Part shown: positions 1 through 64,000 of the stretch, one piece after another
Layout: each line of letters opens with the position of its first letter
Position numbering within the stretch: the stretch's first letter is position 1
Assembly (NCBI RefSeq): GCF_002776575.1
Contig: NZ_CP022548.1
Location: forward strand, 2,061,001 to 2,125,000
Direction of reading: 5' to 3'
Length of the DNA stretch: 64,000 bases
From: Sphingorhabdus sp. YGSMI21
GTDB lineage: Bacteria > Pseudomonadota > Alphaproteobacteria > Sphingomonadales > Sphingomonadaceae
Position numbers and translations under genes: made by a program
The notes under the pieces: generated by a model
Told to the model about the DNA's origin: nothing
Seen by the model: only the letters and a program-made list of their open reading frames with translations
Databases searched by the model: none

Positions 1-1683
1 GGCACCTCCGCGCAATATCAGTGAGACAGTTTCGCCTTTCAGGGTGATCCGGCCTTCACCGCGTCCGATCGACACCGTCGTGTCAATTGCCAGCGGTGAG
101 GGCGTCAATATTCCGTTGCGCGCCGTGAAATTGGCGACCAGACAGCGCAGCGGAACGCGGGCTTTCGGATTGCCGATGATTTCCTCTACGGCGCCGCCAA
201 GATTCTGGCCGAGAACATGCGCGACCGTTGCGCGCACACTGCCGCCCGAGGCAACCATCGCGGCCTTGCCATCTGCTTTCTCCAGGGCTTCCCGGAACGT
301 GTCGCCGGTACCGGCCAATTTGATGCGGCCCCTCATGGTTGCCGTCACGATGTCGCCATTGCCAATCAGGTCGGAGATCGAGGCGCCGGACAACGTCAGG
401 TCGGTCGACAATTTCGGCGCCCCGCTGCGGTGATCGACTTGCACGCTGCCGGACATCCGGCCACTTTTCAGGCCGACCAGCAGATTTGTGATTTTTATAA
501 CCTTGTGGTCCAGCGACAATTTTCCATGCACGCTCCGGAATATGGTGTCCCGACGAGAGAGCAGGCGGTCGACGGTGAAGGTCATCTGTCCATCGGTCGG
601 CCCCATTTTGGACAGGTTGATACGGGTGTTGGGCAGGACTCTGGGGCCGATGCGGCGGGTCAGAGCCGCTGCTTTTGCCAGACCGGCATCGTCGGCCAGA
701 TCGTCGAAATCCAGCGTGGAAAATTTTATCGTGGCATCGATTTTGGTTCGGCCGTCGCGTTTGAGAATATCCGCTTTGCCGGACAGGTTTGACCGTCCTA
801 TCGTTCCGCTCAGCTTCTTGACGTACCAGTCTTTGTTTTCGTGACGAATATTTGCCTGCAGATCAATCTTCTGGGTACCGAACAGGCCGGCTTCGATAAT
901 TTGGTCCAAATTCTTGAGAGTGGGTGCGCGGGCGGACAGCGATGCGGTGAAACGGTCCGTGTTCAGAACGCCCTGCATTATACCGGTCGCCGTCAATTCC
1001 AGAGCCGGCGCTTGCAGCGAGACCGAAAATGGATAATCGGCCTCGGGATCGATCCCGGCAATGGCTCCCCCGGTGAACAGCATGCTTGCCTTGGACTCCA
1101 AAAATGTGCCGCTACCTTCGGCGCGCAAACCCTCTTCGCTATTGATCGAGACCGGGCCTTCAATGGACAAGCCGCGCTTGTGGTCGGTAAAGCTGAAACG
1201 GGAATTGCCGACATCAAGATCGGTCAGAACGGGTCCGCGATCGTCCATGTCATTGTTACGATTGCCTTCGTCCCAGTTGGCGCGTCCGTCCTTGTCCCGG
1301 ATCAGCGCGATGTCGAGCCCGTCTACCGCGAGACGGTCCGGTCTCGCGCTGCCGGTCAGGATATCCAGCACGGCAACCCGTGCCGATATTGATTTCAGTT
1401 TCAGAAAATCGCCTTCGCCCGCCCATGCGGGTTGCGCAACGCGGACATTGTGGACGGTGATGACGGGAGTGTAAGAGAAGAAACTGTCTCTGCTGACCGA
1501 ACCGATTGCCACTTCGCGATCCGAAGCGCCCTGCAATTTCTCGCTGATTACAGTCTTGAAAATGCTCGCAGGGACCGCGCCCAGCAGCAATATCGCCAGC
1601 AGGAAAATGGCGAGAATGACAGCCACGATGTTGCGCGTCTTGCGATAGGGGAATCGGGAGGATGTTTCGCCGATATCGTCCAT
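1..1683 (-). CDS. AsmA family protein (3' end beyond window)
   Basis: The reading frame is open from an ATG at 1683 down to base 1, so at least 561 residues are present and the C-terminus lies outside the window. The N-terminus has a short charged stretch followed by one hydrophobic membrane helix (about residues 17-39, rich in Ile/Leu/Ala). The rest is a long soluble region of alternating beta-type segments with typical AsmA phrasing such as 'LDGLDIALIRDKDG'-like and 'GVLTPSPLAID'-like strands. AsmA-like proteins are inner-membrane anchored, reach into the periplasm and are linked to outer-membrane assembly or phospholipid transport. Family assignment comes from reading the translation; the exact subfamily is not resolved. 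It is transcribed away from the SDR/DJ-1 group only after a roughly 400-bp gap. Confidence 0.8.
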   Translation of the reverse strand, partial: MDDIGETSSRFPYRKTRNIVAVILAIFLLAILLLGAVPASIFKTVISEKLQGASDREVAIGSVSRDSFFSYTPVITVHNVRVAQPAWAGEGDFLKLKSISARVAVLDILTGSARPDRLAVDGLDIALIRDKDGRANWDEGNRNNDMDDRGPVLTDLDVGNSRFSFTDHKRGLSIEGPVSINSEEGLRAEGSGTFLESKASMLFTGGAIAGIDPEADYPFSVSLQAPALELTATGIMQGVLNTDRFTASLSARAPTLKNLDQIIEAGLFGTQKIDLQANIRHENKDWYVKKLSGTIGRSNLSGKADILKRDGRTKIDATIKFSTLDFDDLADDAGLAKAAALTRRIGPRVLPNTRINLSKMGPTDGQMTFTVDRLLSRRDTIFRSVHGKLSLDHKVIKITNLLVGLKSGRMSGSVQVDHRSGAPKLSTDLTLSGASISDLIGNGDIVTATMRGRIKLAGTGDTFREALEKADGKAAMVASGGSVRATVAHVLGQNLGGAVEEIIGNPKARVPLRCLVANFTARNGILTPSPLAIDTTVSIGRGEGRITLKGETVSLILRGGA

Positions 1684-2090
1684 GGATCAGAGACCTGCCG
1701 GTTCGGCAGAAAAGGCAAGATTGTCAAACGGGCCTGCCTGTGTCGCTTCGATCGACTTTCGCGATATGGACTTCATTTGCTATACACCCATTCGATTGAT
1801 GCCTGTATCTATGGCCGAATATTGGCGAATAGTCCTGCATTGATTGATTTACGCCCTGAAGATGTAAAGGTTGCGCAAAGCCTGTTGGGCTTGGCTCTCC
1901 CCAATTTTTTACCGAACCGGTCCAGCAGTAACAGGACTCCGCCAACCGCCTCGTGCAGGCCGATGATCGCGTTGATCTGGTCGGCCTGCAGCTGGATCAG
2001 AGGCAGTTCGATGCCGAGCAGGCTGCGCTGCGCATCCCTTGCTCGACATCGGGTCTAAAACCGGCGCTATCGCCGGGCAGACACGGTTTG
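1684..2090. other. Intergenic region with an orphan minus-strand open stretch
   Basis: This gap holds the upstream region of the AsmA gene and is AT-richer near 1750-1860. On the minus strand 2054 to 1809 is open for about 82 codons and gives a coding-like, amphipathic peptide (segments such as RSLLGIELPLIQLQADQIN and GGVLLLLDRFGKKLGR), but it has no ATG, GTG or convincing ribosome site after the preceding stop at 2055-2057. It may be a gene remnant or chance. No terminator hairpin is obvious. Confidence 0.4.
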
Positions 2091-2699
2091 TCAGTCACCG
2101 GTCTGGACAGACTGCATCAGTAGCGCCTTGCCCGTCCATTCGCTGTCATCGACCGCATTTGCAAGCACGGCAGCGACATCGCCCCGCGCCGCTTTTCCCT
2201 GGGGATCGACATCATCGCCAAAGCGCATGTCACGGGTGCCGTCCTCGTCGGTCAGACTGACCGGACGAACGATGGCATAGCTCAGACCGGAAGCTTTGAG
2301 ATGTTCGTCCGCTTCGTGTTTTGCCTGAAGATAATGTGCCAGGTCGCTTTCCGGGTCCGGATTGTCGGCGCCAGCGCTGCTCAGCATGACAAAACGCGAG
2401 ACTCCGGCGTCAGCAGCCAGATCGACCAGCCGTTTGGCACCATCGCGGTCCACCTTGTCGGTCATTTCGGGGCCGGTGGAGCCCCCGGAGCCGGCGGCGA
2501 AAATTACCGCGTCACAGCCATCGCATATCCCGCTTTTCAGATCCGTCAGGTCGCCCTGGCGTTGCGTGACATCCGCGGGCAGCGAGCCGGTATCCGAAGA
2601 TTCACGGACCAGCGCGATAGGGGAATGGCCTTTGGCCTTCAGTTGATCGACGAGCCGTAGTCCGGTTTTGCCGGTTGCACCGGCGACAAGAATATTCAT
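2091..2699 (-). CDS. Atypical SDR, NmrA/YwnB-like NAD(P)-binding protein
   Basis: A 202-residue single Rossmann-domain protein. The dinucleotide-binding motif GATGKTG is at residues 7-13, straight after the first beta strand (MNILVA), as in NmrA-like and 'atypical a5' SDR proteins; there is no YxxxK active site. A conserved-type segment 'VMLSSAGADNPD' follows the third core strand and 'YAIVRPVSLTDEDG' lies near residue 143. Such proteins bind NAD(P)H and act as redox sensors or quinone/flavin reductases; the substrate here is unknown. It lies only 22 bp behind the DJ-1/PfpI gene on the same strand and is probably cotranscribed with it. Confidence 0.8.
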   Translation of the reverse strand: MNILVAGATGKTGLRLVDQLKAKGHSPIALVRESSDTGSLPADVTQRQGDLTDLKSGICDGCDAVIFAAGSGGSTGPEMTDKVDRDGAKRLVDLAADAGVSRFVMLSSAGADNPDPESDLAHYLQAKHEADEHLKASGLSYAIVRPVSLTDEDGTRDMRFGDDVDPQGKAARGDVAAVLANAVDDSEWTGKALLMQSVQTGD

Positions 2700-2721
2700 A
2701 AGTCGCTCCGTTTATTTGGGT

Positions 2722-3396
2722 TTAAAGCAGGTCGAGCAGTTTGCGCGCCGCTTCTGCAGATGACGCCGGGTTCTGGCCGGTGACGAGCTTGCCGTCGACG
2801 ACAACGAAAGAGGCCCAGTCGTCGCCCTTGCGATAATCGCCACCATTTTCTTTCAGCATGTCCTCGACCAGGAAGGGCACGACATCGGTCAGGCCAACCC
2901 CTTCTTCTTCGGTGTTGGTAAATCCGGTCACGGTTCTGCCGGATACCAGCGGCTTGCCCTCCGCATTTTCTGTATGTCTGAATATTGCAGGGGCGTGGCA
3001 GACCGCGCCGACGGGGCGGTCGCTGGCCCAGAAAGCCTCGATCAACATCTTGCTGTTGTCATCTTCGGCCAGATCCCAGAGCGGGCCATGGCCGCCGGGA
3101 TAGAAAATCGCGTCAAATCCGTCCGCCGAAACCGCCGATAGCACCGCTGTACTGGCCAGATCTGCCTGCGCAGCCTCGTCAGATTTGAAACGTTTCGTAT
3201 CGTCAGTCTGGGCGTCGTCGGTATCGCTGGCAGGATCCAGCGGCGGCTGTCCGCCTTTGGGTGAAGCCAGCGTTATGTCTGCTCCGGCATCCTTGAACAC
3301 ATAATATGGCGCCGCGAATTCCTCCAGCCAGAAGCCGGTTTTCTTGCCGCTATCACCAAGTTCATCGTGCGACGTCAGGACCATTAGGATTTTCAT
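2722..3396 (-). CDS. DJ-1/PfpI family (Hsp31/glyoxalase III-like) protein
   Basis: A 224-residue class I glutamine-amidotransferase-like domain. The nucleophile elbow is visible as GAVCHAPA with Cys133 followed by His134, and acidic residues in 'FWLEEF' (Glu25/26) match the Glu of the DJ-1/Hsp31 active site. The arrangement (E...YPGGHGP...C-H) is that of Hsp31-like proteins, which act as glutathione-independent glyoxalases/deglycases or holding chaperones. No signal peptide, so cytoplasmic. It sits between an SDR gene downstream and a VOC protein upstream, all on one strand, which suggests detoxification of reactive carbonyls; that pathway role is inferred. Confidence 0.85.
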   Translation of the reverse strand: MKILMVLTSHDELGDSGKKTGFWLEEFAAPYYVFKDAGADITLASPKGGQPPLDPASDTDDAQTDDTKRFKSDEAAQADLASTAVLSAVSADGFDAIFYPGGHGPLWDLAEDDNSKMLIEAFWASDRPVGAVCHAPAIFRHTENAEGKPLVSGRTVTGFTNTEEEGVGLTDVVPFLVEDMLKENGGDYRKGDDWASFVVVDGKLVTGQNPASSAEAARKLLDLL

Positions 3397-3530
3397 GATA
3401 TTTGCCTTTTGCTTATTATGTTCTGGTTACTCATCCTGCAAACAACGCACTTCGGGCGGTTAAGTTGCGCGGCCGGGACCCTCTCGACCCTGACAGGGCC
3501 CGCGACCGCGCACGCCATCGGGAAGCTGTG

Positions 3531-4028
3531 TCAGGAATAGGCCCCGTCGGAATAGGTCAGTTCATAGCTATGGCTGTAAATTTCGAACACGATTCCGAAC
3601 GGGTCCTCGACGTAGCACATGCGGTAAGGCTTCTCGCCGGGATAATATTCGCGCACCGGCATGCGCTGCTTGCCGCCGGCCGCCACAATTTTCTCGATCA
3701 GTCCCTCCACGTCCGGATCCTGGATGCAAAAATGGAATGTTCCCTGGCGATTGTGATCCAGATTATTGTCCGGCGCATAGTTGTCCGGAAATTCGAACAG
3801 TTCGATTCCGACGCGGTCAGCGGTGGCAAGATGGGCAATGCGCAAGCTGCCCCAGCCGGGACCGAACACATCGGTACACATGACGCCGACCGCACTCTCG
3901 TCCTCGGTAACATTGGTCGGCTTCATTATCGTGTAGAGCCCGAGAACCCCGGTGTAGAATTTTACAGCGGCATCAAGGTCGGGGACGGATAGGCCAATAT
4001 GGGAAAAGGCGCGTGGTGTCGGTTGCAT
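3531..4028 (-). CDS. VOC family protein (glyoxalase/dioxygenase fold)
   Basis: A 165-residue protein with the opening 'HIGLSVPDLDAAVKFYTGVLG', the paired beta-alpha-beta modules and the closing 'EDPFGIVFEIYSHSYE' of the vicinal-oxygen-chelate superfamily. His near the N-terminus, His in 'FHFCIQDPD' and Glu in 'IVFEIYSH' are the expected metal ligands. Members include glyoxalase I and extradiol dioxygenases; the substrate cannot be told from sequence. It is divergently transcribed from the LysR gene across about 100 bp that contains a perfect inverted repeat, so it is the likeliest direct target of that regulator. Confidence 0.8.
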   Translation of the reverse strand: MQPTPRAFSHIGLSVPDLDAAVKFYTGVLGLYTIMKPTNVTEDESAVGVMCTDVFGPGWGSLRIAHLATADRVGIELFEFPDNYAPDNNLDHNRQGTFHFCIQDPDVEGLIEKIVAAGGKQRMPVREYYPGEKPYRMCYVEDPFGIVFEIYSHSYELTYSDGAYS

Positions 4029-4083
4029 GATGGTTTCCTTTCATTTTCTATCGAGCAGAAAATAGGATGGCCGGTTCATTATA

Positions 4084-4099
4084 TGAAATAATCATTTCA
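4084..4099. promoter_or_regulatory. Inverted repeat between VOC and LysR genes (probable LysR operator)
   Basis: TGAAAT-AATC-ATTTCA is a perfect 6-bp inverted repeat with a 4-bp spacer. It lies in a very AT-rich block about 30 bp upstream of the LysR start and 56 bp upstream of the VOC start. LysR regulators usually bind such dyads in the shared divergent promoter. Binding itself is inferred. Confidence 0.5.
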
Positions 4100-4129
4100 A
4101 TATTTTATTATAACATATAGTAATGATCT

Positions 4130-5026
4130 ATGTTGAATTCCCGATGGCTCGACAGTTTTGTAGTGCTTTGCGAAACCGGTCACTTTACCAGGGCAGCGAG
4201 CCTGCTGAACATGACCCAGCCTGGCGTATCGCAGCATCTGCAAAAACTGGAAGCACAAGTCCGTCAACCGCTGATCTCGCGGCAGGGCAAGAGCTTCAGC
4301 CTCACGCCGGCGGGCGAAGCGGTTCTGGCCGTCGGGCGGGCCAGACGCGCTGAGGAGCAGGTTCTGCAGGAAACGATCCTGCGCGACGACCCCGCTGTTG
4401 GCGAAGTAGCCATAGCTTGTTCCGGCAGTTTTGCGATGCTGCTATACCCCCATATCCTGTCGGCAATGCAGTCGTCGCCAGGCCTGACCATAAGAGTCGA
4501 AGCAACCCCGCAGGACAAAGTGTTGTCCGGGGTGCTGGACGGCCAATTTGATCTCGGAATTGCGGATCATGACCCTCGTCATCCCCGGCTCCAAGCGGAG
4601 CATTTGGGGCAGGAGGAATTGTGCCTCGTGGTTCCCGAAGGGGTCATGACCTCGCCGATCAGCTTCCAGGCGCTCGACAACCTCGGCTTCATTGCACATC
4701 CTGACGGATTTGCTTATGCTGATGACCTGTTCGCGATGAATTTTCCGGAAGATTTCCGCGGCTCGGATCGATTGCATATTCGTAGCTTTGTGAACCAGAT
4801 CAGTCAGATACCATCACCGGTGGCGCGCGGTATCGGCTATACGCTGCTGCCACGTAGCGGCGTCGACAGCTATCCCGACAAAGACAGGCTTCGCATCGCT
4901 CCGCTTCTCAAAGAATTGAGTCATGATCTGTGGATGATATTCCGGCGGGGCCGCTCGCTGCCGGCTCGGGTTTCCCGCATTGCAACTCTTGTCCAGTCGG
5001 TCTCCGAAGGTCTTGAGAAAAAATGA
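4130..5026 (+). CDS. LysR family transcriptional regulator
   Basis: 298 residues, the usual LysR length. The N-terminal winged HTH covers residues 1-60 (FVVLCETGHFTRAASLLNMT then QPGVSQHLQKLEAQ), followed by a linker helix and a periplasmic-binding-protein-like effector domain (about 90-290). It is divergent from the VOC gene, with an inverted repeat between them, so it probably controls the VOC/DJ-1/SDR group and itself. The effector is unknown. Confidence 0.9.
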   Translation: MLNSRWLDSFVVLCETGHFTRAASLLNMTQPGVSQHLQKLEAQVRQPLISRQGKSFSLTPAGEAVLAVGRARRAEEQVLQETILRDDPAVGEVAIACSGSFAMLLYPHILSAMQSSPGLTIRVEATPQDKVLSGVLDGQFDLGIADHDPRHPRLQAEHLGQEELCLVVPEGVMTSPISFQALDNLGFIAHPDGFAYADDLFAMNFPEDFRGSDRLHIRSFVNQISQIPSPVARGIGYTLLPRSGVDSYPDKDRLRIAPLLKELSHDLWMIFRRGRSLPARVSRIATLVQSVSEGLEKK

Positions 5027-5220
5027 TCGGGCACGATCAGGACGGAAATTTCGCACCGGGCAGGGCGGCTTGATCGGGACCGAATTTCCAGAAGGCCATC
5101 GTCACTTTTTCAACTGGAGTGCCCAGTAGACGCCGGGCAGATGGTGCTCACGAATAAAAAAGTAGCCGCCGAGGCCATTCTGGCCTCGCCTAAGCGGAAG
5201 TAAAATTCTAAGCGCAAACC

Positions 5221-6303
5221 ATGGATGGAAATAGCGAGGCACTTCTATTATCTTTGAGCAGATATTTGCGCCCTGCCTTGTCCCTGCCTTTGATTGACGT
5301 TTCCGAACCGATCAGTGAGACGCTCGCGACCTTTGCGGTGAGCCGCCATCGTGTTGGTCCGCTGTTGCATTTGGCGACGCAAGGCAGTGCCGATGTCACG
5401 GCGGACGACAATGCTTCCTCGATTCTGGAAACAGCCTATCAGAACAATATATTTGCGGGTCTGAAACAGAAAGCTGCCGAAAAGAATATTTCGAAACTGC
5501 TGAATGCCCATTCCGTACCCTTTTCCATTCTGAAGGGGCGGGGGCTGGCGGAACAGCTTCACGATGATTCTACCGCGCGGCAATCGAAAGATGTCGATAT
5601 CCTCATTTCCCCGGACAGGACTCGACAAGCGATCGGGCTGTTGAATGATCAAGGGTACATCTACAAACCTTATTCATTGAGAAGGAAAAAGATGTTCGAA
5701 CTGGCGCGTCAAGATATGGAGATAAAACTGTTCAAGGATTTGACATTTCTTGACCCTACCTTCTCTGTGCCTATAGAATTGCATAACAGATTGTTTGCAT
5801 TTGAGCCAAAAACACTGACAAAGGATTTCAGCCAGTCGATAAAATTCACTTTAAATCCCCAATTAACAGAGAGCTTCTATTGCCTATATCTAATCTTGCA
5901 CGGTGCGCTAGCCATGTGGCCAAGATTGAAATGGGTTGTAGATTTGTCGATCATTGCAAGGAAAATGCCGGCCCAAAGGCGAATCGAAATGTTGAATATT
6001 GCTGCAAGTTATGGTTGCGATGAAGCTGTCGCTGCAAGTTTACTGATGGTTGAAAGTGTTTTTGCCGGAAGTCTTGATGATGAGTGGCAATTATTGCTCA
6101 ATCAGCATAGGAATAATGAACGCCTTCACCAAATAAAAAATTGGTTCTATGAGTCTTTGATAGCAAGCGAGATCGGCAGATCTGTTTTGCCACTAAGTAG
6201 ATACATGTCCATAGGGTCTGCGGGATTCGTTTTTCCGGGAAACATCAACATTATTGAGAATTTCTTTCGGCGCTGGATGGCCAGTTTGACGATCCGGATC
6301 TAG
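5221..6303 (+). CDS. Nucleotidyltransferase family protein (PF14907-type)
   Basis: 360 residues. A nucleotidyltransferase core is recognisable around residues 100-135, with 'SILKGRGLAEQL' followed by 'SKDVDILI', giving the paired acidic residues of the fold, then 'PIELHNRLF' carrying a third Glu. This layout is that of the uncharacterised nucleotidyltransferase family (NTP_transf_5), found in polysaccharide/exosortase loci and in many lasso-peptide clusters. The second half of the gene (about 5680-6300) is clearly AT-richer than its neighbours, which suggests horizontal acquisition. An ABC exporter follows after a 208-bp gap. No precursor peptide, PqqD-like or asparagine-synthase-like gene is adjacent, so its product cannot be named. 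Confidence 0.75.
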   Translation: MDGNSEALLLSLSRYLRPALSLPLIDVSEPISETLATFAVSRHRVGPLLHLATQGSADVTADDNASSILETAYQNNIFAGLKQKAAEKNISKLLNAHSVPFSILKGRGLAEQLHDDSTARQSKDVDILISPDRTRQAIGLLNDQGYIYKPYSLRRKKMFELARQDMEIKLFKDLTFLDPTFSVPIELHNRLFAFEPKTLTKDFSQSIKFTLNPQLTESFYCLYLILHGALAMWPRLKWVVDLSIIARKMPAQRRIEMLNIAASYGCDEAVAASLLMVESVFAGSLDDEWQLLLNQHRNNERLHQIKNWFYESLIASEIGRSVLPLSRYMSIGSAGFVFPGNINIIENFFRRWMASLTIRI

Positions 6304-6511
6304 AAAATTTTGACGCCAACTCGTAGGCTTAAAAGATTGAACGTTTTTCGACGAAATGGGCATTGTTTATCCTCATCATTCTTACGGAGCGAAGAGTAGA
6401 CATAGTTAGTTCGTCGCTATGCTTTTCGTCATTTTGCGACAATCGGTAAGGCGCAAGGGGCGACCGACGCCTTTCGATTGATTAGTTTAGGACATCTACT
6501 AAACGATCAAC
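6304..6511. other. AT-rich spacer between nucleotidyltransferase and ABC exporter
   Basis: 208 bp with no supported gene. I looked for a RiPP precursor in all frames; the longest ATG frame encodes 17 residues (start 6355) and has no leader/core features. The spacer is AT-rich and could hold the ABC gene's own promoter, but no clear -35/-10 pair stands out. Confidence 0.4.
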
Positions 6512-8248
6512 ATGCTGATTCTGACCTATCTGAAAATGATGTGGCGATTTTCGCCGGCCCGCTCGCTGCTCTTTGCCACTTTATTGTTATTGTCGAGCGT
6601 GACCCAGGGCATCGGGCTGGTCCTTCTTGTCCCCCTTTTGGCGGCGCTACAGAAATCCCAGACCGAGACGTCCGGTGTCGTCGCCATGATCGTCGAGGGG
6701 CTGAGCTTTGTCGGCGTTCCGATCACGCTCGTCGGACTTCTGAGTACCTTTCTGGCGCTGAACATTTTGCGCGCATTCATAAGTTACAGCCAGACCATTG
6801 TGTCCGAGCGCTTTCGACTGGAACTGCTGGACGACCTGCGCACACAAAGTTTCAACGCGATGCTTGAAGCACGCTGGGAATGGCTGACCACCCAGAAAAA
6901 ATCCGACATGTCGAATTTGCTGATAACCGAAATCAATCGGATGGGAACCGCCTTGATGTTTTCCGTTCGCTTCATTGTCTCTGCCTTTTCGATCACGGCC
7001 TATATCATTGTTGCTGTCAGCCTTTCCCTGCCGCTCACGCTGGCTGCGATGATCTTGGGTGGATGCCTGTTCTTTGCCATGCGGCGCCAGCACAAGCTTG
7101 CCCATGATCAGGGAAAGCTGCTGAGCGTTGCCAACCGGCGGGTCCAGCAAACGGTTGAGGAAGGTCTGTCCGGAATCAAGCTGATCAAGATTCTCAGGAG
7201 CGAGAGCCGTCAGAGTCAGCTGATGCTGGAAATACGCACCCTGTTGCGCAAACGGTCCTTGCAATTCACCCATTTGAACGCAGCGATGACCGTCATCTTC
7301 CAGATATTGGTCGCGCTGGCCATGGTGTTGCTGCTCTATGTCGGAGTTACGTCGTTCGAACTAAGCTTGCCCACGCTGCTCATTCTGGTTCTGATATTTT
7401 CGCGGCTCTCTCCGCAGATCCGGGAGATACAGACCCAGATCAACAACATCCTGCATTCCGATTCCGTATTGTCGAATTACACAAATTTGATGCGCGACGC
7501 CGTTGCGGCGCGTGAAGAAACGCTATCGGAAAATCTGGGCGACAAAATCAAGTTCACCAGGTCCATCAAATTGTCCGGTGTGTCCTTCAGTTACCGCACT
7601 CGCGGGATACCGTCGCTGCGTGACATCGACATCGAGATTCCATGCCGGAAAACCACTGCGATAATGGGGACGTCGGGATCGGGCAAATCGACGCTGGCCG
7701 ATCTGATCATGGGGCTCCTGACTCCCGACGCGGGGACGATCGAAATCGACGGTGTTCTGCTCGATGAAGAAAACCGGCTGAACTGGCGTAAATCCATCGC
7801 CTACATGCCGCAGGATGTTTTTCTGTTTCATGACACGATCCGCAACAATCTTCTGTGGGCTGACGAGAATGCCACGGACCAGGAACTGGAAATGGCTTTG
7901 AAATTTGCATCCGCGGAGTTCGTTTTCAATCTGCCCGACAAACTCGATACCGTGGTTGGCGATGCCGGGCAGCGCCTGTCAGGTGGTGAAAAACAAAGAA
8001 TTGCCCTGGCGAGGGCGATCATCCAGAAGCCGGAACTGATCATATTGGACGAGGCCACCAGCGCTCTCGACCTGGAAAATGAAGCCCGTATCCGTGATAC
8101 GATCGACAAGCTGCATGACGATATCACGGTGATCGTAATCGGTCACCGCCTGCCGACGCTGGAAAATTCCGACCAGTTGATCGTATTGGAAGACGGGCGC
8201 GTCAAGGAGTCCGGAAAATGGTCCGACATCATGGACAGCAGCGGCTAG
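6512..8248 (+). CDS. ABC transporter, fused permease and ATPase (exporter type)
   Basis: 578 residues in the usual half-transporter order. Six hydrophobic segments cover about residues 15-310 and the ATPase domain about 345-578. Walker A GTSGSGKST is near residue 385, the Q-loop is 'YMPQDVFLF', the signature LSGGEKQRIALARA near 489, and Walker B LIILDEATSALD near 511, followed by an H-loop (VIGHRL). It should work as a homodimer in the inner membrane, exporting a lipid, glycan or peptide; there is no peptidase C39 domain. The preceding nucleotidyltransferase on the same strand suggests a shared biosynthesis/export role, which remains inference. Confidence 0.85.
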   Translation: MLILTYLKMMWRFSPARSLLFATLLLLSSVTQGIGLVLLVPLLAALQKSQTETSGVVAMIVEGLSFVGVPITLVGLLSTFLALNILRAFISYSQTIVSERFRLELLDDLRTQSFNAMLEARWEWLTTQKKSDMSNLLITEINRMGTALMFSVRFIVSAFSITAYIIVAVSLSLPLTLAAMILGGCLFFAMRRQHKLAHDQGKLLSVANRRVQQTVEEGLSGIKLIKILRSESRQSQLMLEIRTLLRKRSLQFTHLNAAMTVIFQILVALAMVLLLYVGVTSFELSLPTLLILVLIFSRLSPQIREIQTQINNILHSDSVLSNYTNLMRDAVAAREETLSENLGDKIKFTRSIKLSGVSFSYRTRGIPSLRDIDIEIPCRKTTAIMGTSGSGKSTLADLIMGLLTPDAGTIEIDGVLLDEENRLNWRKSIAYMPQDVFLFHDTIRNNLLWADENATDQELEMALKFASAEFVFNLPDKLDTVVGDAGQRLSGGEKQRIALARAIIQKPELIILDEATSALDLENEARIRDTIDKLHDDITVIVIGHRLPTLENSDQLIVLEDGRVKESGKWSDIMDSSG

Positions 8249-8293
8249 AAGTCAGACGAAAATTGCACCGGTGAACTGCGCTTCGGAAGGATA

Positions 8294-9835
8294 TTATCCC
8301 TTCCACAACACCCGATAGAGATCGAAACGCCGGTCCTTGAGATTCTGTACCGCGCCGGATTGCCGGCTGGTCAGCAGGCTGGTCATCGACAGATCGGCAA
8401 TCGCGATGGTCTCGGTGTTCGGCGCCGTATCTGCCGCGACGCCGTCCCGCGCGAACGGAAAGTCGGATGGCGTCAGGATCGCGCTTTCGGCATAATGAAT
8501 GTCCATATTCTCGACATTGGGCAGATTGCCGACCACGCCCGACATCACGACATAGCACTGGTTTTCCACCGCGCGCGCCTGACAGCAGTAACGCACGCGC
8601 AAATAGCCGCGCCGTTCATCGGTGCAGAAGGGCACGAACAGGATCATCGCGCCCTGGTCGACCAGATGCCGGGCCAGTTCCGGGAATTCGCTGTCATAGC
8701 AGATCATCACGCCGATCGGGCCGCAGTCGGTCGGAATCGCTTCCGCGCCATAGCCGCCCTTGATATTCCACCAGCGCACTTCGCTGGGCGTCGGATGGAG
8801 CTTGTCCTGCGTGTAGACCGCGCCGTTGCGCAGAAACACGTAAGAGATATTGCGGATATCGCCATTTTCCATGCGCGTCGGGTGCGAGCCGCCGATGATG
8901 TTGATATGATAGGAAACCGCCAGCTTCTCCATCACTTCCTTGAACCGCTCGGTATATTCGGCGATCTTCTCGATCGCTTGTGCCGGCTCCAGTTTTTCCC
9001 CTTCGAGGGAAAGCAATTGCAGCGTGAACAATTCGGGGAATGTCACAAAGTCCGCGCCATAATCGGCGGCGACATCGACGAAATATTCAACTTGCTCTTC
9101 AAAATCGGTCTGCGAGGCAATCTTGCGCATCTGGAACTGGACGGTCGCTACGCGCACCGACTGGGGCAGGCGGTCATGCGGGGTCTGAGTCACCAGCTTG
9201 GCCTCGGCGGCCAGCGGATTCTCCCAGAACATATGCACCGCATTGCCGGCGGATGCTTTGTCGCTCGGCATATAGTCCTTCAATATCCCCAGCGGAACAA
9301 AGCCCTGATTAAGCTGGAAATTGATCACCGGATCGCGGAACTGTTTGTCGACCACGGCCGCCAGATAGTCCGCCGGATCGGGATATTTGCGTTTGCGCCG
9401 CGCATAGCCGGGCAGGCGTCCGCCAAAGATGATGCCCTTCAGCCCCAAATGCTGGCAGAGTTCCCGGCGAACCTTGTAGAAGCGCAGTCCGATGCGCAGC
9501 CGCCGGTAATCCGGGTCGACGCTGACCTCCATGCCGTAGAGGATCTCGCCATTCGGATCATGCCGGGCAGCAAAACCGCCGCCGGTAATTTCCGCCCAGC
9601 TATGCGCTGCACGCGCTGTCTTCTCGGATATCTGGAATGTCGCGCAATGGCCGACAATCTTGCCTTCATATTCCGCGACCAGCTGGCCGTCGGCGAAATT
9701 GTTGATCTGGCCGCGGACTTCCTCGGCGGTATAGCCTTCGCCCTTGCCGTAAACCTTGCGGGACAGGGCAGAGATCTTGCGGGCATCTTCCAGTTCCGCC
9801 ATGCGGATGATGAGCTTGGGTTTTTCTGCGGTCAT
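8294..9835 (-). CDS. GNAT acetyltransferase fused to carbon-nitrogen hydrolase
   Basis: 513 residues with two enzymatic domains. Residues about 8-200 form a GNAT fold with the acetyl-CoA loop in 'VDPDYRRLRIGLRFY'. Residues about 226-505 form a nitrilase-superfamily domain whose Glu-Lys-Cys triad is visible: Glu268 in TFPELF, Lys345 in TQDKLHP, Cys379 in MICYDSEFPE. Fused GNAT-nitrilase proteins occur in several phyla; their substrate is unknown, though an amide bond cut by one domain and a free amine acetylated by the other is an attractive idea. It is cytoplasmic and its neighbours are not functionally linked in an obvious way. Confidence 0.9.
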   Translation of the reverse strand: MTAEKPKLIIRMAELEDARKISALSRKVYGKGEGYTAEEVRGQINNFADGQLVAEYEGKIVGHCATFQISEKTARAAHSWAEITGGGFAARHDPNGEILYGMEVSVDPDYRRLRIGLRFYKVRRELCQHLGLKGIIFGGRLPGYARRKRKYPDPADYLAAVVDKQFRDPVINFQLNQGFVPLGILKDYMPSDKASAGNAVHMFWENPLAAEAKLVTQTPHDRLPQSVRVATVQFQMRKIASQTDFEEQVEYFVDVAADYGADFVTFPELFTLQLLSLEGEKLEPAQAIEKIAEYTERFKEVMEKLAVSYHINIIGGSHPTRMENGDIRNISYVFLRNGAVYTQDKLHPTPSEVRWWNIKGGYGAEAIPTDCGPIGVMICYDSEFPELARHLVDQGAMILFVPFCTDERRGYLRVRYCCQARAVENQCYVVMSGVVGNLPNVENMDIHYAESAILTPSDFPFARDGVAADTAPNTETIAIADLSMTSLLTSRQSGAVQNLKDRRFDLYRVLWKG

Positions 9836-9914
9836 CAGCGCCCATTAGCGGGCTTTTAAATGTTGGGAAACAGCTGTTGTACGGGTCTCGCTGAATAGTG
9901 CGGTGCGGCGGGCT

Positions 9915-10688
9915 TCAAAAACCTTGAACCGATCCACCGTCGACCTGAATAGCGGTTCCGGTCATATAGCTTGACGCTTCAGATCCCAGAAAGACCGCCA
10001 GATTGGCGATTTCTTCAGGCCGTCCAATCCGCTGCATGGGGATTTGCGCAGCGAGGGCTGCGGAAATTTCCTCTATGCTCTTGCCGGACGCTGCGGATTG
10101 CTGTTCGAAAATCTGCGCGATGCGATCCGTCTGGGTGAAGCCCGGGCAAACGGTGTTGATCAGCACATTGTCGGCCGCAACCTGGTTTGCGAGCGTCTTG
10201 GCCCAGCCCAATACGGCCATACGAATGCTGTTGGACAGAGTGAGTCCCGGAACAGGCTGTTTCACTCCGGTCGATGAGATATTGATGATCCGCCCCCACT
10301 TCTGTGCCTGCATATGGGGCAGCACCAGCCGGGTGGCGCGGATCACGGATTTCAGCGTCAGCTCGACGGCCCTGTCCCAGTCCTCGTCAGCCAGATCGAC
10401 AAACAGTCCGGGCGGTGGGCCACCGGCATTGTTCACCAATATATCGATGCCGCCGAATTCCTGCGTTGCTGCGGCAACGACCCGCTCGATATCGTCCGCT
10501 CTGGAGACATCCCCGGTTAGCGTCAGGCAGCCCGGCATTTTTGTCGCAGCAGCGTCGAGCGCTTCCTGTGATCTCCCGCATATGGTTACATTTGCGCCGC
10601 ATTTGTGAAATCCGGACGCGGTCGCCAGTCCAATTCCCTTGCTGCCGGCCGTAACCAGCACATTCTTGTTGTCGAGGTTCAGTTCCAT
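9915..10688 (-). CDS. SDR family protein with SxxxR in place of YxxxK
   Basis: 257 residues, classical SDR length. The cofactor motif GSKGIG is at residues 15-20 (TAGSKGIG in context), NNAG at 86-89 and the catalytic-type Ser at 138/139. At the YxxxK position, however, the sequence is 'LTLSNSIRMAVLGWAK': by spacing from the serine the Tyr is Ser152 and the Lys is Arg156. The rest, including 'NTVCPGFTQTDR' and the C-terminal 'YMTGTAIQVDGGSVQGF', is normal. It is usually labelled 3-oxoacyl-ACP reductase-like, but ordinary reductase chemistry is doubtful. The intact fold argues against a pseudogene. Confidence 0.85.
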   Translation of the reverse strand: MELNLDNKNVLVTAGSKGIGLATASGFHKCGANVTICGRSQEALDAAATKMPGCLTLTGDVSRADDIERVVAAATQEFGGIDILVNNAGGPPPGLFVDLADEDWDRAVELTLKSVIRATRLVLPHMQAQKWGRIINISSTGVKQPVPGLTLSNSIRMAVLGWAKTLANQVAADNVLINTVCPGFTQTDRIAQIFEQQSAASGKSIEEISAALAAQIPMQRIGRPEEIANLAVFLGSEASSYMTGTAIQVDGGSVQGF

Positions 10689-10885
10689 GGCAGGAAATGT
10701 GCCGGAAAGAGATGCCGCTGTATACTATCATTGCAGCTAAAGAGGTTGGGCTATCGCGCTCTCGCCAATCGCGATTAGCCGGCCCCGGCACCAAGGCATG
10801 CCCTTTTGGTGCTTGCCAGAATTCGCTTCAATCAGGTGTGAAGTGAATTCTGGCATCATCATGGTTGTCTTGACGTTGAACCAAG

Positions 10886-11497
10886 CTAGTTGCGCGACGG
10901 ATATATCCCGACCGTTGCGATGCACCAGCGGATCACCTGATAGGGTGACTGCTTCTGAACCGTTTGGCCTCCTCCCATATTAGCGGTGATACCGGTCCCG
11001 GTATCCATGTTTACCGCTGGGGCGCCGGTATGATATATTGTCGCGCTCCCCGTCGTCGCCAGACTATTGTCGTTAGGATTTGCAGTATCGCCTGGCAAAT
11101 TGCTAGCTCTCATCGTGCCGATATGATTATGGCTCGGCAAATTACCGACATTCAGCGTAAACGTGGTAGCGCCTGCACGACTACCGAGGGGATAGGTGCC
11201 GAGCCCTGGAGCATTGCCGTCGCTGATTGGACGTCTTCCGCGTAGATCGGGCAACGCAAATGTTGTCCTTCCATCGCCTCCATAGGTAGTGCCCAAAAGC
11301 GAGAACAGGGCGGTATGTTGGCTGATAGACAGCAAGGTACCATCCGCCCCCATCCAGCCTCTCGGACAATAATTTCCGGCAAAAGCCGATACCTGTGCAA
11401 TATATTGGGTGCCAGCCTGAGCGTGGGCCGGCGCGGTTGATGCCAGCGAAATGCCGCCCAGTGCAATCGTGATTGAAATGGTTCTAGTCAATTTCAT
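10886..11497 (-). CDS. Exported phage tail collar-domain protein, copy 1
   Basis: 203 residues. It begins with a signal peptide (MKLTRTISITIALGGISLAS, cut after ...AHAQA). The mature part is a phage tail collar domain: 'CPRGW.GADGTLLSISQHTALFSLLG' then 'TTYGGDGRTTFALPDLRGR', as in MdpB-like 'microcystin-dependent' proteins. It ends 'RWCIATVGIYPSRN'. Tail collar domains are trimerisation/fibre modules in phages, but here there are no other phage genes and the protein is secreted. A second copy lies directly upstream with the same layout. The function of such bacterial exported collar proteins is not established. Confidence 0.85.
   Translation of the reverse strand: MKLTRTISITIALGGISLASTAPAHAQAGTQYIAQVSAFAGNYCPRGWMGADGTLLSISQHTALFSLLGTTYGGDGRTTFALPDLRGRRPISDGNAPGLGTYPLGSRAGATTFTLNVGNLPSHNHIGTMRASNLPGDTANPNDNSLATTGSATIYHTGAPAVNMDTGTGITANMGGGQTVQKQSPYQVIRWCIATVGIYPSRN
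10994..11113 (-). repeat. Homogenised 120-bp block in collar copy 1
   Basis: This block and 11660-11779 encode the same 40 residues and differ at about six bases by eye, with a run of roughly 59 identical bases in the middle. Flanking parts of the two genes are far more diverged. The partner block is listed separately. Confidence 0.8.
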
Positions 11498-11551
11498 GAG
11501 GAATTTCCTTTCACTCGATAACTGTCAATGAGGGCGTAAAAACCCTCTCTA

Positions 11552-12163
11552 TTAGTTGCGTGAAGGGAATACGCCTTGCATGGCTACGCACCAGCGCATG
11601 ACCAGATAGGGAGATACCTTGTTAACCGGGACACTGCCTCCCGTATTACTGATAACAACGGTGCCGGTATCCATGTTTACCGCTGGAGCGCCGGTGTGAT
11701 AGATTGTCGCACTCCCCGTCGTCGCCAGACTATTGTCGTTAGGATTTGCAGTATCGCCTGGCAAATTGCTGGCTCTCATCATGCCGACATGATTGTGGCT
11801 TGGCATGGTTGCTATGGTCAAACTGAATTGGGTGGAACCACCTCGTGCACCCTGTTGGGGATAGGCTGGCAACCCTGGCCCCTGTCCCAGACTGATCGGC
11901 GCGCGTCCTCGTAGATCCGGCAAGCCGAACGTGGTACGACCATCACCGCCATACATGGTGCCGAGCAATGAGAATAATGCTGAATATTGGCTGATCGGAA
12001 GCAAAGTTCCCTTTGCCTCTCCCCATCCACGAGGGCAGAAAGTGCCACCAAAGAGCATCATTTGGCCGAGTAGTGGATCCGATTGTGCTTGAGCTGGTGG
12101 TGAAATGATAAATGTAGCTGTAATAGCGACTGCGCTTGTTGCAAATAGTTTTAATCTTTTCAT
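11552..12163 (-). CDS. Exported phage tail collar-domain protein, copy 2
   Basis: 203 residues with a signal peptide (hydrophobic core AVAITATFIISPPAQAQS), then the collar domain 'CPRGWGEAKGTLLPISQYSALFSLLG' and 'GGDGRTTFGLPDLRGR'. It is a tandem paralogue of the gene at 10886-11497: the two start regions differ widely, but 40 consecutive residues (from MRASNLPGD to NMDTGT) are identical. Genes are 54 bp apart and the upstream copy is preceded by a repeat-rich 350-bp leader, so they probably form one transcription unit. No phage head, tail or lysis genes are near. Confidence 0.85.
   Translation of the reverse strand: MKRLKLFATSAVAITATFIISPPAQAQSDPLLGQMMLFGGTFCPRGWGEAKGTLLPISQYSALFSLLGTMYGGDGRTTFGLPDLRGRAPISLGQGPGLPAYPQQGARGGSTQFSLTIATMPSHNHVGMMRASNLPGDTANPNDNSLATTGSATIYHTGAPAVNMDTGTVVISNTGGSVPVNKVSPYLVMRWCVAMQGVFPSRN
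11660..11779 (-). repeat. Homogenised 120-bp block in collar copy 2
   Basis: Partner of 10994-11113. The sharp edges of identity against diverged flanks suggest gene conversion or a shared selected segment rather than recent whole-gene duplication. Confidence 0.8.
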
Positions 12164-12513
12164 GATTAACCCCTCCGATAGTTTGTTGACAACTAAGCGA
12201 CCCCATATTGTCCGTATAGTAAGTTAGAAGATTTGCCAAATACATGACATGTATATTTACACTGTGATATATCAATTTACACGGATAACGAGAAGGGGCA
12301 GGAGAATTTTACTGATTTTTGCGATGTAAATGAGTGTAAATAAAGGGACTATACTGGGGTGTGTGATTGCCTGAGCTTAAAGGCCTGACGATGATATCCG
12401 ATTTCCGGTAAACGCGCCCAACAGTGGGCACGCTGACCCCCGCCTGGTGCGTTGCGCGGACAGGATTGATTGAAGGGACGCCGTGTCATCCGGCCATTCA
12501 CGGCCGGCAATAT
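12164..12513. other. 350-bp leader of the collar genes with repeated octamers
   Basis: No gene is supported here. The region is AT-rich and holds TACATG-A-CATGTA (12241-12253), two direct ATTTACAC octamers at 12255 and 12275 (20 bp apart) and two copies of the opposite strand form, ATGTAAAT at 12324 and GTGTAAAT at 12334 (10 bp apart). The spacing in multiples of one helical turn looks like an operator array for the collar genes transcribed leftward. Confidence 0.5.
12255..12341. promoter_or_regulatory. Array of four ATTTACAC-type sites
   Basis: Sites are at 12255-12262 and 12275-12282 in one orientation and at 12324-12331 and 12334-12341 in the other. Intervals of 20 and 10 bp put each pair on the same DNA face. 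It lies 92-178 bp upstream of the collar copy 2 start. The binding factor is unknown. Confidence 0.45.
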
Positions 12514-13038
12514 TTACTTGGTCGCCGCGCTCAACTGACCGCTAAAATCGGTGGCCGCGCTGATGAAATTGCGAACTTCTGCCGCCAGATTGCCCTGGGC
12601 CAGACCTTGGTCGGCAATGATGATCCTGGTCAGATAGGGTCGCCCGTCTTCCAGTATTCCACTATTCACGAAGAGATGAGAGCGCTGAAACGGCGGCACA
12701 ATATTCTGCAAGTCGACCTTCTGGCCATCCAGACTCCAGCTGGTTAGCAATTGCAACGCCCTGCACTGCAAGGGTTCTTGTTGGTCACATTGACGAAAGT
12801 GCAGGGTGAACTGCAGGCCATTTGGCGCAAAGGCAGTGATGATCATCTCGCCCTTGGGCGTTATGCTGGCCATATGATTGCCGGTGACGGTTTTCAGCGT
12901 AGGATCTATCGTATCCGCATTGAAATGAGGGATGATTTTCGCGGGATCGATGGTTTCTTCCGGCAACGGTTGTGCGGCTAGCGGGCTCATATTGGCAATG
13001 CCGAATGCCAATATTGTCGAAATAAGGATTTTCCGCAT
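12514..13038 (-). CDS. Exported YbjN-like protein
   Basis: 174 residues from the ATG at 13038, chosen because it gives a clean signal peptide (MRKILISTILAFGIANMSPLAAQ); the frame continues upstream to an ATG at 13080 that would precede it with 14 unlikely residues. The mature protein has 'FTLHFRQCDQQEPLQCRALQLL', two cysteines flanking a short loop, then 'NSGILEDGRPYLTRIIIADQG', which resembles the YbjN/'sensory transduction regulator' family common in sphingomonads. The role is unknown; the fold is related to secretion-chaperone-like proteins. It points toward the collar genes but is separated from them by the 350-bp leader. Confidence 0.65.
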   Translation of the reverse strand: MRKILISTILAFGIANMSPLAAQPLPEETIDPAKIIPHFNADTIDPTLKTVTGNHMASITPKGEMIITAFAPNGLQFTLHFRQCDQQEPLQCRALQLLTSWSLDGQKVDLQNIVPPFQRSHLFVNSGILEDGRPYLTRIIIADQGLAQGNLAAEVRNFISAATDFSGQLSAATK

Positions 13039-13363
13039 GCAAATTTCCAATCTTCCTTGCCAACCGATATAGTGGTTCAAGGCGGATCCTAGTGCGTCGA
13101 TCGCACGAAGGGAATAGGGCTGGTGAACTGTTTCCAGTTGCCGGAAGGGATCTACTATAGGGCCCTATAATATATGTTGGCTGGAGTGGGCGTCGGGGCA
13201 GCTATATTGCCAATATATATATGTTTCACAAAACAGGCCGCGCTTGTGCCTGAAAAAGGGCGTTGCGCACCATGGCCGGCGCAGTGGAGACGGCAGTCTT
13301 TGTCTTCAGACACGGCAGCTGTTTATGCCGATCAAGCCAAGTCGGCGGTTCCGCCTGAAATGC
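13039..13363. other. Intergenic region with a perfect 14-bp palindrome
   Basis: No gene is supported. TATAGGGCCCTATA at 13156-13169 is a perfect palindrome followed by AT-rich DNA (TATATATATG near 13212), plausibly the promoter/operator region of the leftward YbjN-like gene. A 80-codon plus-strand frame from 13174 shows no family features and is taken as chance. Confidence 0.4.
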
Positions 13364-15880
13364 TCAACCGGTCATGGTCCAGTCGCGCAGTGAAGATTTC
13401 AGAGTGTCGAACATGACCGGCTTGGCGATATGGCCCTGCATGCCGGCCTGCATGCAGCGTGCGATATCTTCAGGATATGCGTTTGCCGTTATCGCCAAAA
13501 TCGGCAATTCCTCTTTCGGATAGCCTTTCTGGCGAATGGATTCGGTTGCTTCATATCCGTCCATAACGGGCATTTGCACATCCATGAGCACGAGATTAAA
13601 TGGCCTGTTTTCTTCTGCGGCGGCTTCCACCTTCGCTATGGCATCCTCGCCATTGACCGCCAGCACCGGCTGATATCCGAGCTTCTTGATCATTTCTGCG
13701 ATCAGGATCTGGTTGATATCATGGTCTTCGGCGATGAGAATCTTTCCGTTGTCAACTCGACCAACGGGGGGCTCTGCCGGATCATTTGTAGCGGTCATCG
13801 GTTGTTTTCCTTCTGATTTTCCCGTCCCGACAGAGGAGGCTGCCTCTGTTCCCGCGGGAAACTGGACGGTAAAGGTCGTGCCTGCTCCTTCGTTACTGTC
13901 GACAGTAATCGTGCCCCCCATGATCGAAGCCAATTGTCTGCTTATCGTCAGGCCTAGGCCGCTCCCGCCAAATATCGTCGATGTTTGAGGAGACGCCTGT
14001 TCGAACGGCGAGAAAATAGCCTCGAGGCGATTGGATGGGATGCCGATTCCGGTATCCCTGACCATGACCTGCATTTCCATCTTGTCGGCGGCGGCCTGTT
14101 TGGCCGTGGCGGACACCGAGACCGAACCGCTGCTGGTGAATTTGACGGCGTTGCCGAGAATATTCAATATGATCTGACGCAAATGATTGGCGTCCGCCAG
14201 TACCATTTCCGGTACATTATCATCAATTTCCAGCTTGAGATCGAGCTTCTTCTGGTCGGCAATCGGGGCCATCAGATGGACACAGCTCTGCAGCACATGC
14301 TGTGTCGACATTGGCGCAATATTGCTTTTTTCCCGACCAGCCTCGACTTTCGAGATGTCGAGAATATCATTCAGCAGCCGCATCATGGCGTTGCCGGAAT
14401 CCAAGATCATCTGCGCGTGATTTTTTTCTTCTTCAGGGAGGTCGGCGTCGAGCAGCAGCTGGGTAAATCCCAGGACACCATTCATCGGGGTCCGGATTTC
14501 GTGGCTCATATTGGCAAGAAAGCGGGTTTTGGCATCGGCCGCTTCCTCGGCACCGACACGGGCGGCGATCAGTTTCTGTTCCATCTGCTTGCGCGCGGTT
14601 ATGTCCCTGATGCTTCCGACGATGCCAAGGAAGCTGCCATCCTTTTCAGCCAGTCTGGAAAAGCTCAACTCTACGGCCAGGACGTCGCCGCTTGCATTGG
14701 CGATGGAGCCTTCGAAGCGGGCCCGCTGGATCGCTCCGCACCGGACCGGCCCGAGCTGCGTTTTCAAAGCCTCGAAATCCTCGGCTGCGAATATCTCGCC
14801 CATGTCCCGTCCCAGACACTCTTCGGTCGGCAGACCCGTCAGCTTCTGCCACGCGGGATTGAGAAACAGCCATTGCAGATCGCTGTTCGTCCGGAAAAGA
14901 ACCTCGTTCATATTTTCCAGCATGGAATTGGAAACTTCGCGGTGGATACTGAGCGAGCGTCGGATGGACGCCTTCTCGGTCAGCATCGCCGCCGTGGGCA
15001 TGCCTACTGCAAAGCAGCTCAGCAGAAAAAATTGCAGGATGAACAGTTTTGCGGTCAGGGAAAGATCGACCGAGTAAAAGGGGCCGGTCTCGAACGCTGC
15101 ACCGATCACCACCACGATGGCGATCAGGACTATGGAAACCGAGGTGCCGGGTGTCCCCAGTCTGAAGGCATTGAGCAGTACCAGCGGCGCGACAAGAAAA
15201 AAGACGGGAAAACTGAGAACCCAGAAAATCGTCGCTGCGGCAATCAATGTGAATGACTGAATTGCGAGCCACTCCCATCGGTTGGCGCTGAACACCCAAA
15301 TGCTTCGCGAACCATTGGACCGGTCCGCTCGCTGGAACGCGTCTATGGCCACCATGATCGCCGGGCTAAGCAAGATCATGCCGAGACCGTCGGTCGTGGT
15401 CCATTGGAGCCAGGACATAAGAAAACTTTGCCAAGTTCCCGAGGCAAACATCAGCCCGGCAAGGAAGCCGGAGGCGAGCGGGGCGACAAGTCCGCCAATC
15501 AGGCAGAATTTGCCCAGATCCCAGATCCGTTGCATGTTCGGTCTGGTCGCCCCCAGCTTTTGCATGAGGAACCAGATCAGGATGATTTCGAACTGGTTGA
15601 TCGCGGCCAGTGCTGTTGCGTTCAAAACCGTATCGCCGGCTAGCAGATTGGCTGCAATATTCGCCAGAAACGCGCCCGCGAGATAATAAGGAACATGCCG
15701 TTTTGCCGACCGCAATATGACGGCTACCAGAACGGCATTGGCCAGCCAGACGACCGCAATGCGGCCTTCGTCCTGGGTCAGCATGATGCCACCCCAGGCC
15801 AGAAGACCGAACATCGCCGAGACCAGGATGATCGTTGCCACTGACGGGAAGCGTCGGAGTTGGGCTAGCCGGCCTGTCAT
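13364..15880 (-). CDS. MASE1-PAS hybrid sensor histidine kinase
   Basis: 838 residues from the ATG at 15880; an in-frame TTG at 15928 would add 16. The order is an eight-to-ten helix MASE1-type membrane sensor (about 10-300, ending in LTEKASIRRSL), PAS (about 320-430, LQWLFLNPAWQKLTGL), HisKA with His460 in MSHEIRTPMNG, HATPase with the N-box NILGNAVKF and G-boxes DTGIGIP and GGSGLGLTI, then a C-terminal receiver with Asp767 in LMDVQMPVMDG and KP near the end. It would autophosphorylate on His and pass phosphate to its own Asp. No response regulator or HPt gene is adjacent, so the output partner is elsewhere. The ligand of MASE1 domains is unknown. Confidence 0.9.
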   Translation of the reverse strand: MTGRLAQLRRFPSVATIILVSAMFGLLAWGGIMLTQDEGRIAVVWLANAVLVAVILRSAKRHVPYYLAGAFLANIAANLLAGDTVLNATALAAINQFEIILIWFLMQKLGATRPNMQRIWDLGKFCLIGGLVAPLASGFLAGLMFASGTWQSFLMSWLQWTTTDGLGMILLSPAIMVAIDAFQRADRSNGSRSIWVFSANRWEWLAIQSFTLIAAATIFWVLSFPVFFLVAPLVLLNAFRLGTPGTSVSIVLIAIVVVIGAAFETGPFYSVDLSLTAKLFILQFFLLSCFAVGMPTAAMLTEKASIRRSLSIHREVSNSMLENMNEVLFRTNSDLQWLFLNPAWQKLTGLPTEECLGRDMGEIFAAEDFEALKTQLGPVRCGAIQRARFEGSIANASGDVLAVELSFSRLAEKDGSFLGIVGSIRDITARKQMEQKLIAARVGAEEAADAKTRFLANMSHEIRTPMNGVLGFTQLLLDADLPEEEKNHAQMILDSGNAMMRLLNDILDISKVEAGREKSNIAPMSTQHVLQSCVHLMAPIADQKKLDLKLEIDDNVPEMVLADANHLRQIILNILGNAVKFTSSGSVSVSATAKQAAADKMEMQVMVRDTGIGIPSNRLEAIFSPFEQASPQTSTIFGGSGLGLTISRQLASIMGGTITVDSNEGAGTTFTVQFPAGTEAASSVGTGKSEGKQPMTATNDPAEPPVGRVDNGKILIAEDHDINQILIAEMIKKLGYQPVLAVNGEDAIAKVEAAAEENRPFNLVLMDVQMPVMDGYEATESIRQKGYPKEELPILAITANAYPEDIARCMQAGMQGHIAKPVMFDTLKSSLRDWTMTG

Positions 15881-16126
15881 CGGCAGCCGCGAGATATTTG
15901 TTTGTCCATCTTTGCGTAAACGGAGCAAAACCCGATTAACTAAGAAAAAACTCGAAGGTGGCCCGAATTCTTGCTCTGCCAGCCGTGAAGGCGAGGTCTC
16001 TAGAGCATGGGCCGACCGTTATGGGCGAGGTCGATTTACCTGTCTGTCCCGTCGCCGCGCTGACAGATGGGTGGGGGCGATCCGTTCGATGGCTGTCTTC
16101 GCGAGATCATCCCGCAGCCTCCAGAT

Positions 16127-16570
16127 TTAGCGGTTGTCCCAGTTTGCGAATTGCTGATTGCCGACAAAAGCGACTTCCTGAACACCGGCTCGCTTGATCG
16201 TGGCCACCAGCTGGTCAAACCGTTCGTACCGGGCCCGGGCATCACTTTCGAAATGCAGCTGCGGCCCTGCCGGGTTCTTTGCCATCATTTCCAGCCGGCC
16301 GCGCAACCGGTCACTGTCGATCGGTATACCATTCCATATGGCCGTGCCGGCAGAGTCGAGGAATAATTTGTTGGCCTTGGAAGTGCTGGATCCCGCAGTC
16401 CCGCCCGGCAAGTCTACAGCTACCTGGTGGGTGACTGCCGGGATTGATAGCATCATCATCACCAGTAAAACGAGCAATACATCGATCAACGGCGTGATGT
16501 TGAGCTCTGCGAACGGTCTGTCCGCAGCGGTGGCTGATTTTTGGCGAAGAAAGTGCTTCCTGCTGCTCAT
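16127..16570 (-). CDS. exbD: ExbD/TolR family biopolymer transport protein
   Basis: 147 residues: short cytoplasmic N-terminus, 'FAELNITPLIDVLLVLLVMMML' as the single membrane helix with the conserved Asp, and a periplasmic domain (about 45-147). ExbD works with ExbB and TonB to energise outer-membrane receptors. Here it is alone: neither exbB nor tonB lies beside it, so it may serve a complex encoded elsewhere. It is divergent from the DUF3667/PhoD pair with a short AT-rich intergenic region. The symbol is by family only. Confidence 0.85.
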   Translation of the reverse strand: MSSRKHFLRQKSATAADRPFAELNITPLIDVLLVLLVMMMLSIPAVTHQVAVDLPGGTAGSSTSKANKLFLDSAGTAIWNGIPIDSDRLRGRLEMMAKNPAGPQLHFESDARARYERFDQLVATIKRAGVQEVAFVGNQQFANWDNR

Positions 16571-16665
16571 TCGGTCTCTCCCGGTTAATGATACGATATA
16601 ACATATATCATAACATCGGGCAGATTACAAAAAGCCGCTTGCCTTATTGGCCGAATGGGCCAAAA

Positions 16666-17862
16666 ATGGCCAGCATGTCAGGGGAATTGGAAGCCATGGG
16701 AACCGCCATCGAAGGCGGCTTGATTGCCAAGGCGGTGGAGGATGAAAAAACCGGTGCATCGGGGGGCAAGGGCGAAACATGCCTTAACTGCAACGCGCTT
16801 GTAACCAGTCATTATTGCCCGGATTGTGGCCAGCCCCTGCATGTCCACCGTTCGATCGGTGCCTTTTGGCACGATATATTGCACGGCGTGCTCCATTTTG
16901 AGGGGAAATTCTGGCGGACATTGCCGTTGCTGGTCTGGAAGCCGGGCGATCTGACGCGTCGCTACGTACAAGGCGAACGCGCCAAATTCATCTCTCCGAT
17001 GGCCCTGTTCTTGTTCTCCGTATTCATGATGTTTGCGGTGTTTTCATTTATAGAAAATCCGTTTTCCACTGAAGGCGATGGTAGCGAAAGTGTTGGATTC
17101 AACAGTACTGTTACTGCCGAGTCCCAAGAACTTGAAGAGCGTTTGCAGGACAAGATCAAAGAGCTGGAAACGACAGCAGAGGAAGACAAGGCTGAAGTGC
17201 GGGAACAAATTCTCGACTTGAAACGCGACCGCAATGTCCTAGCGACCATGACGATGAGCGAGCTTCCCTATCCGGAAGCCGGAATGGGTGAGAATGGCGT
17301 GGGGATCGGCAATTTTGGCCTCGACGATGCACCAGCTGCAGACAGCCAAGCCGGTGCGGATGGAGAGGACATGGCTAGCGGCAATGGCAACCAGGTCGAG
17401 ATCTGGGACGATTTCAAGGATAGTTCGTTTGGCAAGATGCTGAAGGGCGGTCTCGAACGTGCTACCGAAAACCCCTCCCTGCTTCTCTACAAACTGAAAG
17501 CCAATGGCTATAAATTTGCCTGGCTCCTGATTCCGATTTCTATCCCTTTCGTGTGGCTGACACTGATCGGACGACGCGGTCTTCACTTTTATGACCACGC
17601 GGTTTTCGCGACCTATTCCATCGCCTTCATGTCTCTGTTGTTCGTGACCTGCGCCATATTGGCCGCCATCGGGGCTCCCGCGTCCGTCTGGGGGACCTTG
17701 CTGATATTCTATCCGCCTTTCCACATCTATCGGCAACTCAGGCATGCGTACAAGATGTCCCGCCCCGAAGCTCTGTTCCGGGTGTCGTTCCTGCTGATTT
17801 TCACTGTCATCAGTCTGACGCTATTTTTCGTTATTTTGCTGGCTCTAGGCATTTTGGGATAA
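16666..17862 (+). CDS. DUF3667 domain membrane protein
   Basis: About 398 residues from the ATG at 16666; other in-frame ATGs at 16588 and 16675 are possible and none has a strong ribosome site. An N-terminal zinc ribbon (CLNC...CPDCG near residues 36-56) leads into 'FWRTLPLLVWKPGDLTRRYVQGERAKFISPMALFLFSVF', the diagnostic DUF3667 stretch with its first helix. A long acidic/coiled insert (about 145-265) is followed by three or four more membrane helices. The function of DUF3667 is unknown. It ends 4 bp before the PhoD gene and is probably cotranscribed with it. Confidence 0.85.
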   Translation: MASMSGELEAMGTAIEGGLIAKAVEDEKTGASGGKGETCLNCNALVTSHYCPDCGQPLHVHRSIGAFWHDILHGVLHFEGKFWRTLPLLVWKPGDLTRRYVQGERAKFISPMALFLFSVFMMFAVFSFIENPFSTEGDGSESVGFNSTVTAESQELEERLQDKIKELETTAEEDKAEVREQILDLKRDRNVLATMTMSELPYPEAGMGENGVGIGNFGLDDAPAADSQAGADGEDMASGNGNQVEIWDDFKDSSFGKMLKGGLERATENPSLLLYKLKANGYKFAWLLIPISIPFVWLTLIGRRGLHFYDHAVFATYSIAFMSLLFVTCAILAAIGAPASVWGTLLIFYPPFHIYRQLRHAYKMSRPEALFRVSFLLIFTVISLTLFFVILLALGILG

Positions 17863-17866
17863 AATC

Positions 17867-19501
17867 ATGACCATGAATATCGATCGCCGCCAGTTGATGG
17901 CGCTGGGAACTTTTGGCCTTGGGGCGCTCAGCGTGCCGGCCTCGGCATCGCTGATAGGCGGAAAAGGTTTCACCCATGGCGTCGCCAGCGGTGAACCGGG
18001 ACAGGATTCCGTGCTGCTATGGACGCGCTATGTCGGCAACAGAGACGCAAGGCTGACCGCGGAGATATCCGACAATGCCGATTTCACCGGCGCAAAAATG
18101 GTCGGCGAAGTGCAGGCAAAAGCCGAAAGGGACTTTACCGCCAAGATCACGGTGCAGGGATTGACCCCCGATAAATGGTATTTTTTCCGCTTCGTCGGGC
18201 CGGACGGCTCCAAATCGGTCATCGGCCGGACCCGCACCTTGCCGCAGGGACCGGTCAAGAATTTCAATATCGGCGTTGTCGGATGTTCCAACATGCCGTT
18301 CGGCTATTTCAACGCCTATGCCCATGCCGCGCAAAACAAAGAACTCGACCTGATCATTCACACCGGCGATTATCTTTACGAATATCCGATCGGCACCTAT
18401 CCTTCCACGGAGGAGGCGCTGGCCGGCCGGAAAATCGATCCCGCCCACGAGATGGTCCAGCTCGCCGATTACCGGCTGCGCTATGCCGCCTATCGCAGCG
18501 ACCCGGACTTGCAGCGCATCCATCAGGTTTTGCCGATGATACCGTCATGGGATGACCATGAATTTGCCAACGACGCCTATAAGGATGGCGCGCAGAACCA
18601 TGATCCGAGCGAGGGTGACTGGGAAGTGCGCAAGCGCGTCGCCGAGCGAGTCTATCGGGAGTGGATGCCGGTTCGGGATATGGAATTCGGCAGTCCGCGC
18701 TGGCGCGAATATCAGATCGGCGATCTGGCGACCCTGTTCCTTACCGAAAGCCGGATTGGCGGGCGTGACAAGCCGGTGGACCTGGCCGAAGCGATCAAGG
18801 GGCAGAAAGATGTCGCGGCGGCGCTCAAGGCGTTTCGCGACGATGTCTGGCAGGACCCGGACCGCTCGATGCTGGGCGATGTCCAAGAACAATGGTTCGC
18901 GGATGCGCTGCTAAAATCCAAGGCCTCCAGCACGAAGTGGCAAGTCTGGTCACAGCAATGCGTGATGGGCGAGCTGGTGCTACCACAAGATGCCAAAAAC
19001 TGGGTGCCGGAAGATGCACCGCCGATCGCGCAGGCACGTGTAGCGGTGGGCGCATTGGCAGCCCAGATCGGGCTGCCGATCAATTTTGACAGTTGGGACG
19101 GCTATCCGCAGGCCCGCGCCCGCTCGCTGGCCGCCGCGCAGCAGGCCGATGCCGACTTGATCGTCCTGTCGGGCGACAGTCACAATGCCTGGGCTTTTGA
19201 CCTTGCGACACAAGATGGCGCCGCGGGTGTGGAATTCGCCGGACATAGTGTCAGTTCGCCGGGCTTCGAAGCCTATACCAAGGGCGTGGCCCCTGATCTG
19301 GTGGCTAAGGCTGTGGTGGGGGCAAACAAGCAGCTGCAATGGGCCGATACCGAGCATCGCGGCTATATGAGCGTGGCGCTCACCCCCGACAAAGCAACTT
19401 CGACCTGGCATTTCCTCGATACGATTCGGAAGAAGTCCATCGCGCTGAGGGGAAGCAGAAGCCAGACGGTGCTCCGCGGGGCTCGCACGATAGCGTCCTG
19501 A
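17867..19501 (+). CDS. phoD: PhoD-like alkaline phosphatase
   Basis: 544 residues. The N-terminus 'IDRRQLMALGTFGLGALS' is a Tat-type leader with an RR pair, as in exported PhoD enzymes. An N-terminal beta domain ('GVASGEPGQDSVLLWTRY') leads to the metallophosphatase core: 'VGCSN', 'HTGDYLYEYPIG', 'PSWDDHEFAND' and 'LSGDSHNAWAF' carry the Asp, Asn and His metal ligands. PhoD enzymes are Ca/Fe phosphomono-/diesterases releasing phosphate in the periplasm. It follows the DUF3667 gene at 4 bp. I see no PhoB-like box directly upstream of the pair, unlike the cluster at 44.9-50 kb. Confidence 0.85.
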   Translation: MTMNIDRRQLMALGTFGLGALSVPASASLIGGKGFTHGVASGEPGQDSVLLWTRYVGNRDARLTAEISDNADFTGAKMVGEVQAKAERDFTAKITVQGLTPDKWYFFRFVGPDGSKSVIGRTRTLPQGPVKNFNIGVVGCSNMPFGYFNAYAHAAQNKELDLIIHTGDYLYEYPIGTYPSTEEALAGRKIDPAHEMVQLADYRLRYAAYRSDPDLQRIHQVLPMIPSWDDHEFANDAYKDGAQNHDPSEGDWEVRKRVAERVYREWMPVRDMEFGSPRWREYQIGDLATLFLTESRIGGRDKPVDLAEAIKGQKDVAAALKAFRDDVWQDPDRSMLGDVQEQWFADALLKSKASSTKWQVWSQQCVMGELVLPQDAKNWVPEDAPPIAQARVAVGALAAQIGLPINFDSWDGYPQARARSLAAAQQADADLIVLSGDSHNAWAFDLATQDGAAGVEFAGHSVSSPGFEAYTKGVAPDLVAKAVVGANKQLQWADTEHRGYMSVALTPDKATSTWHFLDTIRKKSIALRGSRSQTVLRGARTIAS

Positions 19502-19509
19502 GGCCCGTT

Positions 19510-21513
19510 CTAGTAGGCTGGATTGTGCCGGTTCAGAAATGCTTCCAGCTTATCCAGCCAATCCTTCTCGTTTTCGGAATCCGAAAAGCCGTGTCCTTCG
19601 CTTTCGTAAATAATAAATTCTGCGTCTTTCCCGGCTTTCTCGAGTTCTGACCGGTAAAATTTGAACTGGCTGAAAGGGACGGTACTGTCTTTCTTTCCGT
19701 GGGCGAGCAGGATCGGGCGCTCCAGTTGCGCAGCAAGCCGGGCAGGGGAAACCGTGTCGAGATCAAATTCTTCATCGCCCCGTATTTCGTCTTGCCATTC
19801 CCTTTTATACCGGCTTCTCAAAAAGCGACCGTCATAACTGAGCTGTTTGTCCCAGTCAGTAACCCCGGCGAAGCTGGCAGCGCAGCGATAGCGCTCGGGA
19901 TTTCGTGTGACGCCCCATATGGCCGCGTAACCGCCATAGGAGCCCCCGACGATGCAGACCCGGTCCGGATCAACAATGCCGCGGCCAACCAGCCAATCCA
20001 TCCCGTCGTCGAGATCGTCCTGCATCGCGCGGCCGATTTCCCCCGAGCCTTTTTTGTAGAAAGCCTCCCCATAGCTGTCGGAACCCCGATAATTGGGTTG
20101 CAACACGGCATATCCGCGATTGGCGAGAAATTGTACTTCGGTGTTGTAGTCCAGCGTGTCCCGAACGCCGAAAGGACCACCGTGCGGAAGGATGACGAGC
20201 GGCAAATTTTCGGCGGGACGGTTTTTGGGCAGCGTGAGATAGGCCGGAATCGTGGTGCCGTCACGGGCATCATATTTTACATATTCCGTTCTGGACAGTT
20301 TCTCGGTGTCCAGCTTGTCGTTCAGGCTGGCAAACCATGCGAGTTTTTTGAGCTCGGGTTCGTAGAGATAATAGCTGCCCGGATCGGTAGAGGACGTCAC
20401 ATAGACGATCATGCGTTTGCCGTCGCGGCTTTTGGACTGGATCCACGCTTCCTGTCCCGGCAGGGCGGCATCCAGCTTCTGCTGATGTTCTGCAAGTTCG
20501 TCGTCAAACCATTTTACCCGGTCCCGGGAATCGGTAAAATAGACCGATTCCAGTGCGGTCCCGCTATCGTTGAGGTTGAACCCGGTAATGTCATTCTCGT
20601 CATGGCCAAATACCATTTCTCCAACTTCGCGGGTCAGATAGTTGAACTTGTAAAGCGCGAAGCGTCCCGTTTTCTCGTTGGACAGGATGTAACCTTCATC
20701 GGCTTCGGAAACGATATCTGTGATATCCAGCAGGGCTTCTTCCAGATCGTCCTTTTCCCTTATTTTCCCGATTTGCCTGAATTTCTCTCCGGCCGTCTTG
20801 CGATAGTAGATTTTCAAGGTGCCGCCGATCTGGCTCAGCCCCATTCTCACAACGCCGCTATTGTCGGCAATCCAGGTCCAAATCTGTGATTGCCTGCGGA
20901 CCACACGCGTGGTCTCATTATTGGCGAGTTCGACACGATATACGGCGGGATAATCGAAAATGGACCGCTGCATGGAAAGCAGGATATATGTGCCGGTGGG
21001 ATCGACATAGAGAACATTGTCCCCATCATATCCCTGCGTTTTCCGGCCCAGTGTAATGGAAACGCCGCTGCTCACATCCGTGACATACAGCCCCGTGTGC
21101 CTGCGCTGGCCACGTGACGTGTCGACGACGGCAGACACGCCGAACAATATCTTGTTGTTGCCGGCCCACCGATACCAGCGAAGGTCGACATTTTCGGGAA
21201 TGGCTATGCGTTTCTTGGCATCACCATATAACAATGCAACGGTAAGATAGGATGTTCCGCCGAGTTGCTGCCGGTATACCACGCGCTTGCCATCCGGCGA
21301 TATTTTCGGACCGCCGAAATGGCCAGGATTCGCAAAAACCTTGGTCTCGACTATATCTGTCTCGATGATATCGGCGGCCACAGGCCGCTGATCCGGCTGA
21401 TTGCTATCTACGACATCATCCTGTGCCTGGACCGCCGAAGTAAAAAGGCCGAAAATTGCCAATGTCTTTATGGCTGTGCCAACACTTGCACTTCCAAGAC
21501 CGCTTCTATTCAC
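19510..21513 (-). CDS. S9 family prolyl oligopeptidase (exported), first of three
   Basis: 667 residues from a GTG. A signal peptide (LAIFGLFTSAVQAQDD) precedes a beta-propeller (about 50-410) and an alpha/beta-hydrolase domain. The catalytic triad is visible: Ser in CIVGGSYGGYAA, Asp in HGKKDSTVPF, His in ESEGHGFSDSE. Such dipeptidyl/acylaminoacyl peptidases digest short peptides in the periplasm. It converges on the PhoD gene, 8 bp from its stop, with no clear hairpin between, and diverges from alaC. Confidence 0.9.
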   Translation of the reverse strand: MNRSGLGSASVGTAIKTLAIFGLFTSAVQAQDDVVDSNQPDQRPVAADIIETDIVETKVFANPGHFGGPKISPDGKRVVYRQQLGGTSYLTVALLYGDAKKRIAIPENVDLRWYRWAGNNKILFGVSAVVDTSRGQRRHTGLYVTDVSSGVSITLGRKTQGYDGDNVLYVDPTGTYILLSMQRSIFDYPAVYRVELANNETTRVVRRQSQIWTWIADNSGVVRMGLSQIGGTLKIYYRKTAGEKFRQIGKIREKDDLEEALLDITDIVSEADEGYILSNEKTGRFALYKFNYLTREVGEMVFGHDENDITGFNLNDSGTALESVYFTDSRDRVKWFDDELAEHQQKLDAALPGQEAWIQSKSRDGKRMIVYVTSSTDPGSYYLYEPELKKLAWFASLNDKLDTEKLSRTEYVKYDARDGTTIPAYLTLPKNRPAENLPLVILPHGGPFGVRDTLDYNTEVQFLANRGYAVLQPNYRGSDSYGEAFYKKGSGEIGRAMQDDLDDGMDWLVGRGIVDPDRVCIVGGSYGGYAAIWGVTRNPERYRCAASFAGVTDWDKQLSYDGRFLRSRYKREWQDEIRGDEEFDLDTVSPARLAAQLERPILLAHGKKDSTVPFSQFKFYRSELEKAGKDAEFIIYESEGHGFSDSENEKDWLDKLEAFLNRHNPAY

Positions 21514-21773
21514 ACGACACCCCCGAACGATACTTTCCCACGATTAGGATTAATCAGGGCGAGCGGAGAAATAAACCCGTAAAGCGAAGGAAATTCTGAT
21601 CGGGGTCATGACAGGGGCGGATGGAGTGATAAGACCGGGCTCGACAGCTCGTTAGCGCATGGTGCGACACGACATGTCTTTACGTACAATTACCATTCAC
21701 TAGCACTCGACATTCACGCGAAAATTACGCAAAGCGGGGGCCCTTTAACATTTAATGCAAGAAACGATCAATA

Positions 21774-22985
21774 ATGTCCGAAGAGTTTTACCGCATCAAG
21801 CGACTGCCACCCTATGTGATTGCCGAAGTCAATAACATGCGGGCAGCGGCGCGAGCGGCCGGCGAAGACATTATTGATCTCGGCATGGGCAACCCTGATC
21901 TGCCACCGCCGCAGCATGTCATCGACAAGCTTTGCGAAGTTGCGCAAAAGCCCGACGCGCACGGCTATTCGGCCTCGAAGGGTATTCCGGGTTTGCGCAA
22001 GGCACAGGCCAATTATTATGGCCGCCGCTTTGGCGTGGATCTCGATCCCGAAACCGAAGTCGTGGTGACGCTGGGGTCGAAGGAGGGCCTGGCCAGTCTG
22101 GCAACGGCGATAACCGCGCCGGGCGACTGTATCCTTGCTCCAAACCCGAGCTACCCGATCCATACATTCGGCTTTATCATCGCCGGTGCGACCATTCGCA
22201 GCGTGCCGACCACGCCCGACGAACATTATTGGGAATCGCTGGAACGGGCGATGGCCTTTACCGTGCCACGGCCCACTTTGCTGGTGGTCAATTATCCTTC
22301 CAATCCGACCGCGGAAGTCGTTGATCTCGCGTTCTACGAGCGGCTGGTGGCCTGGGCGAAGGAAAATAAGGTTTGGCTTCTCTCCGATCTGGCCTATTCC
22401 GAACTTTATTATGATGGCAACCCGACGCCTTCGATATTGCAGGTGCCGGGCGCGAAAGATGTCGCGGTGGAATTCACCTCGCTCAGCAAGACCTATTCGA
22501 TGGCCGGCTGGCGGGTCGGTTTCGCGGTCGGGAACCAGACACTGATCAGTGCGCTAAGCCGGGTCAAAAGCTATATCGACTATGGCAGTTTCACGCCGAT
22601 CCAGGCCGCGGCTTGCGCGGCGCTCAACGGTCCTCAGGATCAGGTCGCGCAAAATCGCGAACTCTATCACAAGCGTCGCGATGTGCTGGTGGAAAGCTTT
22701 GGCCGGGCGGGCTGGGAGATTCCGCCACCCGCCGCTTCGATGTTCGCCTGGGCTCCCTTGCCGCCGCAACTGGCGCATATGGGCAGCCTCGAATTTTCCA
22801 AGCAGCTGCTGACCGAAGCCGGTGTCGCGGTCGCGCCCGGCGTCGGCTATGGCGAGGATGGCGAGGGGTTTGTCCGTATCGCGATGGTCGAAAACGAGCA
22901 GCGCATTCGTCAGGCCGCGCGCAATGTGAAGAAATATTTGCAGAAAATGGGTGTCAATACGCCGGGGCAAAGCGAAGCGATTTGA
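21774..22985 (+). CDS. alaC: AlaC-type aminotransferase (class I/II)
   Basis: 403 residues. The start 'FYRIKRLPPYVIAEVNNMRAAARAAGEDIIDLGMGNPD' and 'TLGSKEGLASL...PNPSYPIHTFGFIIAGA' match the glutamate-pyruvate aminotransferase AlaC closely. The PLP lysine is in 'TSLSKTYSMAGWRVGFAVGN'. It should make alanine from pyruvate and glutamate; the same family is sometimes called LL-diaminopimelate aminotransferase, which I think less likely from these motifs. A GST gene follows 49 bp after. Confidence 0.8.
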   Translation: MSEEFYRIKRLPPYVIAEVNNMRAAARAAGEDIIDLGMGNPDLPPPQHVIDKLCEVAQKPDAHGYSASKGIPGLRKAQANYYGRRFGVDLDPETEVVVTLGSKEGLASLATAITAPGDCILAPNPSYPIHTFGFIIAGATIRSVPTTPDEHYWESLERAMAFTVPRPTLLVVNYPSNPTAEVVDLAFYERLVAWAKENKVWLLSDLAYSELYYDGNPTPSILQVPGAKDVAVEFTSLSKTYSMAGWRVGFAVGNQTLISALSRVKSYIDYGSFTPIQAAACAALNGPQDQVAQNRELYHKRRDVLVESFGRAGWEIPPPAASMFAWAPLPPQLAHMGSLEFSKQLLTEAGVAVAPGVGYGEDGEGFVRIAMVENEQRIRQAARNVKKYLQKMGVNTPGQSEAI

Positions 22986-23034
22986 TGGCGGATCCGGCGA
23001 CTGGCAGGCGTGAATTTGCGCTGGGGATGATCTT

Positions 23035-23724
23035 GTGATCGACCTCTATTTCGCTCCGACCCCCAATGGCTGGAAGATTTCGGTCATGCTCGAGGAGAGC
23101 GGGCTCGACTATGATATCAAATGGGTGAACATCGGTGCCGGCGAGCAGTTCGAACCGGATTTTCTCGCAATCAGCCCGAACAACCGGATTCCCGCCATTG
23201 TCGATCATGATCCGGCGGATGGCGGCGAACCTGTGAACGTTTTTGAGACCGGTGCGATCCTGCTTTATCTGGCGGACAAGGCGGAGGATTTTCTGCCGCA
23301 TGATTTGCGCGGACAGATTGCTGCGACCGAATGGCTGATGTGGCAGATGGGCGGGCTGGGGCCGATGATGGGCCAGCATGGCCATTTCAAACTCTATGCA
23401 CCGGAACGGATCGAATATGCGACCGAGCGCTATCGCAAGGAAGTGCTGCGACTGTTTGGCGTGATGGACCGGCGTCTGGCGGACCATGACTATCTCGCGG
23501 GCGAAGATTACAGCATCGCCGACATGTCCTGCTTCCCCTGGGTGCAGACTTACAAGCGTCAGGAAATCAACCTCGATGACTTCGCCCATGTGAAGCGCTG
23601 GTACGAGACGCTCAAACAGCGCGAAGGTCTGCGCCGCGGGATGGCTGTCGGCCGGGACAAGATCAATCGCAATCCGCAGGATGATGCGCAGACGCGCAAA
23701 ACCTTGTTCGGGCTGGAGGAATAG
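23035..23724 (+). CDS. Glutathione S-transferase family protein
   Basis: 229 residues from a GTG start, as the only nearby ATG (23028) runs into a stop after two codons. The thioredoxin-fold N-domain has 'YFAPTPNGWKISVMLEESGL' and the cis-Pro element 'NNRIPAIVD', followed by 'FETGAILLYLADK'; the C-terminal helical domain has 'SIADMSCFPWV'. These match Nu/Ure2-like GSTs. The substrate is unknown. It follows alaC closely and a REP-like hairpin pair marks its 3' side. Confidence 0.85.
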   Translation: MIDLYFAPTPNGWKISVMLEESGLDYDIKWVNIGAGEQFEPDFLAISPNNRIPAIVDHDPADGGEPVNVFETGAILLYLADKAEDFLPHDLRGQIAATEWLMWQMGGLGPMMGQHGHFKLYAPERIEYATERYRKEVLRLFGVMDRRLADHDYLAGEDYSIADMSCFPWVQTYKRQEINLDDFAHVKRWYETLKQREGLRRGMAVGRDKINRNPQDDAQTRKTLFGLEE

Positions 23725-23738
23725 GTCGATCGCGCTGT

Positions 23739-23807
23739 GCTCCGCACCTGATGCGGAGCTCTCGATGCAATGCGCTGGCCGTCAAGGTTCCGCATCAAGT
23801 GCGGAAC
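23739..23807. repeat. REP-like paired hairpins, copy 1
   Basis: Two hairpins in opposite orientation: GCTCCGCA-CCTGA-TGCGGAGC (23739-23759) and GTTCCGCA-TCAAG-TGCGGAAC (23787-23807), both with perfect 8-bp stems and 5-base loops. The same pair occurs at 38838-38913. Confidence 0.75.
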
Positions 23808-23832
23808 ACGGAGTGATAAAAGGAACTGATAT

Positions 23833-24456
23833 ATGAAAACAGTCGATTTCTATTTCGATCTTTCCTCGCCATGGACATGCCTCGCCTTCCACAATATTCA
23901 ACCGATCATCAATGAGAATGGCGCATCAATTGTCTGGAAACCGTTTCTTGTCGGTGGCGTGTTCAATGCGGTCAATCAGGATGTCTATGCCGCACGGGAA
24001 AACCCCGACAATCGCAAATTCGTCCACAGTTTTCGAGTGCTTAAGGACTGGGCAAAGCTGGCCGGGCTGCCAATGAATTTTCCGAGCGAGCACCATCCGG
24101 TCAAGTCGGTCCATGCCATGCGGCTCTGTTGTGCGCTGGAGGATGATCAGGCGGCGCTGCACAAGTTCGCGACCGCCGCATTCAACGCTTATTATGGTGA
24201 CCAGCGCAATCTCGATGATCCGGCAGTGTTGATCGCGATCGCCGACGAGGCCGGCCTGGACGGTGCTGCTCTGGCGGCGCGGACGCAAGATCAGGAGATC
24301 AAGGACCGGCTGCGCGCCAATACCGAAGAGGCCATTGCCCGTGGCGCTTATGGTTCGCCGAGCATTTTCGTGCCTTTTGGCGAGGGCGAAAGAATGTATT
24401 TTGGCAATGACCAGTTGCCGCTTGTTAATTGGGCGATTAAACAGGGCTCAATATAG
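23833..24456 (+). CDS. DsbA-like 2-hydroxychromene-2-carboxylate isomerase family
   Basis: 207 residues. 'VDFYFDLSSPWTCLAFHNI' with Ser/Pro in place of a redox CxxC, then a helical insert (about 65-160), and 'RGAYGSPSIFVPFGEGERMYFGNDQL' at the C-terminus define the HCCA isomerase/kappa-GST group. In naphthalene-type degradation such enzymes isomerise hydroxychromene carboxylate with glutathione; no aromatic-ring degradation genes are seen beside it, so its substrate is open. It lies between a GST gene and a crotonase, same strand. Confidence 0.8.
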   Translation: MKTVDFYFDLSSPWTCLAFHNIQPIINENGASIVWKPFLVGGVFNAVNQDVYAARENPDNRKFVHSFRVLKDWAKLAGLPMNFPSEHHPVKSVHAMRLCCALEDDQAALHKFATAAFNAYYGDQRNLDDPAVLIAIADEAGLDGAALAARTQDQEIKDRLRANTEEAIARGAYGSPSIFVPFGEGERMYFGNDQLPLVNWAIKQGSI

Positions 24457-24473
24457 CAACGAATCTTCATTTC

Positions 24474-24501
24474 CGTTCGTGTCCAGCGCAGTCGAGACAC
24501 G
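24474..24501. repeat. Dispersed intergenic repeat with a short hairpin
   Basis: CGTTCGTGTCCAGCGCAGTC then GAGACACG; the CGTGTC/GACACG arms pair. It resembles the 'CGTTCGTGTC.AGC..AGTCGAGACAC' unit scattered through many proteobacterial intergenic regions. It sits between the isomerase and crotonase genes. Confidence 0.5.
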
Positions 24502-24562
24502 ATGGGAATATCAGGCTGCCCGACTTCGCTCCAAGCGATCGGGGAAGAGCAAAGGATGAAAT

Positions 24563-25387
24563 ATGTCAGAACGCGTCACCATCACCGTCAAGGATCATAT
24601 CGCCGATGTCCGGTTCAACCGCCCCGACAAGATGAACGCGCTTGATGCTGCGCAGATTGATGCGATCGTCGAAGCCGGGGAAAAGCTGGCGGCGATGGAG
24701 GGCATAAGAGCCATTGTCCTGTCCGGCGAAGGTAAGGCCTTTTGCGCGGGCCTCGATATGGGTAGTTTTGCCGCATCCGCAGCCTCGGCTTCGGAAGAGA
24801 AGAGCGACAGTGAAAAATCGCCCCTCGCCAACACGCTGACCGACCGAACCTTCGGCAACGCCAATAAATATCAGCATATCGTGCTGCTTTGGCGGCGGCT
24901 AAAAGCACCGGTTATTGCCGCGATCCATGGGCCGTGCATTGGCGGCGGGCTGCAATTTGCCAGCGCTGCCGACATCCGCGTGGTCGCACCGGACGCGAAA
25001 ATGTCGATCATGGAAATGCGCTGGGGGCTGATCCCGGATATGGGCAGCTACACGACCTGGCGCAGCTTTGTGCGCGACGATATCCTGCGCGAGCTGACCT
25101 ATACCAACCGCATCTTTACCGGCGAGGAAGGCAAGGAACTGGGCTTTGTCACCCATCTGTCGGATGACCCGCACGCCAAGGCCATGGAAATTGCCGCCGA
25201 GATCGCCAGCAAGCATCCGCAGGCCGTACAGATTGCCAAAGACCTGATCAACAAGCTGCCGGATATGAACGAAGACGAGATATTGATGGCGGAATCCGTT
25301 GGGCAGGACAAGGTCGCCCGTACGCCCAATCAGGTGGAAGCGGTTATGGCGTTCATGCAGAAGCGCGCGGCGAATTTTGTCGACTGA
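24563..25387 (+). CDS. Crotonase/enoyl-CoA hydratase family protein
   Basis: 274 residues. Oxyanion-hole segments 'VLSGEGKAFCAGLDMGSF' and 'GPCIGGGLQFASAADIRV' and 'MEMRWGLIPDMGSYTT' mark the fold; the catalytic region reads 'MRWGLIPDMG', where hydratases often carry a Glu pair, so the exact reaction (hydratase, isomerase or other CoA chemistry) is uncertain. An insert of about 25 Ser/Ala/Glu-rich residues follows the first oxyanion loop. Likely in acyl-CoA metabolism together with the thioesterase facing it. Confidence 0.85.
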   Translation: MSERVTITVKDHIADVRFNRPDKMNALDAAQIDAIVEAGEKLAAMEGIRAIVLSGEGKAFCAGLDMGSFAASAASASEEKSDSEKSPLANTLTDRTFGNANKYQHIVLLWRRLKAPVIAAIHGPCIGGGLQFASAADIRVVAPDAKMSIMEMRWGLIPDMGSYTTWRSFVRDDILRELTYTNRIFTGEEGKELGFVTHLSDDPHAKAMEIAAEIASKHPQAVQIAKDLINKLPDMNEDEILMAESVGQDKVARTPNQVEAVMAFMQKRAANFVD

Positions 25388-25399
25388 TTTGCATGTTGC

Positions 25400-25424
25400 C
25401 GTTCGTCCTGAGCCTGTCGAAGGA
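25400..25424. repeat. Dispersed intergenic repeat 'CGTTCGTCCTGAGC' type
   Basis: CGTTCGTCCTGAGCCTGTCG followed by AAGGA is the widespread proteobacterial intergenic repeat. It occupies the convergent gap between the crotonase (stop 25387) and the leftward thioesterase (stop 25487), and a partly complementary GTTCGACGAGCTT follows at about 25445. Confidence 0.55.
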
Positions 25425-25486
25425 TCTCTCAAGAGTATATCGGCAGTTCGACGAGCTTGGTGCAAACGCCCCGTACCGGGAAGATA

Positions 25487-25921
25487 CTAACCGGTGGTTC
25501 GCATTTTCTCCAGTTCCGCGACGACCTCTGCCCGCAGCGGCCGGCCCTCGCCGTCGGTGCGGCAGACGATGACGGACTCGCAGGTGGCGATGCACTGGCC
25601 GTTCTGGAACATCGCCTGCGCGATGACATAGCTAGAACGCCCGATCTTGCTGACGCCCGAACTGATCTCGACATCGTCGGGGAACTGCCCTTCGCGGAGA
25701 TAGTTGATCGTCACGGCCGCGACCATGCTCCGCTCGTTCCTCGGCCGGTCCGCCCAGGGGCGCAAGGACCGGTTGAACCGCACACGGGCATTTTCGAACA
25801 TGGTTGCAAAGGCGACATTGTTGAGGTGCCGGTTGGGGTCGATATCCTGAAAGCGGGTCTGGGTAACCAGCGACACGGAATAGTTGGCAGGATCAAGCTG
25901 CCAGGGCTGAGGTCGGGTCAT
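25487..25921 (-). CDS. Acyl-CoA thioesterase family (hot-dog fold)
   Basis: 144 residues with the 4HBT signature 'VTQTRFQDIDPNRHLNNVAFATMFENAR', where Asp in DIDPNRHLNN is the usual catalytic acid, followed by the beta-sheet strands 'VAAVTINYLREGQFPDDVEI' and 'VIAQAMFQNGQ'. It should hydrolyse acyl-CoA esters. It lies 6 bp downstream of the MFS gene (which ends at 25928) and is probably in one unit with it. Confidence 0.85.
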   Translation of the reverse strand: MTRPQPWQLDPANYSVSLVTQTRFQDIDPNRHLNNVAFATMFENARVRFNRSLRPWADRPRNERSMVAAVTINYLREGQFPDDVEISSGVSKIGRSSYVIAQAMFQNGQCIATCESVIVCRTDGEGRPLRAEVVAELEKMRTTG

Positions 25922-25927
25922 AACGGC

Positions 25928-27667
<1,740 letters not shown>

Positions 27668-28204
27668 ATGGGGTTAAGCAATATTGACCGGTTGAACGAC
27701 GGGCAGCGCGACTGCTTGCGACTGGTGCTGGCACATCTCAATTCGAAGGAAATTGCACGCGAGCTGGGCGTGTCCCCGCATACGGTGGATCAGAGATTGC
27801 GCACGGCCATGCGAATTTTGAACGTGCAGTCGCGTTTCGAGGCGGCGCGGAAATTCGCAGCCGAAAATCAGCAACAGTCGTATCAACCATTGATATATCA
27901 ATCGTCGACCGTTGAGCTCGCCGGTCAAACCAGCGAACAGGGATCGTCATCCGGGAGACCCAAGGACAGAAAAACCGGCGGAACGGATGATGGTGCGAAT
28001 GCGGATAGCGGCAGCGCTATCGTGGCTTTGGAGCAAGCCGAAATCACGCGCCGGCCGTTTCCCCTTCCACGTTTCCGTGGTGAGAAAAACCGACTTGCTA
28101 CGGTCGAGCGGTTGGGATGGATATTGGCCATTGCGATTGGATCCGCCTTATCTTTTGGCGGTTTGGTCGCAGGACTGGAAGCGCTTTCCCGGCTCAACGG
28201 ATAA
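27668..28204 (+). CDS. LuxR-type HTH protein with C-terminal membrane helix
   Basis: 178 residues. 'LNDGQRDCLRLVLAHLNSKEIARELGVSPHTVDQRLRTAMRILNV' is a LuxR/GerE HTH at residues about 8-55, with no receiver domain. A charged, Gly/Asp-rich linker (75-150) follows, and the last 25 residues form a membrane helix (GWILAIAIGSALSFGGLVAGLEAL). A membrane-tethered DNA-binding protein is implied. It heads a set of two small proteins and an NfrB/NfrA-like pair on the same strand, which it may regulate. Confidence 0.8.
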   Translation: MGLSNIDRLNDGQRDCLRLVLAHLNSKEIARELGVSPHTVDQRLRTAMRILNVQSRFEAARKFAAENQQQSYQPLIYQSSTVELAGQTSEQGSSSGRPKDRKTGGTDDGANADSGSAIVALEQAEITRRPFPLPRFRGEKNRLATVERLGWILAIAIGSALSFGGLVAGLEALSRLNG

Positions 28205-28293
28205 GCGGCACCCCCCTCCGGCCAACGCATTCGCCCGATTACGATTTCGCACGAATACACGTGTGATCTTGCAGCCTGAGGAAAGGAACGAAG

Positions 28294-28653
28294 ATGCTAA
28301 AACAACGACGAGACGCAGCCGAGAATTTGGCGAAAAGACTCTTTGCAGCGGAACAGGCCATCGACGACGCAATATGCAGAGTGTCTGATCTGGCCGGATA
28401 TATGCCGGTTGCACGGACGAACGCCGGACTCTCGGCTGTTGTCGGACAGAATGCAATAGCCCAGGCGGCGGAGAGCCTGTCTGCACTGGTTGCGGCGAGA
28501 GGCCATCTGGTGTCGACCCACAACCATCTGGCCGAAACGCGAGACCAGATCGGCCTGCGAACGATGGCGATGGGGAGCACCGGCGCAAAGCCAGCAGAAC
28601 TTGCTCGGACAAAGGACGAGAACATCGTCAATATGGCAGACCATGCAGCCTAG
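28294..28653 (+). CDS. Small helical hypothetical protein downstream of LuxR-HTH gene
   Basis: 119 residues from an ATG preceded by a good ribosome site (AGGAAAGG). It is almost wholly helical: 'RRDAAENLAKRLFAAEQAIDDAICRVSDLAGYM' then 'QAAESLSALVAARGHLVSTHNHLAETRDQIGLR', which looks like a helical hairpin or coiled coil. No signal peptide. I do not recognise a named family, though a similar gene after such LuxR-HTH genes is common in sphingomonads by my recollection. The role is unknown. Confidence 0.6.
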   Translation: MLKQRRDAAENLAKRLFAAEQAIDDAICRVSDLAGYMPVARTNAGLSAVVGQNAIAQAAESLSALVAARGHLVSTHNHLAETRDQIGLRTMAMGSTGAKPAELARTKDENIVNMADHAA

Positions 28654-28715
28654 CCTCTCACTAATTAGGTTGTCTCAATTGAAGATAGGCTTGGTCAAGA
28701 ACTAGATATGACACA

Positions 28716-29159
28716 GTGATCTTCAACACGATCTGGGCCTACCTTTATTATATGTTTCTGTTCGCCTGTTGCGGATATGCAATATTGCGCGGCGCGCGTT
28801 CGGAATATCTCGGAGCGACGATTATGATATTTGGATCATTATCTACCCTGGCGGTTGCTCGCTCTTTCGGAAGTTCGTGGGCTAAATTGGAAGTTGGAAT
28901 ATTTGTCGTTGATGTCGTGGCGCTCTTTGCGCTGATTTGGCTGTCACTTAAATCAAGTCGTTTCTGGCCGCTGTGGGCAACAGCCTTTCACCTGCTTGCC
29001 GTAACAACTCATACAGCGATGACTGTGGCGCCACAAATAACTCCCCGAGCATTGGGGACGGGAGCTGTCTTCTGGGCTTATCCGATGCTGCTCGCGCTGG
29101 CGATCGGATCCCGTGAGAACAAGCCTTCGCTGAGGGCGCGCGCGATCAGGTCCGGTTAG
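28716..29159 (+). CDS. Small hypothetical membrane protein
   Basis: 147 residues from a GTG with a weak ribosome site; an ATG at 28752 is the alternative. Four membrane helices are visible (about 3-22, 30-50, 58-78, 83-105 and a last one near 118-135). It carries no catalytic motif I recognise. It sits between the small helical protein and the glycosyltransferase, all in the same direction. Confidence 0.6.
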   Translation: MIFNTIWAYLYYMFLFACCGYAILRGARSEYLGATIMIFGSLSTLAVARSFGSSWAKLEVGIFVVDVVALFALIWLSLKSSRFWPLWATAFHLLAVTTHTAMTVAPQITPRALGTGAVFWAYPMLLALAIGSRENKPSLRARAIRSG

Positions 29160-29242
29160 GATGGACAAGCAGTAGACCAGTGAAATCTTGATCATTTTGG
29201 AGATTATCTCGCAGAGGCACCGCTTTTGCGAACACCCGGAGT

Positions 29243-30676
29243 ATGTCCATGGCAAGCGATCAATTTCTGCCGTTTCTCGATGTCCTGCAGAAGGAATTGC
29301 TGCTGTTCGCCAGCCTGTCCTTCCTGATCGGTGCGGTCGACGATCTTCTGTTTGATGGCCTGTGGCTCTTTCACAGATTGAAACGCAGACTGTTCGTCTA
29401 TTCGCGCCACCAACGGGTGACCGTCGAAAATCTCGAAAATCCGTCCCCCGATAGCCGTATGGCGATCTTTGTACCGGCCTGGAAAGAGGCCGCGGTCATC
29501 GGTCCGATGCTGCGCCGCTGTCTGCAACAGTGGACCGAAAGCGACTACCGGATTTACGTGGGATGCTATCCCAATGATGCCGAAACGGTCGCAGCCGTGG
29601 CAGCGGCATCCCGGGGGTGCGAAAAGGTCAGGCTGGTCGTCTGCCGGCGGGACGGACCGACCACCAAGGCCGATTGCCTCAATCATCTCTGGGATGCTCT
29701 CTGCCGCGACGAGATTGAGGAAAACAGCAATTATGCCGCGATCATTCTGCATGATGCGGAAGATATCGTGCACTCCGAAGCATTGAAACTGTTCAGACAT
29801 CTGATTGGACGCGCTGTATTGATCCAGTTGCCCGTCATCCCCCGACGGGCCAAGAGATCGCGCTGGGTCGCCGGCCATTATGGCGATGAGTTTGCCGAAT
29901 TGCACGGCAAGCAAATGGTGCTGCGGGAGGCGCTCGGCGCGTCCATACCTTCCGCCGGTGTCGGCTGCGCCTTTGCCAGGGAAGGGCTGCAGAAACTATC
30001 GGTGAGAACCCGGGGCAAACCCTTTGATGCGGGCAGCCTGACCGAAGATTACGAACTGGGGCTGCATCTGACCGGTGGAGAGGCCCGGGGCATTTTTGCC
30101 CGGTTGCGCGACCGGAACGGGCAGCTGGTCGCCACCCAGGAATTCTTCCCGGAAAAGCTGGAAGACGCCATACGCCAGAAAAGCCGCTGGATGGCCGGCA
30201 TTTCCCTGTCCGGATGGGACCGGCTGGGCTGGCAGAACAGCTGGCGGGAAAACTGGATGCGCCTGCGCGATCGCAAGGCCAGCTTTGCTGCCATAATCGT
30301 CGCCATTGCCTATATCGCCATCATCCTGATGGGCCTGTTGCAGCTCGCCGGGATGACTGGAATCTACCAGCCCCGGCCCGTGTCCGCTATTCTGGAGACA
30401 TTGCTGTTTCTCAATTTCGGCTTTCTGCTGTGGCGTCTGCTGATGAAATTCTGCTTCGTCTTTTCGCTATACGGGTTGCGCGAGGCATTTTTGTCAATAC
30501 CGCGGACGGTCGTGGCGAATCTGATCAATATCATGGCAGTGTGGCGCGCGCTCAGCCAATATATCAGCCAGCTGGCCGGCCAGCCCGCCCAATGGGAAAA
30601 AACCAGCCATTTCTATCCCGACGCCCGTGATGTCCAGCAACTCCGACCGCAAACCACCGCGGGCGGTCGAGGCTGA
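29243..30676 (+). CDS. NfrB-like membrane glycosyltransferase (GT2)
   Basis: 477 residues. A first membrane helix region (about 20-45) is followed by a GT2 catalytic domain: 'MAIFVPAWKEAAVIGPML', DxD-type acid in HDAEDIV (170-176), the catalytic acidic pair in TEDYELG (267-273) and QKSRW (312-316), the QxxRW motif of processive transferases. Three or four C-terminal helices follow (about 340-440). It matches NfrB, the inner-membrane enzyme needed for the phage N4 glycan receptor in E. coli, but lacks NfrB's long C-terminal cyclic-di-GMP-binding MshEN domain (E. coli NfrB is about 745 residues). The next gene overlaps it by 47 bp. Confidence 0.8.
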   Translation: MSMASDQFLPFLDVLQKELLLFASLSFLIGAVDDLLFDGLWLFHRLKRRLFVYSRHQRVTVENLENPSPDSRMAIFVPAWKEAAVIGPMLRRCLQQWTESDYRIYVGCYPNDAETVAAVAAASRGCEKVRLVVCRRDGPTTKADCLNHLWDALCRDEIEENSNYAAIILHDAEDIVHSEALKLFRHLIGRAVLIQLPVIPRRAKRSRWVAGHYGDEFAELHGKQMVLREALGASIPSAGVGCAFAREGLQKLSVRTRGKPFDAGSLTEDYELGLHLTGGEARGIFARLRDRNGQLVATQEFFPEKLEDAIRQKSRWMAGISLSGWDRLGWQNSWRENWMRLRDRKASFAAIIVAIAYIAIILMGLLQLAGMTGIYQPRPVSAILETLLFLNFGFLLWRLLMKFCFVFSLYGLREAFLSIPRTVVANLINIMAVWRALSQYISQLAGQPAQWEKTSHFYPDARDVQQLRPQTTAGGRG

Positions 30677-31802
30677 GCTTTTGCCGGCGACCACTGCCGG
30701 GGCGCCTTTGCGGGCAATGGCCAGTCTGGCGGCGATCTGGATAGTGGTACGTCTGTTCGCATGGCAGAGTCCGGCTAATATCGCTTCGAAGCCTTTGGAG
30801 CCGGCAGGCAACAATGCAGCGCAACAGGTTGTGAAAAGCTGGCGTCAGCCGGGTCCTGCACGGTCATTGGCCTTACCGATCGAGAGCGGGCGCGACGGCG
30901 AAGGCCATTCCGATCACGACAATCTCTCCATTGCGCGGAGTGATACAGGCGAGTTTCCGGTGACAGAGGCGCGGGTGCCAGTCGTGCCGGTTCGCTCACT
31001 CTGGCGGTGGCAGGACCCAGAGGAAGTCCGCGGTTTCTTCCTACCTGCCGCATTCACCCCGAATGAAGCGGCATCCCGTGATCGCGTCGGTACGGGGCCG
31101 CCTTTTTCGCACCCGCCCGACCTTCATCGAGACGCCCGCTTCGCCGCCTATTTCTGGATTTTCGCGCGGCAAAACTCGCACGCGGAGGAGAGGCTGCAAC
31201 TGCATGTCGGGCAATCGCCGGCCAATGGTCAATATGGTGGCAGTCAGGCCGGCGCGATCTTATCCTATCGGCTATTGGACCGGCCGTTGCCGGAACTGTC
31301 GGTCTATGGCCGGTTCTCCGCCGCGCTAAATCCGTGGAGCCAGAAGGAGATCGCGCTGGGCACCCGCCTCCGGCCGGTCCGGGACCTGCCCATCGCCCTG
31401 CAGGCTGAGCAACGTTTTGATGCCGGGCAGGGGAACTCTTCGGGGACCGCTTTTCTTGTGACAGGCGGCAGTGGTCCGGATCATATCGCGGAAAAATTTG
31501 TGCTCGAGACCTATGCCCAGGGTGGCTATATTCTGGGCCGGAATGAAAGCTATTTCTTTGACGGGGCAGCGACTCTGCAACGACCGATAGCGGAACGCGG
31601 AGCGGCGAGGCTTTCCCTTGGTCCCGGCGCCTGGGCCGGTGGTCAACGCGATATCCACCGCGTCGATGTTGGCCCCCGCCTCGGTCTGGCCCTCCCCGTC
31701 GGCCCGATATCCGCGCGCCTCGCTATTGACTGGCGGGTGCGGGTGGCGGGGAATGCCAAGCCCGGCAACGGAGCGGCCCTGACCGTCTCGTCGGGCTTTT
31801 GA
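30630..31802 (+). CDS. NfrA C-terminal-like protein (outer-membrane barrel type)
   Basis: 390 residues from the ATG at 30630 (a GTG at 30627 also fits). An N-terminal membrane helix lies at about 30-45, followed by a Pro/Gly-rich spacer. From about residue 160 on, 'GQYGGSQAGAILSYRLLD...PELSVYGRFSAAL' and a series of alternating strands ('RPLPELSVYGRFS', 'ALQAEQRF', 'LETYAQGGYI', 'LGPGAWAGGQ', 'VGPRLGLALPVG', 'ISARLAIDWRVRVAG') look like the C-terminal domain of NfrA, the outer-membrane part of the N4 glycan receptor. E. coli NfrA is far longer with TPRs, so only its last part is represented. The 47-bp overlap with the GT gene shows translational coupling. Confidence 0.65.
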   Translation: MSSNSDRKPPRAVEAELLPATTAGAPLRAMASLAAIWIVVRLFAWQSPANIASKPLEPAGNNAAQQVVKSWRQPGPARSLALPIESGRDGEGHSDHDNLSIARSDTGEFPVTEARVPVVPVRSLWRWQDPEEVRGFFLPAAFTPNEAASRDRVGTGPPFSHPPDLHRDARFAAYFWIFARQNSHAEERLQLHVGQSPANGQYGGSQAGAILSYRLLDRPLPELSVYGRFSAALNPWSQKEIALGTRLRPVRDLPIALQAEQRFDAGQGNSSGTAFLVTGGSGPDHIAEKFVLETYAQGGYILGRNESYFFDGAATLQRPIAERGAARLSLGPGAWAGGQRDIHRVDVGPRLGLALPVGPISARLAIDWRVRVAGNAKPGNGAALTVSSGF

Positions 31803-31905
31803 TCCGGCGACGATGCATTCCAGCCCGTCGATCGGATTGAATTCGCACCCGCAAGGCAGCAACGCCCTTTATCCCGTAACAAAAAGAGATTAGTCCAGTG
31901 GTTAT

Positions 31906-32820
31906 ATGGACATATATCTGCCAATCGCCAATTTATCGGTTAATGCGTTCGTCATCATCCTTCTCGGCGGGCTGGTGGGCATATTATCCGGCATGTTTGG
32001 CGTTGGCGGCGGATTTCTTACCACGCCGCTGCTGATCTTTTACGGAATCCCGCCAACGGTCGCCGCCGCGTCTGCCTCTACCCAGGTCACCGGCGCCAGC
32101 ATTTCGGGTGTTGCCGCACATATGCGCCGCAAGGGCGTCGATTTCCGGATGGGCGCGATATTGGTGGCCGGCGGCATCGTCGGCACAATTGTAGGAACCG
32201 GGCTGTTCCAGATTCTGCAGACCTGGGGCCAGATCGATACCGTCATCAATGTCCTCTACGTCCTGATGCTGTCCAGTATCGGTGGTCTGATGTTCAAGGA
32301 GTCCCTGCAGAGCGTTCGCGCCTTTCGTGCCGGCAAGCCGTTGCCGGCCCGCAAGCGACGTCATCACCCGCTTGTGGCCAATCTTCCCTTTCGCTGGCGC
32401 TTTTACCGGTCCGGTCTGTATATTTCGCCAATCGCCCCCTTCGTGCTTGGCCTGCTCACCGGCATATTGACCATGTTGCTGGGTGTCGGTGGCGGTTTCA
32501 TCATGGTACCGGCGATGCTTTACCTGCTTGGCATGGGCGCACAGGTCGTGGTGGGGACCTCGCTGTTCCAGATCCTGTTTGTTACCATCGCTTCGACGAT
32601 GATGCACAGCATGACCACGCGAGCGGTGGATATCGTGCTGGCCTCGCTGTTGCTGCTCGGAAGCGTGACGGGCGCACAACTCGGTGCAAAATTCGCCCAG
32701 CGGATGCGCCCTGAATATCTGCGTCTGGCGCTGGCATCCATGGTGCTGCTGGTTGCAATACGGATGGCATTGGGTCTGGGGTTCCAGCCGGCCGAAATCT
32801 ACACGGTCCAGATCCTGTGA
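31906..32820 (+). CDS. TauE/SafE family sulfite exporter-like permease
   Basis: 304 residues, with two repeated halves: 'FGVGGGFLTTPLLIFYGIPPTVAAASAS' near residue 30 and 'LGVGGGFIMVPAMLYLLGMGAQVVVGTS' near residue 195, the family's inverted repeat motif, with about eight membrane helices. TauE/SafE proteins export sulfite or organosulfonates across the inner membrane. The TIGR02186 gene overlaps its stop by four bases (GTGA), so the two are coupled. Confidence 0.9.
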   Translation: MDIYLPIANLSVNAFVIILLGGLVGILSGMFGVGGGFLTTPLLIFYGIPPTVAAASASTQVTGASISGVAAHMRRKGVDFRMGAILVAGGIVGTIVGTGLFQILQTWGQIDTVINVLYVLMLSSIGGLMFKESLQSVRAFRAGKPLPARKRRHHPLVANLPFRWRFYRSGLYISPIAPFVLGLLTGILTMLLGVGGGFIMVPAMLYLLGMGAQVVVGTSLFQILFVTIASTMMHSMTTRAVDIVLASLLLLGSVTGAQLGAKFAQRMRPEYLRLALASMVLLVAIRMALGLGFQPAEIYTVQIL

Positions 32821-33590
32821 ACCAGAGCCGGCGCCTTTTGCCCCGCTTGCTTGCGCTTTTCGGCATCGCCCTGCTGACCGTCGGCGCGACGCCGGTGCTG
32901 GTTCCCGAAGTGTCGCAAGACCGGATCAGCATCAAGGGCGATTTCAACGGGGCACAATTGCTGCTTTTTGGTGCCATTACCTACCCGCCGGGTACTCGCA
33001 ACACCGATCGGGCCGATATCGTGGTCGTGCTCAAGGGGCCGGTCGAATCGATCGTCGTGCGCGAAAAGCAGCAGATCGCCGGGATCTGGATTAACGCGGC
33101 GAGCAGCGAGTTTCGGTCTGCCCCCGGCTTTTACGCGGTAGCATCCTCCAAGCCGCTCGACGAGATTGTCGATGGCAAGACCGCAGATATTTATGAATTA
33201 GGCCTGCACCATTTGCAGCTTTCTCCGGCCGGAGCGATCGACAGCCGCGAGCTGGACCGCTTTGTCGACGGGCTGGTCGACCTGAATTCGCGGGGCAATT
33301 TGTTCAAGAACCTGCCGAACAGCGTCAAGATCACCAACAGCGTACTATATCAGGCGCGGATCAACCTGCCGGCGAGCGTACCGGTGGGAGATTATACGGC
33401 GGAAACCTTTCTGGTCATCGATGGTCGGGTGGAGGCGGCCGAGGTCAAAGAGATCACCATCGAAAAGACGGGGATGGGGCGTTTCATCACCAATATGGCC
33501 CAGAATTACGGCTTTCTCTACGGACTTATCGCCGTGCTCATTTCGGTCGTACTCGGCTGGTCAGCGGGCTATTTGTTCCGCAAGATGTAA
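32817..33590 (+). CDS. TIGR02186 family protein (partner of TauE)
   Basis: 257 residues from a GTG overlapping the TauE stop by four bases. A signal peptide-like start (LLPRLLALFGIALLTVGATP) leads to a periplasmic beta-rich domain ('VPEVSQDRISIKGDFNGAQLLLFGAITYP') and a C-terminal membrane helix (LYGLIAVLISVVLGWSAGYL). This matches TIGR02186, an uncharacterised alphaproteobacterial family which normally accompanies a TauE/SafE permease. Both are likely to be a two-part exporter with a periplasmic accessory domain; that is inferred from synteny and topology. Confidence 0.85.
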   Translation: MNQSRRLLPRLLALFGIALLTVGATPVLVPEVSQDRISIKGDFNGAQLLLFGAITYPPGTRNTDRADIVVVLKGPVESIVVREKQQIAGIWINAASSEFRSAPGFYAVASSKPLDEIVDGKTADIYELGLHHLQLSPAGAIDSRELDRFVDGLVDLNSRGNLFKNLPNSVKITNSVLYQARINLPASVPVGDYTAETFLVIDGRVEAAEVKEITIEKTGMGRFITNMAQNYGFLYGLIAVLISVVLGWSAGYLFRKM

Positions 33591-33702
33591 TGCTCGCTCG
33601 ATCGCGGGTACCGCTGGGCAGCCTTTCTGGTGCTCCAGTAAATCTTCTTTAACCATGATCGACTAGTCCGGTGTTCTGACCAGCAAAACAGGAAAAACAC
33701 CA

Positions 33703-35406
33703 ATGTCCGATATGGGTTCTCATAATTTTCCCGCCGCAAGGCCTCTTGCGGATTCCGAAGTCGAACCGATAGAGGATGAGAATCAGGGGGCCATCTCGCA
33801 GCGCAGCGAAAGCCACAAGATTGGCGAAGTCATCGAAATCGCCGGATCGGGTTCCAAAATTATCATGGACACCGCCGTGCTCGCGGGACTTATGGACCAT
33901 AGCGATCCGACCGTGAAAATGGCAGGGCAAGTCGGTAGTCAGGTCAAGATCCGTGTCGGCCAGACATGGCTGCTCGCCAATATCCGCACCCAGAGGCTGT
34001 TTGAAGGCCAGACCGGGCTTGTGGTGGCCGAGATCGATTTTCTCGGCGAGGGCGACGAGGAAAAACTGACCGGCCAGATCTATAATTTCCGCCGCGGTGT
34101 GACCCGCTACCCGACCCCGGCTTCGGTGGTCTATGCCGTGACGACAGCCGATCTCAAGCAGATCTATGCCTCTGACGGTCGCGCCAATGTAGAGGTTGGC
34201 ACCGTCTACCCGACAGACGATATCCGCGGCGCGCTCTACGTTGACGCCATGCTCGGCAAGCATTTCGCGCTTCTCGGTTCGACCGGTACCGGTAAATCGA
34301 CAGCAGCAGCGCTGATTCTCCATAAAATCTGCGATCTTGCGCCCGAAGGCCATATCCTGATGATCGATCCACACGGTGAATATTCGGCGGCCTTCAAGGA
34401 TAATGGGAAATTGTTCGATGTGAACAATCTGAATCTTCCCTATTGGTTGATGAATTTCCGCGAACATTGCGAAGTGTTCGTCCAGTCCAGGGGTGACGCC
34501 AAGCAGATGGACTGTGATATTCTGGCCAAATGTCTGCTGGCGGCAAAGGCCAAGAACCAGGGGGCCGCCAATATCACCAAGCTGACCGTGGATTCACCGG
34601 TTCCCTATCTGTTGTCCGATCTGACAACGATTCTGCAGAATGAAATGGGCAAGCTCGACAAGGCTACCAACAGCGCGCCCTATCAGCGGCTGAAATCGAA
34701 AATCGACGAAATCAAGGCCGATCCGCGGTACAGCTTCATGTTCTCCGGCATGCTCGTCGGCGATACAATGGCGGCGTTTCTCGCCAAGATTTTCCGGCTG
34801 CCTTCCGAGGGCAAACCGATTTCGATCATCGATGTTTCGGCGATGCCGTCCGAGATCACGCCGACGGTGGTTTCCGTTCTCAGCCGGCTGGTGTTCGACT
34901 ATGCGATCTGGGCCCGTAATGAGGCGCAGCGGCCGATGCTTCTGGTCTGCGAGGAAGCGCATCGCTACATCCCCAATGACGATGTTGCCGAGGAAAGCAG
35001 CGTCCGCGACATCCTAAGCAGGATCGCCAAGGAAGGCCGGAAATACGGGGTTTCTCTGGGTTTGATCACCCAGCGTCCGTCAGATCTGGCCGAAGGGGTG
35101 CTCTCGCAGTGCGGCACCATCCTGTCGATGCGTCTCAACAATGACCGCGATCAGGCCTTCGTAAAGGCCGCAATGCCGGAAGGCGCGCGCGGATTTCTCG
35201 ACTCCATTCCCGCCTTGCGCAACCGCGAAGTGATCTGCTGTGGCGAAGGCGTCGCCATACCGATCCGCGTTGCGCTGGATACGCTCATCGAAGAGCGCCG
35301 TCCGGCCTCGGAAGATCCCATATTCTCCGACCTGTGGCGCGAACATGGCGGCGAGGAAGAGATCATCCAGCGGGTTATCAAGCGCTGGAGAGCGCAGGGC
35401 CGGTAA
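33703..35406 (+). CDS. herA: HerA-type ATPase/helicase (DUF87)
   Basis: 567 residues. An N-terminal HAS-barrel-like beta domain (about 38-130, 'IGEVIEIAGSGSKIIMD') precedes a FtsK/HerA ATPase core. Walker A is GSTGTGKST (192-200); Walker B reads 'HILMIDPHGEYSAAF'; a second acidic box lies in 'MLLVCEEAHRYI'; the arginine-finger region is 'RIAKEGRKYGVSLGLITQRPSDLAEG'. HerA forms a hexameric DNA translocase, usually with NurA nuclease. No NurA gene is adjacent; stand-alone HerA-like proteins are common in alphaproteobacteria, so its role in repair is likely but not shown. Confidence 0.9.
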   Translation: MSDMGSHNFPAARPLADSEVEPIEDENQGAISQRSESHKIGEVIEIAGSGSKIIMDTAVLAGLMDHSDPTVKMAGQVGSQVKIRVGQTWLLANIRTQRLFEGQTGLVVAEIDFLGEGDEEKLTGQIYNFRRGVTRYPTPASVVYAVTTADLKQIYASDGRANVEVGTVYPTDDIRGALYVDAMLGKHFALLGSTGTGKSTAAALILHKICDLAPEGHILMIDPHGEYSAAFKDNGKLFDVNNLNLPYWLMNFREHCEVFVQSRGDAKQMDCDILAKCLLAAKAKNQGAANITKLTVDSPVPYLLSDLTTILQNEMGKLDKATNSAPYQRLKSKIDEIKADPRYSFMFSGMLVGDTMAAFLAKIFRLPSEGKPISIIDVSAMPSEITPTVVSVLSRLVFDYAIWARNEAQRPMLLVCEEAHRYIPNDDVAEESSVRDILSRIAKEGRKYGVSLGLITQRPSDLAEGVLSQCGTILSMRLNNDRDQAFVKAAMPEGARGFLDSIPALRNREVICCGEGVAIPIRVALDTLIEERRPASEDPIFSDLWREHGGEEEIIQRVIKRWRAQGR

Positions 35407-35534
35407 TCCCTGGCCGGCAGTTTATCCATTTTCCTCGGCTGTTGATCGATAGCGGCTGTCAAAATTCCATGCATCGATTACGTCTGTAGTCATCGGCTGT
35501 GCGTCGGGCACAGCAGAGTGATATGGAGAAACCG

Positions 35535-35969
35535 ATGGTTTATAAACGCTTTTTTCCACTGATTGCCGGACTGGGCTTGGTCGCAGTGTCGATAGTGCCG
35601 GCAATGGCCATTCATGCGCGTGATGCGGATCAGGAACGCGACAAGACGTGGAGTGAAACGCTCGCCCGGGATATCAAGGCACAGGTGAAGGCCAGTATGA
35701 CCGAGGGCGCCGATGGTATGGAAAATGGCGCGGAGGAGATGCTGCGGGGCGCCGACCAGATGGAAGCCTATGCAGACCGGCTGGAGAGTGATGCGGAATT
35801 CCGCGAACGCGAAGCTGCCAGACAGAATGCACGCGGAGACCGGAAAATTACGGCCCAGAAACTACTGGAAAGCGCGCCGAAGATGCGCCGCGGTGCGGAA
35901 AAGATGCGCAAGGGAGCGGAGCGGATGCGCGCTGCCGCGGAAAAGATGCGGCGCGGCGAGAGCGGTTAA
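35535..35969 (+). CDS. Exported hypothetical protein with heptad repeats
   Basis: 144 residues from the ATG at 35535, chosen for its ribosome site (GGAGA 8 bases upstream) and because it opens a signal peptide (VYKRFFPLIAGLGLVAVSIVPAMA). The mature part is extremely helical and charged. Near the end, four seven-residue units follow one another (KMRRGAE, KMRKGAE, RMRAAAE, KMRRGES), and a related 'MENGAEEMLRGADQMEAYADRLES' series occurs earlier. It looks like an exported coiled-coil/apolipoprotein-like protein. I do not recognise a family. It is next to herA but separated by about 130 bp. Confidence 0.75.
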   Translation: MVYKRFFPLIAGLGLVAVSIVPAMAIHARDADQERDKTWSETLARDIKAQVKASMTEGADGMENGAEEMLRGADQMEAYADRLESDAEFREREAARQNARGDRKITAQKLLESAPKMRRGAEKMRKGAERMRAAAEKMRRGESG

Positions 35970-36071
35970 GCGAAGTCCCGCAAGCGGATGATTCCGCCCC
36001 TGCGGGCATCCGGTTCCAGGTAACCAGTAGAGGCTGGCCTGCGCAGACCTTCCCTTTCTGCTCAGGAGATA

Positions 36072-38792
36072 TCAGCCCAGCCGATCGATAGCTGCCTGCA
36101 GGCGTCCGGCTTCCGCTTCCTTGTCGGCCAGATCGGCACGGGCTTTCTCGACCGCTTCCGGTTTGGCCTTTTCGACAAAATTGGGATTACCGAGACGTCC
36201 GCCGAGTGATTTGGCTTCTTTCTGCGCGGCTTCCAGCGCCTTGTTCAGACGGGCCTTTTCTGCATCAATATCGATGGCACCGGCGAGCGGCAGCACATAG
36301 GTGGCGCCGTCGACCACAATCTGCGCGGATGGGCCATCCGGAGCCGGATCGAAGGAAATGGCCTCGAGGCGTCCGACCCGGTCGAGCGCGGCGTGCTGGC
36401 GTGTCACCTTTGCCTGCAGATGGTCGTCCCCATCACGGACATGGGCTGACATTTTGGTGCCGGGCGGGATGTTGAGCTCGACCTTGGTGGAGCGCACTTC
36501 CGAAATCAGCTTAATCAGCCAGTCGATTTCCGATTTGGCGTCTGCGTCCACGGCCGCTTTCGGCGCCGGCCATTGCGCGACGATCAGATCATATTTCCTG
36601 TCGCCCATCGCATGCCACAATTCTTCGGTAATGAACGGCATGAACGGGTGGAGCATGACGATGATCTGGTCGAGCACCCAGCCGGCCACCATCCGGGTTT
36701 CGTCGGCCGTTCCGGCATCCTCACCCTGCAGAACCGGCTTGATCAGTTCGAGATACCAGTCGCAGAACCGGTCCCAGGTGAAGTGATAGATGGTGTTGGC
36801 CGCCGCATCGAAACGCAGGTCGGTCAGCGCCTTGTCGAGCGCCTGTTGCGTCTCGACCACTTCGCTGATGATCCAGCGATTGACGGGCAGGGCGGCTTCC
36901 GGGGCAGCAAGCGTCTTGCTTGCGCCGATCCCGTTGGCCTCGCAGAAGCGCGAGGCATTCCACAATTTGGTCGCGAAATTGCGATAGCCCTCGACGCGCT
37001 TGTCATCCATCTTGATGTCGCGGCCCTGGCTTTCCATCGCCGCCATGAAGAAACGCAGAGCATCGGCGCCATATTGATCGATCAGGCCGAGCGGATCGAC
37101 GACATTGCCCTTGGACTTGGACATCTTGGAGCCATCTTCGGCCCGCACCAGTCCGTGCAGATAGAGCCGCTTCCACGGCACTTCCTTCATGAACTGGATG
37201 CCCTGCATCGCCATCCGCGCATCCCAGAAGAACAGGATGTCAAAGCCGGAGATCAGCAGATCGTTGGGGTAATGGCGTTCGAGGTCTTTGGTCTGTTCCG
37301 GCCAGCCGAGCGTGCCAAAGGGCCAGAGAGCGGAGGAGAACCATGTGTCGAGCACATCGGGATCACGGCTAAGCGTGACGTCCGCGCCTGCCTGCGCTTG
37401 TGCCTCCTCTTCGCTCATCGCGACATAGATTTTGCCATTTTCGTCGAACCAGGCCGGAATGCGATGTCCCCACCAAAGTTGCCGTGAGACACACCATGGC
37501 TGGATATTCTCCATCCAGTTGAAATAGGTCTTTTCCCAGCTCTTAGGCACAATTTCGATATCGCCGTCGCGCACGGCCTTGATTGCCGGCTGGGCGAGCG
37601 TTTCCGCATCGACATACCATTGGTCGGTTAGCCAGGGCTCGATCACCACGCCGCCGCGATCACCGAAAGGTGTCGCGATGGTGCGTGGCTCGGCATCATG
37701 TTCGACTTGTTCGCCATCCTTGTTCTCGCTGACGTGCGGGATCAGGAAACCCTGTTCCTTCAGCCGCTGGACAACCAGTTCGCGGGCGCCATTGACGCCG
37801 TCTTTCTTGAACCGGTGCAGCCCGATATATTCGTCTGGTACCAGCCCGTCGGCGGTCTGGCAGACATTGGCCTCGCCATCGAGCATGTTGAGCATCTCGC
37901 TGGCGGCAAAGCCCGCGCGCTTGCCGACCTCGAAATCGTTGAAATCATGGCCCGGCGTGATTTTCACCGCGCCCGAACCCAGTTCCGGATCGGCATGTTC
38001 GTCGGCAACGATTCTGAACCGGCGCCCGGTGATTGGCTGCTCGATTTCCTTGCCGATCACGCTCTTGTAACGCTCGTCGCTCGGATGCACGGCCACCGCC
38101 ATATCGGCGAGCATCGTTTCCGGCCGGGTCGTCGCGACCTCGATATAATCCTGCCCATTGTCCAGCGTGACGCCATCGGCCAACGGATATTTGAAATGCC
38201 AGAAGCTGCCTTTGGTGTCGACGGTTTCGACTTCCAGATCGGAAATCGCTGTCTTCAGCGCCGGGTCCCAGTTCACCAATCTTTTGTCGCGATAGATCAG
38301 ACCATCATTAAAAAGATCGACAAAGACCTTGAGCACGGCTTCGTTCATGCCCTCGTCCATGGTGAAACGCTCGTTGGACCAGTCCATCGAACAGCCCAGC
38401 CGGCGCAACTGCTTGGTGATCGCGCCGCCGCTTTCCTCTTTCCACTCCCAGACTTTCTCGACAAACTCCTCGCGGGTGAAGTCGGTGCGCTTTTGCTGGC
38501 GCTCGTTCATCTGGCGCTCGACCACCATCTGGGTGGCGATGCCGGCATGATCCATGCCGACGACCCAGAGCGCATCCTTGCCCTTCAACCGCTCGTGCCG
38601 GATGATGATGTCCTGCAGCGTATTGTCCAGCGCATGACCGATATGCAGCGACCCGGTGACATTGGGGGGCGGGTTCACAATCGTGAACGGCTCGCGATCA
38701 TCGCGTTCCGGCCGGAACAGGCCCTTGTTTTCCCAATGTTCATACCAGCGCGTTTCGATGGCGGCGGGGTCGAAATTTTTATCTAATGTCAT
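36072..38792 (-). CDS. valS: Valine--tRNA ligase
   Basis: 906 residues from the ATG at 38792 ([24 protein letters not shown]); the frame runs 45 codons further upstream through a repeat and is not used. HIGH motif HIGH at 50-53, editing domain with '[19 protein letters not shown]', KMSKS in '[16 protein letters not shown]', and the Val-type C-terminal coiled coil ending '[12 protein letters not shown]'. It charges tRNA-Val in the cytoplasm. In many alphaproteobacteria valS lies near pcm-tolC-popZ; here a peptidase and a crotonase lie between popZ and valS. Confidence 0.97.
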
Positions 38793-38837
38793 GGCTGGGT
38801 CTTTGGCATTGCTTTTGGCGGGAGACAACAGTGTTGT

Positions 38838-38913
38838 GCTCCGCACTTGGTGCGGAGCGCTATAAAGGGAAGTGCGATCCTGGCCTCCCGGAGCTCCGCA
38901 TCCAGTGCCGAGC
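38838..38913. repeat. REP-like paired hairpins, copy 2
   Basis: GCTCCGCA-CTTGG-TGCGGAGC (38838-38858) is a perfect hairpin and GCTCCGCA-TCCAG-TGCCGAGC (38893-38913) one with a single mismatch, in opposite orientation. The same layout as 23739-23807. It separates valS from the upstream crotonase. Confidence 0.75.
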
Positions 38914-38927
38914 ACACGGTCCCGCAC

Positions 38928-39599
38928 TCAACCGTTCAAAATCGCATCGATCTCGGCATTGGCCTTGGCCCGTAATTGCCGTTTGCAGGCCTTGAAGCCG
39001 GGCTGAGCCGCCAGTTCCCGTGCGGTGGTAACGGCCTGATCGAGCAGTTGCCCGGGGCTTGCTAGCTCGTCAGCCAGGCCAGCGCTGAGGGCTTCGACAG
39101 GGTTTAGCAAATGCGAAGACAGAGCCAAGCGGCGCCGCCAGACGGGATTGAGCCAATGGTCCAGTATCGCCTGCGGAACGGGCGGGAAGGGCAGGCCGGC
39201 CTTTGCCTCCGGCAGGCCGATTTTATAGTCGCCCTGTGCCGCGACAATCCAGTCTGCTGCCAGCGCCATGATCCCGCCCGCGCCTATCGCGTTGCCGTTT
39301 AGTGCCACCACAAAGGCGCAGGGCAGGCGATGGAGTGAGGCCGCAAAAGCATCAATGGCGGCAGCGGCCTGTTTCTGGCCGGCCTTGTCCAGCGTCGCCG
39401 CGATTTTGGTGTCCATGCCGCAGGTAAAATGCTCGCCAGCCCCGGTCAGGACAACGCCATTTTCGGGAGGGTTGTCGGCCAGTGCCTGAAAGACCGCAAT
39501 GCCGTCTTCCAGCAGCTCCGGGTGCAGCGTGTTGCGTTCGCCGTTGGTCAGCGTGACAATCATGGTGCCGTCGCGATCCTCGGTGGGGAAAAAGCTCAT
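38928..39599 (-). CDS. Enoyl-CoA hydratase/isomerase-like protein (crotonase)
   Basis: 223 residues, shorter than typical crotonases (about 260). The oxyanion parts 'VVLTGAGEHFTCGMDTKIA' and 'ALNGNAIGAGGIMALAADWIVAAQ' are present, and 'YKIGLPEAKAGLPFPP' follows. The acidic residue pair of true enoyl-CoA hydratases is not both visible, so an isomerase or hydrolase role is possible. Its ATG overlaps the S9 peptidase stop by four bases (39596-39599), so it is coupled to the peptidase. Confidence 0.85.
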   Translation of the reverse strand: MSFFPTEDRDGTMIVTLTNGERNTLHPELLEDGIAVFQALADNPPENGVVLTGAGEHFTCGMDTKIAATLDKAGQKQAAAAIDAFAASLHRLPCAFVVALNGNAIGAGGIMALAADWIVAAQGDYKIGLPEAKAGLPFPPVPQAILDHWLNPVWRRRLALSSHLLNPVEALSAGLADELASPGQLLDQAVTTARELAAQPGFKACKRQLRAKANAEIDAILNG

Positions 39600-41689
39600 T
39601 GGCCTTTGCTGTCCTGCATATCAGTAGCGGTCCATTTGCCCATCCAGTCAAATACCGTCCGGTACCATTGCACGCTGTTCTTGCCCTTGAGCACCCAGTG
39701 GTTCTCATCGGGGTAGATCAGCAATTTGGACGGAATGTCCATTTCCTGCGCAACGGTGAAGGGCATGATGCTCTGGGTATAGGGGATCCGGAAATCCTTT
39801 TCGCCGTGAATGAACAGCGTTGGTGTTTTCCAGTTGGCGATTGTGTTCACCGGATTCCATTTTTCCGGATTGGGCCGCGACCACCAGTTGCCGCCGTGAT
39901 CCCACTGGTCGAACCAGAGCTCTTCAGTGCTCAGCGCCATCGCGCGCAGGTCAAAAACACCGGCATGGTTGATCAGGCAGTCAAACCGGTCGGGCCAGTT
40001 GCCGGCAATCCAGTTCATCATATAGCCGCCGTAAGAACCGCCGAGGGCACAGGAGCGTTCACCGTCGATTTGCGGATCGGTTTCCAGTGCTGCTGCATAG
40101 CCCAGCTTCAGATCTTCGAGCGGCTTGCCACCCCAGTCCTGGTTGATGCTGTCGGTAAAGGCCTGCCCGTAACCGGCAGACCCATGGAAGTCGACCGTTA
40201 CCGCTGCATAGCCTTGCGCCGCCATCACCTTCGGGTTCCAGCGGGTGGACCAGCTGTTGCCGAAACTGCTTTGGGGACCGCCGTGAACGAGAAAGGCCAT
40301 CGGCAGTTTGCCGGTCGCGCCTTCCGGTTTGATAATCTGTCCCCAGACCGTGTCGCCATTGGCACCGGCAAAACTGAACCGTTCGATTTCGACCTTGTCG
40401 ATTTCGGCCAGTTCGGAGCCGTTGATATTGGTCAGCTGCGTGACACTTCCGTCCGGTGCGCGGCGATACAGGTCCGTTGGCGCCTGCAGGCTGTTCATCG
40501 TGAAGATCAGCGAGCCGTCCTGCAATGGTATTGTGGTACCGACATTGCCTTCCGCCGTCAGACGCGTGACTTTGCCGGTCGCGACCTCCACTGCAAAGGC
40601 GGGATGATCGAGCACGTCCTGCGCGGTCACAATGAGATATTGATTGTCCGGTGTCCAGACTATGGAGCCGACCGAACGGTCCCAGTCCTTGGTCAGGGCA
40701 ATGGCTTCGTCTTCATCGCTGCCTTGCTTGCGAAGCTTTACAACGAGTCGATCGGCCTCATAGCCGGGCCGTTCCATCGCCGCCCAGGCCAGCCATTCTC
40801 CGTCGGAAGAGAAAGCGGGCAGCGTATCGGTGGCTTCATTGCTTTGCGTATAGTTGACGGTACCCGTACCGTCGGCCTTGGCACCATATATATCGATATT
40901 GGTCGACTTGGGTTCATTCCGGTCCGCGGTCCTGAGTGCGAAGAACAGGCCGTCTTCTCCGGGCACCCAGGCGATTTCCTCGCCGCCGCCAAAGGGTTTG
41001 GAGGGGCTGTCGCCGACCAGATCACCATCCAGCGCCGCGCCGTCTCCCGCGACTTTGCCATCCTTCAGATCAAAAGCGAATATGCGGCTGTAATTGCCCG
41101 GTGTTTCCCAGCTCGACCAGTGGCGGATGAAAAGCTCGTCATATTCGCGACCGGTCCCGGGACCAGGCTCGGCCCGGTTTCCGCTATGATCGCAACCGAA
41201 GGTCGGGCAGTCTCTGGCAATATCTCCCCAAAGCGCGATTTTCTCGCCGGTCGGTGACAGCTTGAAGCCGGCGATATCAGCTTTCAGGTCGCTCGCCTGA
41301 ACCGGATTGCCGACTTGATCGCCTGCCGTGATACGCGCATGCCAGAGCTGTTCCGAACCGCTCGCATCGCTCAGATAAAAGAGGCTGCCATCGGCCGCAA
41401 AGGCCGGGCTGTGTTCGCTTTTTCCGGGAGCATCGACGATGCGAACGGGGGCTGCATCGTCCCTATTCATATCCAGCAGATAAAGCGCGCTGGACCGGTC
41501 GTAGGTTTCCAGATCGGTTTCCGTAACGTCGAAAACCGCCCATTTCTCGTCCGGAGAAACCGCAACCGATCCCATGCGCTTCAGCGTGGCGAGGTCTTCC
41601 GCCGTCATGGGCCTTGCCGAGGCCATTGCAGGAAAAGCCGCTCCGGTGACGAGCAGCGCAGTGGTAAATGTTTTGAAAAATCTTGTCAT
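39596..41689 (-). CDS. S9 family peptidase (exported), second of three
   Basis: 697 residues from the ATG at 41689, chosen because it opens the signal peptide (TRFFKTFTTALLVTGAAFPAMASA). A beta-propeller (about 50-420) with repeated WD-like blades is followed by the hydrolase domain: Ser in CALGGSYGGYMMNW, Asp in HGEKDFRIPY, His in DENHWVLKG. Resembles dipeptidyl aminopeptidase/acylaminoacyl-peptidases of sphingomonads. It overlaps the crotonase by four bases. Confidence 0.9.
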   Translation of the reverse strand: MTRFFKTFTTALLVTGAAFPAMASARPMTAEDLATLKRMGSVAVSPDEKWAVFDVTETDLETYDRSSALYLLDMNRDDAAPVRIVDAPGKSEHSPAFAADGSLFYLSDASGSEQLWHARITAGDQVGNPVQASDLKADIAGFKLSPTGEKIALWGDIARDCPTFGCDHSGNRAEPGPGTGREYDELFIRHWSSWETPGNYSRIFAFDLKDGKVAGDGAALDGDLVGDSPSKPFGGGEEIAWVPGEDGLFFALRTADRNEPKSTNIDIYGAKADGTGTVNYTQSNEATDTLPAFSSDGEWLAWAAMERPGYEADRLVVKLRKQGSDEDEAIALTKDWDRSVGSIVWTPDNQYLIVTAQDVLDHPAFAVEVATGKVTRLTAEGNVGTTIPLQDGSLIFTMNSLQAPTDLYRRAPDGSVTQLTNINGSELAEIDKVEIERFSFAGANGDTVWGQIIKPEGATGKLPMAFLVHGGPQSSFGNSWSTRWNPKVMAAQGYAAVTVDFHGSAGYGQAFTDSINQDWGGKPLEDLKLGYAAALETDPQIDGERSCALGGSYGGYMMNWIAGNWPDRFDCLINHAGVFDLRAMALSTEELWFDQWDHGGNWWSRPNPEKWNPVNTIANWKTPTLFIHGEKDFRIPYTQSIMPFTVAQEMDIPSKLLIYPDENHWVLKGKNSVQWYRTVFDWMGKWTATDMQDSKGQ

Positions 41690-41744
41690 GGGCCGCAGTT
41701 TAGCACGGCTGTCCGACAAGGCAATTGCGATTAGATCGGCGTGC

Positions 41745-42230
41745 CTATTTCTCGCTCAGCCGCTGGATCTCGCGCGCTACCAGTTCCTCGACGAGATCGG
41801 GCAGATTGGCGTCCAGCCATTGCTTGATCATCGGCCGCATCAGGTCGCGGGTGAGGTCTTCCAGCGAAGTGCCGCCGACGGGTGGTGTTGCCGGTCTGCG
41901 TTCCATCGCTTCTTTTTCGACCAGAGCCGAGAGTGACTGGCGCATGCTGTCCAGCTTGTTGTCGTCGATCAGCCGATCTTCCTTGCGGCGATCGCCGAAC
42001 ACGCCGCTGGCGGATGAGCTTTGCTGTCCCGGCAATTCTTCGGTCAGTTCCAATATTTCTTCGTCCCGGTCTGCGGGCACTATGTCGGGGACGGCTTGCA
42101 GCGCCGGTTTCGCGGAAGTCTTGCGGCGTGGCAAGGGGCGATCCTCATCGATCGCCTTGTCTTCAGCGATGATGCGTTTGATCGACGAGAGGATTTCCTC
42201 CATCGATGATTCCCTGTTCTGTTCAGCCAT
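41745..42230 (-). CDS. popZ: PopZ-like cell-pole organising protein (DUF2497)
   Basis: 161 residues from the ATG at 42230 (MAEQNRESSMEEILSSIKRI). The N-terminal amphipathic helix 'ESSMEEILSSIKRIIAEDK' and the C-terminal helical region 'LEDLTRDLMRPMIKQWLDANLPDLVEELVAREIQRL' are those of PopZ, the polar scaffold that anchors ParB/parS in Caulobacter. Between them lies a variable acidic/Pro-rich linker. It is in the usual tolC neighbourhood. Function in sphingomonads is inferred from the family. Confidence 0.85.
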   Translation of the reverse strand: MAEQNRESSMEEILSSIKRIIAEDKAIDEDRPLPRRKTSAKPALQAVPDIVPADRDEEILELTEELPGQQSSSASGVFGDRRKEDRLIDDNKLDSMRQSLSALVEKEAMERRPATPPVGGTSLEDLTRDLMRPMIKQWLDANLPDLVEELVAREIQRLSEK

Positions 42231-42285
42231 GTGCGAAACCCCCAAGCTTATACTCTGTTGCCGGATCCGATCGACGCCATCCATT

Positions 42286-43749
42286 CTATTGACGCGCCGG
42301 CGTCGCGGGCAATGGCTCTATCTCCGCTTTTTGCGCTGGCGTGTCAACGGTTCTGGTCGCTTGCGGCTCCGGATCGGGGTCGCTCTGATAATCGTAGAAC
42401 ATGTCATCGACCCGTTCGTAATTGAGGTCGGGATCATAAAGCGGCCCGCCTTCCAGTCCCAGATCGCGCGCTTCTGCTCTGCCCATGGCGGCGAGCAGGG
42501 AGAAACCCGCGACATAACTGTTGCGGCGGGCGGTCACCAGCTGGACCTGCGCATTGAGCAGTTCCTGCTCGGCGTTCAAAATGTCCAAAATGGTCCGGTT
42601 GCCGACGGAATTTTCAGCCCGCACACCTTCCAGAGACAGGCTGGCTGCAGCCACCGCCCGCTCGGAAGACTGGATCACCCGTTCCGCGGCGCGCCAGCTG
42701 GAATAGGCCGCACGGGTCTGCGCGATGACGTCGCGCTCGACGGCGATCAGCTGCTCATAGGCCTGGCCGGAACGCGCTTGTGCTTGGCGGATCTGGGCGG
42801 CCGGACGTCCTCCCTGATAGATGGGCATGCTGGCACGGACACCCACTTCGGCGGTAGATTGTTCCTGAATGAAAACGCTGCCGGGAACATTTCCGCCCAG
42901 CGTGCCGTGATAGTTCAGATAGCGCCCTTGCGCATAAGTGCTGACCTTTGGCTTGTTGCCTGCCCGCGCTGACTTGATATCAAATTCGGCCGCATCGCTG
43001 CGTTCCTTTGCGGCCAGCAAATCGGGGTTGTAGGACAGCGCCAGATCCACCGCCTGATCCGGTGTTTCCGGCATGTTCGGCAAAGGCGGGGGCGGTTCCA
43101 GATCGCCGGGTTCGTGCCCGACCAGAGCGATATAATTTTCCTTGCTGCGAATCAGGCTGGCCCGCACGGTTTCCAGGTCGCCCTTCGCCACTTCCAGCCG
43201 GGATTCCGATTGCGCCACATCGGTCCGCGTCAAATCCCCGATTTCGAATCGGTCGCTCGTCGCTTCCAGATTGACCGTTAGAACGCCGACATTGGCCCGG
43301 TTCAGCTTGACGATCGCGGTGTCGCGGATCACGTCCATATAAGTGGCGACCACATTGCTGAACAGGCTCGCTTCGGTTGCGCGGAGATCATATTGTCCGG
43401 CTTCCACTCTGGTGCGCGCCGCACGAATGGCGTTTTTGACCGCTCCTCCGGAATAGATCGGCACTTCTACCGAGCCACCCGCCGTGGACTGGCGCAGCGG
43501 GGCGGTGAAGCTATTGGCGCTGCGCAGGAAGTTTTCCTGAAAGCCGAAGTCCGTGGTGGCATTCGGCCGGCCATCGGCTTTGGCAATGGCAACGGTTTCA
43601 TCGGTTGCCCGCTGTGCTGCGCGCGCGCCCGACAAGGTGGGGTTGGTCTGATAGGCGGCTTCCAGCGCATCGCGCAACGTATCGGCTTGCACGGGGGCAG
43701 ACAGTAGCGCCACGATAGCTGTGCCAAGGAAAAGGCGGCGTCTACTCAT
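42286..43749 (-). CDS. tolC: TolC family outer-membrane protein
   Basis: 487 residues. Signal peptide (SRRRLFLGTAIVALLSAPVQA), then two repeated helical/beta hairpin units of the TolC fold ('LRDALEAAYQTNPTLSGARAAQRATDETV' and the second repeat 'DQAVDLALSYNPDLLAAKERSDAAEF'). It should form a trimeric export duct for RND/ABC efflux or type I secretion. It ends in a Pro-rich tail. It lies between a pcm-like gene and popZ, an arrangement conserved in many alphaproteobacteria. Confidence 0.92.
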   Translation of the reverse strand: MSRRRLFLGTAIVALLSAPVQADTLRDALEAAYQTNPTLSGARAAQRATDETVAIAKADGRPNATTDFGFQENFLRSANSFTAPLRQSTAGGSVEVPIYSGGAVKNAIRAARTRVEAGQYDLRATEASLFSNVVATYMDVIRDTAIVKLNRANVGVLTVNLEATSDRFEIGDLTRTDVAQSESRLEVAKGDLETVRASLIRSKENYIALVGHEPGDLEPPPPLPNMPETPDQAVDLALSYNPDLLAAKERSDAAEFDIKSARAGNKPKVSTYAQGRYLNYHGTLGGNVPGSVFIQEQSTAEVGVRASMPIYQGGRPAAQIRQAQARSGQAYEQLIAVERDVIAQTRAAYSSWRAAERVIQSSERAVAAASLSLEGVRAENSVGNRTILDILNAEQELLNAQVQLVTARRNSYVAGFSLLAAMGRAEARDLGLEGGPLYDPDLNYERVDDMFYDYQSDPDPEPQATRTVDTPAQKAEIEPLPATPARQ

Positions 43750-43770
43750 AGTATCACTCTCCCGAACGCC

Positions 43771-44424
43771 TTAAAATTTGAAGCTTTTTGCTTTTTCAAA
43801 GCCGGGCAGGGCACAGGCCCCGCAATCGGCAAAATATTGATAGCCGACATGCCCCCCTGCCGTCCGGCCCAGCGCAAGGCGGGACACGCCATCGTTCATG
43901 ACGGCACCAACAATGCGACCGTCCGGCGCAAGTTGATCGACCAGAGTCTGGGGAATTTCTTCCACCAGCCCGTCGATCACGATCACGGAATACGGCGCGG
44001 ACTGAACCCAGCCATCGGCGTGATTGCCGGTCTCTATCCGAACATTGTCAAAATCAGCCAGATTTTTAACGGCGAGCGCTGCCAGCTTGGCATCCTGTTC
44101 CACCGCGACGACAGACCCTGCGAGTTGCGCCAGTACCGCCGCTGTATAGCCGCTGGCCGCGCCAATCAGCAGGACTTTGTCATCTTTCGTCGCATGCGCT
44201 ACATTCAGCAAACGCCCGGTGGTTAGCGGTGGATTCAACGCCCGGCCGTCACCGATCTGCACCCCGCGATCGGCATAAGCGAAGCTGCGTTGTGCAGCGG
44301 GGACGAAATCTTCCCGGGCGATATGGCTCATGGCCGCGATAACCCGGGGATCGCTCACTTCGGTTGTGCGCAACTGGCTGACAACCATGGCTTTGCGCAT
44401 TTGTTTGAAATTTTCCTGGCCCAA
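43771..44424 (-). CDS. Protein-L-isoaspartate O-methyltransferase family
   Basis: 217 residues from a TTG at 44424, favoured because GAGGA lies seven bases upstream and homologues start with '..QNFEQMRKAMVVSQLRTT'. An ATG at 44463 would add 13 residues but has no ribosome site, and the longer open frame would run into the tRNA. SAM-binding 'LIGAASGYTAAVLAQLAG' and 'VVAVEQDAKLAALAVKNL' are clear. It methylates isoaspartyl residues in the family's classical role; the sphingomonad form is often only called 'family protein'. It is followed at about 20 bp by tolC. Confidence 0.85.
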   Translation of the reverse strand: MGQENFKQMRKAMVVSQLRTTEVSDPRVIAAMSHIAREDFVPAAQRSFAYADRGVQIGDGRALNPPLTTGRLLNVAHATKDDKVLLIGAASGYTAAVLAQLAGSVVAVEQDAKLAALAVKNLADFDNVRIETGNHADGWVQSAPYSVIVIDGLVEEIPQTLVDQLAPDGRIVGAVMNDGVSRLALGRTAGGHVGYQYFADCGACALPGFEKAKSFKF

Positions 44425-44634
44425 GCGTCGATCCTCGCAATGAATAGTGTGCGTCCATGCCATTTCTGTATTACGAATACAATACACTATGGCTGAGATT
44501 TTGTCGCTTCTAGCCCGCCTTGTCCCATGCGCCAAGATGGATTCCGGTGATTTTCTGCTGACTGCGTCTTTTACGCGACAAAGGAGCATTTTCGATCGAT
44601 CTGCGGCAATGGGATTGGAGGACGCAACTTTGGG

Positions 44635-44663
44635 TTGACTTTCGCTGCAAAGCGAAGCAATTC
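44635..44663 (+). promoter_or_regulatory. Candidate tRNA-Cys promoter with dyad in spacer
   Basis: TTGACT (44635-44640) and CAATTC (44658-44663) are 17 bp apart, and the tRNA begins 13 bp after. The -10 match is poor. The spacer carries TTCGCT-GCAA-AGCGAA, a perfect 6-bp dyad. Confidence 0.35.
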
Positions 44664-44676
44664 GCGCCCTCTCTCT

Positions 44677-44750
44677 GGCCCGATGGCGGAGTGGTGACGC
44701 AGCGGATTGCAAATCCGCGCACCCCGGTTCGATTCCGGGTCGGGCCTCCA
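44677..44750 (+). tRNA. tRNA-Cys (GCA)
   Basis: A 74-base cloverleaf with CCA encoded. The acceptor GGCCCGA pairs with TCGGGCC, the D-arm is GGCGGAGTGGTGACGC, the anticodon stem GCGGA/TCCGC holds the loop TTGCAAA (anticodon GCA) and the T-arm is CCGGTTCGATTCCGG. The variable loop is short. Confidence 0.95.
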
Positions 44751-44911
44751 GAGACTATCCCCATCCTTTGTCATTGATTGAATCGCCGGCGATTCGTGCG
44801 TGCTTCACCCCCCGCATCGCGCCTGCACGGGAGTTGCCGTCCGATCTTCGATGCAGGCCTGTTCGAAGCTTGGAAAGCCGCTTCCCAAGGCCGCAAGGAT
44901 AAATATTACAG

Positions 44912-44955
44912 TTTTGTTGCAGTTATATTGCATTTCTTGTCACATAAGTGTAACA
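44912..44955. promoter_or_regulatory. PhoB-box-like repeats before the TPR gene
   Basis: TTGTCAC-ATAA-GTGTAAC (44937-44954) is two half-sites repeated every 11 bp, the spacing of a PhoB box. Two weaker units in the same 11-bp phase precede it (TGTTGCA at 44915 and TATTGCA at 44926). The box ends 29 bp before the TPR ATG. Factor identity is inferred. Confidence 0.5.
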
Positions 44956-44983
44956 AAGGTCTTCAGGTAGAGGAGAAGACATC

Positions 44984-45364
44984 ATGATATCCGCAAAAAT
45001 TCTGGGTTCCGCCGCCGCTGCGTTTTTGATGGGAAACGCCGCTTCAGCCCAGCCCGCCGGCGAGATCGGTTACGAAACAGGCGCGCTCGGTTATGATGCG
45101 CTGGTTGCCGGAGATAACGCGCTGGCCTTGCAGCAGCTGGAAGCGTCCGAGCGGGAGCATGCAAAGGACCCCGCCCGACTGATCAATCTGGGCCAGACTT
45201 ATGCCCGGCTGGGACGCACGGGCGATGCCGCGCGCATGTTCATGGCGGCCAGAGACAGCAGTCGCAATTTTGATCTGGTGCTGGCCAATGGCGATGTGAT
45301 CAATTCCCGGGATGCCGCTGAACTGGCCCTGCGGAATCTCAACGAGCAGATCGCGCGCCGATAG
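44984..45364 (+). CDS. Exported tetratricopeptide protein
   Basis: 126 residues from an ATG with a strong ribosome site (AGGAG, 8 bases upstream). A signal peptide (AKILGSAAAAFLMGNAASAQP) precedes a short TPR-type helical array: 'LGYDALVAGDNALALQQLEASEREHAKDPARLINLGQTYARLGRTGDAARMFMAARD'. It is probably periplasmic and may be a small assembly or binding partner of the receptor complex downstream. It precedes a terminator, so it is a separate unit from the lipoprotein, though both leaders carry similar 11-bp repeats. Confidence 0.8.
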   Translation: MISAKILGSAAAAFLMGNAASAQPAGEIGYETGALGYDALVAGDNALALQQLEASEREHAKDPARLINLGQTYARLGRTGDAARMFMAARDSSRNFDLVLANGDVINSRDAAELALRNLNEQIARR

Positions 45365-45412
45365 ACGCCAACAGTTTCGGGGAACCACTCCCGCAGTCTT
45401 TATATTTTGAAA

Positions 45413-45441
45413 GGTGGCCGTCTTTGCGGCCATCTTTTTTT
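45413..45441 (+). terminator. Rho-independent terminator after the TPR gene
   Basis: GGTGGCCG-tctttg-CGGCCATC forms an 8-bp stem (one G-T pair) directly followed by seven Ts, 49 bp after the TPR stop. Confidence 0.85.
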
Positions 45442-45678
45442 CTGCATAATTGGCAAAGCGCATGCATGTGATCTTCCCGGTAAGCGGTTCAAATCCGCTG
45501 GACCGGGGGCGCTGAAAAATATCCGTCACAATTGAGTCTCCGAACCGTCACGCAAACAGCATCGGCGGGTCATTTCCTGTCCCTAGTGCCCTTTCCCGAG
45601 GGCGATGGGGGCCGGTTGATTCGAACCGCATCGTTTGATTCGAAAGTATCAAATCAGTTTTTTGCGGAGACCAATCCC
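45442..45678. other. Leader of the lipoprotein gene with tRNA-like arm and repeats
   Basis: No gene is supported. AGCGG-TTCAAAT-CCGCT (45483-45499) looks like a tRNA T-arm but no acceptor stem pairs with it. 45523-45551 holds the 11-bp PhoB-like repeats. TTGATTCGAA occurs twice (45616 and 45635), the second inside the dyad TTTGAT-n8-ATCAAA (45634-45653), 26 bp before the lipoprotein start. Confidence 0.45.
45523..45551. promoter_or_regulatory. PhoB-box-like repeats before the lipoprotein gene
   Basis: CCGTCAC-AATT-GAGTCTC-CGAA-CCGTCAC: three seven-base half-sites separated by four bases, giving an 11-bp period; the outer two are identical, the middle one degenerate. It lies about 128 bp before the lipoprotein start. 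No good -10 follows at the usual distance. Confidence 0.4.
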
Positions 45679-47208
45679 ATGTTGAATAAGCAATTTCGTT
45701 CTGTCCTGTTTGCAGGTGCAGCAGCTGTCGCGGTAACAGCTTGCGGTGCCGACGACGTAGCGTCACCGGGCGAAGGCAATATCGTCGTGCTGCCCGCACC
45801 GGCTCCGACACCGACTCCGACCCCCACGCCGACACCGACTCCGGGAACGCCGGCGGCCGATTGCCCGACGGGCTTCACCAATGCCGGTGTTCTGGCGAAC
45901 AACCGGGTCTGCCAGATACCAAACAGCATCCAGACGGCCCTGACAGTCCCGCAACGTGACGGTACCATCTATTCGATGAGCGGTCGGGTAGAGGTCGGCA
46001 CCGACGTTGGCGGCGATGGCGCAGCGGCCGGCGGCGTGTCCAGCAGCCTCACCGTTGAGCCCGGGGTAGTGGTCTTTGCCCAGAGCGCGACGACCTTCCT
46101 GATCGTCAACCGCGGATCGACCTTTAACGCTCCGGGTACCGCAAGCGAACCGGTGATTTTTACCTCGCGCCAGAATATCGAAGGCACGACCACCGATGCT
46201 GACTCGAACCAGTGGGGCGGAATTCTGGTTCTCGGTCGCGCGCCGATCAGTAACTGCATCGGCGCTGTTGCCGGCGGCACTGCCGGATGTCAGCAACTGG
46301 CAGAGGGTGCAGGCCCGTCCGATTTCTACGGCGGAGACCAAGCGGCCGACAATAGCGGCACTATCAGTTACCTGCAGGTTCGTTATACCGGTCGGGCTGC
46401 ATCGGCCAACCAGGAACTTCAGGGCCTGACCTTGGGTGGCGTTGGTTCGGGTACCGATATCTCCTACGTCCAGATCCACAATAGCGGTGATGACGGTGTC
46501 GAAATCTTTGGTGGCACGGTCAATCTGGACCACCTGATTATCACCGGTGCGGACGATGACTCGCTAGACACCGATGTCGGCTACAAGGGGGCCATCCAGT
46601 TTGTTATCGGCGTTCAGAACACCACCGGTGGCGACACATTGTGGGAAGTTGACTCCGATGATGACAGCGGCTTCGATTTCACCCCGCGTCAGGATGTCAA
46701 GCTGGCCAATTTCACCTTCATCCAACGCAAGACAGGCGACAAGGTCATTCACCTTCGTGGCGGACCGGATGCAGCGATCCTTAACGGCATTCTGGTCGGA
46801 CCGGGAACCTGCCTGGATATCGATCAGGCCGAAACGGTTCAGGCAGCCAATGCCGCGCTTGACGAGCTCGGCCCCCCACGGATCCAGTCAGTGGTTGGCA
46901 GCTGTGCCACGGGCGACTTTGATGCGGATGCCGATACGTTTGAAGCCACTGCGGTGAATGCTGCGGGCAATGCGAATAACGACTTCAACTTCGTATCCAG
47001 CCTGATTTCCCTGTTCATCAATGGCTCGAACGAAACGGGAGTGACTCCGGTCGCGAATATCACGAGCTTCAGCCCGGACTTCTTGCAGGTAGATTATATC
47101 GGTGCCGTCCGCGACATCAACGATCTCTGGTACCAGAGCTGGTCTTGCAACGCGAGCTACGCCGATTTCGGTTCTCTCCAGACTTGCGCAGCTTCGCCAG
47201 TCTCCTGA
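45679..47208 (+). CDS. Surface lipoprotein with Pro-Thr linker, partner of TonB receptor
   Basis: 509 residues from the ATG at 45679 (the frame is open for 49 more codons upstream but those read as leader). A lipoprotein signal (FRSVLFAGAAAVAVTAC) with lipobox VTAC gives Cys22 as lipid anchor. A (Pro-Thr)n linker at about 40-54 spaces a large C-terminal domain of repeated beta strands ('SSSLTVEPGVVVFAQSATTFLIVNRG', 'GLTLGGVGSGTDISYVQIHNSGDDGVEIFGGTV', 'LIITGADDDSLDTDVGYKG'), which looks like a right-handed beta helix with Asp-rich loops, so calcium binding is possible. Such proteins are regularly found just before a TonB receptor; a substrate-capture role on the surface is inferred. Confidence 0.75.
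   Translation: MLNKQFRSVLFAGAAAVAVTACGADDVASPGEGNIVVLPAPAPTPTPTPTPTPTPGTPAADCPTGFTNAGVLANNRVCQIPNSIQTALTVPQRDGTIYSMSGRVEVGTDVGGDGAAAGGVSSSLTVEPGVVVFAQSATTFLIVNRGSTFNAPGTASEPVIFTSRQNIEGTTTDADSNQWGGILVLGRAPISNCIGAVAGGTAGCQQLAEGAGPSDFYGGDQAADNSGTISYLQVRYTGRAASANQELQGLTLGGVGSGTDISYVQIHNSGDDGVEIFGGTVNLDHLIITGADDDSLDTDVGYKGAIQFVIGVQNTTGGDTLWEVDSDDDSGFDFTPRQDVKLANFTFIQRKTGDKVIHLRGGPDAAILNGILVGPGTCLDIDQAETVQAANAALDELGPPRIQSVVGSCATGDFDADADTFEATAVNAAGNANNDFNFVSSLISLFINGSNETGVTPVANITSFSPDFLQVDYIGAVRDINDLWYQSWSCNASYADFGSLQTCAASPVS
45800..45843 (+). repeat. In-frame hexanucleotide-like repeat coding the Pro-Thr linker
   Basis: About seven imperfect CCGACn CC units (CCGACACCGACTCCGACCCC...) encode the alternating Pro-Thr linker of the lipoprotein. 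Because units are six bases, slippage would change linker length without changing frame. Confidence 0.7.
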
Positions 47209-47225
47209 TCGCTACAGCCAGTTCA

Positions 47226-47263
47226 GGAGGTGGCGGCCCGTGTCGCCACCTCCCTTTCTTTTT
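47226..47263 (+). terminator. Strong terminator between lipoprotein and receptor genes
   Basis: GGAGGTGGCG (47226-47235) pairs perfectly with CGCCACCTCC (47244-47253), an 8-base loop between, followed by CTTTCTTTTT. It lies 17 bp after the lipoprotein stop and 16 bp before the receptor ATG, so it separates their expression levels. Confidence 0.9.
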
Positions 47264-47279
47264 ATCCGAGGGATCATCA

Positions 47280-50006
47280 ATGTCGAAACCTGCCCCACTC
47301 GCGAGCATACTCCTTTTTTCCACAGCACTCAGCCCTCTGCCGGCTTTGGCGCAAGCGAGCCCGGCTGAAGTCGTTGAGCCTTCTGAAGCTGAACCAGCTG
47401 AAGAAACGCAATCCGGCGATGATGTCGACATTTCTGCTCCTGGCGGCGGCTTCAGTGGCGAGATTATCGTTCGCGGCCGCTATATCCCCAATTCCATACG
47501 CAATAATTCGAGCGTGATTTCCGTCCTTTCGACAGAAGATATTGCCCGATCGGGCGATGGCGATATTGCCGGTGCTCTGGAACGGGTCACCGGGCTTTCG
47601 GTTGATAGTGGCGGTTTTGTCTATGTTCGTGGTCTCGGCGACCGTTATTCGCAGGCTTTGCTGAACGGCACGCTTATCCCCTCGCCGGAGCCGCTAAAGC
47701 GGGTTGTACCGCTTGATATTTTTCCTGCCTCGGTGCTTGCCAGTGCCACGGTGCAGAAGAGCTATTCGGTAAATTATCCCGGTGAATTTGGCGGCGGTCT
47801 AATCAATCTGACGACGGCTGCCATTCCCGATGAAAGCTATTTCGAATTCGGAATGGGCATGGGCATGAATAGCGAAACAACCGGGAAGCTTGGCTATACC
47901 CATTTCGGCAGCGACAGTGACTGGACCGGTTTTGACGACGGTACCCGCGACGTGCCGGCCGGACTGGCTGCAGCATTTAACGCCGGGTCCCGGATCGAAC
48001 TGGGTCCTGATTTCACCCAGGAGCAATTGCAGGATTTTACCGCCAGCCTGGTTAACGCGCCGACCACATTGGTTCAGCGCAATAACGATATTCCGGTCAA
48101 CTGGAGCGCCGATATGAGCGCTGGTCTGGCCAAGGATATTGGCGCCAGCCGTCTTGGCGTGATCTTCAATGCCTCGTACAGCAACAAGTTCTTCACCCGC
48201 GATTCCATTGAACAGGGGGGCACCACCAGCATCATTGCCGATGACGGTCGCAACGTGCGTACCGATCACAATATCGTGGTTAGCGGACTTCTCGGCCTGG
48301 GTCTTGAGGTGGACGAGCATGTAATCCGCTGGACCAATCTCTACATTCGGGATTCTCTGAAACAGACAAGCCTCAAAGCCGCGGACAATATCAATACCGG
48401 CGAAATCGACCCCACCACGCCGGCGGATGAAATGCGTCAGCAGACCAACTGGATCGAACGTCAGTTGATAGACACAGTTCTGGTTGGCGAATTCAAATTC
48501 GGCGATATATCGCTTGATGTTCGCGGTGGTTACGCGAATTCGCAGCGCGAAGCTCCCTATGAGCGCTCCTTTACCTATTTCTATGACCCGGTTGCCGAGG
48601 ATTATGTAAATAACCTGCTGACCAACCCGCAGTCGGCCACCATCGCATTCAGCGATCTGAACGAAGATGTGTGGAATGGTGGTATAGACTTTGCCTATGC
48701 TCTGCCAACTTCGCGCAACATAACTTTGTCGACCGGCTACAGCTATGTGAACACCAGCCGGAACGCATCCCGACGCGACTTCCGTTACTTCCCGACCAGC
48801 AGCCTGCCGTTCGGGGTGAGCCAGGAGCGCCCAGATTATCTCATCTCCGACTTCAATGTCTACGGCGGCTACACAGAAGGCATTACAACCGACGGTATTT
48901 TCATTCAGGAAGACCAGACCAATGCAGGATCTCAGGCCTATGATGCAGAGCTGACTGTTCACGGCGCCTATGTCAAAGCGGATGTGGAACTGCTTGACTT
49001 CGTTCAGGCCGAATTGGGTGTCCGCTATGAAACGGCTGATCAGTCGATAACCGCGCTGGATATCTACAATGACGGCACGCTGGTGCAGACAGCGCCGCTC
49101 GAAAATGACTATTGGCTGCCTGCCGGCACGCTGACGTGGAATTTTGCGGAGGATATGCAATTCCGTGCAAGTGCTTCGAAAACCATCGCTCGTCCGCAAT
49201 TTCGCGAACTGGCCCGGCCGCAATATCTCGACCCGGACTCCGGCCGGGTATTCTCGGGCAACCCCTTTCTCGAAGATAGCGAACTGTTCAACGCCGAAGC
49301 CCGTCTAGAATATTATTTTGGCGATGGAGAACGTGTCCTGCTGGCCGGCTTCTACAAGAAGATCGACAATCCGATCGAACCCGTTGCATTCATTCCTGCC
49401 GGCAGTTCGGATTTCCAGACCACCTTTGCCAACGCTCCGGAAGCCCAGCTATATGGTGCGGAAATCGAGCTGCTGAAATATTTCCCTATGGATGGGCTGG
49501 GGAATTCAGATTTTTTTGCGGATAGAAGGTTCGTTGCGATTGCCAACTATACCTATACCGACTCCGAGCTGAAAGTGGGCGCCAATGATACGACCATCCT
49601 GGACGATACGCTGGGCGTGCGTTCGGCCGATCAGGTGTTCATTGACGGTTCGCCTTTGACTGGACAATCGAAACATCTGGCAAATTTTCAATTCGGTATC
49701 GAAAATACCGAACGGCTTTCTCAATATACGTTCCTGCTCAGCTATGCGAGTGACCGGGTCACGACGCGCGGCCCGATCACGGGCGGCCAGCCCGATCCGG
49801 ATCTGGTGCAGGACGCAAGCCTGAAGCTGGATTTTGTTGCGAGAGAAGCGGTCAGCATTGCCGGTCAGGAACTGGAAATTAAGTTTGAAGCCCGCAATCT
49901 GACCAACGAGAATTTCCGGGAAACCCAGTCGGGCAATGTTCTGATCATCAACCAGCAATATGATCTCGGCCGTAGTTTCTCCATCGGGGTCAAGGCGAAA
50001 TTCTGA
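47280..50006 (+). CDS. TonB-dependent outer-membrane receptor
   Basis: 908 residues from the ATG at 47280, which opens the signal peptide (SKPAPLASILLFSTALSPLPALAQ). The plug domain starts 'FSGEIIVRGRYIPNSIRNNSSVISVLSTEDIARSGDGDIAGALERVTGLSVDSGGFVYVRGLGDRYSQALLNG', followed by a 22-strand-type barrel ending in Phe ('FSIGVKAKF'), the outer-membrane insertion signature. An acidic N-terminal stretch (EVVEPSEAEPAEETQ) precedes the plug. No STN (sigma-signalling) domain. It should import a substrate presented by the preceding lipoprotein, using TonB-ExbB-ExbD. The substrate is unknown; the promoter features suggest phosphate-related material. Confidence 0.9.
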   Translation: MSKPAPLASILLFSTALSPLPALAQASPAEVVEPSEAEPAEETQSGDDVDISAPGGGFSGEIIVRGRYIPNSIRNNSSVISVLSTEDIARSGDGDIAGALERVTGLSVDSGGFVYVRGLGDRYSQALLNGTLIPSPEPLKRVVPLDIFPASVLASATVQKSYSVNYPGEFGGGLINLTTAAIPDESYFEFGMGMGMNSETTGKLGYTHFGSDSDWTGFDDGTRDVPAGLAAAFNAGSRIELGPDFTQEQLQDFTASLVNAPTTLVQRNNDIPVNWSADMSAGLAKDIGASRLGVIFNASYSNKFFTRDSIEQGGTTSIIADDGRNVRTDHNIVVSGLLGLGLEVDEHVIRWTNLYIRDSLKQTSLKAADNINTGEIDPTTPADEMRQQTNWIERQLIDTVLVGEFKFGDISLDVRGGYANSQREAPYERSFTYFYDPVAEDYVNNLLTNPQSATIAFSDLNEDVWNGGIDFAYALPTSRNITLSTGYSYVNTSRNASRRDFRYFPTSSLPFGVSQERPDYLISDFNVYGGYTEGITTDGIFIQEDQTNAGSQAYDAELTVHGAYVKADVELLDFVQAELGVRYETADQSITALDIYNDGTLVQTAPLENDYWLPAGTLTWNFAEDMQFRASASKTIARPQFRELARPQYLDPDSGRVFSGNPFLEDSELFNAEARLEYYFGDGERVLLAGFYKKIDNPIEPVAFIPAGSSDFQTTFANAPEAQLYGAEIELLKYFPMDGLGNSDFFADRRFVAIANYTYTDSELKVGANDTTILDDTLGVRSADQVFIDGSPLTGQSKHLANFQFGIENTERLSQYTFLLSYASDRVTTRGPITGGQPDPDLVQDASLKLDFVAREAVSIAGQELEIKFEARNLTNENFRETQSGNVLIINQQYDLGRSFSIGVKAKF

Positions 50007-50018
50007 ACCCCTGCGCGA

Positions 50019-50058
50019 GCGTAACCTATCTGTCACCTAAGTGTCGCGGAGGCGTCAC
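50019..50058. promoter_or_regulatory. PhoB-box-like repeats before gspE
   Basis: GCGTAAC-CTAT-CTGTCAC-CTAA-GTGTCGC-GGAG-GCGTCAC: four seven-base half-sites with four-base gaps, an exact 11-bp period. CTGTCAC/GTGTCGC is close to the canonical PhoB CTGTCAT repeat. It lies 132 bp before the gspE start and 12 bp after the receptor stop. Confidence 0.55.
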
Positions 50059-50190
50059 CATAGCGATCTAGCCAGTGTAATGGGCAAGACAGGACAGGGA
50101 CGTCGTGATAACCGGATTTCTGACAACAGACTGCAAGAATAGGGTCGGATCGGCCGGGCAGGCCGTCCGATCCAATGACGGGTTGCTGCC

Positions 50191-51747
50191 ATGAACATGC
50201 CCGCTCCGGTCGAAAAATCACCCGGCGGGAACATATCCCGGCCCATTTCTGACAGCGAAGCGCCGCTGCTCGACCTTCCCTACAGCTATGCCCGCGATCA
50301 GGGTGTTATAATCTGTTCGATGGAGGACGAGCGGGCAACGATAGCAATGCGCGAGGGTGCGGACCCGTCCGCCTTGTTGGAAGTGCGGCGCTATCTGGCT
50401 CTGCCCTTTGATGTGGAACTGGTCGATGGTCCGGCGTTCGAGAAGCTGCTCAGCGCCCATTATGCGATGGACGGATCGGCTGCCGCCATGGCGGGCGATA
50501 TGGCGCTGGCGGGCGGGGGGCTGGACGATATTGCGGGGGATATTCCGAGCGCCGAGGATTTGCTCGACAGCGCCGATGATGCGCCGACGATCCGGCTGAT
50601 TAACGGGATCATTGCCGAAGCGGCAAGGCAGGGCGCTTCTGATATCCATATAGAACCCTATGAGACGGGTCTGGTCGTGCGGATGCGGGTCGACGGCGTG
50701 CTGACCGAGAAACTGCGCATGCCGCCGCATGTCGCCGGCGTGATCGTTAACCGGATCAAGGTAATGGCACGGCTCGATATTGCCGAAAGAAGAATTCCGC
50801 AGGATGGCCGGATCAGCCTGACGCTGGGCGGGAAATTGCTCGACGTGCGCGTTTCGACCTTGCCCAACCGGGCGAGCGAGCGGGTGGTGATGCGGATTCT
50901 CGACAAGGAAAGCGCGGGTATCTCGCTCGACCTGCTGGGCATGTCGCCCAATACCCATGCGATCCTGACCGATGCGCTCAGCGAACCCAATGGTATCATA
51001 TTGGTCACCGGCCCCACCGGCTCGGGCAAGACCACAACGCTTTACGCCGGGCTCAAGCAGCTCAATGACGGCAGCCGCAATATCCTGACCGTCGAGGACC
51101 CGGTGGAATATGCGATCGAGGGGATCGGCCAGACGCAAGTCAATGCAAAGGTCGGGCTGACCTTTGCTGCAGGATTGAGGGCGATCCTGAGGCAGGACCC
51201 GGATGTCGTGATGATCGGGGAGATCAGAGATAGAGAGACGGCAGAGATTGCAGTGCAGGCGAGTCTTACCGGTCATCTCGTCCTCTCGACCGTTCACACC
51301 AACGATGCGGTTGGCGCGATCACCAGAATGCGCGACATGAAGGTGGAGCCGTTTCTGCTCGCCTCGACCCTGCGCGCGGTCATTGCCCAGCGTCTGGTTA
51401 GAAAACTCTGCGAACATTGCCGCACGCCGATCCAGGCGGACGGCTCGCTGGCTTCGCTGCTCGGTTTTGATAATGGCACGGTGGTCTATCGCGAGACCGG
51501 CTGCGACCATTGCAACCAGACCGGCTTTCAGGGCCGGATCGGCGTGTTCGAGGCGATCCGGATTGACGACACGCTGCGCAAGCTGATCAACGACGGTGGC
51601 GACGAGGCGCGCATTGCATCGCATGCATTTCTCAAACAGCCCAATCTCGGCTCCGCGGCCCGGGCGCTCGTCCGCGAAGGCCTAACCACTGCCGAAGAAG
51701 GAATCCGGATTTCCCGCCGCGAAAGCGAGACGATATTGATTGGATGA
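50191..51747 (+). CDS. gspE: Type II secretion ATPase GspE (isolated)
   Basis: 518 residues. An N1E-like N-terminal domain (about 25-125) leads into the GspE/PulE core: 'RLINGIIAEAARQGASDIHIEPYETG', Walker A GPTGSGKTTTL, the Asp box 'TVEDPVEY', Walker B/His box 'LRQDPDVVMIGEIRD' and 'LTGHLVLSTVHTNDA', then the zinc site CEHC...CDHC and the C-terminal 'GRIGVFEAI'. It powers the type II pseudopilus from the cytoplasm. No gspC-N genes lie beside it: the next gene is kynA-like. It follows the TonB receptor and carries its own PhoB-like box. Confidence 0.92.
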   Translation: MNMPAPVEKSPGGNISRPISDSEAPLLDLPYSYARDQGVIICSMEDERATIAMREGADPSALLEVRRYLALPFDVELVDGPAFEKLLSAHYAMDGSAAAMAGDMALAGGGLDDIAGDIPSAEDLLDSADDAPTIRLINGIIAEAARQGASDIHIEPYETGLVVRMRVDGVLTEKLRMPPHVAGVIVNRIKVMARLDIAERRIPQDGRISLTLGGKLLDVRVSTLPNRASERVVMRILDKESAGISLDLLGMSPNTHAILTDALSEPNGIILVTGPTGSGKTTTLYAGLKQLNDGSRNILTVEDPVEYAIEGIGQTQVNAKVGLTFAAGLRAILRQDPDVVMIGEIRDRETAEIAVQASLTGHLVLSTVHTNDAVGAITRMRDMKVEPFLLASTLRAVIAQRLVRKLCEHCRTPIQADGSLASLLGFDNGTVVYRETGCDHCNQTGFQGRIGVFEAIRIDDTLRKLINDGGDEARIASHAFLKQPNLGSAARALVREGLTTAEEGIRISRRESETILIG

Positions 51748-51812
51748 GATGATTTCATCGGATATCAGTCCGCTTCTCTTCCCATCAGGCGATAGCGGCG
51801 TTACACTTCCGC

Positions 51813-52610
51813 ATGACCGATATATCCACCATGACCTATGCGCGCTATCTGGCGCTGGACACATTGCTCGACGCGCAGCATCCCCGGTCCGATCTGGACG
51901 ACGAGATGCTGTTCATCATCATCCACCAGACCAAGGAACTGTGGCTCAAGCAGATCATCCGCGAGATGCGCTTCGCCAAGCAGCAAATCAGGACCGATGC
52001 GCTGGTGCCGGCTTATAAGGCGCTGGCGCGGGTCAGCCGGATCCAGGCTGTCATGACGCTGAGCTGGGACGTATTGTCGACCATGACGCCGAGCGATTAT
52101 ACGCGCTTCCGTCATGTTCTAGGACCCAGCTCGGGTTTCCAGTCCGACCAGTTCCGGACCGTCGAATATATGCTCGGCCTCAAGGACAAGGGCTTCCTGA
52201 AATATCAGGAGGATCGTCCGGAAGCGCAGTCGGCGATGCAGGCCGCGCTGGACCAGCCGAGCATCTGGGATGATGCGATCGCGGCGCTGGCGCGGGCCGG
52301 TTTCGATATTGATCCAGAGCTTCTGGACCGCGATTTTTCGCAATCCCATCAACCGTCCGAACAGGTCGAGGCAGCGTTTTTGGAAGTCTATCGCAAGCCC
52401 GAGCAATATTGGGAGCTTTATCAGCTGGCGGAAAAGCTGGTCGATCTGGATGATGCAATGGCGACCTGGCGCCACAAGCATGTGCTGACGGTCGAACGGA
52501 TCATCGGCGGCAAAATGGGAACCGGCGGCACGGCGGGCGTTTCCTATCTGCAGAGCACCGTGGCGAAGCGCGCCTTTCCCGAACTATGGTCACTGCGTAC
52601 CCAGTTATGA
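51813..52610 (+). CDS. kynA: Tryptophan 2,3-dioxygenase
   Basis: 265 residues. 'MTYARYLALDTLLDAQHPRSDLDDEMLFIIIHQTKELWLKQIIREMRFA', 'VLSTMTPSDYTRFRHVLGPSSGFQSDQFRTVEYMLG' and 'VDLDDAMATWRHKHVLTVERIIGGKMGTGGTAGVSYLQ' are the characteristic heme-pocket and substrate segments of bacterial TDO. It opens the kynurenine pathway, turning tryptophan into N-formylkynurenine. The next gene overlaps its stop by four bases (ATGA). No formamidase is adjacent. Confidence 0.95.
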   Translation: MTDISTMTYARYLALDTLLDAQHPRSDLDDEMLFIIIHQTKELWLKQIIREMRFAKQQIRTDALVPAYKALARVSRIQAVMTLSWDVLSTMTPSDYTRFRHVLGPSSGFQSDQFRTVEYMLGLKDKGFLKYQEDRPEAQSAMQAALDQPSIWDDAIAALARAGFDIDPELLDRDFSQSHQPSEQVEAAFLEVYRKPEQYWELYQLAEKLVDLDDAMATWRHKHVLTVERIIGGKMGTGGTAGVSYLQSTVAKRAFPELWSLRTQL

Positions 52611-53728
52611 GCTGGAAACATCTGTTCTCCCGTTCTCTGTCGGCCAATCCAAAGCGGCTGCATTTTGCCGCCCACAGCCACCATCTCTGGGCCAATGCCA
52701 GCCACGACGGCCATATGGCGGCCTGGCAGGATGCAGCGGCGCTGGCCGATCACAAATGGGACAAGATCATGGGGCCGGTCTGGACCGCAGCGCAGCAGCA
52801 TGTTGCGATTGAACTGAACCTGCCCGATCCTGCCACCCTGTGCTTCGCGCCGAACACGCATGATTTCATCGTGCGCCTGTTGTCGACCATCCCGAAGCGG
52901 CCGGTCCGGGTGCTCGCGACCGATGGCGAGTTTCACAGTTTTCGTCGGCAGATGACCCGCTGGGTGGAGGCAGGGGAGGTCGTCCTGCAAACCGCTTCGC
53001 CGGAAGGCTTGCTGGAGGCGGCTCGATCCGGTGGTTTCGACCTGATATTTGCCAGCCACGTGCTGTTCAATTCCGGCACCATCATCTCCGCGCTGGACGA
53101 GCTTGCGGCGCTGGCGCGTCCCGAGGGACCTTGGGTTGTGATCGATGGCTACCATGGCTTCATGGCGGTGGAGACCGACCTGTCGGACATCGCTGACCGG
53201 GTGTTTTATCTCTCGGGTGGGTACAAATATGCGATGGCCGGGGAAGGGGCCTGTTTCCTGCACGCACCGCCGGGCTATGCCAAACGGCCGGTCGTGACCG
53301 GCTGGTATGCCGCCTTCGACGATCTGGCCCTGCCACCCGAAGAGGTCGGTTATGCACCGGACGGGCGGCGCTTTCTGGGCAGCACGTTCGATCCGTCCGG
53401 CCTTTACCGTTTTAACGCGGTCCAGAATATGCTGACCGCAGAAGGGCTGACGACAGCGGTAATTTCCAGCCATGTCGGCGTATTGCAGGCGCAGTTTCTG
53501 GAAGATGGCCCGCTGGCAGATTTCGAACTGCTCAACCCGCTTGGCGACCGGCAGCACGCCCGTTTTCTCGCCTTTCGCGGTGACACAGCCTCCGCGCTCC
53601 ATGACCGGCTGGCCGCGCGCAATGTCGTGACCGATGTGCGCGGCGATGTCCTGCGGATCGGCTTTGGTCTTTATCATGACCACGACGATGTGGCCCGCTT
53701 GCTAAAAATAATAGGCGAGCCGGGCTGA
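52607..53728 (+). CDS. Kynureninase-like class V aminotransferase-fold enzyme
   Basis: 373 residues from the ATG at 52607 overlapping the TDO stop. PLP enzyme of fold type I: 'LHFAAHSHHLWANASHDGHMAAW' at the start and the Schiff-base lysine in 'YLSGGYKYAMAGEGACFLHAPPG', with 'VVIDGYHGFMAVETDLS' providing the Asp before it. Coupling to tryptophan dioxygenase suggests a kynureninase-type role (cleaving kynurenine to anthranilate and alanine), but the family also contains selenocysteine lyase-like and other class V enzymes, so the name is inferred from context as much as sequence. Confidence 0.75.
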   Translation: MSWKHLFSRSLSANPKRLHFAAHSHHLWANASHDGHMAAWQDAAALADHKWDKIMGPVWTAAQQHVAIELNLPDPATLCFAPNTHDFIVRLLSTIPKRPVRVLATDGEFHSFRRQMTRWVEAGEVVLQTASPEGLLEAARSGGFDLIFASHVLFNSGTIISALDELAALARPEGPWVVIDGYHGFMAVETDLSDIADRVFYLSGGYKYAMAGEGACFLHAPPGYAKRPVVTGWYAAFDDLALPPEEVGYAPDGRRFLGSTFDPSGLYRFNAVQNMLTAEGLTTAVISSHVGVLQAQFLEDGPLADFELLNPLGDRQHARFLAFRGDTASALHDRLAARNVVTDVRGDVLRIGFGLYHDHDDVARLLKIIGEPG

Positions 53729-53804
53729 GCGATTTGCCGCTACGGCCTGACAGCTCTGACCCGTCACTCAGCGGCTTTCGAGATTTTGGCCGCACATTTT
53801 TCCA

Positions 53805-53832
53805 TTGACCTGAGCAAATTCAGCCATAGGCT
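53805..53832 (+). promoter_or_regulatory. Candidate promoter of the crotonase gene
   Basis: TTGACC (53805-53810) and TAGGCT (53827-53832) are 16 bp apart, 38 bp before the crotonase ATG. The -10 is a moderate match. Confidence 0.4.
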
Positions 53833-53870
53833 TAACCGATCAATTAACTTCGCCTTGCAAAGGACAGAGC

Positions 53871-54557
53871 ATGAGTATTTCCGTCGATATCCAGAATGAT
53901 GTGGCCTTGATCACCTTGGACGATGGCAAGGCCAATGCCGTCAATTTCGACCTGATGATCGCGCTCAACGAAGCGCTGGACAAGGCCGAGGCGGACGCCA
54001 AGGCGATCGTGCTGGCAGGCCGTGAAGGCCGTTTTTCCGGCGGTTTTGATCTCGGCATGATGGGCAGCTTCACCCGCGAGGATTCCGTTCGTCTGCTCGA
54101 CCGTGCTTCGGAGCTGGTGCTGCGGCTCTATGGTGGACCGCTTCCTGTGGTTGGTGCTTGCACCGGCCATGCGATTGCCATGGGCGTGTTCCTCCTCATG
54201 TCCTGCGACACGCGGGTGGGAGCCGCCGGCGAATTCAAGCTGGGCGCGAATGAATCGATCACCGGAATGACGCTGCCGGTATTCGCGGTCGAGCTCGCGC
54301 GCGACCGGCTCAGCCCGCTCCACCAGACCCGGGCGATGATACAGGCTTTCATCTATGATCCGAAAGGTGCGGTCGAGGCGGGATATCTGGATATGCTGGT
54401 GGAACCGGACAAGGTGGTCGGACAGGCAACGGCCATTGCGGAGCAACTCGCCAAGCTGCCGGGCCATGCCTATGCCTATCAGAAATCGGCGATGCGCAAA
54501 CCGGCGCTGGACGCGATCCGCGCGAGCATTGGCAATCATCCGAATTTGCGGAACTAG
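53871..54557 (+). CDS. Crotonase/enoyl-CoA hydratase family protein
   Basis: 228 residues. 'DVALITLDDGKANAVNFDLMIALNEALDKAEADAKAIVLAGREGRFSGGFDLGMM' and 'PVVGACTGHAIAMGVFLLMSCDTRVG' give the oxyanion hole; the acidic catalytic pair seen in hydratases is not clearly present, so it may be an isomerase- or hydrolase-like member. It is the third crotonase in this window (with 24563 and 38928). It follows the kynureninase-like gene at 142 bp with its own promoter. Confidence 0.85.
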   Translation: MSISVDIQNDVALITLDDGKANAVNFDLMIALNEALDKAEADAKAIVLAGREGRFSGGFDLGMMGSFTREDSVRLLDRASELVLRLYGGPLPVVGACTGHAIAMGVFLLMSCDTRVGAAGEFKLGANESITGMTLPVFAVELARDRLSPLHQTRAMIQAFIYDPKGAVEAGYLDMLVEPDKVVGQATAIAEQLAKLPGHAYAYQKSAMRKPALDAIRASIGNHPNLRN

Positions 54558-54574
54558 GGTCTGGCCCTCAGTCT

Positions 54575-54949
54575 CTAGCGATGCTGGTCGATCAGGATCG
54601 GATTGCCGTCGGGATCGGTGAGCATGATGTTGGCCGGGCCTTCCCCGTCATCAGCCTGACTGTCGAGCTGCACGCCCGCCGCCAGCAATGATTTCTGGAT
54701 ATCGCGGACATCGTCGAAATCATCGAGATTCTGGCCATCCTGATCCCATCCTGGATTGAACGTCAGCATATTTTGGGGAAACATGCCCTCGAACAGGCCG
54801 ATCAGCGTCTCGCCATTTTTCAGGATCAGCCATTTCTGGTCCTGATCGCCGCCGAATTGACCAAAGCCGAGCTTTTCGTAAAAGGCTCTGGAAGCGGCAA
54901 TATCCTTCACCGCCAAGCTGATCGAAAAGGCTCCGAGTTTCATATTCAT
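54575..54949 (-). CDS. VOC family (glyoxalase/bleomycin-resistance fold) protein
   Basis: 124 residues. '[34 protein letters not shown]' opens one VOC unit and '[21 protein letters not shown]' closes it with the typical DPDGNP element. No metal-binding triad can be fixed with confidence. It lies 17 bp from the end of the crotonase on the opposite strand; the small gap has no hairpin. Confidence 0.8.
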
Positions 54950-54964
54950 TCTCCTTGTGCGGGT

Positions 54965-55495
54965 TCATTGCCGTACGGGCAGGATTTTCGGATTTTGCAG
55001 AAGCGCAGCCGACAGGATCGATATGGTCAGGCCGACCGGAAATATCTCCAGAAAGGTCATCGGCATACGGATATAGATTTTTCCGTAGTCGGTTCGCATT
55101 TTTTCCAGACCGGCGATTTCCTCCGCCAGTTTCTCCGCCGGCAGCCCGACGGCCTTTCTGGCCTCGATCGCGCTGTTCACATAGCTGTCGATGAAAGCAT
55201 GGCCGTTGCTCATCGAATAGAGTTCCCAGACCAATGTATAGATGATTCCGGCGATCACCGCGATGGCGAGCCCCATGGCAAAAGCGGGAAGAAAGCGGAT
55301 CACCCCGCCCAGTTCCTGGTCGCGGTAGCGTTTGATGCCGATGAATATCATCGAAAGTGCAACCAGCATCGTTAGATAGCCGAACAGTTCGGATGACAGG
55401 AAACTACCGCCGTCGCTGACCACCAGGCCCAGGATCAGGGTGACGATAGTGATCGTTCCGGACAGCACTCCGTAGGTCAGGGCGATTTTTCGCAT
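54965..55495 (-). CDS. DUF4199 domain membrane protein
   Basis: 176 residues from the ATG at 55495 (MRKIALTYGVLSGTITIVTLILGLV); the frame continues 28 codons upstream but those are not used. Four membrane helices (about 4-25, 37-55, 70-93 and 145-165) and 'IFIGIKRYRDQELGG' are characteristic of DUF4199. The function is unknown. It lies beside a membrane-bound LuxR-HTH gene on the same strand, and such a pairing suggests that the regulator controls it. Confidence 0.85.
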   Translation of the reverse strand: MRKIALTYGVLSGTITIVTLILGLVVSDGGSFLSSELFGYLTMLVALSMIFIGIKRYRDQELGGVIRFLPAFAMGLAIAVIAGIIYTLVWELYSMSNGHAFIDSYVNSAIEARKAVGLPAEKLAEEIAGLEKMRTDYGKIYIRMPMTFLEIFPVGLTISILSAALLQNPKILPVRQ

Positions 55496-55588
55496 GATCG
55501 TTCCTCCGCTTGAGCGGCGGTTATGGCACCTGCACCCGCATTTGGAAATCACCCGGTTGGGTGATCTGAGGCCAATCACCCCGATATA

Positions 55589-56014
55589 TTAGGGAATCAG
55601 ATGCAGGGACCGCGCCTGTTCGATCGCCCTGACGCGGCCGCTGACCTGCAGTTTTCCGTAAAGTCTCGCGATATGGGTCTTCACGGTGTTGGGCGAAATA
55701 TCGAGCGTCCGCGCGATCTCCTTGTTCGACTGTCCCGCCGCCAGCGCCACGAGTACTTCGAGTTCCCGGTCCGAAATTCCCAGCGATTTCAGCGCCGCCC
55801 TGTTCTGTTCAAACGGACCGCGCGCTTTTTTCGCGGTCAGCCTGTGCCCCACCCAGATGCCCAGCGCGGCAAAGACCAATGCGATCAGAACGACATAGAT
55901 TTCCACCGAATAGACCTTGGTGAAATATTGATATTGCAGCCACTCCAGAGCGAAAACAGCGGCGGCGAGGGCCATGGCGTAGAGGATGACAATCCGGACC
56001 ACCGAACGGGACAT
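55589..56014 (-). CDS. Membrane-anchored LuxR-type HTH regulator
   Basis: 141 residues from the ATG at 56014; a GTG at 56020, overlapping the DUF2339 stop, is the alternative. Two membrane helices (about 8-24 and 38-58) come first and a LuxR/GerE HTH follows: 'LGISDRELEVLVALAAGQSNKEIARTLDISPNTVKTHIARLYGKLQVSGRVRAIEQA'. No receiver domain. A membrane sensor-regulator of the neighbouring DUF4199 and DUF2339 membrane proteins is the simplest reading. Confidence 0.85.
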   Translation of the reverse strand: MSRSVVRIVILYAMALAAAVFALEWLQYQYFTKVYSVEIYVVLIALVFAALGIWVGHRLTAKKARGPFEQNRAALKSLGISDRELEVLVALAAGQSNKEIARTLDISPNTVKTHIARLYGKLQVSGRVRAIEQARSLHLIP

Positions 56015-56016
56015 GG

Positions 56017-58707
56017 TCACCCGCCGCTATTTTCTGCCGCGCCCGGAATTTCCCGCTTCATCAGCTTGCCATATATCCAGCCGATGCCGATCAGCGCAAA
56101 GCCGAGGCCGAGGAAGGACAGGATTCTCAACAGGCCGTCCAGTTGCGCATCGATCAGGAAGACCTTGAACGTCACCAGAGTAAGCAGCAACAATCCGGCG
56201 ATTCGCAGCAGGGCGTTGGTCGTCTGGATGCCCCGCGCAAGCCAGGCAATGGCGAGCAGCAACAGACTGGCGCTGTACAGATATGTCTCCGTGGTCGTAT
56301 ATCCCGGTCCGCTGCTCATTACCGGGCCGCCTGGCCCGCTGGTGACATTCGTCGACAAAGCGATAATCGAGCCGTGGACGGCTTGCCGGACCGTCACCAT
56401 GACCGCCGCGACGGTGGCGATCATGCTGCCGATTTCAAGCGAACGGATCCATTGATCCGCGCCTTCTTGCGCCGCTCTGGTTCTGGCAAACAACCACAGC
56501 CAGAGCGCCACGGCACCATAATGCAACGTCCCCAGATTGGCGAACGGAGCAGGTCCCATCATCTGTCGCACATTGGTGGGACTGAGCAGCAGCAGATCAA
56601 AATAGACAAAGCGGAACAGCGCGATTGCGGCCAGTGTCCAACCCAGCATCCTTATTGTAAATATCCATTCGCCAGGCCATGGGCGGCGCAGCAACAGCCA
56701 GCCGGCCGCCGCGAACAAATGGGTGAATATCGCCCGTTCGGCAAAGCCATATTGGACGAACTGCTCTATCGATCCGATCGCGAGAATCTGCTTGAGCAGC
56801 AGATAGGCGAAGGCACCCGAGCCGATGAGCCCGACATTGGCCAGGATCGCCGCCAGATGCCGCTCCAATATCCCGCGGAAGACATAGGCCAGCGCCAGAA
56901 GCGCGAGACACGGGACCAGGAGCTCCGGCAACAGCAACCATGGGTCCGGCAGATAGTCGTAAAGGCCGGTTTCGCCGCTGAGTGAAGCGAATAAGGTGAG
57001 GGCAAGCCCGCTCGAGGAAATCGCGGCCATCACGCCGCCCGTGATGGCTGCTGCAAAGGCTTCCCGGGCCACGGCCTTGCTGTTGCAATATCGTGCCCAT
57101 GCCGCGAGTCCGGCCGCAACCAGAACGATGATGATCGCTGCGAACCTCTCCGGTGTCCACAACCACAAGGCGGCTGTCAGAAATATCGCTGTGAGCGCGC
57201 TTGCCACTGCCAAAACGATCAAGCCGCTTTGCAAGCGGCTACGCCAGGCCATGATGCCGGTGCTGATGCCGACAAGGAAGCAGGCGGCTCCCCAGCCATT
57301 GTTTGTCCATTCCAGTCGGCCAAGAATCGCTGCCACAACCAGCATTCCGGTCGGCGCCGCCAGTCCGATGAACGCCCAGATGCTACCGTCCTTTTCGCGC
57401 AGCGCGAAGACATGCCCGGCGAGACCGAAAAGCACTGCAAAGCCGATGGCGGGGAGCAGGTCGCCCTGATCCGGTCCATAGTCCGAAAAGGCAGCGGCGA
57501 CCATCGCAAGTGTCAAACCCAGAGCGCCCGCAGCGGCTGGTGTCATTTCCGCGTCTCGCCAGCTCAGCGCGATCGCAAATATGGCGAGCACCGCGAAGAA
57601 CAGCCAGCTGGCGGGCGAATATTCTATCAGTGGCGCGAGGATGATCAGCTGGACCAGTCCGGCGGCGAGCGGAATGCTCCGCATGGCCACCTTGGGGACA
57701 CCAAAAATCCGGTCGGTGCGGGACAGGGTCAGCACACCGCCGATCGCGAGCAGGATGATGAATATGCCGACCAGGGAACTGTCGCCGGATATGTCCATGA
57801 ACAGCAGGGCCGTGGTCCAGATCACGCTACCGCCAGTGGCGAGCAGCGCCAGCCAGGCCCAGCCGCGATGGATCGCGAGACCGAACAGTCCCGCTGTGAA
57901 AATCCCGAGATAAATGACCAGGGGCGCGATCGATTCAGGCCCCACACCGGCGACATAGGGCGCAGCGAAACCGCCAATCAGGCCCATGATAGCCGTCGGT
58001 GGTCCGTGCTTTTGCGACAACAGGAAGGCAAGGATGGTGATCGCGACAACCCCGGCGAGGGCGCTGGTCAGTCCGAGCAGGCCATAAAGCTCGCTGGCCA
58101 TGTACAGTGTTGCGTAAAGCACGGCGACCCCCGCGCCTGCGACGCTGTGGCCGATCCGCAAGTCGTCGGTGAAAATCTTTCCAAAGCGCGGGATGCGATG
58201 ACCGAATTCGGCAGACCCGATCAGCAAAAGCCCGAACAGGGCAGCGGTTGCACAGCGCGCGGCCGGACCGAACAGACCGGCTTCGATCGAGAAACGGACG
58301 AGAAAAAATCCGGCGAACACCAGCGCGATGCCGCCAATCCAGATCGGCAATTTGCCACCGATCAGATCTTCAAACCGCTTGCCGGCACTGGCGGGAGCCT
58401 CTTCTTCGACGGGCTCAATATGTTCGGACGCTTCTGCAGCCTGTTCCACATTCGCCGTTGCCTCAGCTTCTTCGGTCAGGCGAGGACTGTCCGGAACGCG
58501 TTTCGGGCGCGCTCTCCGCAACGGTTCGGCACCGGGAACGGGCTCGGCGTTGCGAACGGGCGCGGAAATTTTCTCGACCGCGCTGTTCAGCTCGCCCAGG
58601 CCATATTCCAGTTCTTCGATGCGGGCGCGAAGATATTTGATGGTTTTCCGGCTGTCGAAAACCACAAAGAAAAGGACGACCAGCCCGACGAAGATCAGAA
58701 ATGTCAT
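56017..58707 (-). CDS. DUF2339 domain multi-pass membrane protein
   Basis: 896 residues. One N-terminal helix (TFLIFVGLVVLFFVVFDS), a short coiled coil ('LRARIEELEYGLGELNSAVEKI'), a Pro/Glu-rich stretch, then more than 20 membrane helices beginning 'RFEDLIGGKLPIWIGGIALVFAGFFLVRFSIEAGLFGP', the hallmark of DUF2339. The function is unknown. It is followed by the LuxR and DUF4199 genes on the same strand, and is preceded at 6 bp by the S9 peptidase end. Confidence 0.9.
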   Translation of the reverse strand: MTFLIFVGLVVLFFVVFDSRKTIKYLRARIEELEYGLGELNSAVEKISAPVRNAEPVPGAEPLRRARPKRVPDSPRLTEEAEATANVEQAAEASEHIEPVEEEAPASAGKRFEDLIGGKLPIWIGGIALVFAGFFLVRFSIEAGLFGPAARCATAALFGLLLIGSAEFGHRIPRFGKIFTDDLRIGHSVAGAGVAVLYATLYMASELYGLLGLTSALAGVVAITILAFLLSQKHGPPTAIMGLIGGFAAPYVAGVGPESIAPLVIYLGIFTAGLFGLAIHRGWAWLALLATGGSVIWTTALLFMDISGDSSLVGIFIILLAIGGVLTLSRTDRIFGVPKVAMRSIPLAAGLVQLIILAPLIEYSPASWLFFAVLAIFAIALSWRDAEMTPAAAGALGLTLAMVAAAFSDYGPDQGDLLPAIGFAVLFGLAGHVFALREKDGSIWAFIGLAAPTGMLVVAAILGRLEWTNNGWGAACFLVGISTGIMAWRSRLQSGLIVLAVASALTAIFLTAALWLWTPERFAAIIIVLVAAGLAAWARYCNSKAVAREAFAAAITGGVMAAISSSGLALTLFASLSGETGLYDYLPDPWLLLPELLVPCLALLALAYVFRGILERHLAAILANVGLIGSGAFAYLLLKQILAIGSIEQFVQYGFAERAIFTHLFAAAGWLLLRRPWPGEWIFTIRMLGWTLAAIALFRFVYFDLLLLSPTNVRQMMGPAPFANLGTLHYGAVALWLWLFARTRAAQEGADQWIRSLEIGSMIATVAAVMVTVRQAVHGSIIALSTNVTSGPGGPVMSSGPGYTTTETYLYSASLLLLAIAWLARGIQTTNALLRIAGLLLLTLVTFKVFLIDAQLDGLLRILSFLGLGFALIGIGWIYGKLMKREIPGAAENSGG

Positions 58708-58713
58708 ATGCTG

Positions 58714-60657
58714 CTATTCCTCATTCAACAGATATTTTTGCCAAAAAACCAGGCTCGCCCAGAATTGATAATCAGCATTGGCTTTCTTGCGGAAACCGTG
58801 CCCCTCGTTCTCGGCCAGCAGATGCCAGGCGGGACGGTCATTGGCGCGGACCGCGGCGACGATCTGGTCGGCTTCGCTGGCCGGGACGCGCGGATCATTG
58901 GCGCCCGTCACTACCATCAGCGGAATATCGATTTCGCTGGCGCGGAGCAGGGGGCTGATTTCCTCGAGTTTCGCGCGCTGTTCGGGAATGCGCTCGTCGC
59001 CATATTCCACCCGCCGCAAATCGCGGCGATAGGCCTGGGTGTTTTCCAGGAACGTGACGAAATTCGAGATGCCGACAACCTCCAGCCCGGCCTTCAGCTT
59101 CTTGCCGTAGCGCAGCATCGACGCGAGCGTCATATAGCCGCCATAGCTGCCGCCGGTTACGGCGATGCGCTTGCGGTCGACGTGCCGGTCGTGGCGCAGA
59201 TGGTCGAGAAACGCTCCGATATCCAGCACGCTGTCCTCGCGCCGCCACGGACCATTGTCCAGCGCGACAAATCTTTTGCCAAAGCCGGTCGACCCCCGGA
59301 CATTGGGATAGAATATCGCGATCCCCAGTTCGTTGATCAGATAATTGCTGCGCCCCAGAAAGCGGGGTGTGGCCTGGCCTTCCGGCCCACCGTGGATGTT
59401 GATGATCAGCGGCCGCTTGCCCTTGTGCCGGGCGGGGTCGGGCCGGTAGAGAAAGCCGGAAATTTTCTCGCCGTCGAAACTTTCTATCTCGACCAGTTCC
59501 GGCGTGACATTGTCGGCGCTGTCCAGCCCGCCGGTCTCGCTCCTGGTCCAGCGGGTGATCGCCAGCGTCTCCGGATTGACGCTATAGGCATCGGTGCCGG
59601 TGCGGTTGCTGTTCAGCGTGATGCCCAGCGCTCCCCAGGGCGCGAACTGGACGCCGCTGATCACGCCGTCGGACAAGCCCTCGACGACGCGGATTTCTCC
59701 GCTTTCCATGTCATAGAATTTGAGTACGGAACGGCCGGCATGATTGACTTCAAAGGCAATCCAGCGTCCGTCTTCGCTGATATCGAAGTCGGTGATATCC
59801 CGGATTTTCTCGTCTATTACCGGCTCGAACCGGCCGGTTTCCAGATTGACGATGCCGAGCCTTTTGACGTCGCTGCCGTCGTCCGACGCTGCCCAGAGGC
59901 GGCCGTCGGGCGCGAATTTCAGCCCGTCATAGGCAACCGGCCGTTCGCTGTCGGTCAGCTTGCGCGACGTTCCCTGCGCGATGTCGATCAGATAGAGCTG
60001 GTTGTCGGTGACCGAGACATAGTTGAACACCAGCAACTGCTTGTCATCCGGTGAAAAATCGATCGGGAACCAGCCGCCACCGGTCGAGGCGACCAGCATT
60101 TTCGCGCTTTCCGGGCGGGCCGGGTTCATCAGATAGATGTCGTTATACAGTCCGGTGCGCTTGTTCGAGCCGAAGGCGACCAATGTGCCGCTGCTCGACC
60201 AGGGGCCCAGACTGTTGCGGCTTTCGCCGTCGGTGAGCATCTTCGACTGGCCCTTTTCCAGCGCGAAAATCTGGTTGACCTCGTTACCGCCGCTGTCCTT
60301 CTGGAACAGCAGAGCCGAGCCGTCGGGCGCATAGCGGGCGGAATAGACCGGTTCGCCGGCGAAGGTCAGTTGCTCGCGCTGTCCCATCGGGGAGGCGACG
60401 CGGTGCAGCTGGCTGGTGTCGGCGAAGCGGGTGGCGATCAGCATGGCTCTGGTCTCGGGATCCCAGTCGACAAAACTGGCGGTGCGATATTCCATATAGG
60501 ACCGGGTGCGGTCGACGATTTCCTGAGGAATATCAGGTATCTGGTCCGCTACCAGCGCGGCCGGGCGCGGCGCGACCGCTTCCCCGGCAACAGCCCCGCT
60601 CGCGCCCGCTAGGGCCAGTATCGCCATGCCAATCCGGCAAAACCGCGCAAAAACCAT
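58714..60657 (-). CDS. S9 family peptidase (exported), third of three
   Basis: 647 residues from the ATG at 60657, which has an AGGGAG ribosome site and opens the signal peptide (FCRIGMAILALAGASGAVAGEA). A beta-propeller (about 45-360) is followed by the hydrolase domain with Ser in AVTGGSYGGYMTLAS, Asp in TGANDPRVPAS and His in ENEGHGFRKK. Like the other two S9 proteins, it is probably a periplasmic oligopeptidase. It ends 6 bp before the DUF2339 gene, and diverges from pabBC. Confidence 0.9.
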   Translation of the reverse strand: MVFARFCRIGMAILALAGASGAVAGEAVAPRPAALVADQIPDIPQEIVDRTRSYMEYRTASFVDWDPETRAMLIATRFADTSQLHRVASPMGQREQLTFAGEPVYSARYAPDGSALLFQKDSGGNEVNQIFALEKGQSKMLTDGESRNSLGPWSSSGTLVAFGSNKRTGLYNDIYLMNPARPESAKMLVASTGGGWFPIDFSPDDKQLLVFNYVSVTDNQLYLIDIAQGTSRKLTDSERPVAYDGLKFAPDGRLWAASDDGSDVKRLGIVNLETGRFEPVIDEKIRDITDFDISEDGRWIAFEVNHAGRSVLKFYDMESGEIRVVEGLSDGVISGVQFAPWGALGITLNSNRTGTDAYSVNPETLAITRWTRSETGGLDSADNVTPELVEIESFDGEKISGFLYRPDPARHKGKRPLIINIHGGPEGQATPRFLGRSNYLINELGIAIFYPNVRGSTGFGKRFVALDNGPWRREDSVLDIGAFLDHLRHDRHVDRKRIAVTGGSYGGYMTLASMLRYGKKLKAGLEVVGISNFVTFLENTQAYRRDLRRVEYGDERIPEQRAKLEEISPLLRASEIDIPLMVVTGANDPRVPASEADQIVAAVRANDRPAWHLLAENEGHGFRKKANADYQFWASLVFWQKYLLNEE

Positions 60658-60727
60658 TCCCGTCACTCCCTGCTTTCTTTCGTCATGCTTATGGACGAAT
60701 GGGTGCAAAAGCAATTAGGGGTGAGTG

Positions 60728-62560
60728 ATGTTCGGTGGAAAATCTCCCTTTGTCCTGCTCGACGATGTGCGCCCGTCCGGCGGCGCTCCGGCGCGGCTTT
60801 ACAGCGATCCGGTGGAGATCATCCGGGCGGACAAATTGGAAGACTTGGAAGCATGTTTTGCCGCCCTGTCGCGGGCCCGATTGGCGGGAAAGCATGTGGC
60901 GGGCTATCTTTCCTATGAAGCGGGATTAGCGCTGGAGGCGCGGTTGCGGGGCAAAATGCCGACGGATTTGCCTGCGCCGCTGGCATGGTTTGGAATATTT
61001 AAAGATTACAAGGAGTTAAGTCCAGACGCCGTCGCCGAAGCGCTGCCCGACCGCAACGGGGCGTGGCTGGGACGGCTCAAGCCCTCTATCTCGCGCGACG
61101 CCTATGACGCGGCGTTCAAAAAGGTACAAAAATATATCAACAATGGCGATATCTATCAGGCCAATCTCACGTTTCGCGCCGAAATGGACTTTTCCGGACA
61201 TCCGCTGGCGCTTTATGCCGCGATCCGGGACCGGGCGCAGGCCGGCTATGGCGGCGTCGTGTTTGACGGCGACAACTGGATGCTGTCCTTCTCGCCGGAA
61301 CTGTTCTTCGCGCTGAAAGATGGCCGGATCACCGCCAAGCCGATGAAGGGCACCGCCGCGCGCCTCGCCGATCCGGAAGCGGACGCAGCGGTGCAGGACC
61401 ATCTGCAGAGCGACCCGAAGCAGCGCGCGGAAAATCTGATGATCGTCGACCTGCTGCGCAACGACCTGTCGCGGGTGGCGCAGCGGGGCAGCGTCGCCGT
61501 GCCGGAGCTGTTCCATATCGAAAGCTATCCGACCATCCACCAGATGACCTCGACCGTCACCGCGCAGCTGCAGGACGGGCTCGACGCGGTCGATGTGATC
61601 CGGCAGATTTTCCCCTGCGGTTCGATCACCGGCGCGCCGAAAATCCGGGCGATGGAGATTATCGACGAGCTGGAAAACGCGCGCCCGGGCTCCCCCGCCG
61701 ACCACGCCCCGCGCGGCATCTATTGCGGCTCGATCGGCCGGATCGACGCGCCCGACGCACAGGGCCGCTCCGACGCCGCCTTCAATGTCGCGATCCGCAC
61801 CTTCTTCCTGCAAGAGGGCAAAGAAACGCTTTCCATCGGCCTCGGCTCTGGCATAGTGACGGACTCGAACGGGGAAGACGAGTGGCGGGAATGCCTCGCC
61901 AAGGGGAGATTTGCGAAAGTGGATGCCAATGCGGAAGGCGGCCATAAGGTCGATCTGATCGAGACCATGGCCTTTGATCCCGCCAGCGGCATCGCCCGGC
62001 TGGAAGCGCATCTCGAGCGGATGAAGACCAGCGCCGCCACCCTCGACTTCGAATTCGACCGCCACGCCGCCCGCAACGCGATCCAGGCGATCACCTTTCA
62101 CCAGGACAGCCCCGCGATGGTCCGCCTGCACCTCGGCCAGTCCGGCGCGCTGGCGATCGAGCTGAAACCGATGCCCGCCCCGCAAGACGGCCCGGTGCCA
62201 TGCCGGCTGGTGCCGATGCAGGCCGACAAGGCGGACTTCCGCCTCCACCACAAGACCAGCGACCGGCGGGTCTATCAGGTCGCCAGCGAAGAGGGCGGAC
62301 CGGGCGAGGGCGCCCACCCGATCTTCGTCGATGGCGAGGGCTATGTCACCGAAGGCGCGATCTGGAATGTCTTCGTCGAGCGCAACGGCAAGCTGCTGAC
62401 GCCGCCTCTGGGCCGCGGCGTGCTGCCGGGCGTGCTGCGCGCGGAACTGCTGGAGAGCGGGCAGGCGGTCGAGGCGGACCTGACTGCGGACGATCTGGCG
62501 GGCGGGTTTCTGGTGGGGAATAGTGTGCGGGGGTTGGTGAGGGCTACAAGCGTCGATTGA
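60728..62560 (+). CDS. pabB: Aminodeoxychorismate synthase I fused to lyase (PabB-PabC)
   Basis: 610 residues from the ATG at 60728. The PabB part (about 1-385) has 'QANLTFRAEM', 'LSFSPELFF', 'KPMKGTAAR' (the PIKGT-type motif carrying the catalytic Lys that distinguishes PabB from TrpE), 'IVDLLRNDLSRVA' and 'FPCGSITGAPKIRAMEIIDELE'. The C-terminal part (about 420-610) is a class IV PLP lyase like PabC, with 'HHKTSDRRVYQ' as the lysine site and 'VTEGAIWNVFVERNGKLLTPPLGRGVLPGVLR'. Together they turn chorismate and an amide nitrogen into 4-aminobenzoate for folate. HicA follows. Confidence 0.92.
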   Translation: MFGGKSPFVLLDDVRPSGGAPARLYSDPVEIIRADKLEDLEACFAALSRARLAGKHVAGYLSYEAGLALEARLRGKMPTDLPAPLAWFGIFKDYKELSPDAVAEALPDRNGAWLGRLKPSISRDAYDAAFKKVQKYINNGDIYQANLTFRAEMDFSGHPLALYAAIRDRAQAGYGGVVFDGDNWMLSFSPELFFALKDGRITAKPMKGTAARLADPEADAAVQDHLQSDPKQRAENLMIVDLLRNDLSRVAQRGSVAVPELFHIESYPTIHQMTSTVTAQLQDGLDAVDVIRQIFPCGSITGAPKIRAMEIIDELENARPGSPADHAPRGIYCGSIGRIDAPDAQGRSDAAFNVAIRTFFLQEGKETLSIGLGSGIVTDSNGEDEWRECLAKGRFAKVDANAEGGHKVDLIETMAFDPASGIARLEAHLERMKTSAATLDFEFDRHAARNAIQAITFHQDSPAMVRLHLGQSGALAIELKPMPAPQDGPVPCRLVPMQADKADFRLHHKTSDRRVYQVASEEGGPGEGAHPIFVDGEGYVTEGAIWNVFVERNGKLLTPPLGRGVLPGVLRAELLESGQAVEADLTADDLAGGFLVGNSVRGLVRATSVD

Positions 62561-62574
62561 CTTTCATCAAAAAA

Positions 62575-62592
62575 TGTGTATATAAATACACA
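62575..62592. promoter_or_regulatory. Palindromic operator over the hicA start
   Basis: TGTGTAT-ATAA-ATACACA is a perfect 7-bp inverted repeat ending on the A of the hicA ATG. Its place suits autorepression by HicB. Confidence 0.7.
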
Positions 62593-62774
62593 TGGAGCGG
62601 AGCAGCAAGCAGATCATCCGGCGGCTCCGCAAGGAGGGCTATGAACTGGTTTCGGTCAGAGGCTCCCACCATAAATATCGCAAGGATGATCGCACCATCA
62701 TTGTTCCGCATCCCAGGAAAGACTTGCCCGTCGGCACGGCGCGCAGCATCGCCCGGATGGCGGGATGGATTTGA
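62592..62774 (+). CDS. hicA: HicA-type mRNA interferase toxin
   Basis: 60 residues, the usual HicA size: 'SSKQIIRRLRKEGYELVSVRGSHHKYRKDDRTIIVPHPRKDLPVGTARSIARMAGW'. The dsRBD-like fold and catalytic His in 'GSHHKYR' are clear. It cleaves mRNA when HicB is lost. The ATG lies within a palindrome. HicB follows at 12 bp. Confidence 0.93.
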   Translation: MERSSKQIIRRLRKEGYELVSVRGSHHKYRKDDRTIIVPHPRKDLPVGTARSIARMAGWI

Positions 62775-62786
62775 AAGGCCCAGCCC

Positions 62787-63173
62787 ATGTTTTATTTTGC
62801 CGTTGTGCATAAGGATGAAGACAGCGCCTACGGAATTTCCTTTCCGGATGTGCCCGGCTGCTTTTCCGCGGCGGACCGGCAAGAGGATATTATTGCCAAC
62901 GCGATCGAGGCGCTGTCGCTCTATTTCGAGGATGAGGAGTTGATCCCCGCCAGTCCGATCGGCGAAATCCAGAAATCCGCTGCCGACGATCTGAAGCACG
63001 GCGCCTTTCTGGTCCAGATTCCCTATCTGGAGCGCACCGGCCGGACCGGCCGCTATAATGTCTCACTCGACACCGGCGTCGTTAAAATGATCGACAGCGC
63101 CGCCCGCACCCGCAAGATGACGCGCAGCGCGTTTCTGGAGGATGCGGCGTTGAAGGAGATTGGGGTGGGGTGA
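62787..63173 (+). CDS. hicB: HicB-type antitoxin
   Basis: 128 residues. The N-terminal partial RNase-H-like part ('AVVHKDEDSAYGISFPDVPGCFSAADRQEDIIANAIEALSLYFEDEE') is typical; the C-terminal half (about 90-128) reads 'GRYNVSLDTGVVKMIDSAARTRKMTRSAFLEDAALKE', a ribbon-helix-helix that should bind the operator over hicA. It neutralises HicA and represses the operon. Confidence 0.93.
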   Translation: MFYFAVVHKDEDSAYGISFPDVPGCFSAADRQEDIIANAIEALSLYFEDEELIPASPIGEIQKSAADDLKHGAFLVQIPYLERTGRTGRYNVSLDTGVVKMIDSAARTRKMTRSAFLEDAALKEIGVG

Positions 63174-63358
63174 GGAGGTATAATGAGGTTTTTTGCCAAT
63201 TAGTCCGCTCGCACCGTAATTCTGGCAGCGCGCGGGATCTCAGGTCTCCAGCTCCACCGAATTGCTTTAATTTAGCCAATTGGTGAAAAATAGTTTCACT
63301 AATTGACGACCTCTCACCTAAGAGATGGGATCGAATCACTTAATTGGGGGGTCCAATA
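63174..63358. other. Intergenic region before the last gene
   Basis: About 185 bp, no gene supported. CCAATTAG (63197), GCCAATTGG (63278-63286, a palindrome) and ACTAATTG (63298) are loosely repeated, and the region is AT-rich near 63265-63345, so it probably holds the promoter of the exported protein. Confidence 0.35.
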
Positions 63359-64000
63359 ATGAAGACGTTTTTGCTGGTGGCTACGGCTGCTATGAGTTTT
63401 ACTGTAACACAAGCCATCGCTCAGGAATCCCCGCCAACGGAAGCGGTCGCTCCGGTTGCGGAACCGACATCGGCCGCGGTGGCCCCTATTCCTGAACTGG
63501 TGACTCAGAACGCGGTTTTACGCGCTGGAACGCCGATCACGCTTCGCTTGATGGAAGAAGTGACAACCAAGAAGAAGTCGGCCCGCGTCGGGCAACGCGT
63601 GCGCATGGAAGTCGCCGCCCCAGTCTACGTCAATGACGTCGTTGTTATCCCTGCCGGGTCGCCTGCTGAAGCGGAGCTGACGAGCGTTCGCAACAAGGGC
63701 ATGTGGGGCAAATCGGGCAAGCTTGAAGCACGTGCCCTGTTCGCTCGGGTCAACGGTCGGCAAATCCGTCTGACCGGTGCCTTTGACGACAAGGGTGTGA
63801 CGGGAACAGCCGGCGTGGTTGGTGCGATTGCGCTGGTCCCGATTGCCGGATTTTTCATGACAGGAACCAGTGCCGTTTTCCCGATGGGGGGCGAAGTGCC
63901 GGCCTTTATCGATGAAGATGTGGAACTGGCTATTCAGGCAAAGAAAGCGGCGCCACTAACGGTTGAAACGCCAGCGGCTCCACTGGCGATCGAGGCCGAA
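63359..64000 (+). CDS. Exported hypothetical protein (3' end beyond window)
   Basis: The first 214 residues are present from the ATG at 63359; the end lies outside the window. A signal peptide (FLLVATAAMSFTVTQAIAQ) and a Pro/Ala-rich stretch precede a conserved domain: 'LRAGTPITLRLMEEVTTKKKSARVGQRVRMEVAAPVYVNDVVVIPAGSPAEAELTSVRNKGMWGKSGKLEARALFARVNG'. After it comes a Gly/Val-rich hydrophobic stretch ('GTAGVVGAIALVPIAGFFMTGTSAVFP') and a Pro/Ala tail. This family is common in sphingomonads but I know of no assigned function. Confidence 0.8.
   Translation, partial: MKTFLLVATAAMSFTVTQAIAQESPPTEAVAPVAEPTSAAVAPIPELVTQNAVLRAGTPITLRLMEEVTTKKKSARVGQRVRMEVAAPVYVNDVVVIPAGSPAEAELTSVRNKGMWGKSGKLEARALFARVNGRQIRLTGAFDDKGVTGTAGVVGAIALVPIAGFFMTGTSAVFPMGGEVPAFIDEDVELAIQAKKAAPLTVETPAAPLAIEAE

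What the first reader, a model, noticed from the sequence alone, without database searches (positions are those of the whole stretch)
44912..51747. Candidate phosphate-starvation unit joining TPR protein, surface lipoprotein, TonB receptor and GspE
Three leaders in this block (44912-44955, 45523-45551, 50019-50058) have seven-base half-sites of the form xxGTxxC repeated every 11 bp, the signature spacing of PhoB boxes; the copy before gspE has four units in a row. They serve an exported TPR protein, a lipoprotein-receptor pair and a secretion ATPase. Phosphate limitation is known to induce TonB receptors and type II secretion in related bacteria, so this could be a joint uptake/secretion response. 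The half-site similarity is direct; PhoB control and a shared job are inferred.
Basis: partly seen in the sequence, partly recalled or inferred. Interest (0 to 1): 0.75.

Follow-up and report, generated by a model that had tools for sequence, protein, structure and literature searches.

The report
Phosphate-starvation surface and secretion cluster
This looks like a sphingomonad version of a phosphate-hunger gene cluster already known from Caulobacter (a surface lipoprotein, its outer-membrane receptor and a secretion machine), here with the secretion machine's genes elsewhere and an extra copy of its motor gene standing alone beside the pair.

Summary
The 11-bp arrays are real. A PhoB matrix from 28 pstS leaders of other genera puts the TPR and gspE leaders in ranks 1-3 of 127,966 window positions. 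The lipoprotein (LP) leader is chance-level as a dimer (5.8 bits) but ranks fourth as a three-unit array. Boxes are conserved: LP leader >=12 bits in 31 of 39 relatives versus 3.3% of control tiles; TPR leader in 39 of 39 loci with a TPR homologue. In many relatives LP-TBDR lies beside type II secretion or pst/phoB genes. This matches Caulobacter's ElpS-TBDR-T2SS cluster, whose T2SS is in the PhoB regulon (PMC2996285, PMC11208175). PhoB control is well supported; the kind of system is known.

Correction: this gspE is a solitary second copy. The T2SS operon, with its own box, lies about 88 kb away. Of 17 genus relatives fetched, 9 keep TPR-LP-TBDR-gspCDEFG together, 5 have the solitary gspE, 3 show neither. 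The solitary copy's four-unit array aligns with the gspC array; its ends are distinct while its core is homogenised with the operon copy, clearest in one relative. Binding and induction are untested.

The parts
44905..44933 (-). three-unit PhoB-box array in the TPR leader, read on the minus strand
   Evidence: CTGTAAT/CTGCAAC/ATGCAAT every 11 bp; best dimer 18.8 bits; minus-strand boxes of 11-23 bits in the TPR leader of 13 of 13 genus relatives with a TPR gene in the stretch fetched
44937..44954 (+). PhoB-box dimer in the TPR leader
   Evidence: 23.9 bits, best of 127,966 window positions with the held-out pstS matrix; one of 5 strict matches in the whole genome
44984..45364 (+). exported small TPR-like protein, 126 aa
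   Evidence: signal peptide by eye; TPR_16 E 0.0027, below Pfam's cut-off; homologue within 1.3 kb upstream of LP in 39 of 119 loci
45523..45573 (+). five-unit 11-bp array in the lipoprotein leader (last two units weak)
   Evidence: a box of 14-15 bits in the LP leader of 6 of 13 genus relatives (L199, L200, L201, L202, L204, L208), none of 10 bits or more in the other 7
45679..47208 (+). surface lipoprotein (LP), 509 aa, ElpS-type
   Evidence: lipobox Cys22 invariant in the 40 aligned sequences; beta-helix model, pLDDT 88.8; no Pfam family
47280..50006 (+). TonB-dependent receptor, 908 aa
   Evidence: PF00593 and PF07715; a TBDR match lies downstream of LP in 79 of 80 named loci
50019..50058 (+). 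four-unit PhoB-box array in the gspE leader
   Evidence: best three- and four-unit array of the window; aligns unit for unit with the gspC array of intact operons in the genus (own row compared by eye)
50191..51747 (+). solitary second GspE, 518 aa, type II secretion ATPase
   Evidence: TIGR02533 641.6 bits, cut-off 630.25; Walker A, Walker B and two CxxC present; a second full-length copy in the T2SS operon at G000:C1:2023 kb

Best explanation
The block is the core of a PhoB-controlled phosphate-starvation unit of the ElpS-TBDR-T2SS type. When phosphate is short, PhoB binds tandem 11-bp half-sites and recruits RNA polymerase at three promoters: before the exported TPR protein, before the LP-TBDR pair, and before gspE. 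A fourth array sits before the T2SS operon about 88 kb away. LP is a beta-helix lipoprotein on the outer surface that captures or helps process a phosphate-bearing polymer; the TBDR takes up the product; the T2SS exports hydrolases and helps release LP. In this clade the T2SS operon sits elsewhere, and one gspE stands beside LP-TBDR under an array that aligns with the gspC array. That copy most likely raises the supply of a shared secretion motor during starvation. Shown: arrays, conservation, synteny, the duplicate and its homogenised core. Inferred: PhoB binding, induction, LP and TBDR function, the T2SS cargo, the role of the second GspE.
For: Matrix from pstS leaders, own genus held out, ranks the TPR and gspE leaders top in the window, and a tandem model adds LP. 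LP-leader boxes of 12 bits or more in 31 of 39 relatives and 48 of 75 named loci versus 3.3% of 2126 and 2.4% of 6378 control tiles; 0 of 200 column-permuted matrices reach the LP (31 of 39), genus TPR (13 of 13) or gspC/solitary-gspE (17 of 20) counts. TPR leader boxes in 39 of 39. gspC and gspD in the stretch beside LP-TBDR in 12 of 39 and, counted by eye, 28 of 80 loci; pstS, or a PhoB of 64-73% identity, within 10 kb in L093, L094, L097, L108 and L224, L227, L255, L257, L273. TPR-LP-TBDR-gspCDEFG together in 9 of 17 genus relatives fetched. Caulobacter: ElpS production is specifically raised under phosphate starvation (PMC2996285) and the T2SS is in the PhoB regulon (PMC11208175).
Against: No binding or expression data. 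The own LP leader is chance-level as a dimer (5.8 bits; sister L090 7.8), and 7 of 13 genus LP leaders show no box of 10 bits. 27 of 75 named LP leaders are below 12 bits, including all three Brevundimonas with the intact cluster (1.4, 7.6, 9.1) and a Caulobacteraceae MAG (-0.8), though ElpS is phosphate-regulated in Caulobacter; the sphingomonad matrix or the estimated starts may fail there. cc0171 (TBDR) was reported constitutive. Three fetched genus relatives (G150, G151, G153) have the T2SS without LP-TBDR in the stretch read. Homology to Caulobacter ElpS itself was not tested.
Confidence: 0.82

Rival explanations
1. The solitary gspE is a leftover of the ancestral operon, kept by chance and by gene conversion, with no role of its own; its array is a relic of the gspC promoter.
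For: It stands alone after the TBDR where nine relatives have gspC; its leader aligns with the gspC leader. Elsewhere a shortened GspE-like gene with no match to simple Walker patterns sits near LP-TBDR (L118, L219, L272), so such leftovers may decay.
Against: Intact Walker A, Walker B and CxxC; low dN/dS between solitary copies of four species in the core (0.03-0.04), the N-terminal part (0.12-0.27) and the C-tail (up to 0.03), though the core value is shared with the other copy; solitary copy and its array present in 6 genomes: own, G089, G166, G154, G157, G158.
Confidence: 0.35
2. The arrays are bound by a different OmpR-family regulator, not PhoB.
For: Nine other Trans_reg_C matches in the genome (10 in all); regulator-like genes only 32-42% identical to PhoB lie downstream of LP-TBDR in many erythrobacter-type relatives.
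Against: The matrix comes from pstS leaders, the classic PhoB target, and the own pstS promoter carries the same kind of array; pst and phoB genes are neighbours of LP in several lineages.
Confidence: 0.07
3. LP and the TBDR serve carbohydrate use; phosphate control is secondary.
Against: Low sequence identity (7-14%) and no Foldseek match at E<=0.001; conserved Pho boxes and pst/phoB neighbours.
Confidence: 0.25
4. The 11-bp periodicity is chance.
For: A loose consensus is rarer than its reversed control; the LP dimer alone is chance-level.
Confidence: 0.01

Closest known systems
Caulobacter crescentus ElpS (cc0170) - TBDR (cc0171) - gspC-N cluster (PMC2996285; PMC11208175)
   Same: surface lipoprotein, then TBDR, then T2SS in the same order as the intact clusters of relatives; phosphate-starvation control; the paper's text names Sphingomonas alaskensis among species with a similar organisation
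   Different: here the T2SS operon is about 88 kb away, a solitary gspE with its own array stands beside the TBDR, and a Pho-boxed TPR gene precedes LP; the arrays are predicted, not tested
Flavobacterium phosphate utilisation systems (PUS III/IV: lipoproteins FI/FII with TBDTs; PMC8115612, passages)
   Same: low-phosphate-induced lipoprotein with a TonB-dependent transporter in the same cluster, one of them with phoBR; the paper reports 31-36% identity to the Caulobacter lipoprotein and a polygalacturonase-like model
   Different: no T2SS genes in those clusters in the passages I read; other phylum; homology to LP not tested here
Pho regulon and Pho box (pstS type)
   Same: 7-bp half-sites 11 bp apart, as in the 30 pstS leaders used for the matrix
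   Different: the gspE leader has four units in a row and the LP leader up to five, two of them weak

Membership tests
PhoB (Pho) regulon | genome encodes PhoB and PhoR | tested here: met
   PhoB L075:4652-5353, TIGR02154 349.2 bits over a cut-off of 296.2; PhoR-like L075:10888-12282 has TIGR02966 as best family but 297.6 bits against a cut-off of 334.2; both in one stretch with pstS and pstC
PhoB (Pho) regulon | Pho box in the leader (TPR, gspE) | tested here: met
   23.9 and 16.4 bits, ranks 1 and 3 in the window
PhoB (Pho) regulon | Pho box in the leader (LP) | tested here: inconclusive
   dimer 5.8 bits, three-unit array 4th of the window; 6 of 13 genus relatives have a 14-15-bit box
PhoB (Pho) regulon | box conserved in relatives | tested here: met
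PhoB (Pho) regulon | PhoB binds and expression rises at low phosphate | not testable with these tools
   needs ChIP or RNA-seq
ElpS-type lipoprotein cluster | lipoprotein signal | tested here: met
   Cys22 invariant in 40 of 40
ElpS-type lipoprotein cluster | TBDR directly downstream | tested here: met
   window 47280-50006; TBDR match downstream in 79 of 80 named loci
ElpS-type lipoprotein cluster | T2SS operon directly downstream | tested here: not met
   only gspE in the window; operon about 88 kb away. Met in 9 of 17 genus relatives fetched
ElpS-type lipoprotein cluster | sequence homology to Caulobacter CC_0170 | not tested
   CC_0170 was not fetched; LP homologues in Brevundimonas L252, L260 and L287 lie in the same LP-TBDR-gspCDEFG order
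T2SS GspE | GspE equivalog score and ATPase motifs | tested here: met
   TIGR02533 641.6 bits over 630.25; Walker A at 274, Walker B at 340, CxxC at 407 and 438
T2SS GspE | encoded in a gsp operon | tested here: not met
   upstream gene is the TBDR, downstream gene tryptophan 2,3-dioxygenase

The most novel reading that the evidence does not exclude
A T2SS whose motor is encoded twice, both copies behind PhoB arrays: one in the operon, one beside the surface lipoprotein and receptor. Gene conversion keeps the catalytic core alike while the N-terminal part (GspL-facing in known T2SS; recalled) and the C-tail stay distinct, so phosphate starvation could add or swap in a motor variant and retune the same secretion machine for this pair.
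Probability: 0.25. Interest if true: 0.6.

Novelty: new variant of a known kind. Interest (0 to 1): 0.45.

Why it matters
It extends PhoB control of the lipoprotein-TBDR-T2SS unit from Caulobacter to sphingomonads with box-level evidence, adds a Pho-boxed TPR gene, and gives a natural case of a duplicated secretion motor whose core is homogenised while its ends are not. That makes a direct test possible of whether GspE copies are interchangeable or set for different conditions.

Tried and rejected
Loose consensus scan: fewer hits than its reversed control, so not used as evidence. A first neighbourhood pass by longest ORF lost LP in 13 of 39 loci because antisense ORFs were chosen, and was replaced by tblastn. 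In the leader alignment the own rows taken from the window came out empty through a name clash; the comparison of the own leaders with that alignment is by eye and the positions. Solved relatives by sequence: none convincing for LP (best E 0.31), none at E<=0.001 for the TBDR. Foldseek found nothing at E<=0.001; the VIA matches show only a beta-helix. Rfam at gathering thresholds found only the tRNA-Cys. A search for the Walker-less GspE-like gene matched 148 of 298 family genomes, in a capped list; by frame length most listed rows look like ordinary GspE, G091 is the solitary one known from L118, and the short frames of G124, G153 and G271 were not followed. 'T2SS gene within locus 39 of 80' overcounts, since it includes distant ATPases; I use 28 of 80 with both GspC and GspD, counted by eye. 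The second secretin match (2436 kb) was not examined. Paper searches for a second or orphan gspE (1 paper, unrelated by title and abstract; 72: none) and for sphingomonad PhoB/TBDR/T2SS (14 listed; 71: 12 of 20 listed) showed nothing on this arrangement in the listings; PMC9123166 (passages) did not bear on it. Subscription journals are mostly not held.

Full report
What is there. The window (G000:C1:2061001-2125000, a sphingomonad judged by its relatives) holds, in order, an exported 126-aa TPR-like protein (44984-45364), a 509-aa lipoprotein (LP, 45679-47208), a 908-aa TonB-dependent receptor (47280-50006) and a GspE (50191-51747), followed by tryptophan 2,3-dioxygenase. The TPR matches are below Pfam's cut-off (E 0.0027).

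The arrays. pstS of this genome (L075:9662-10705) has the triple array CTGTCACataaTTGTAATataaCTGTAAC upstream, in one stretch with pstC, a PhoR-like kinase and PhoB. From the 30 best pstS loci of the family search (137 of 149 genomes with a match) I derived an 18-bp matrix by iterating from a recalled Pho-box seed; all 30 gave a site of 15.9-26.3 bits (picking the best site in each leader is partly circular). With the own genus removed (28 leaders), the matrix ranks in the window: 44937 plus 23.9 bits, 44905 minus 18.8, 50030 plus 16.4; the next site in any other leader has 12.2. The LP leader scores 5.8. With a tandem model of single half-sites, the best three-unit arrays are gspE 21.6, TPR (minus strand) 17.9 and LP 14.4; in 383,886 own-genome background positions 0, 1 and 1 do as well. 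That background includes stretches fetched because they matched the loose pattern. A strict pattern finds 5 places in the genome, two in the pstS promoter and one in the TPR leader, while a loose one finds fewer than its reversed control.

Conservation. LP homologues occur in 112 of 149 family genomes at E<=0.001, a count that includes short N-terminal matches. I fetched 39 loci, chosen mostly from the best-scoring. The 350-bp LP leader holds a box of 12 bits or more in 31 of 39, against 3.3% of 2126 tiles of the same loci. None of 200 column-permuted matrices reaches the counts at 12 bits for LP (31 of 39), genus TPR leaders (13 of 13) or gspC/solitary gspE leaders (17 of 20). A TPR homologue lies within 1.3 kb upstream of LP in 39 of 119 loci, 9 on the same strand and 30 divergent, and 39 of 39 have a box; in the divergent ones this leader is shared with LP, so the counts are not independent. 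In the genus itself only 6 of 13 LP leaders have a box of 10 bits or more.

Neighbourhood. A TBDR match follows LP in 79 of 80 named loci. gspC and gspD lie in the stretch beside the pair in 12 of 39 unnamed loci (two of them upstream and divergent) and in 28 of 80 named loci by my reading. Phosphate genes lie within 10 kb in several lineages: pstS in L097, pstS and pstC in L224, phoB with pst genes in L273 and L255, PhoB of 67-73% identity in L093, L094, L108, L227 and L257. Coordinates also put a PstS match within about 3 kb of LP in G059 and G131.

The gspE is an extra copy. The genome has two full-length GspE matches of about 470 bits and two secretin matches, one of them in gspC-D-E-F-G at G000:C1:2020-2026 kb, with the array CTGTAATATATTCGTCAC (16.3 bits) before gspC. 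I searched 32 genus genomes and fetched stretches of 17 besides the own. In nine (G149, G152, G164, G165, G170, G171, G172, G176, G177) the order is TPR-LP-TBDR-gspC-D-E-F-G. In five (G089, G154, G157, G158, G166) a solitary gspE follows the TBDR, as in the own genome; the operon copy lies 88-189 kb away in G000, G089, G166 and G154 by the coordinates, on another contig in G158, and was not fetched for G157. In G150, G151 and G153 the stretch shows a T2SS without LP-TBDR. The solitary copy's four units align with the gspC array (own row by eye), and all six solitary copies have a box of 13 bits or more.

Homogenised core. Solitary and operon gspE of one genome share 91.1% (own), 98.5% (G089), 91.8% (G166), 91.4% (G154) and 87.0% (G158) of the core DNA; like copies of different species share 86.8-92.0%, mostly 87-89 (the own-G166 pairs give 91.8 and 92.0, so the own core is no closer to its paralogue than to G166). 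The first 240 bases show paralogues at 62-69% and like copies at 71-93%. Synonymous distance tells the same: G089 paralogues 0.56 in the N-terminal part but 0.033 in the core; own 0.97 and 0.41. A tree of the ends separates solitary (89.4/99) from operon copies (97.3/99); a tree of the core pairs the two copies of G089 (92.3/98) and of G166 (87.8/91), but not those of own or G154 (G158's partial solitary copy left out). Gene conversion of the core explains this; the evidence is strong in G089, moderate in own, G166 and G154, and weak in G158. The C-tail tree groups the solitary copies with the in-place gspE of the intact relatives only weakly (71.5/69), and the ends tree joins solitary and operon copies (82.1/88), so that the solitary copy is the native one is a lean, not a result.

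Known background. In Caulobacter, ElpS (cc0170) and a TBDR (cc0171) are encoded immediately upstream of gspC-N; ElpS production and secretion are raised under phosphate starvation, and the text names Sphingomonas alaskensis among species with a similar organisation (PMC2996285; abstract, passages and two result sections read). That paper reports cc0171 as constitutive. PMC11208175 (passages and the PhoB-regulon section) places the T2SS and various TBDRs in the PhoB regulon. PMC8115612 (passages) describes low-phosphate lipoprotein-TBDT clusters in Flavobacterium whose lipoproteins share modest homology with the Caulobacter one. The system is therefore of a known kind; the solitary gspE and the boxed TPR gene are the parts I did not find described.

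Noticed in passing
window 45679-50006: LP and TBDR of own, G089 and G166 group with other genera (G087, G051; support 100), while G154 and G157, which share the TPR and solitary gspE neighbours, keep genus-type LP-TBDR (51-52% identical to own); GspD places own with G154. Looks like an in-place swap of the LP-TBDR pair.
   Followed up: partly
L118:1063-2286, L219:15333-16358, L272:15409-16527 (perhaps L246): In other sphingomonads a solitary, shortened GspE-like gene (342-408 aa) sits near LP-TBDR with no match to simple Walker A or B patterns but with two CxxC pairs: possible pseudo-ATPase or decaying leftover.
   Followed up: partly
G155, G156, G157, G160, G161, G162, G163, G173 (rows): gspE matches are short pieces, many starting at base 1-3 of a contig, as if assemblies broke in a near-identical repeat; suggests duplicate gspE in more species. 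Contig ends were not checked for G155 and G156.
   Followed up: no
window 45574-45678: In genus relatives the LP leader downstream of the array is strongly conserved up to the start codon; possible untranslated-region element. Rfam found nothing there.
   Followed up: no
G000:C1:2860950-2861966: A second PstS, 74% identical to the one in the pst operon.
   Followed up: no
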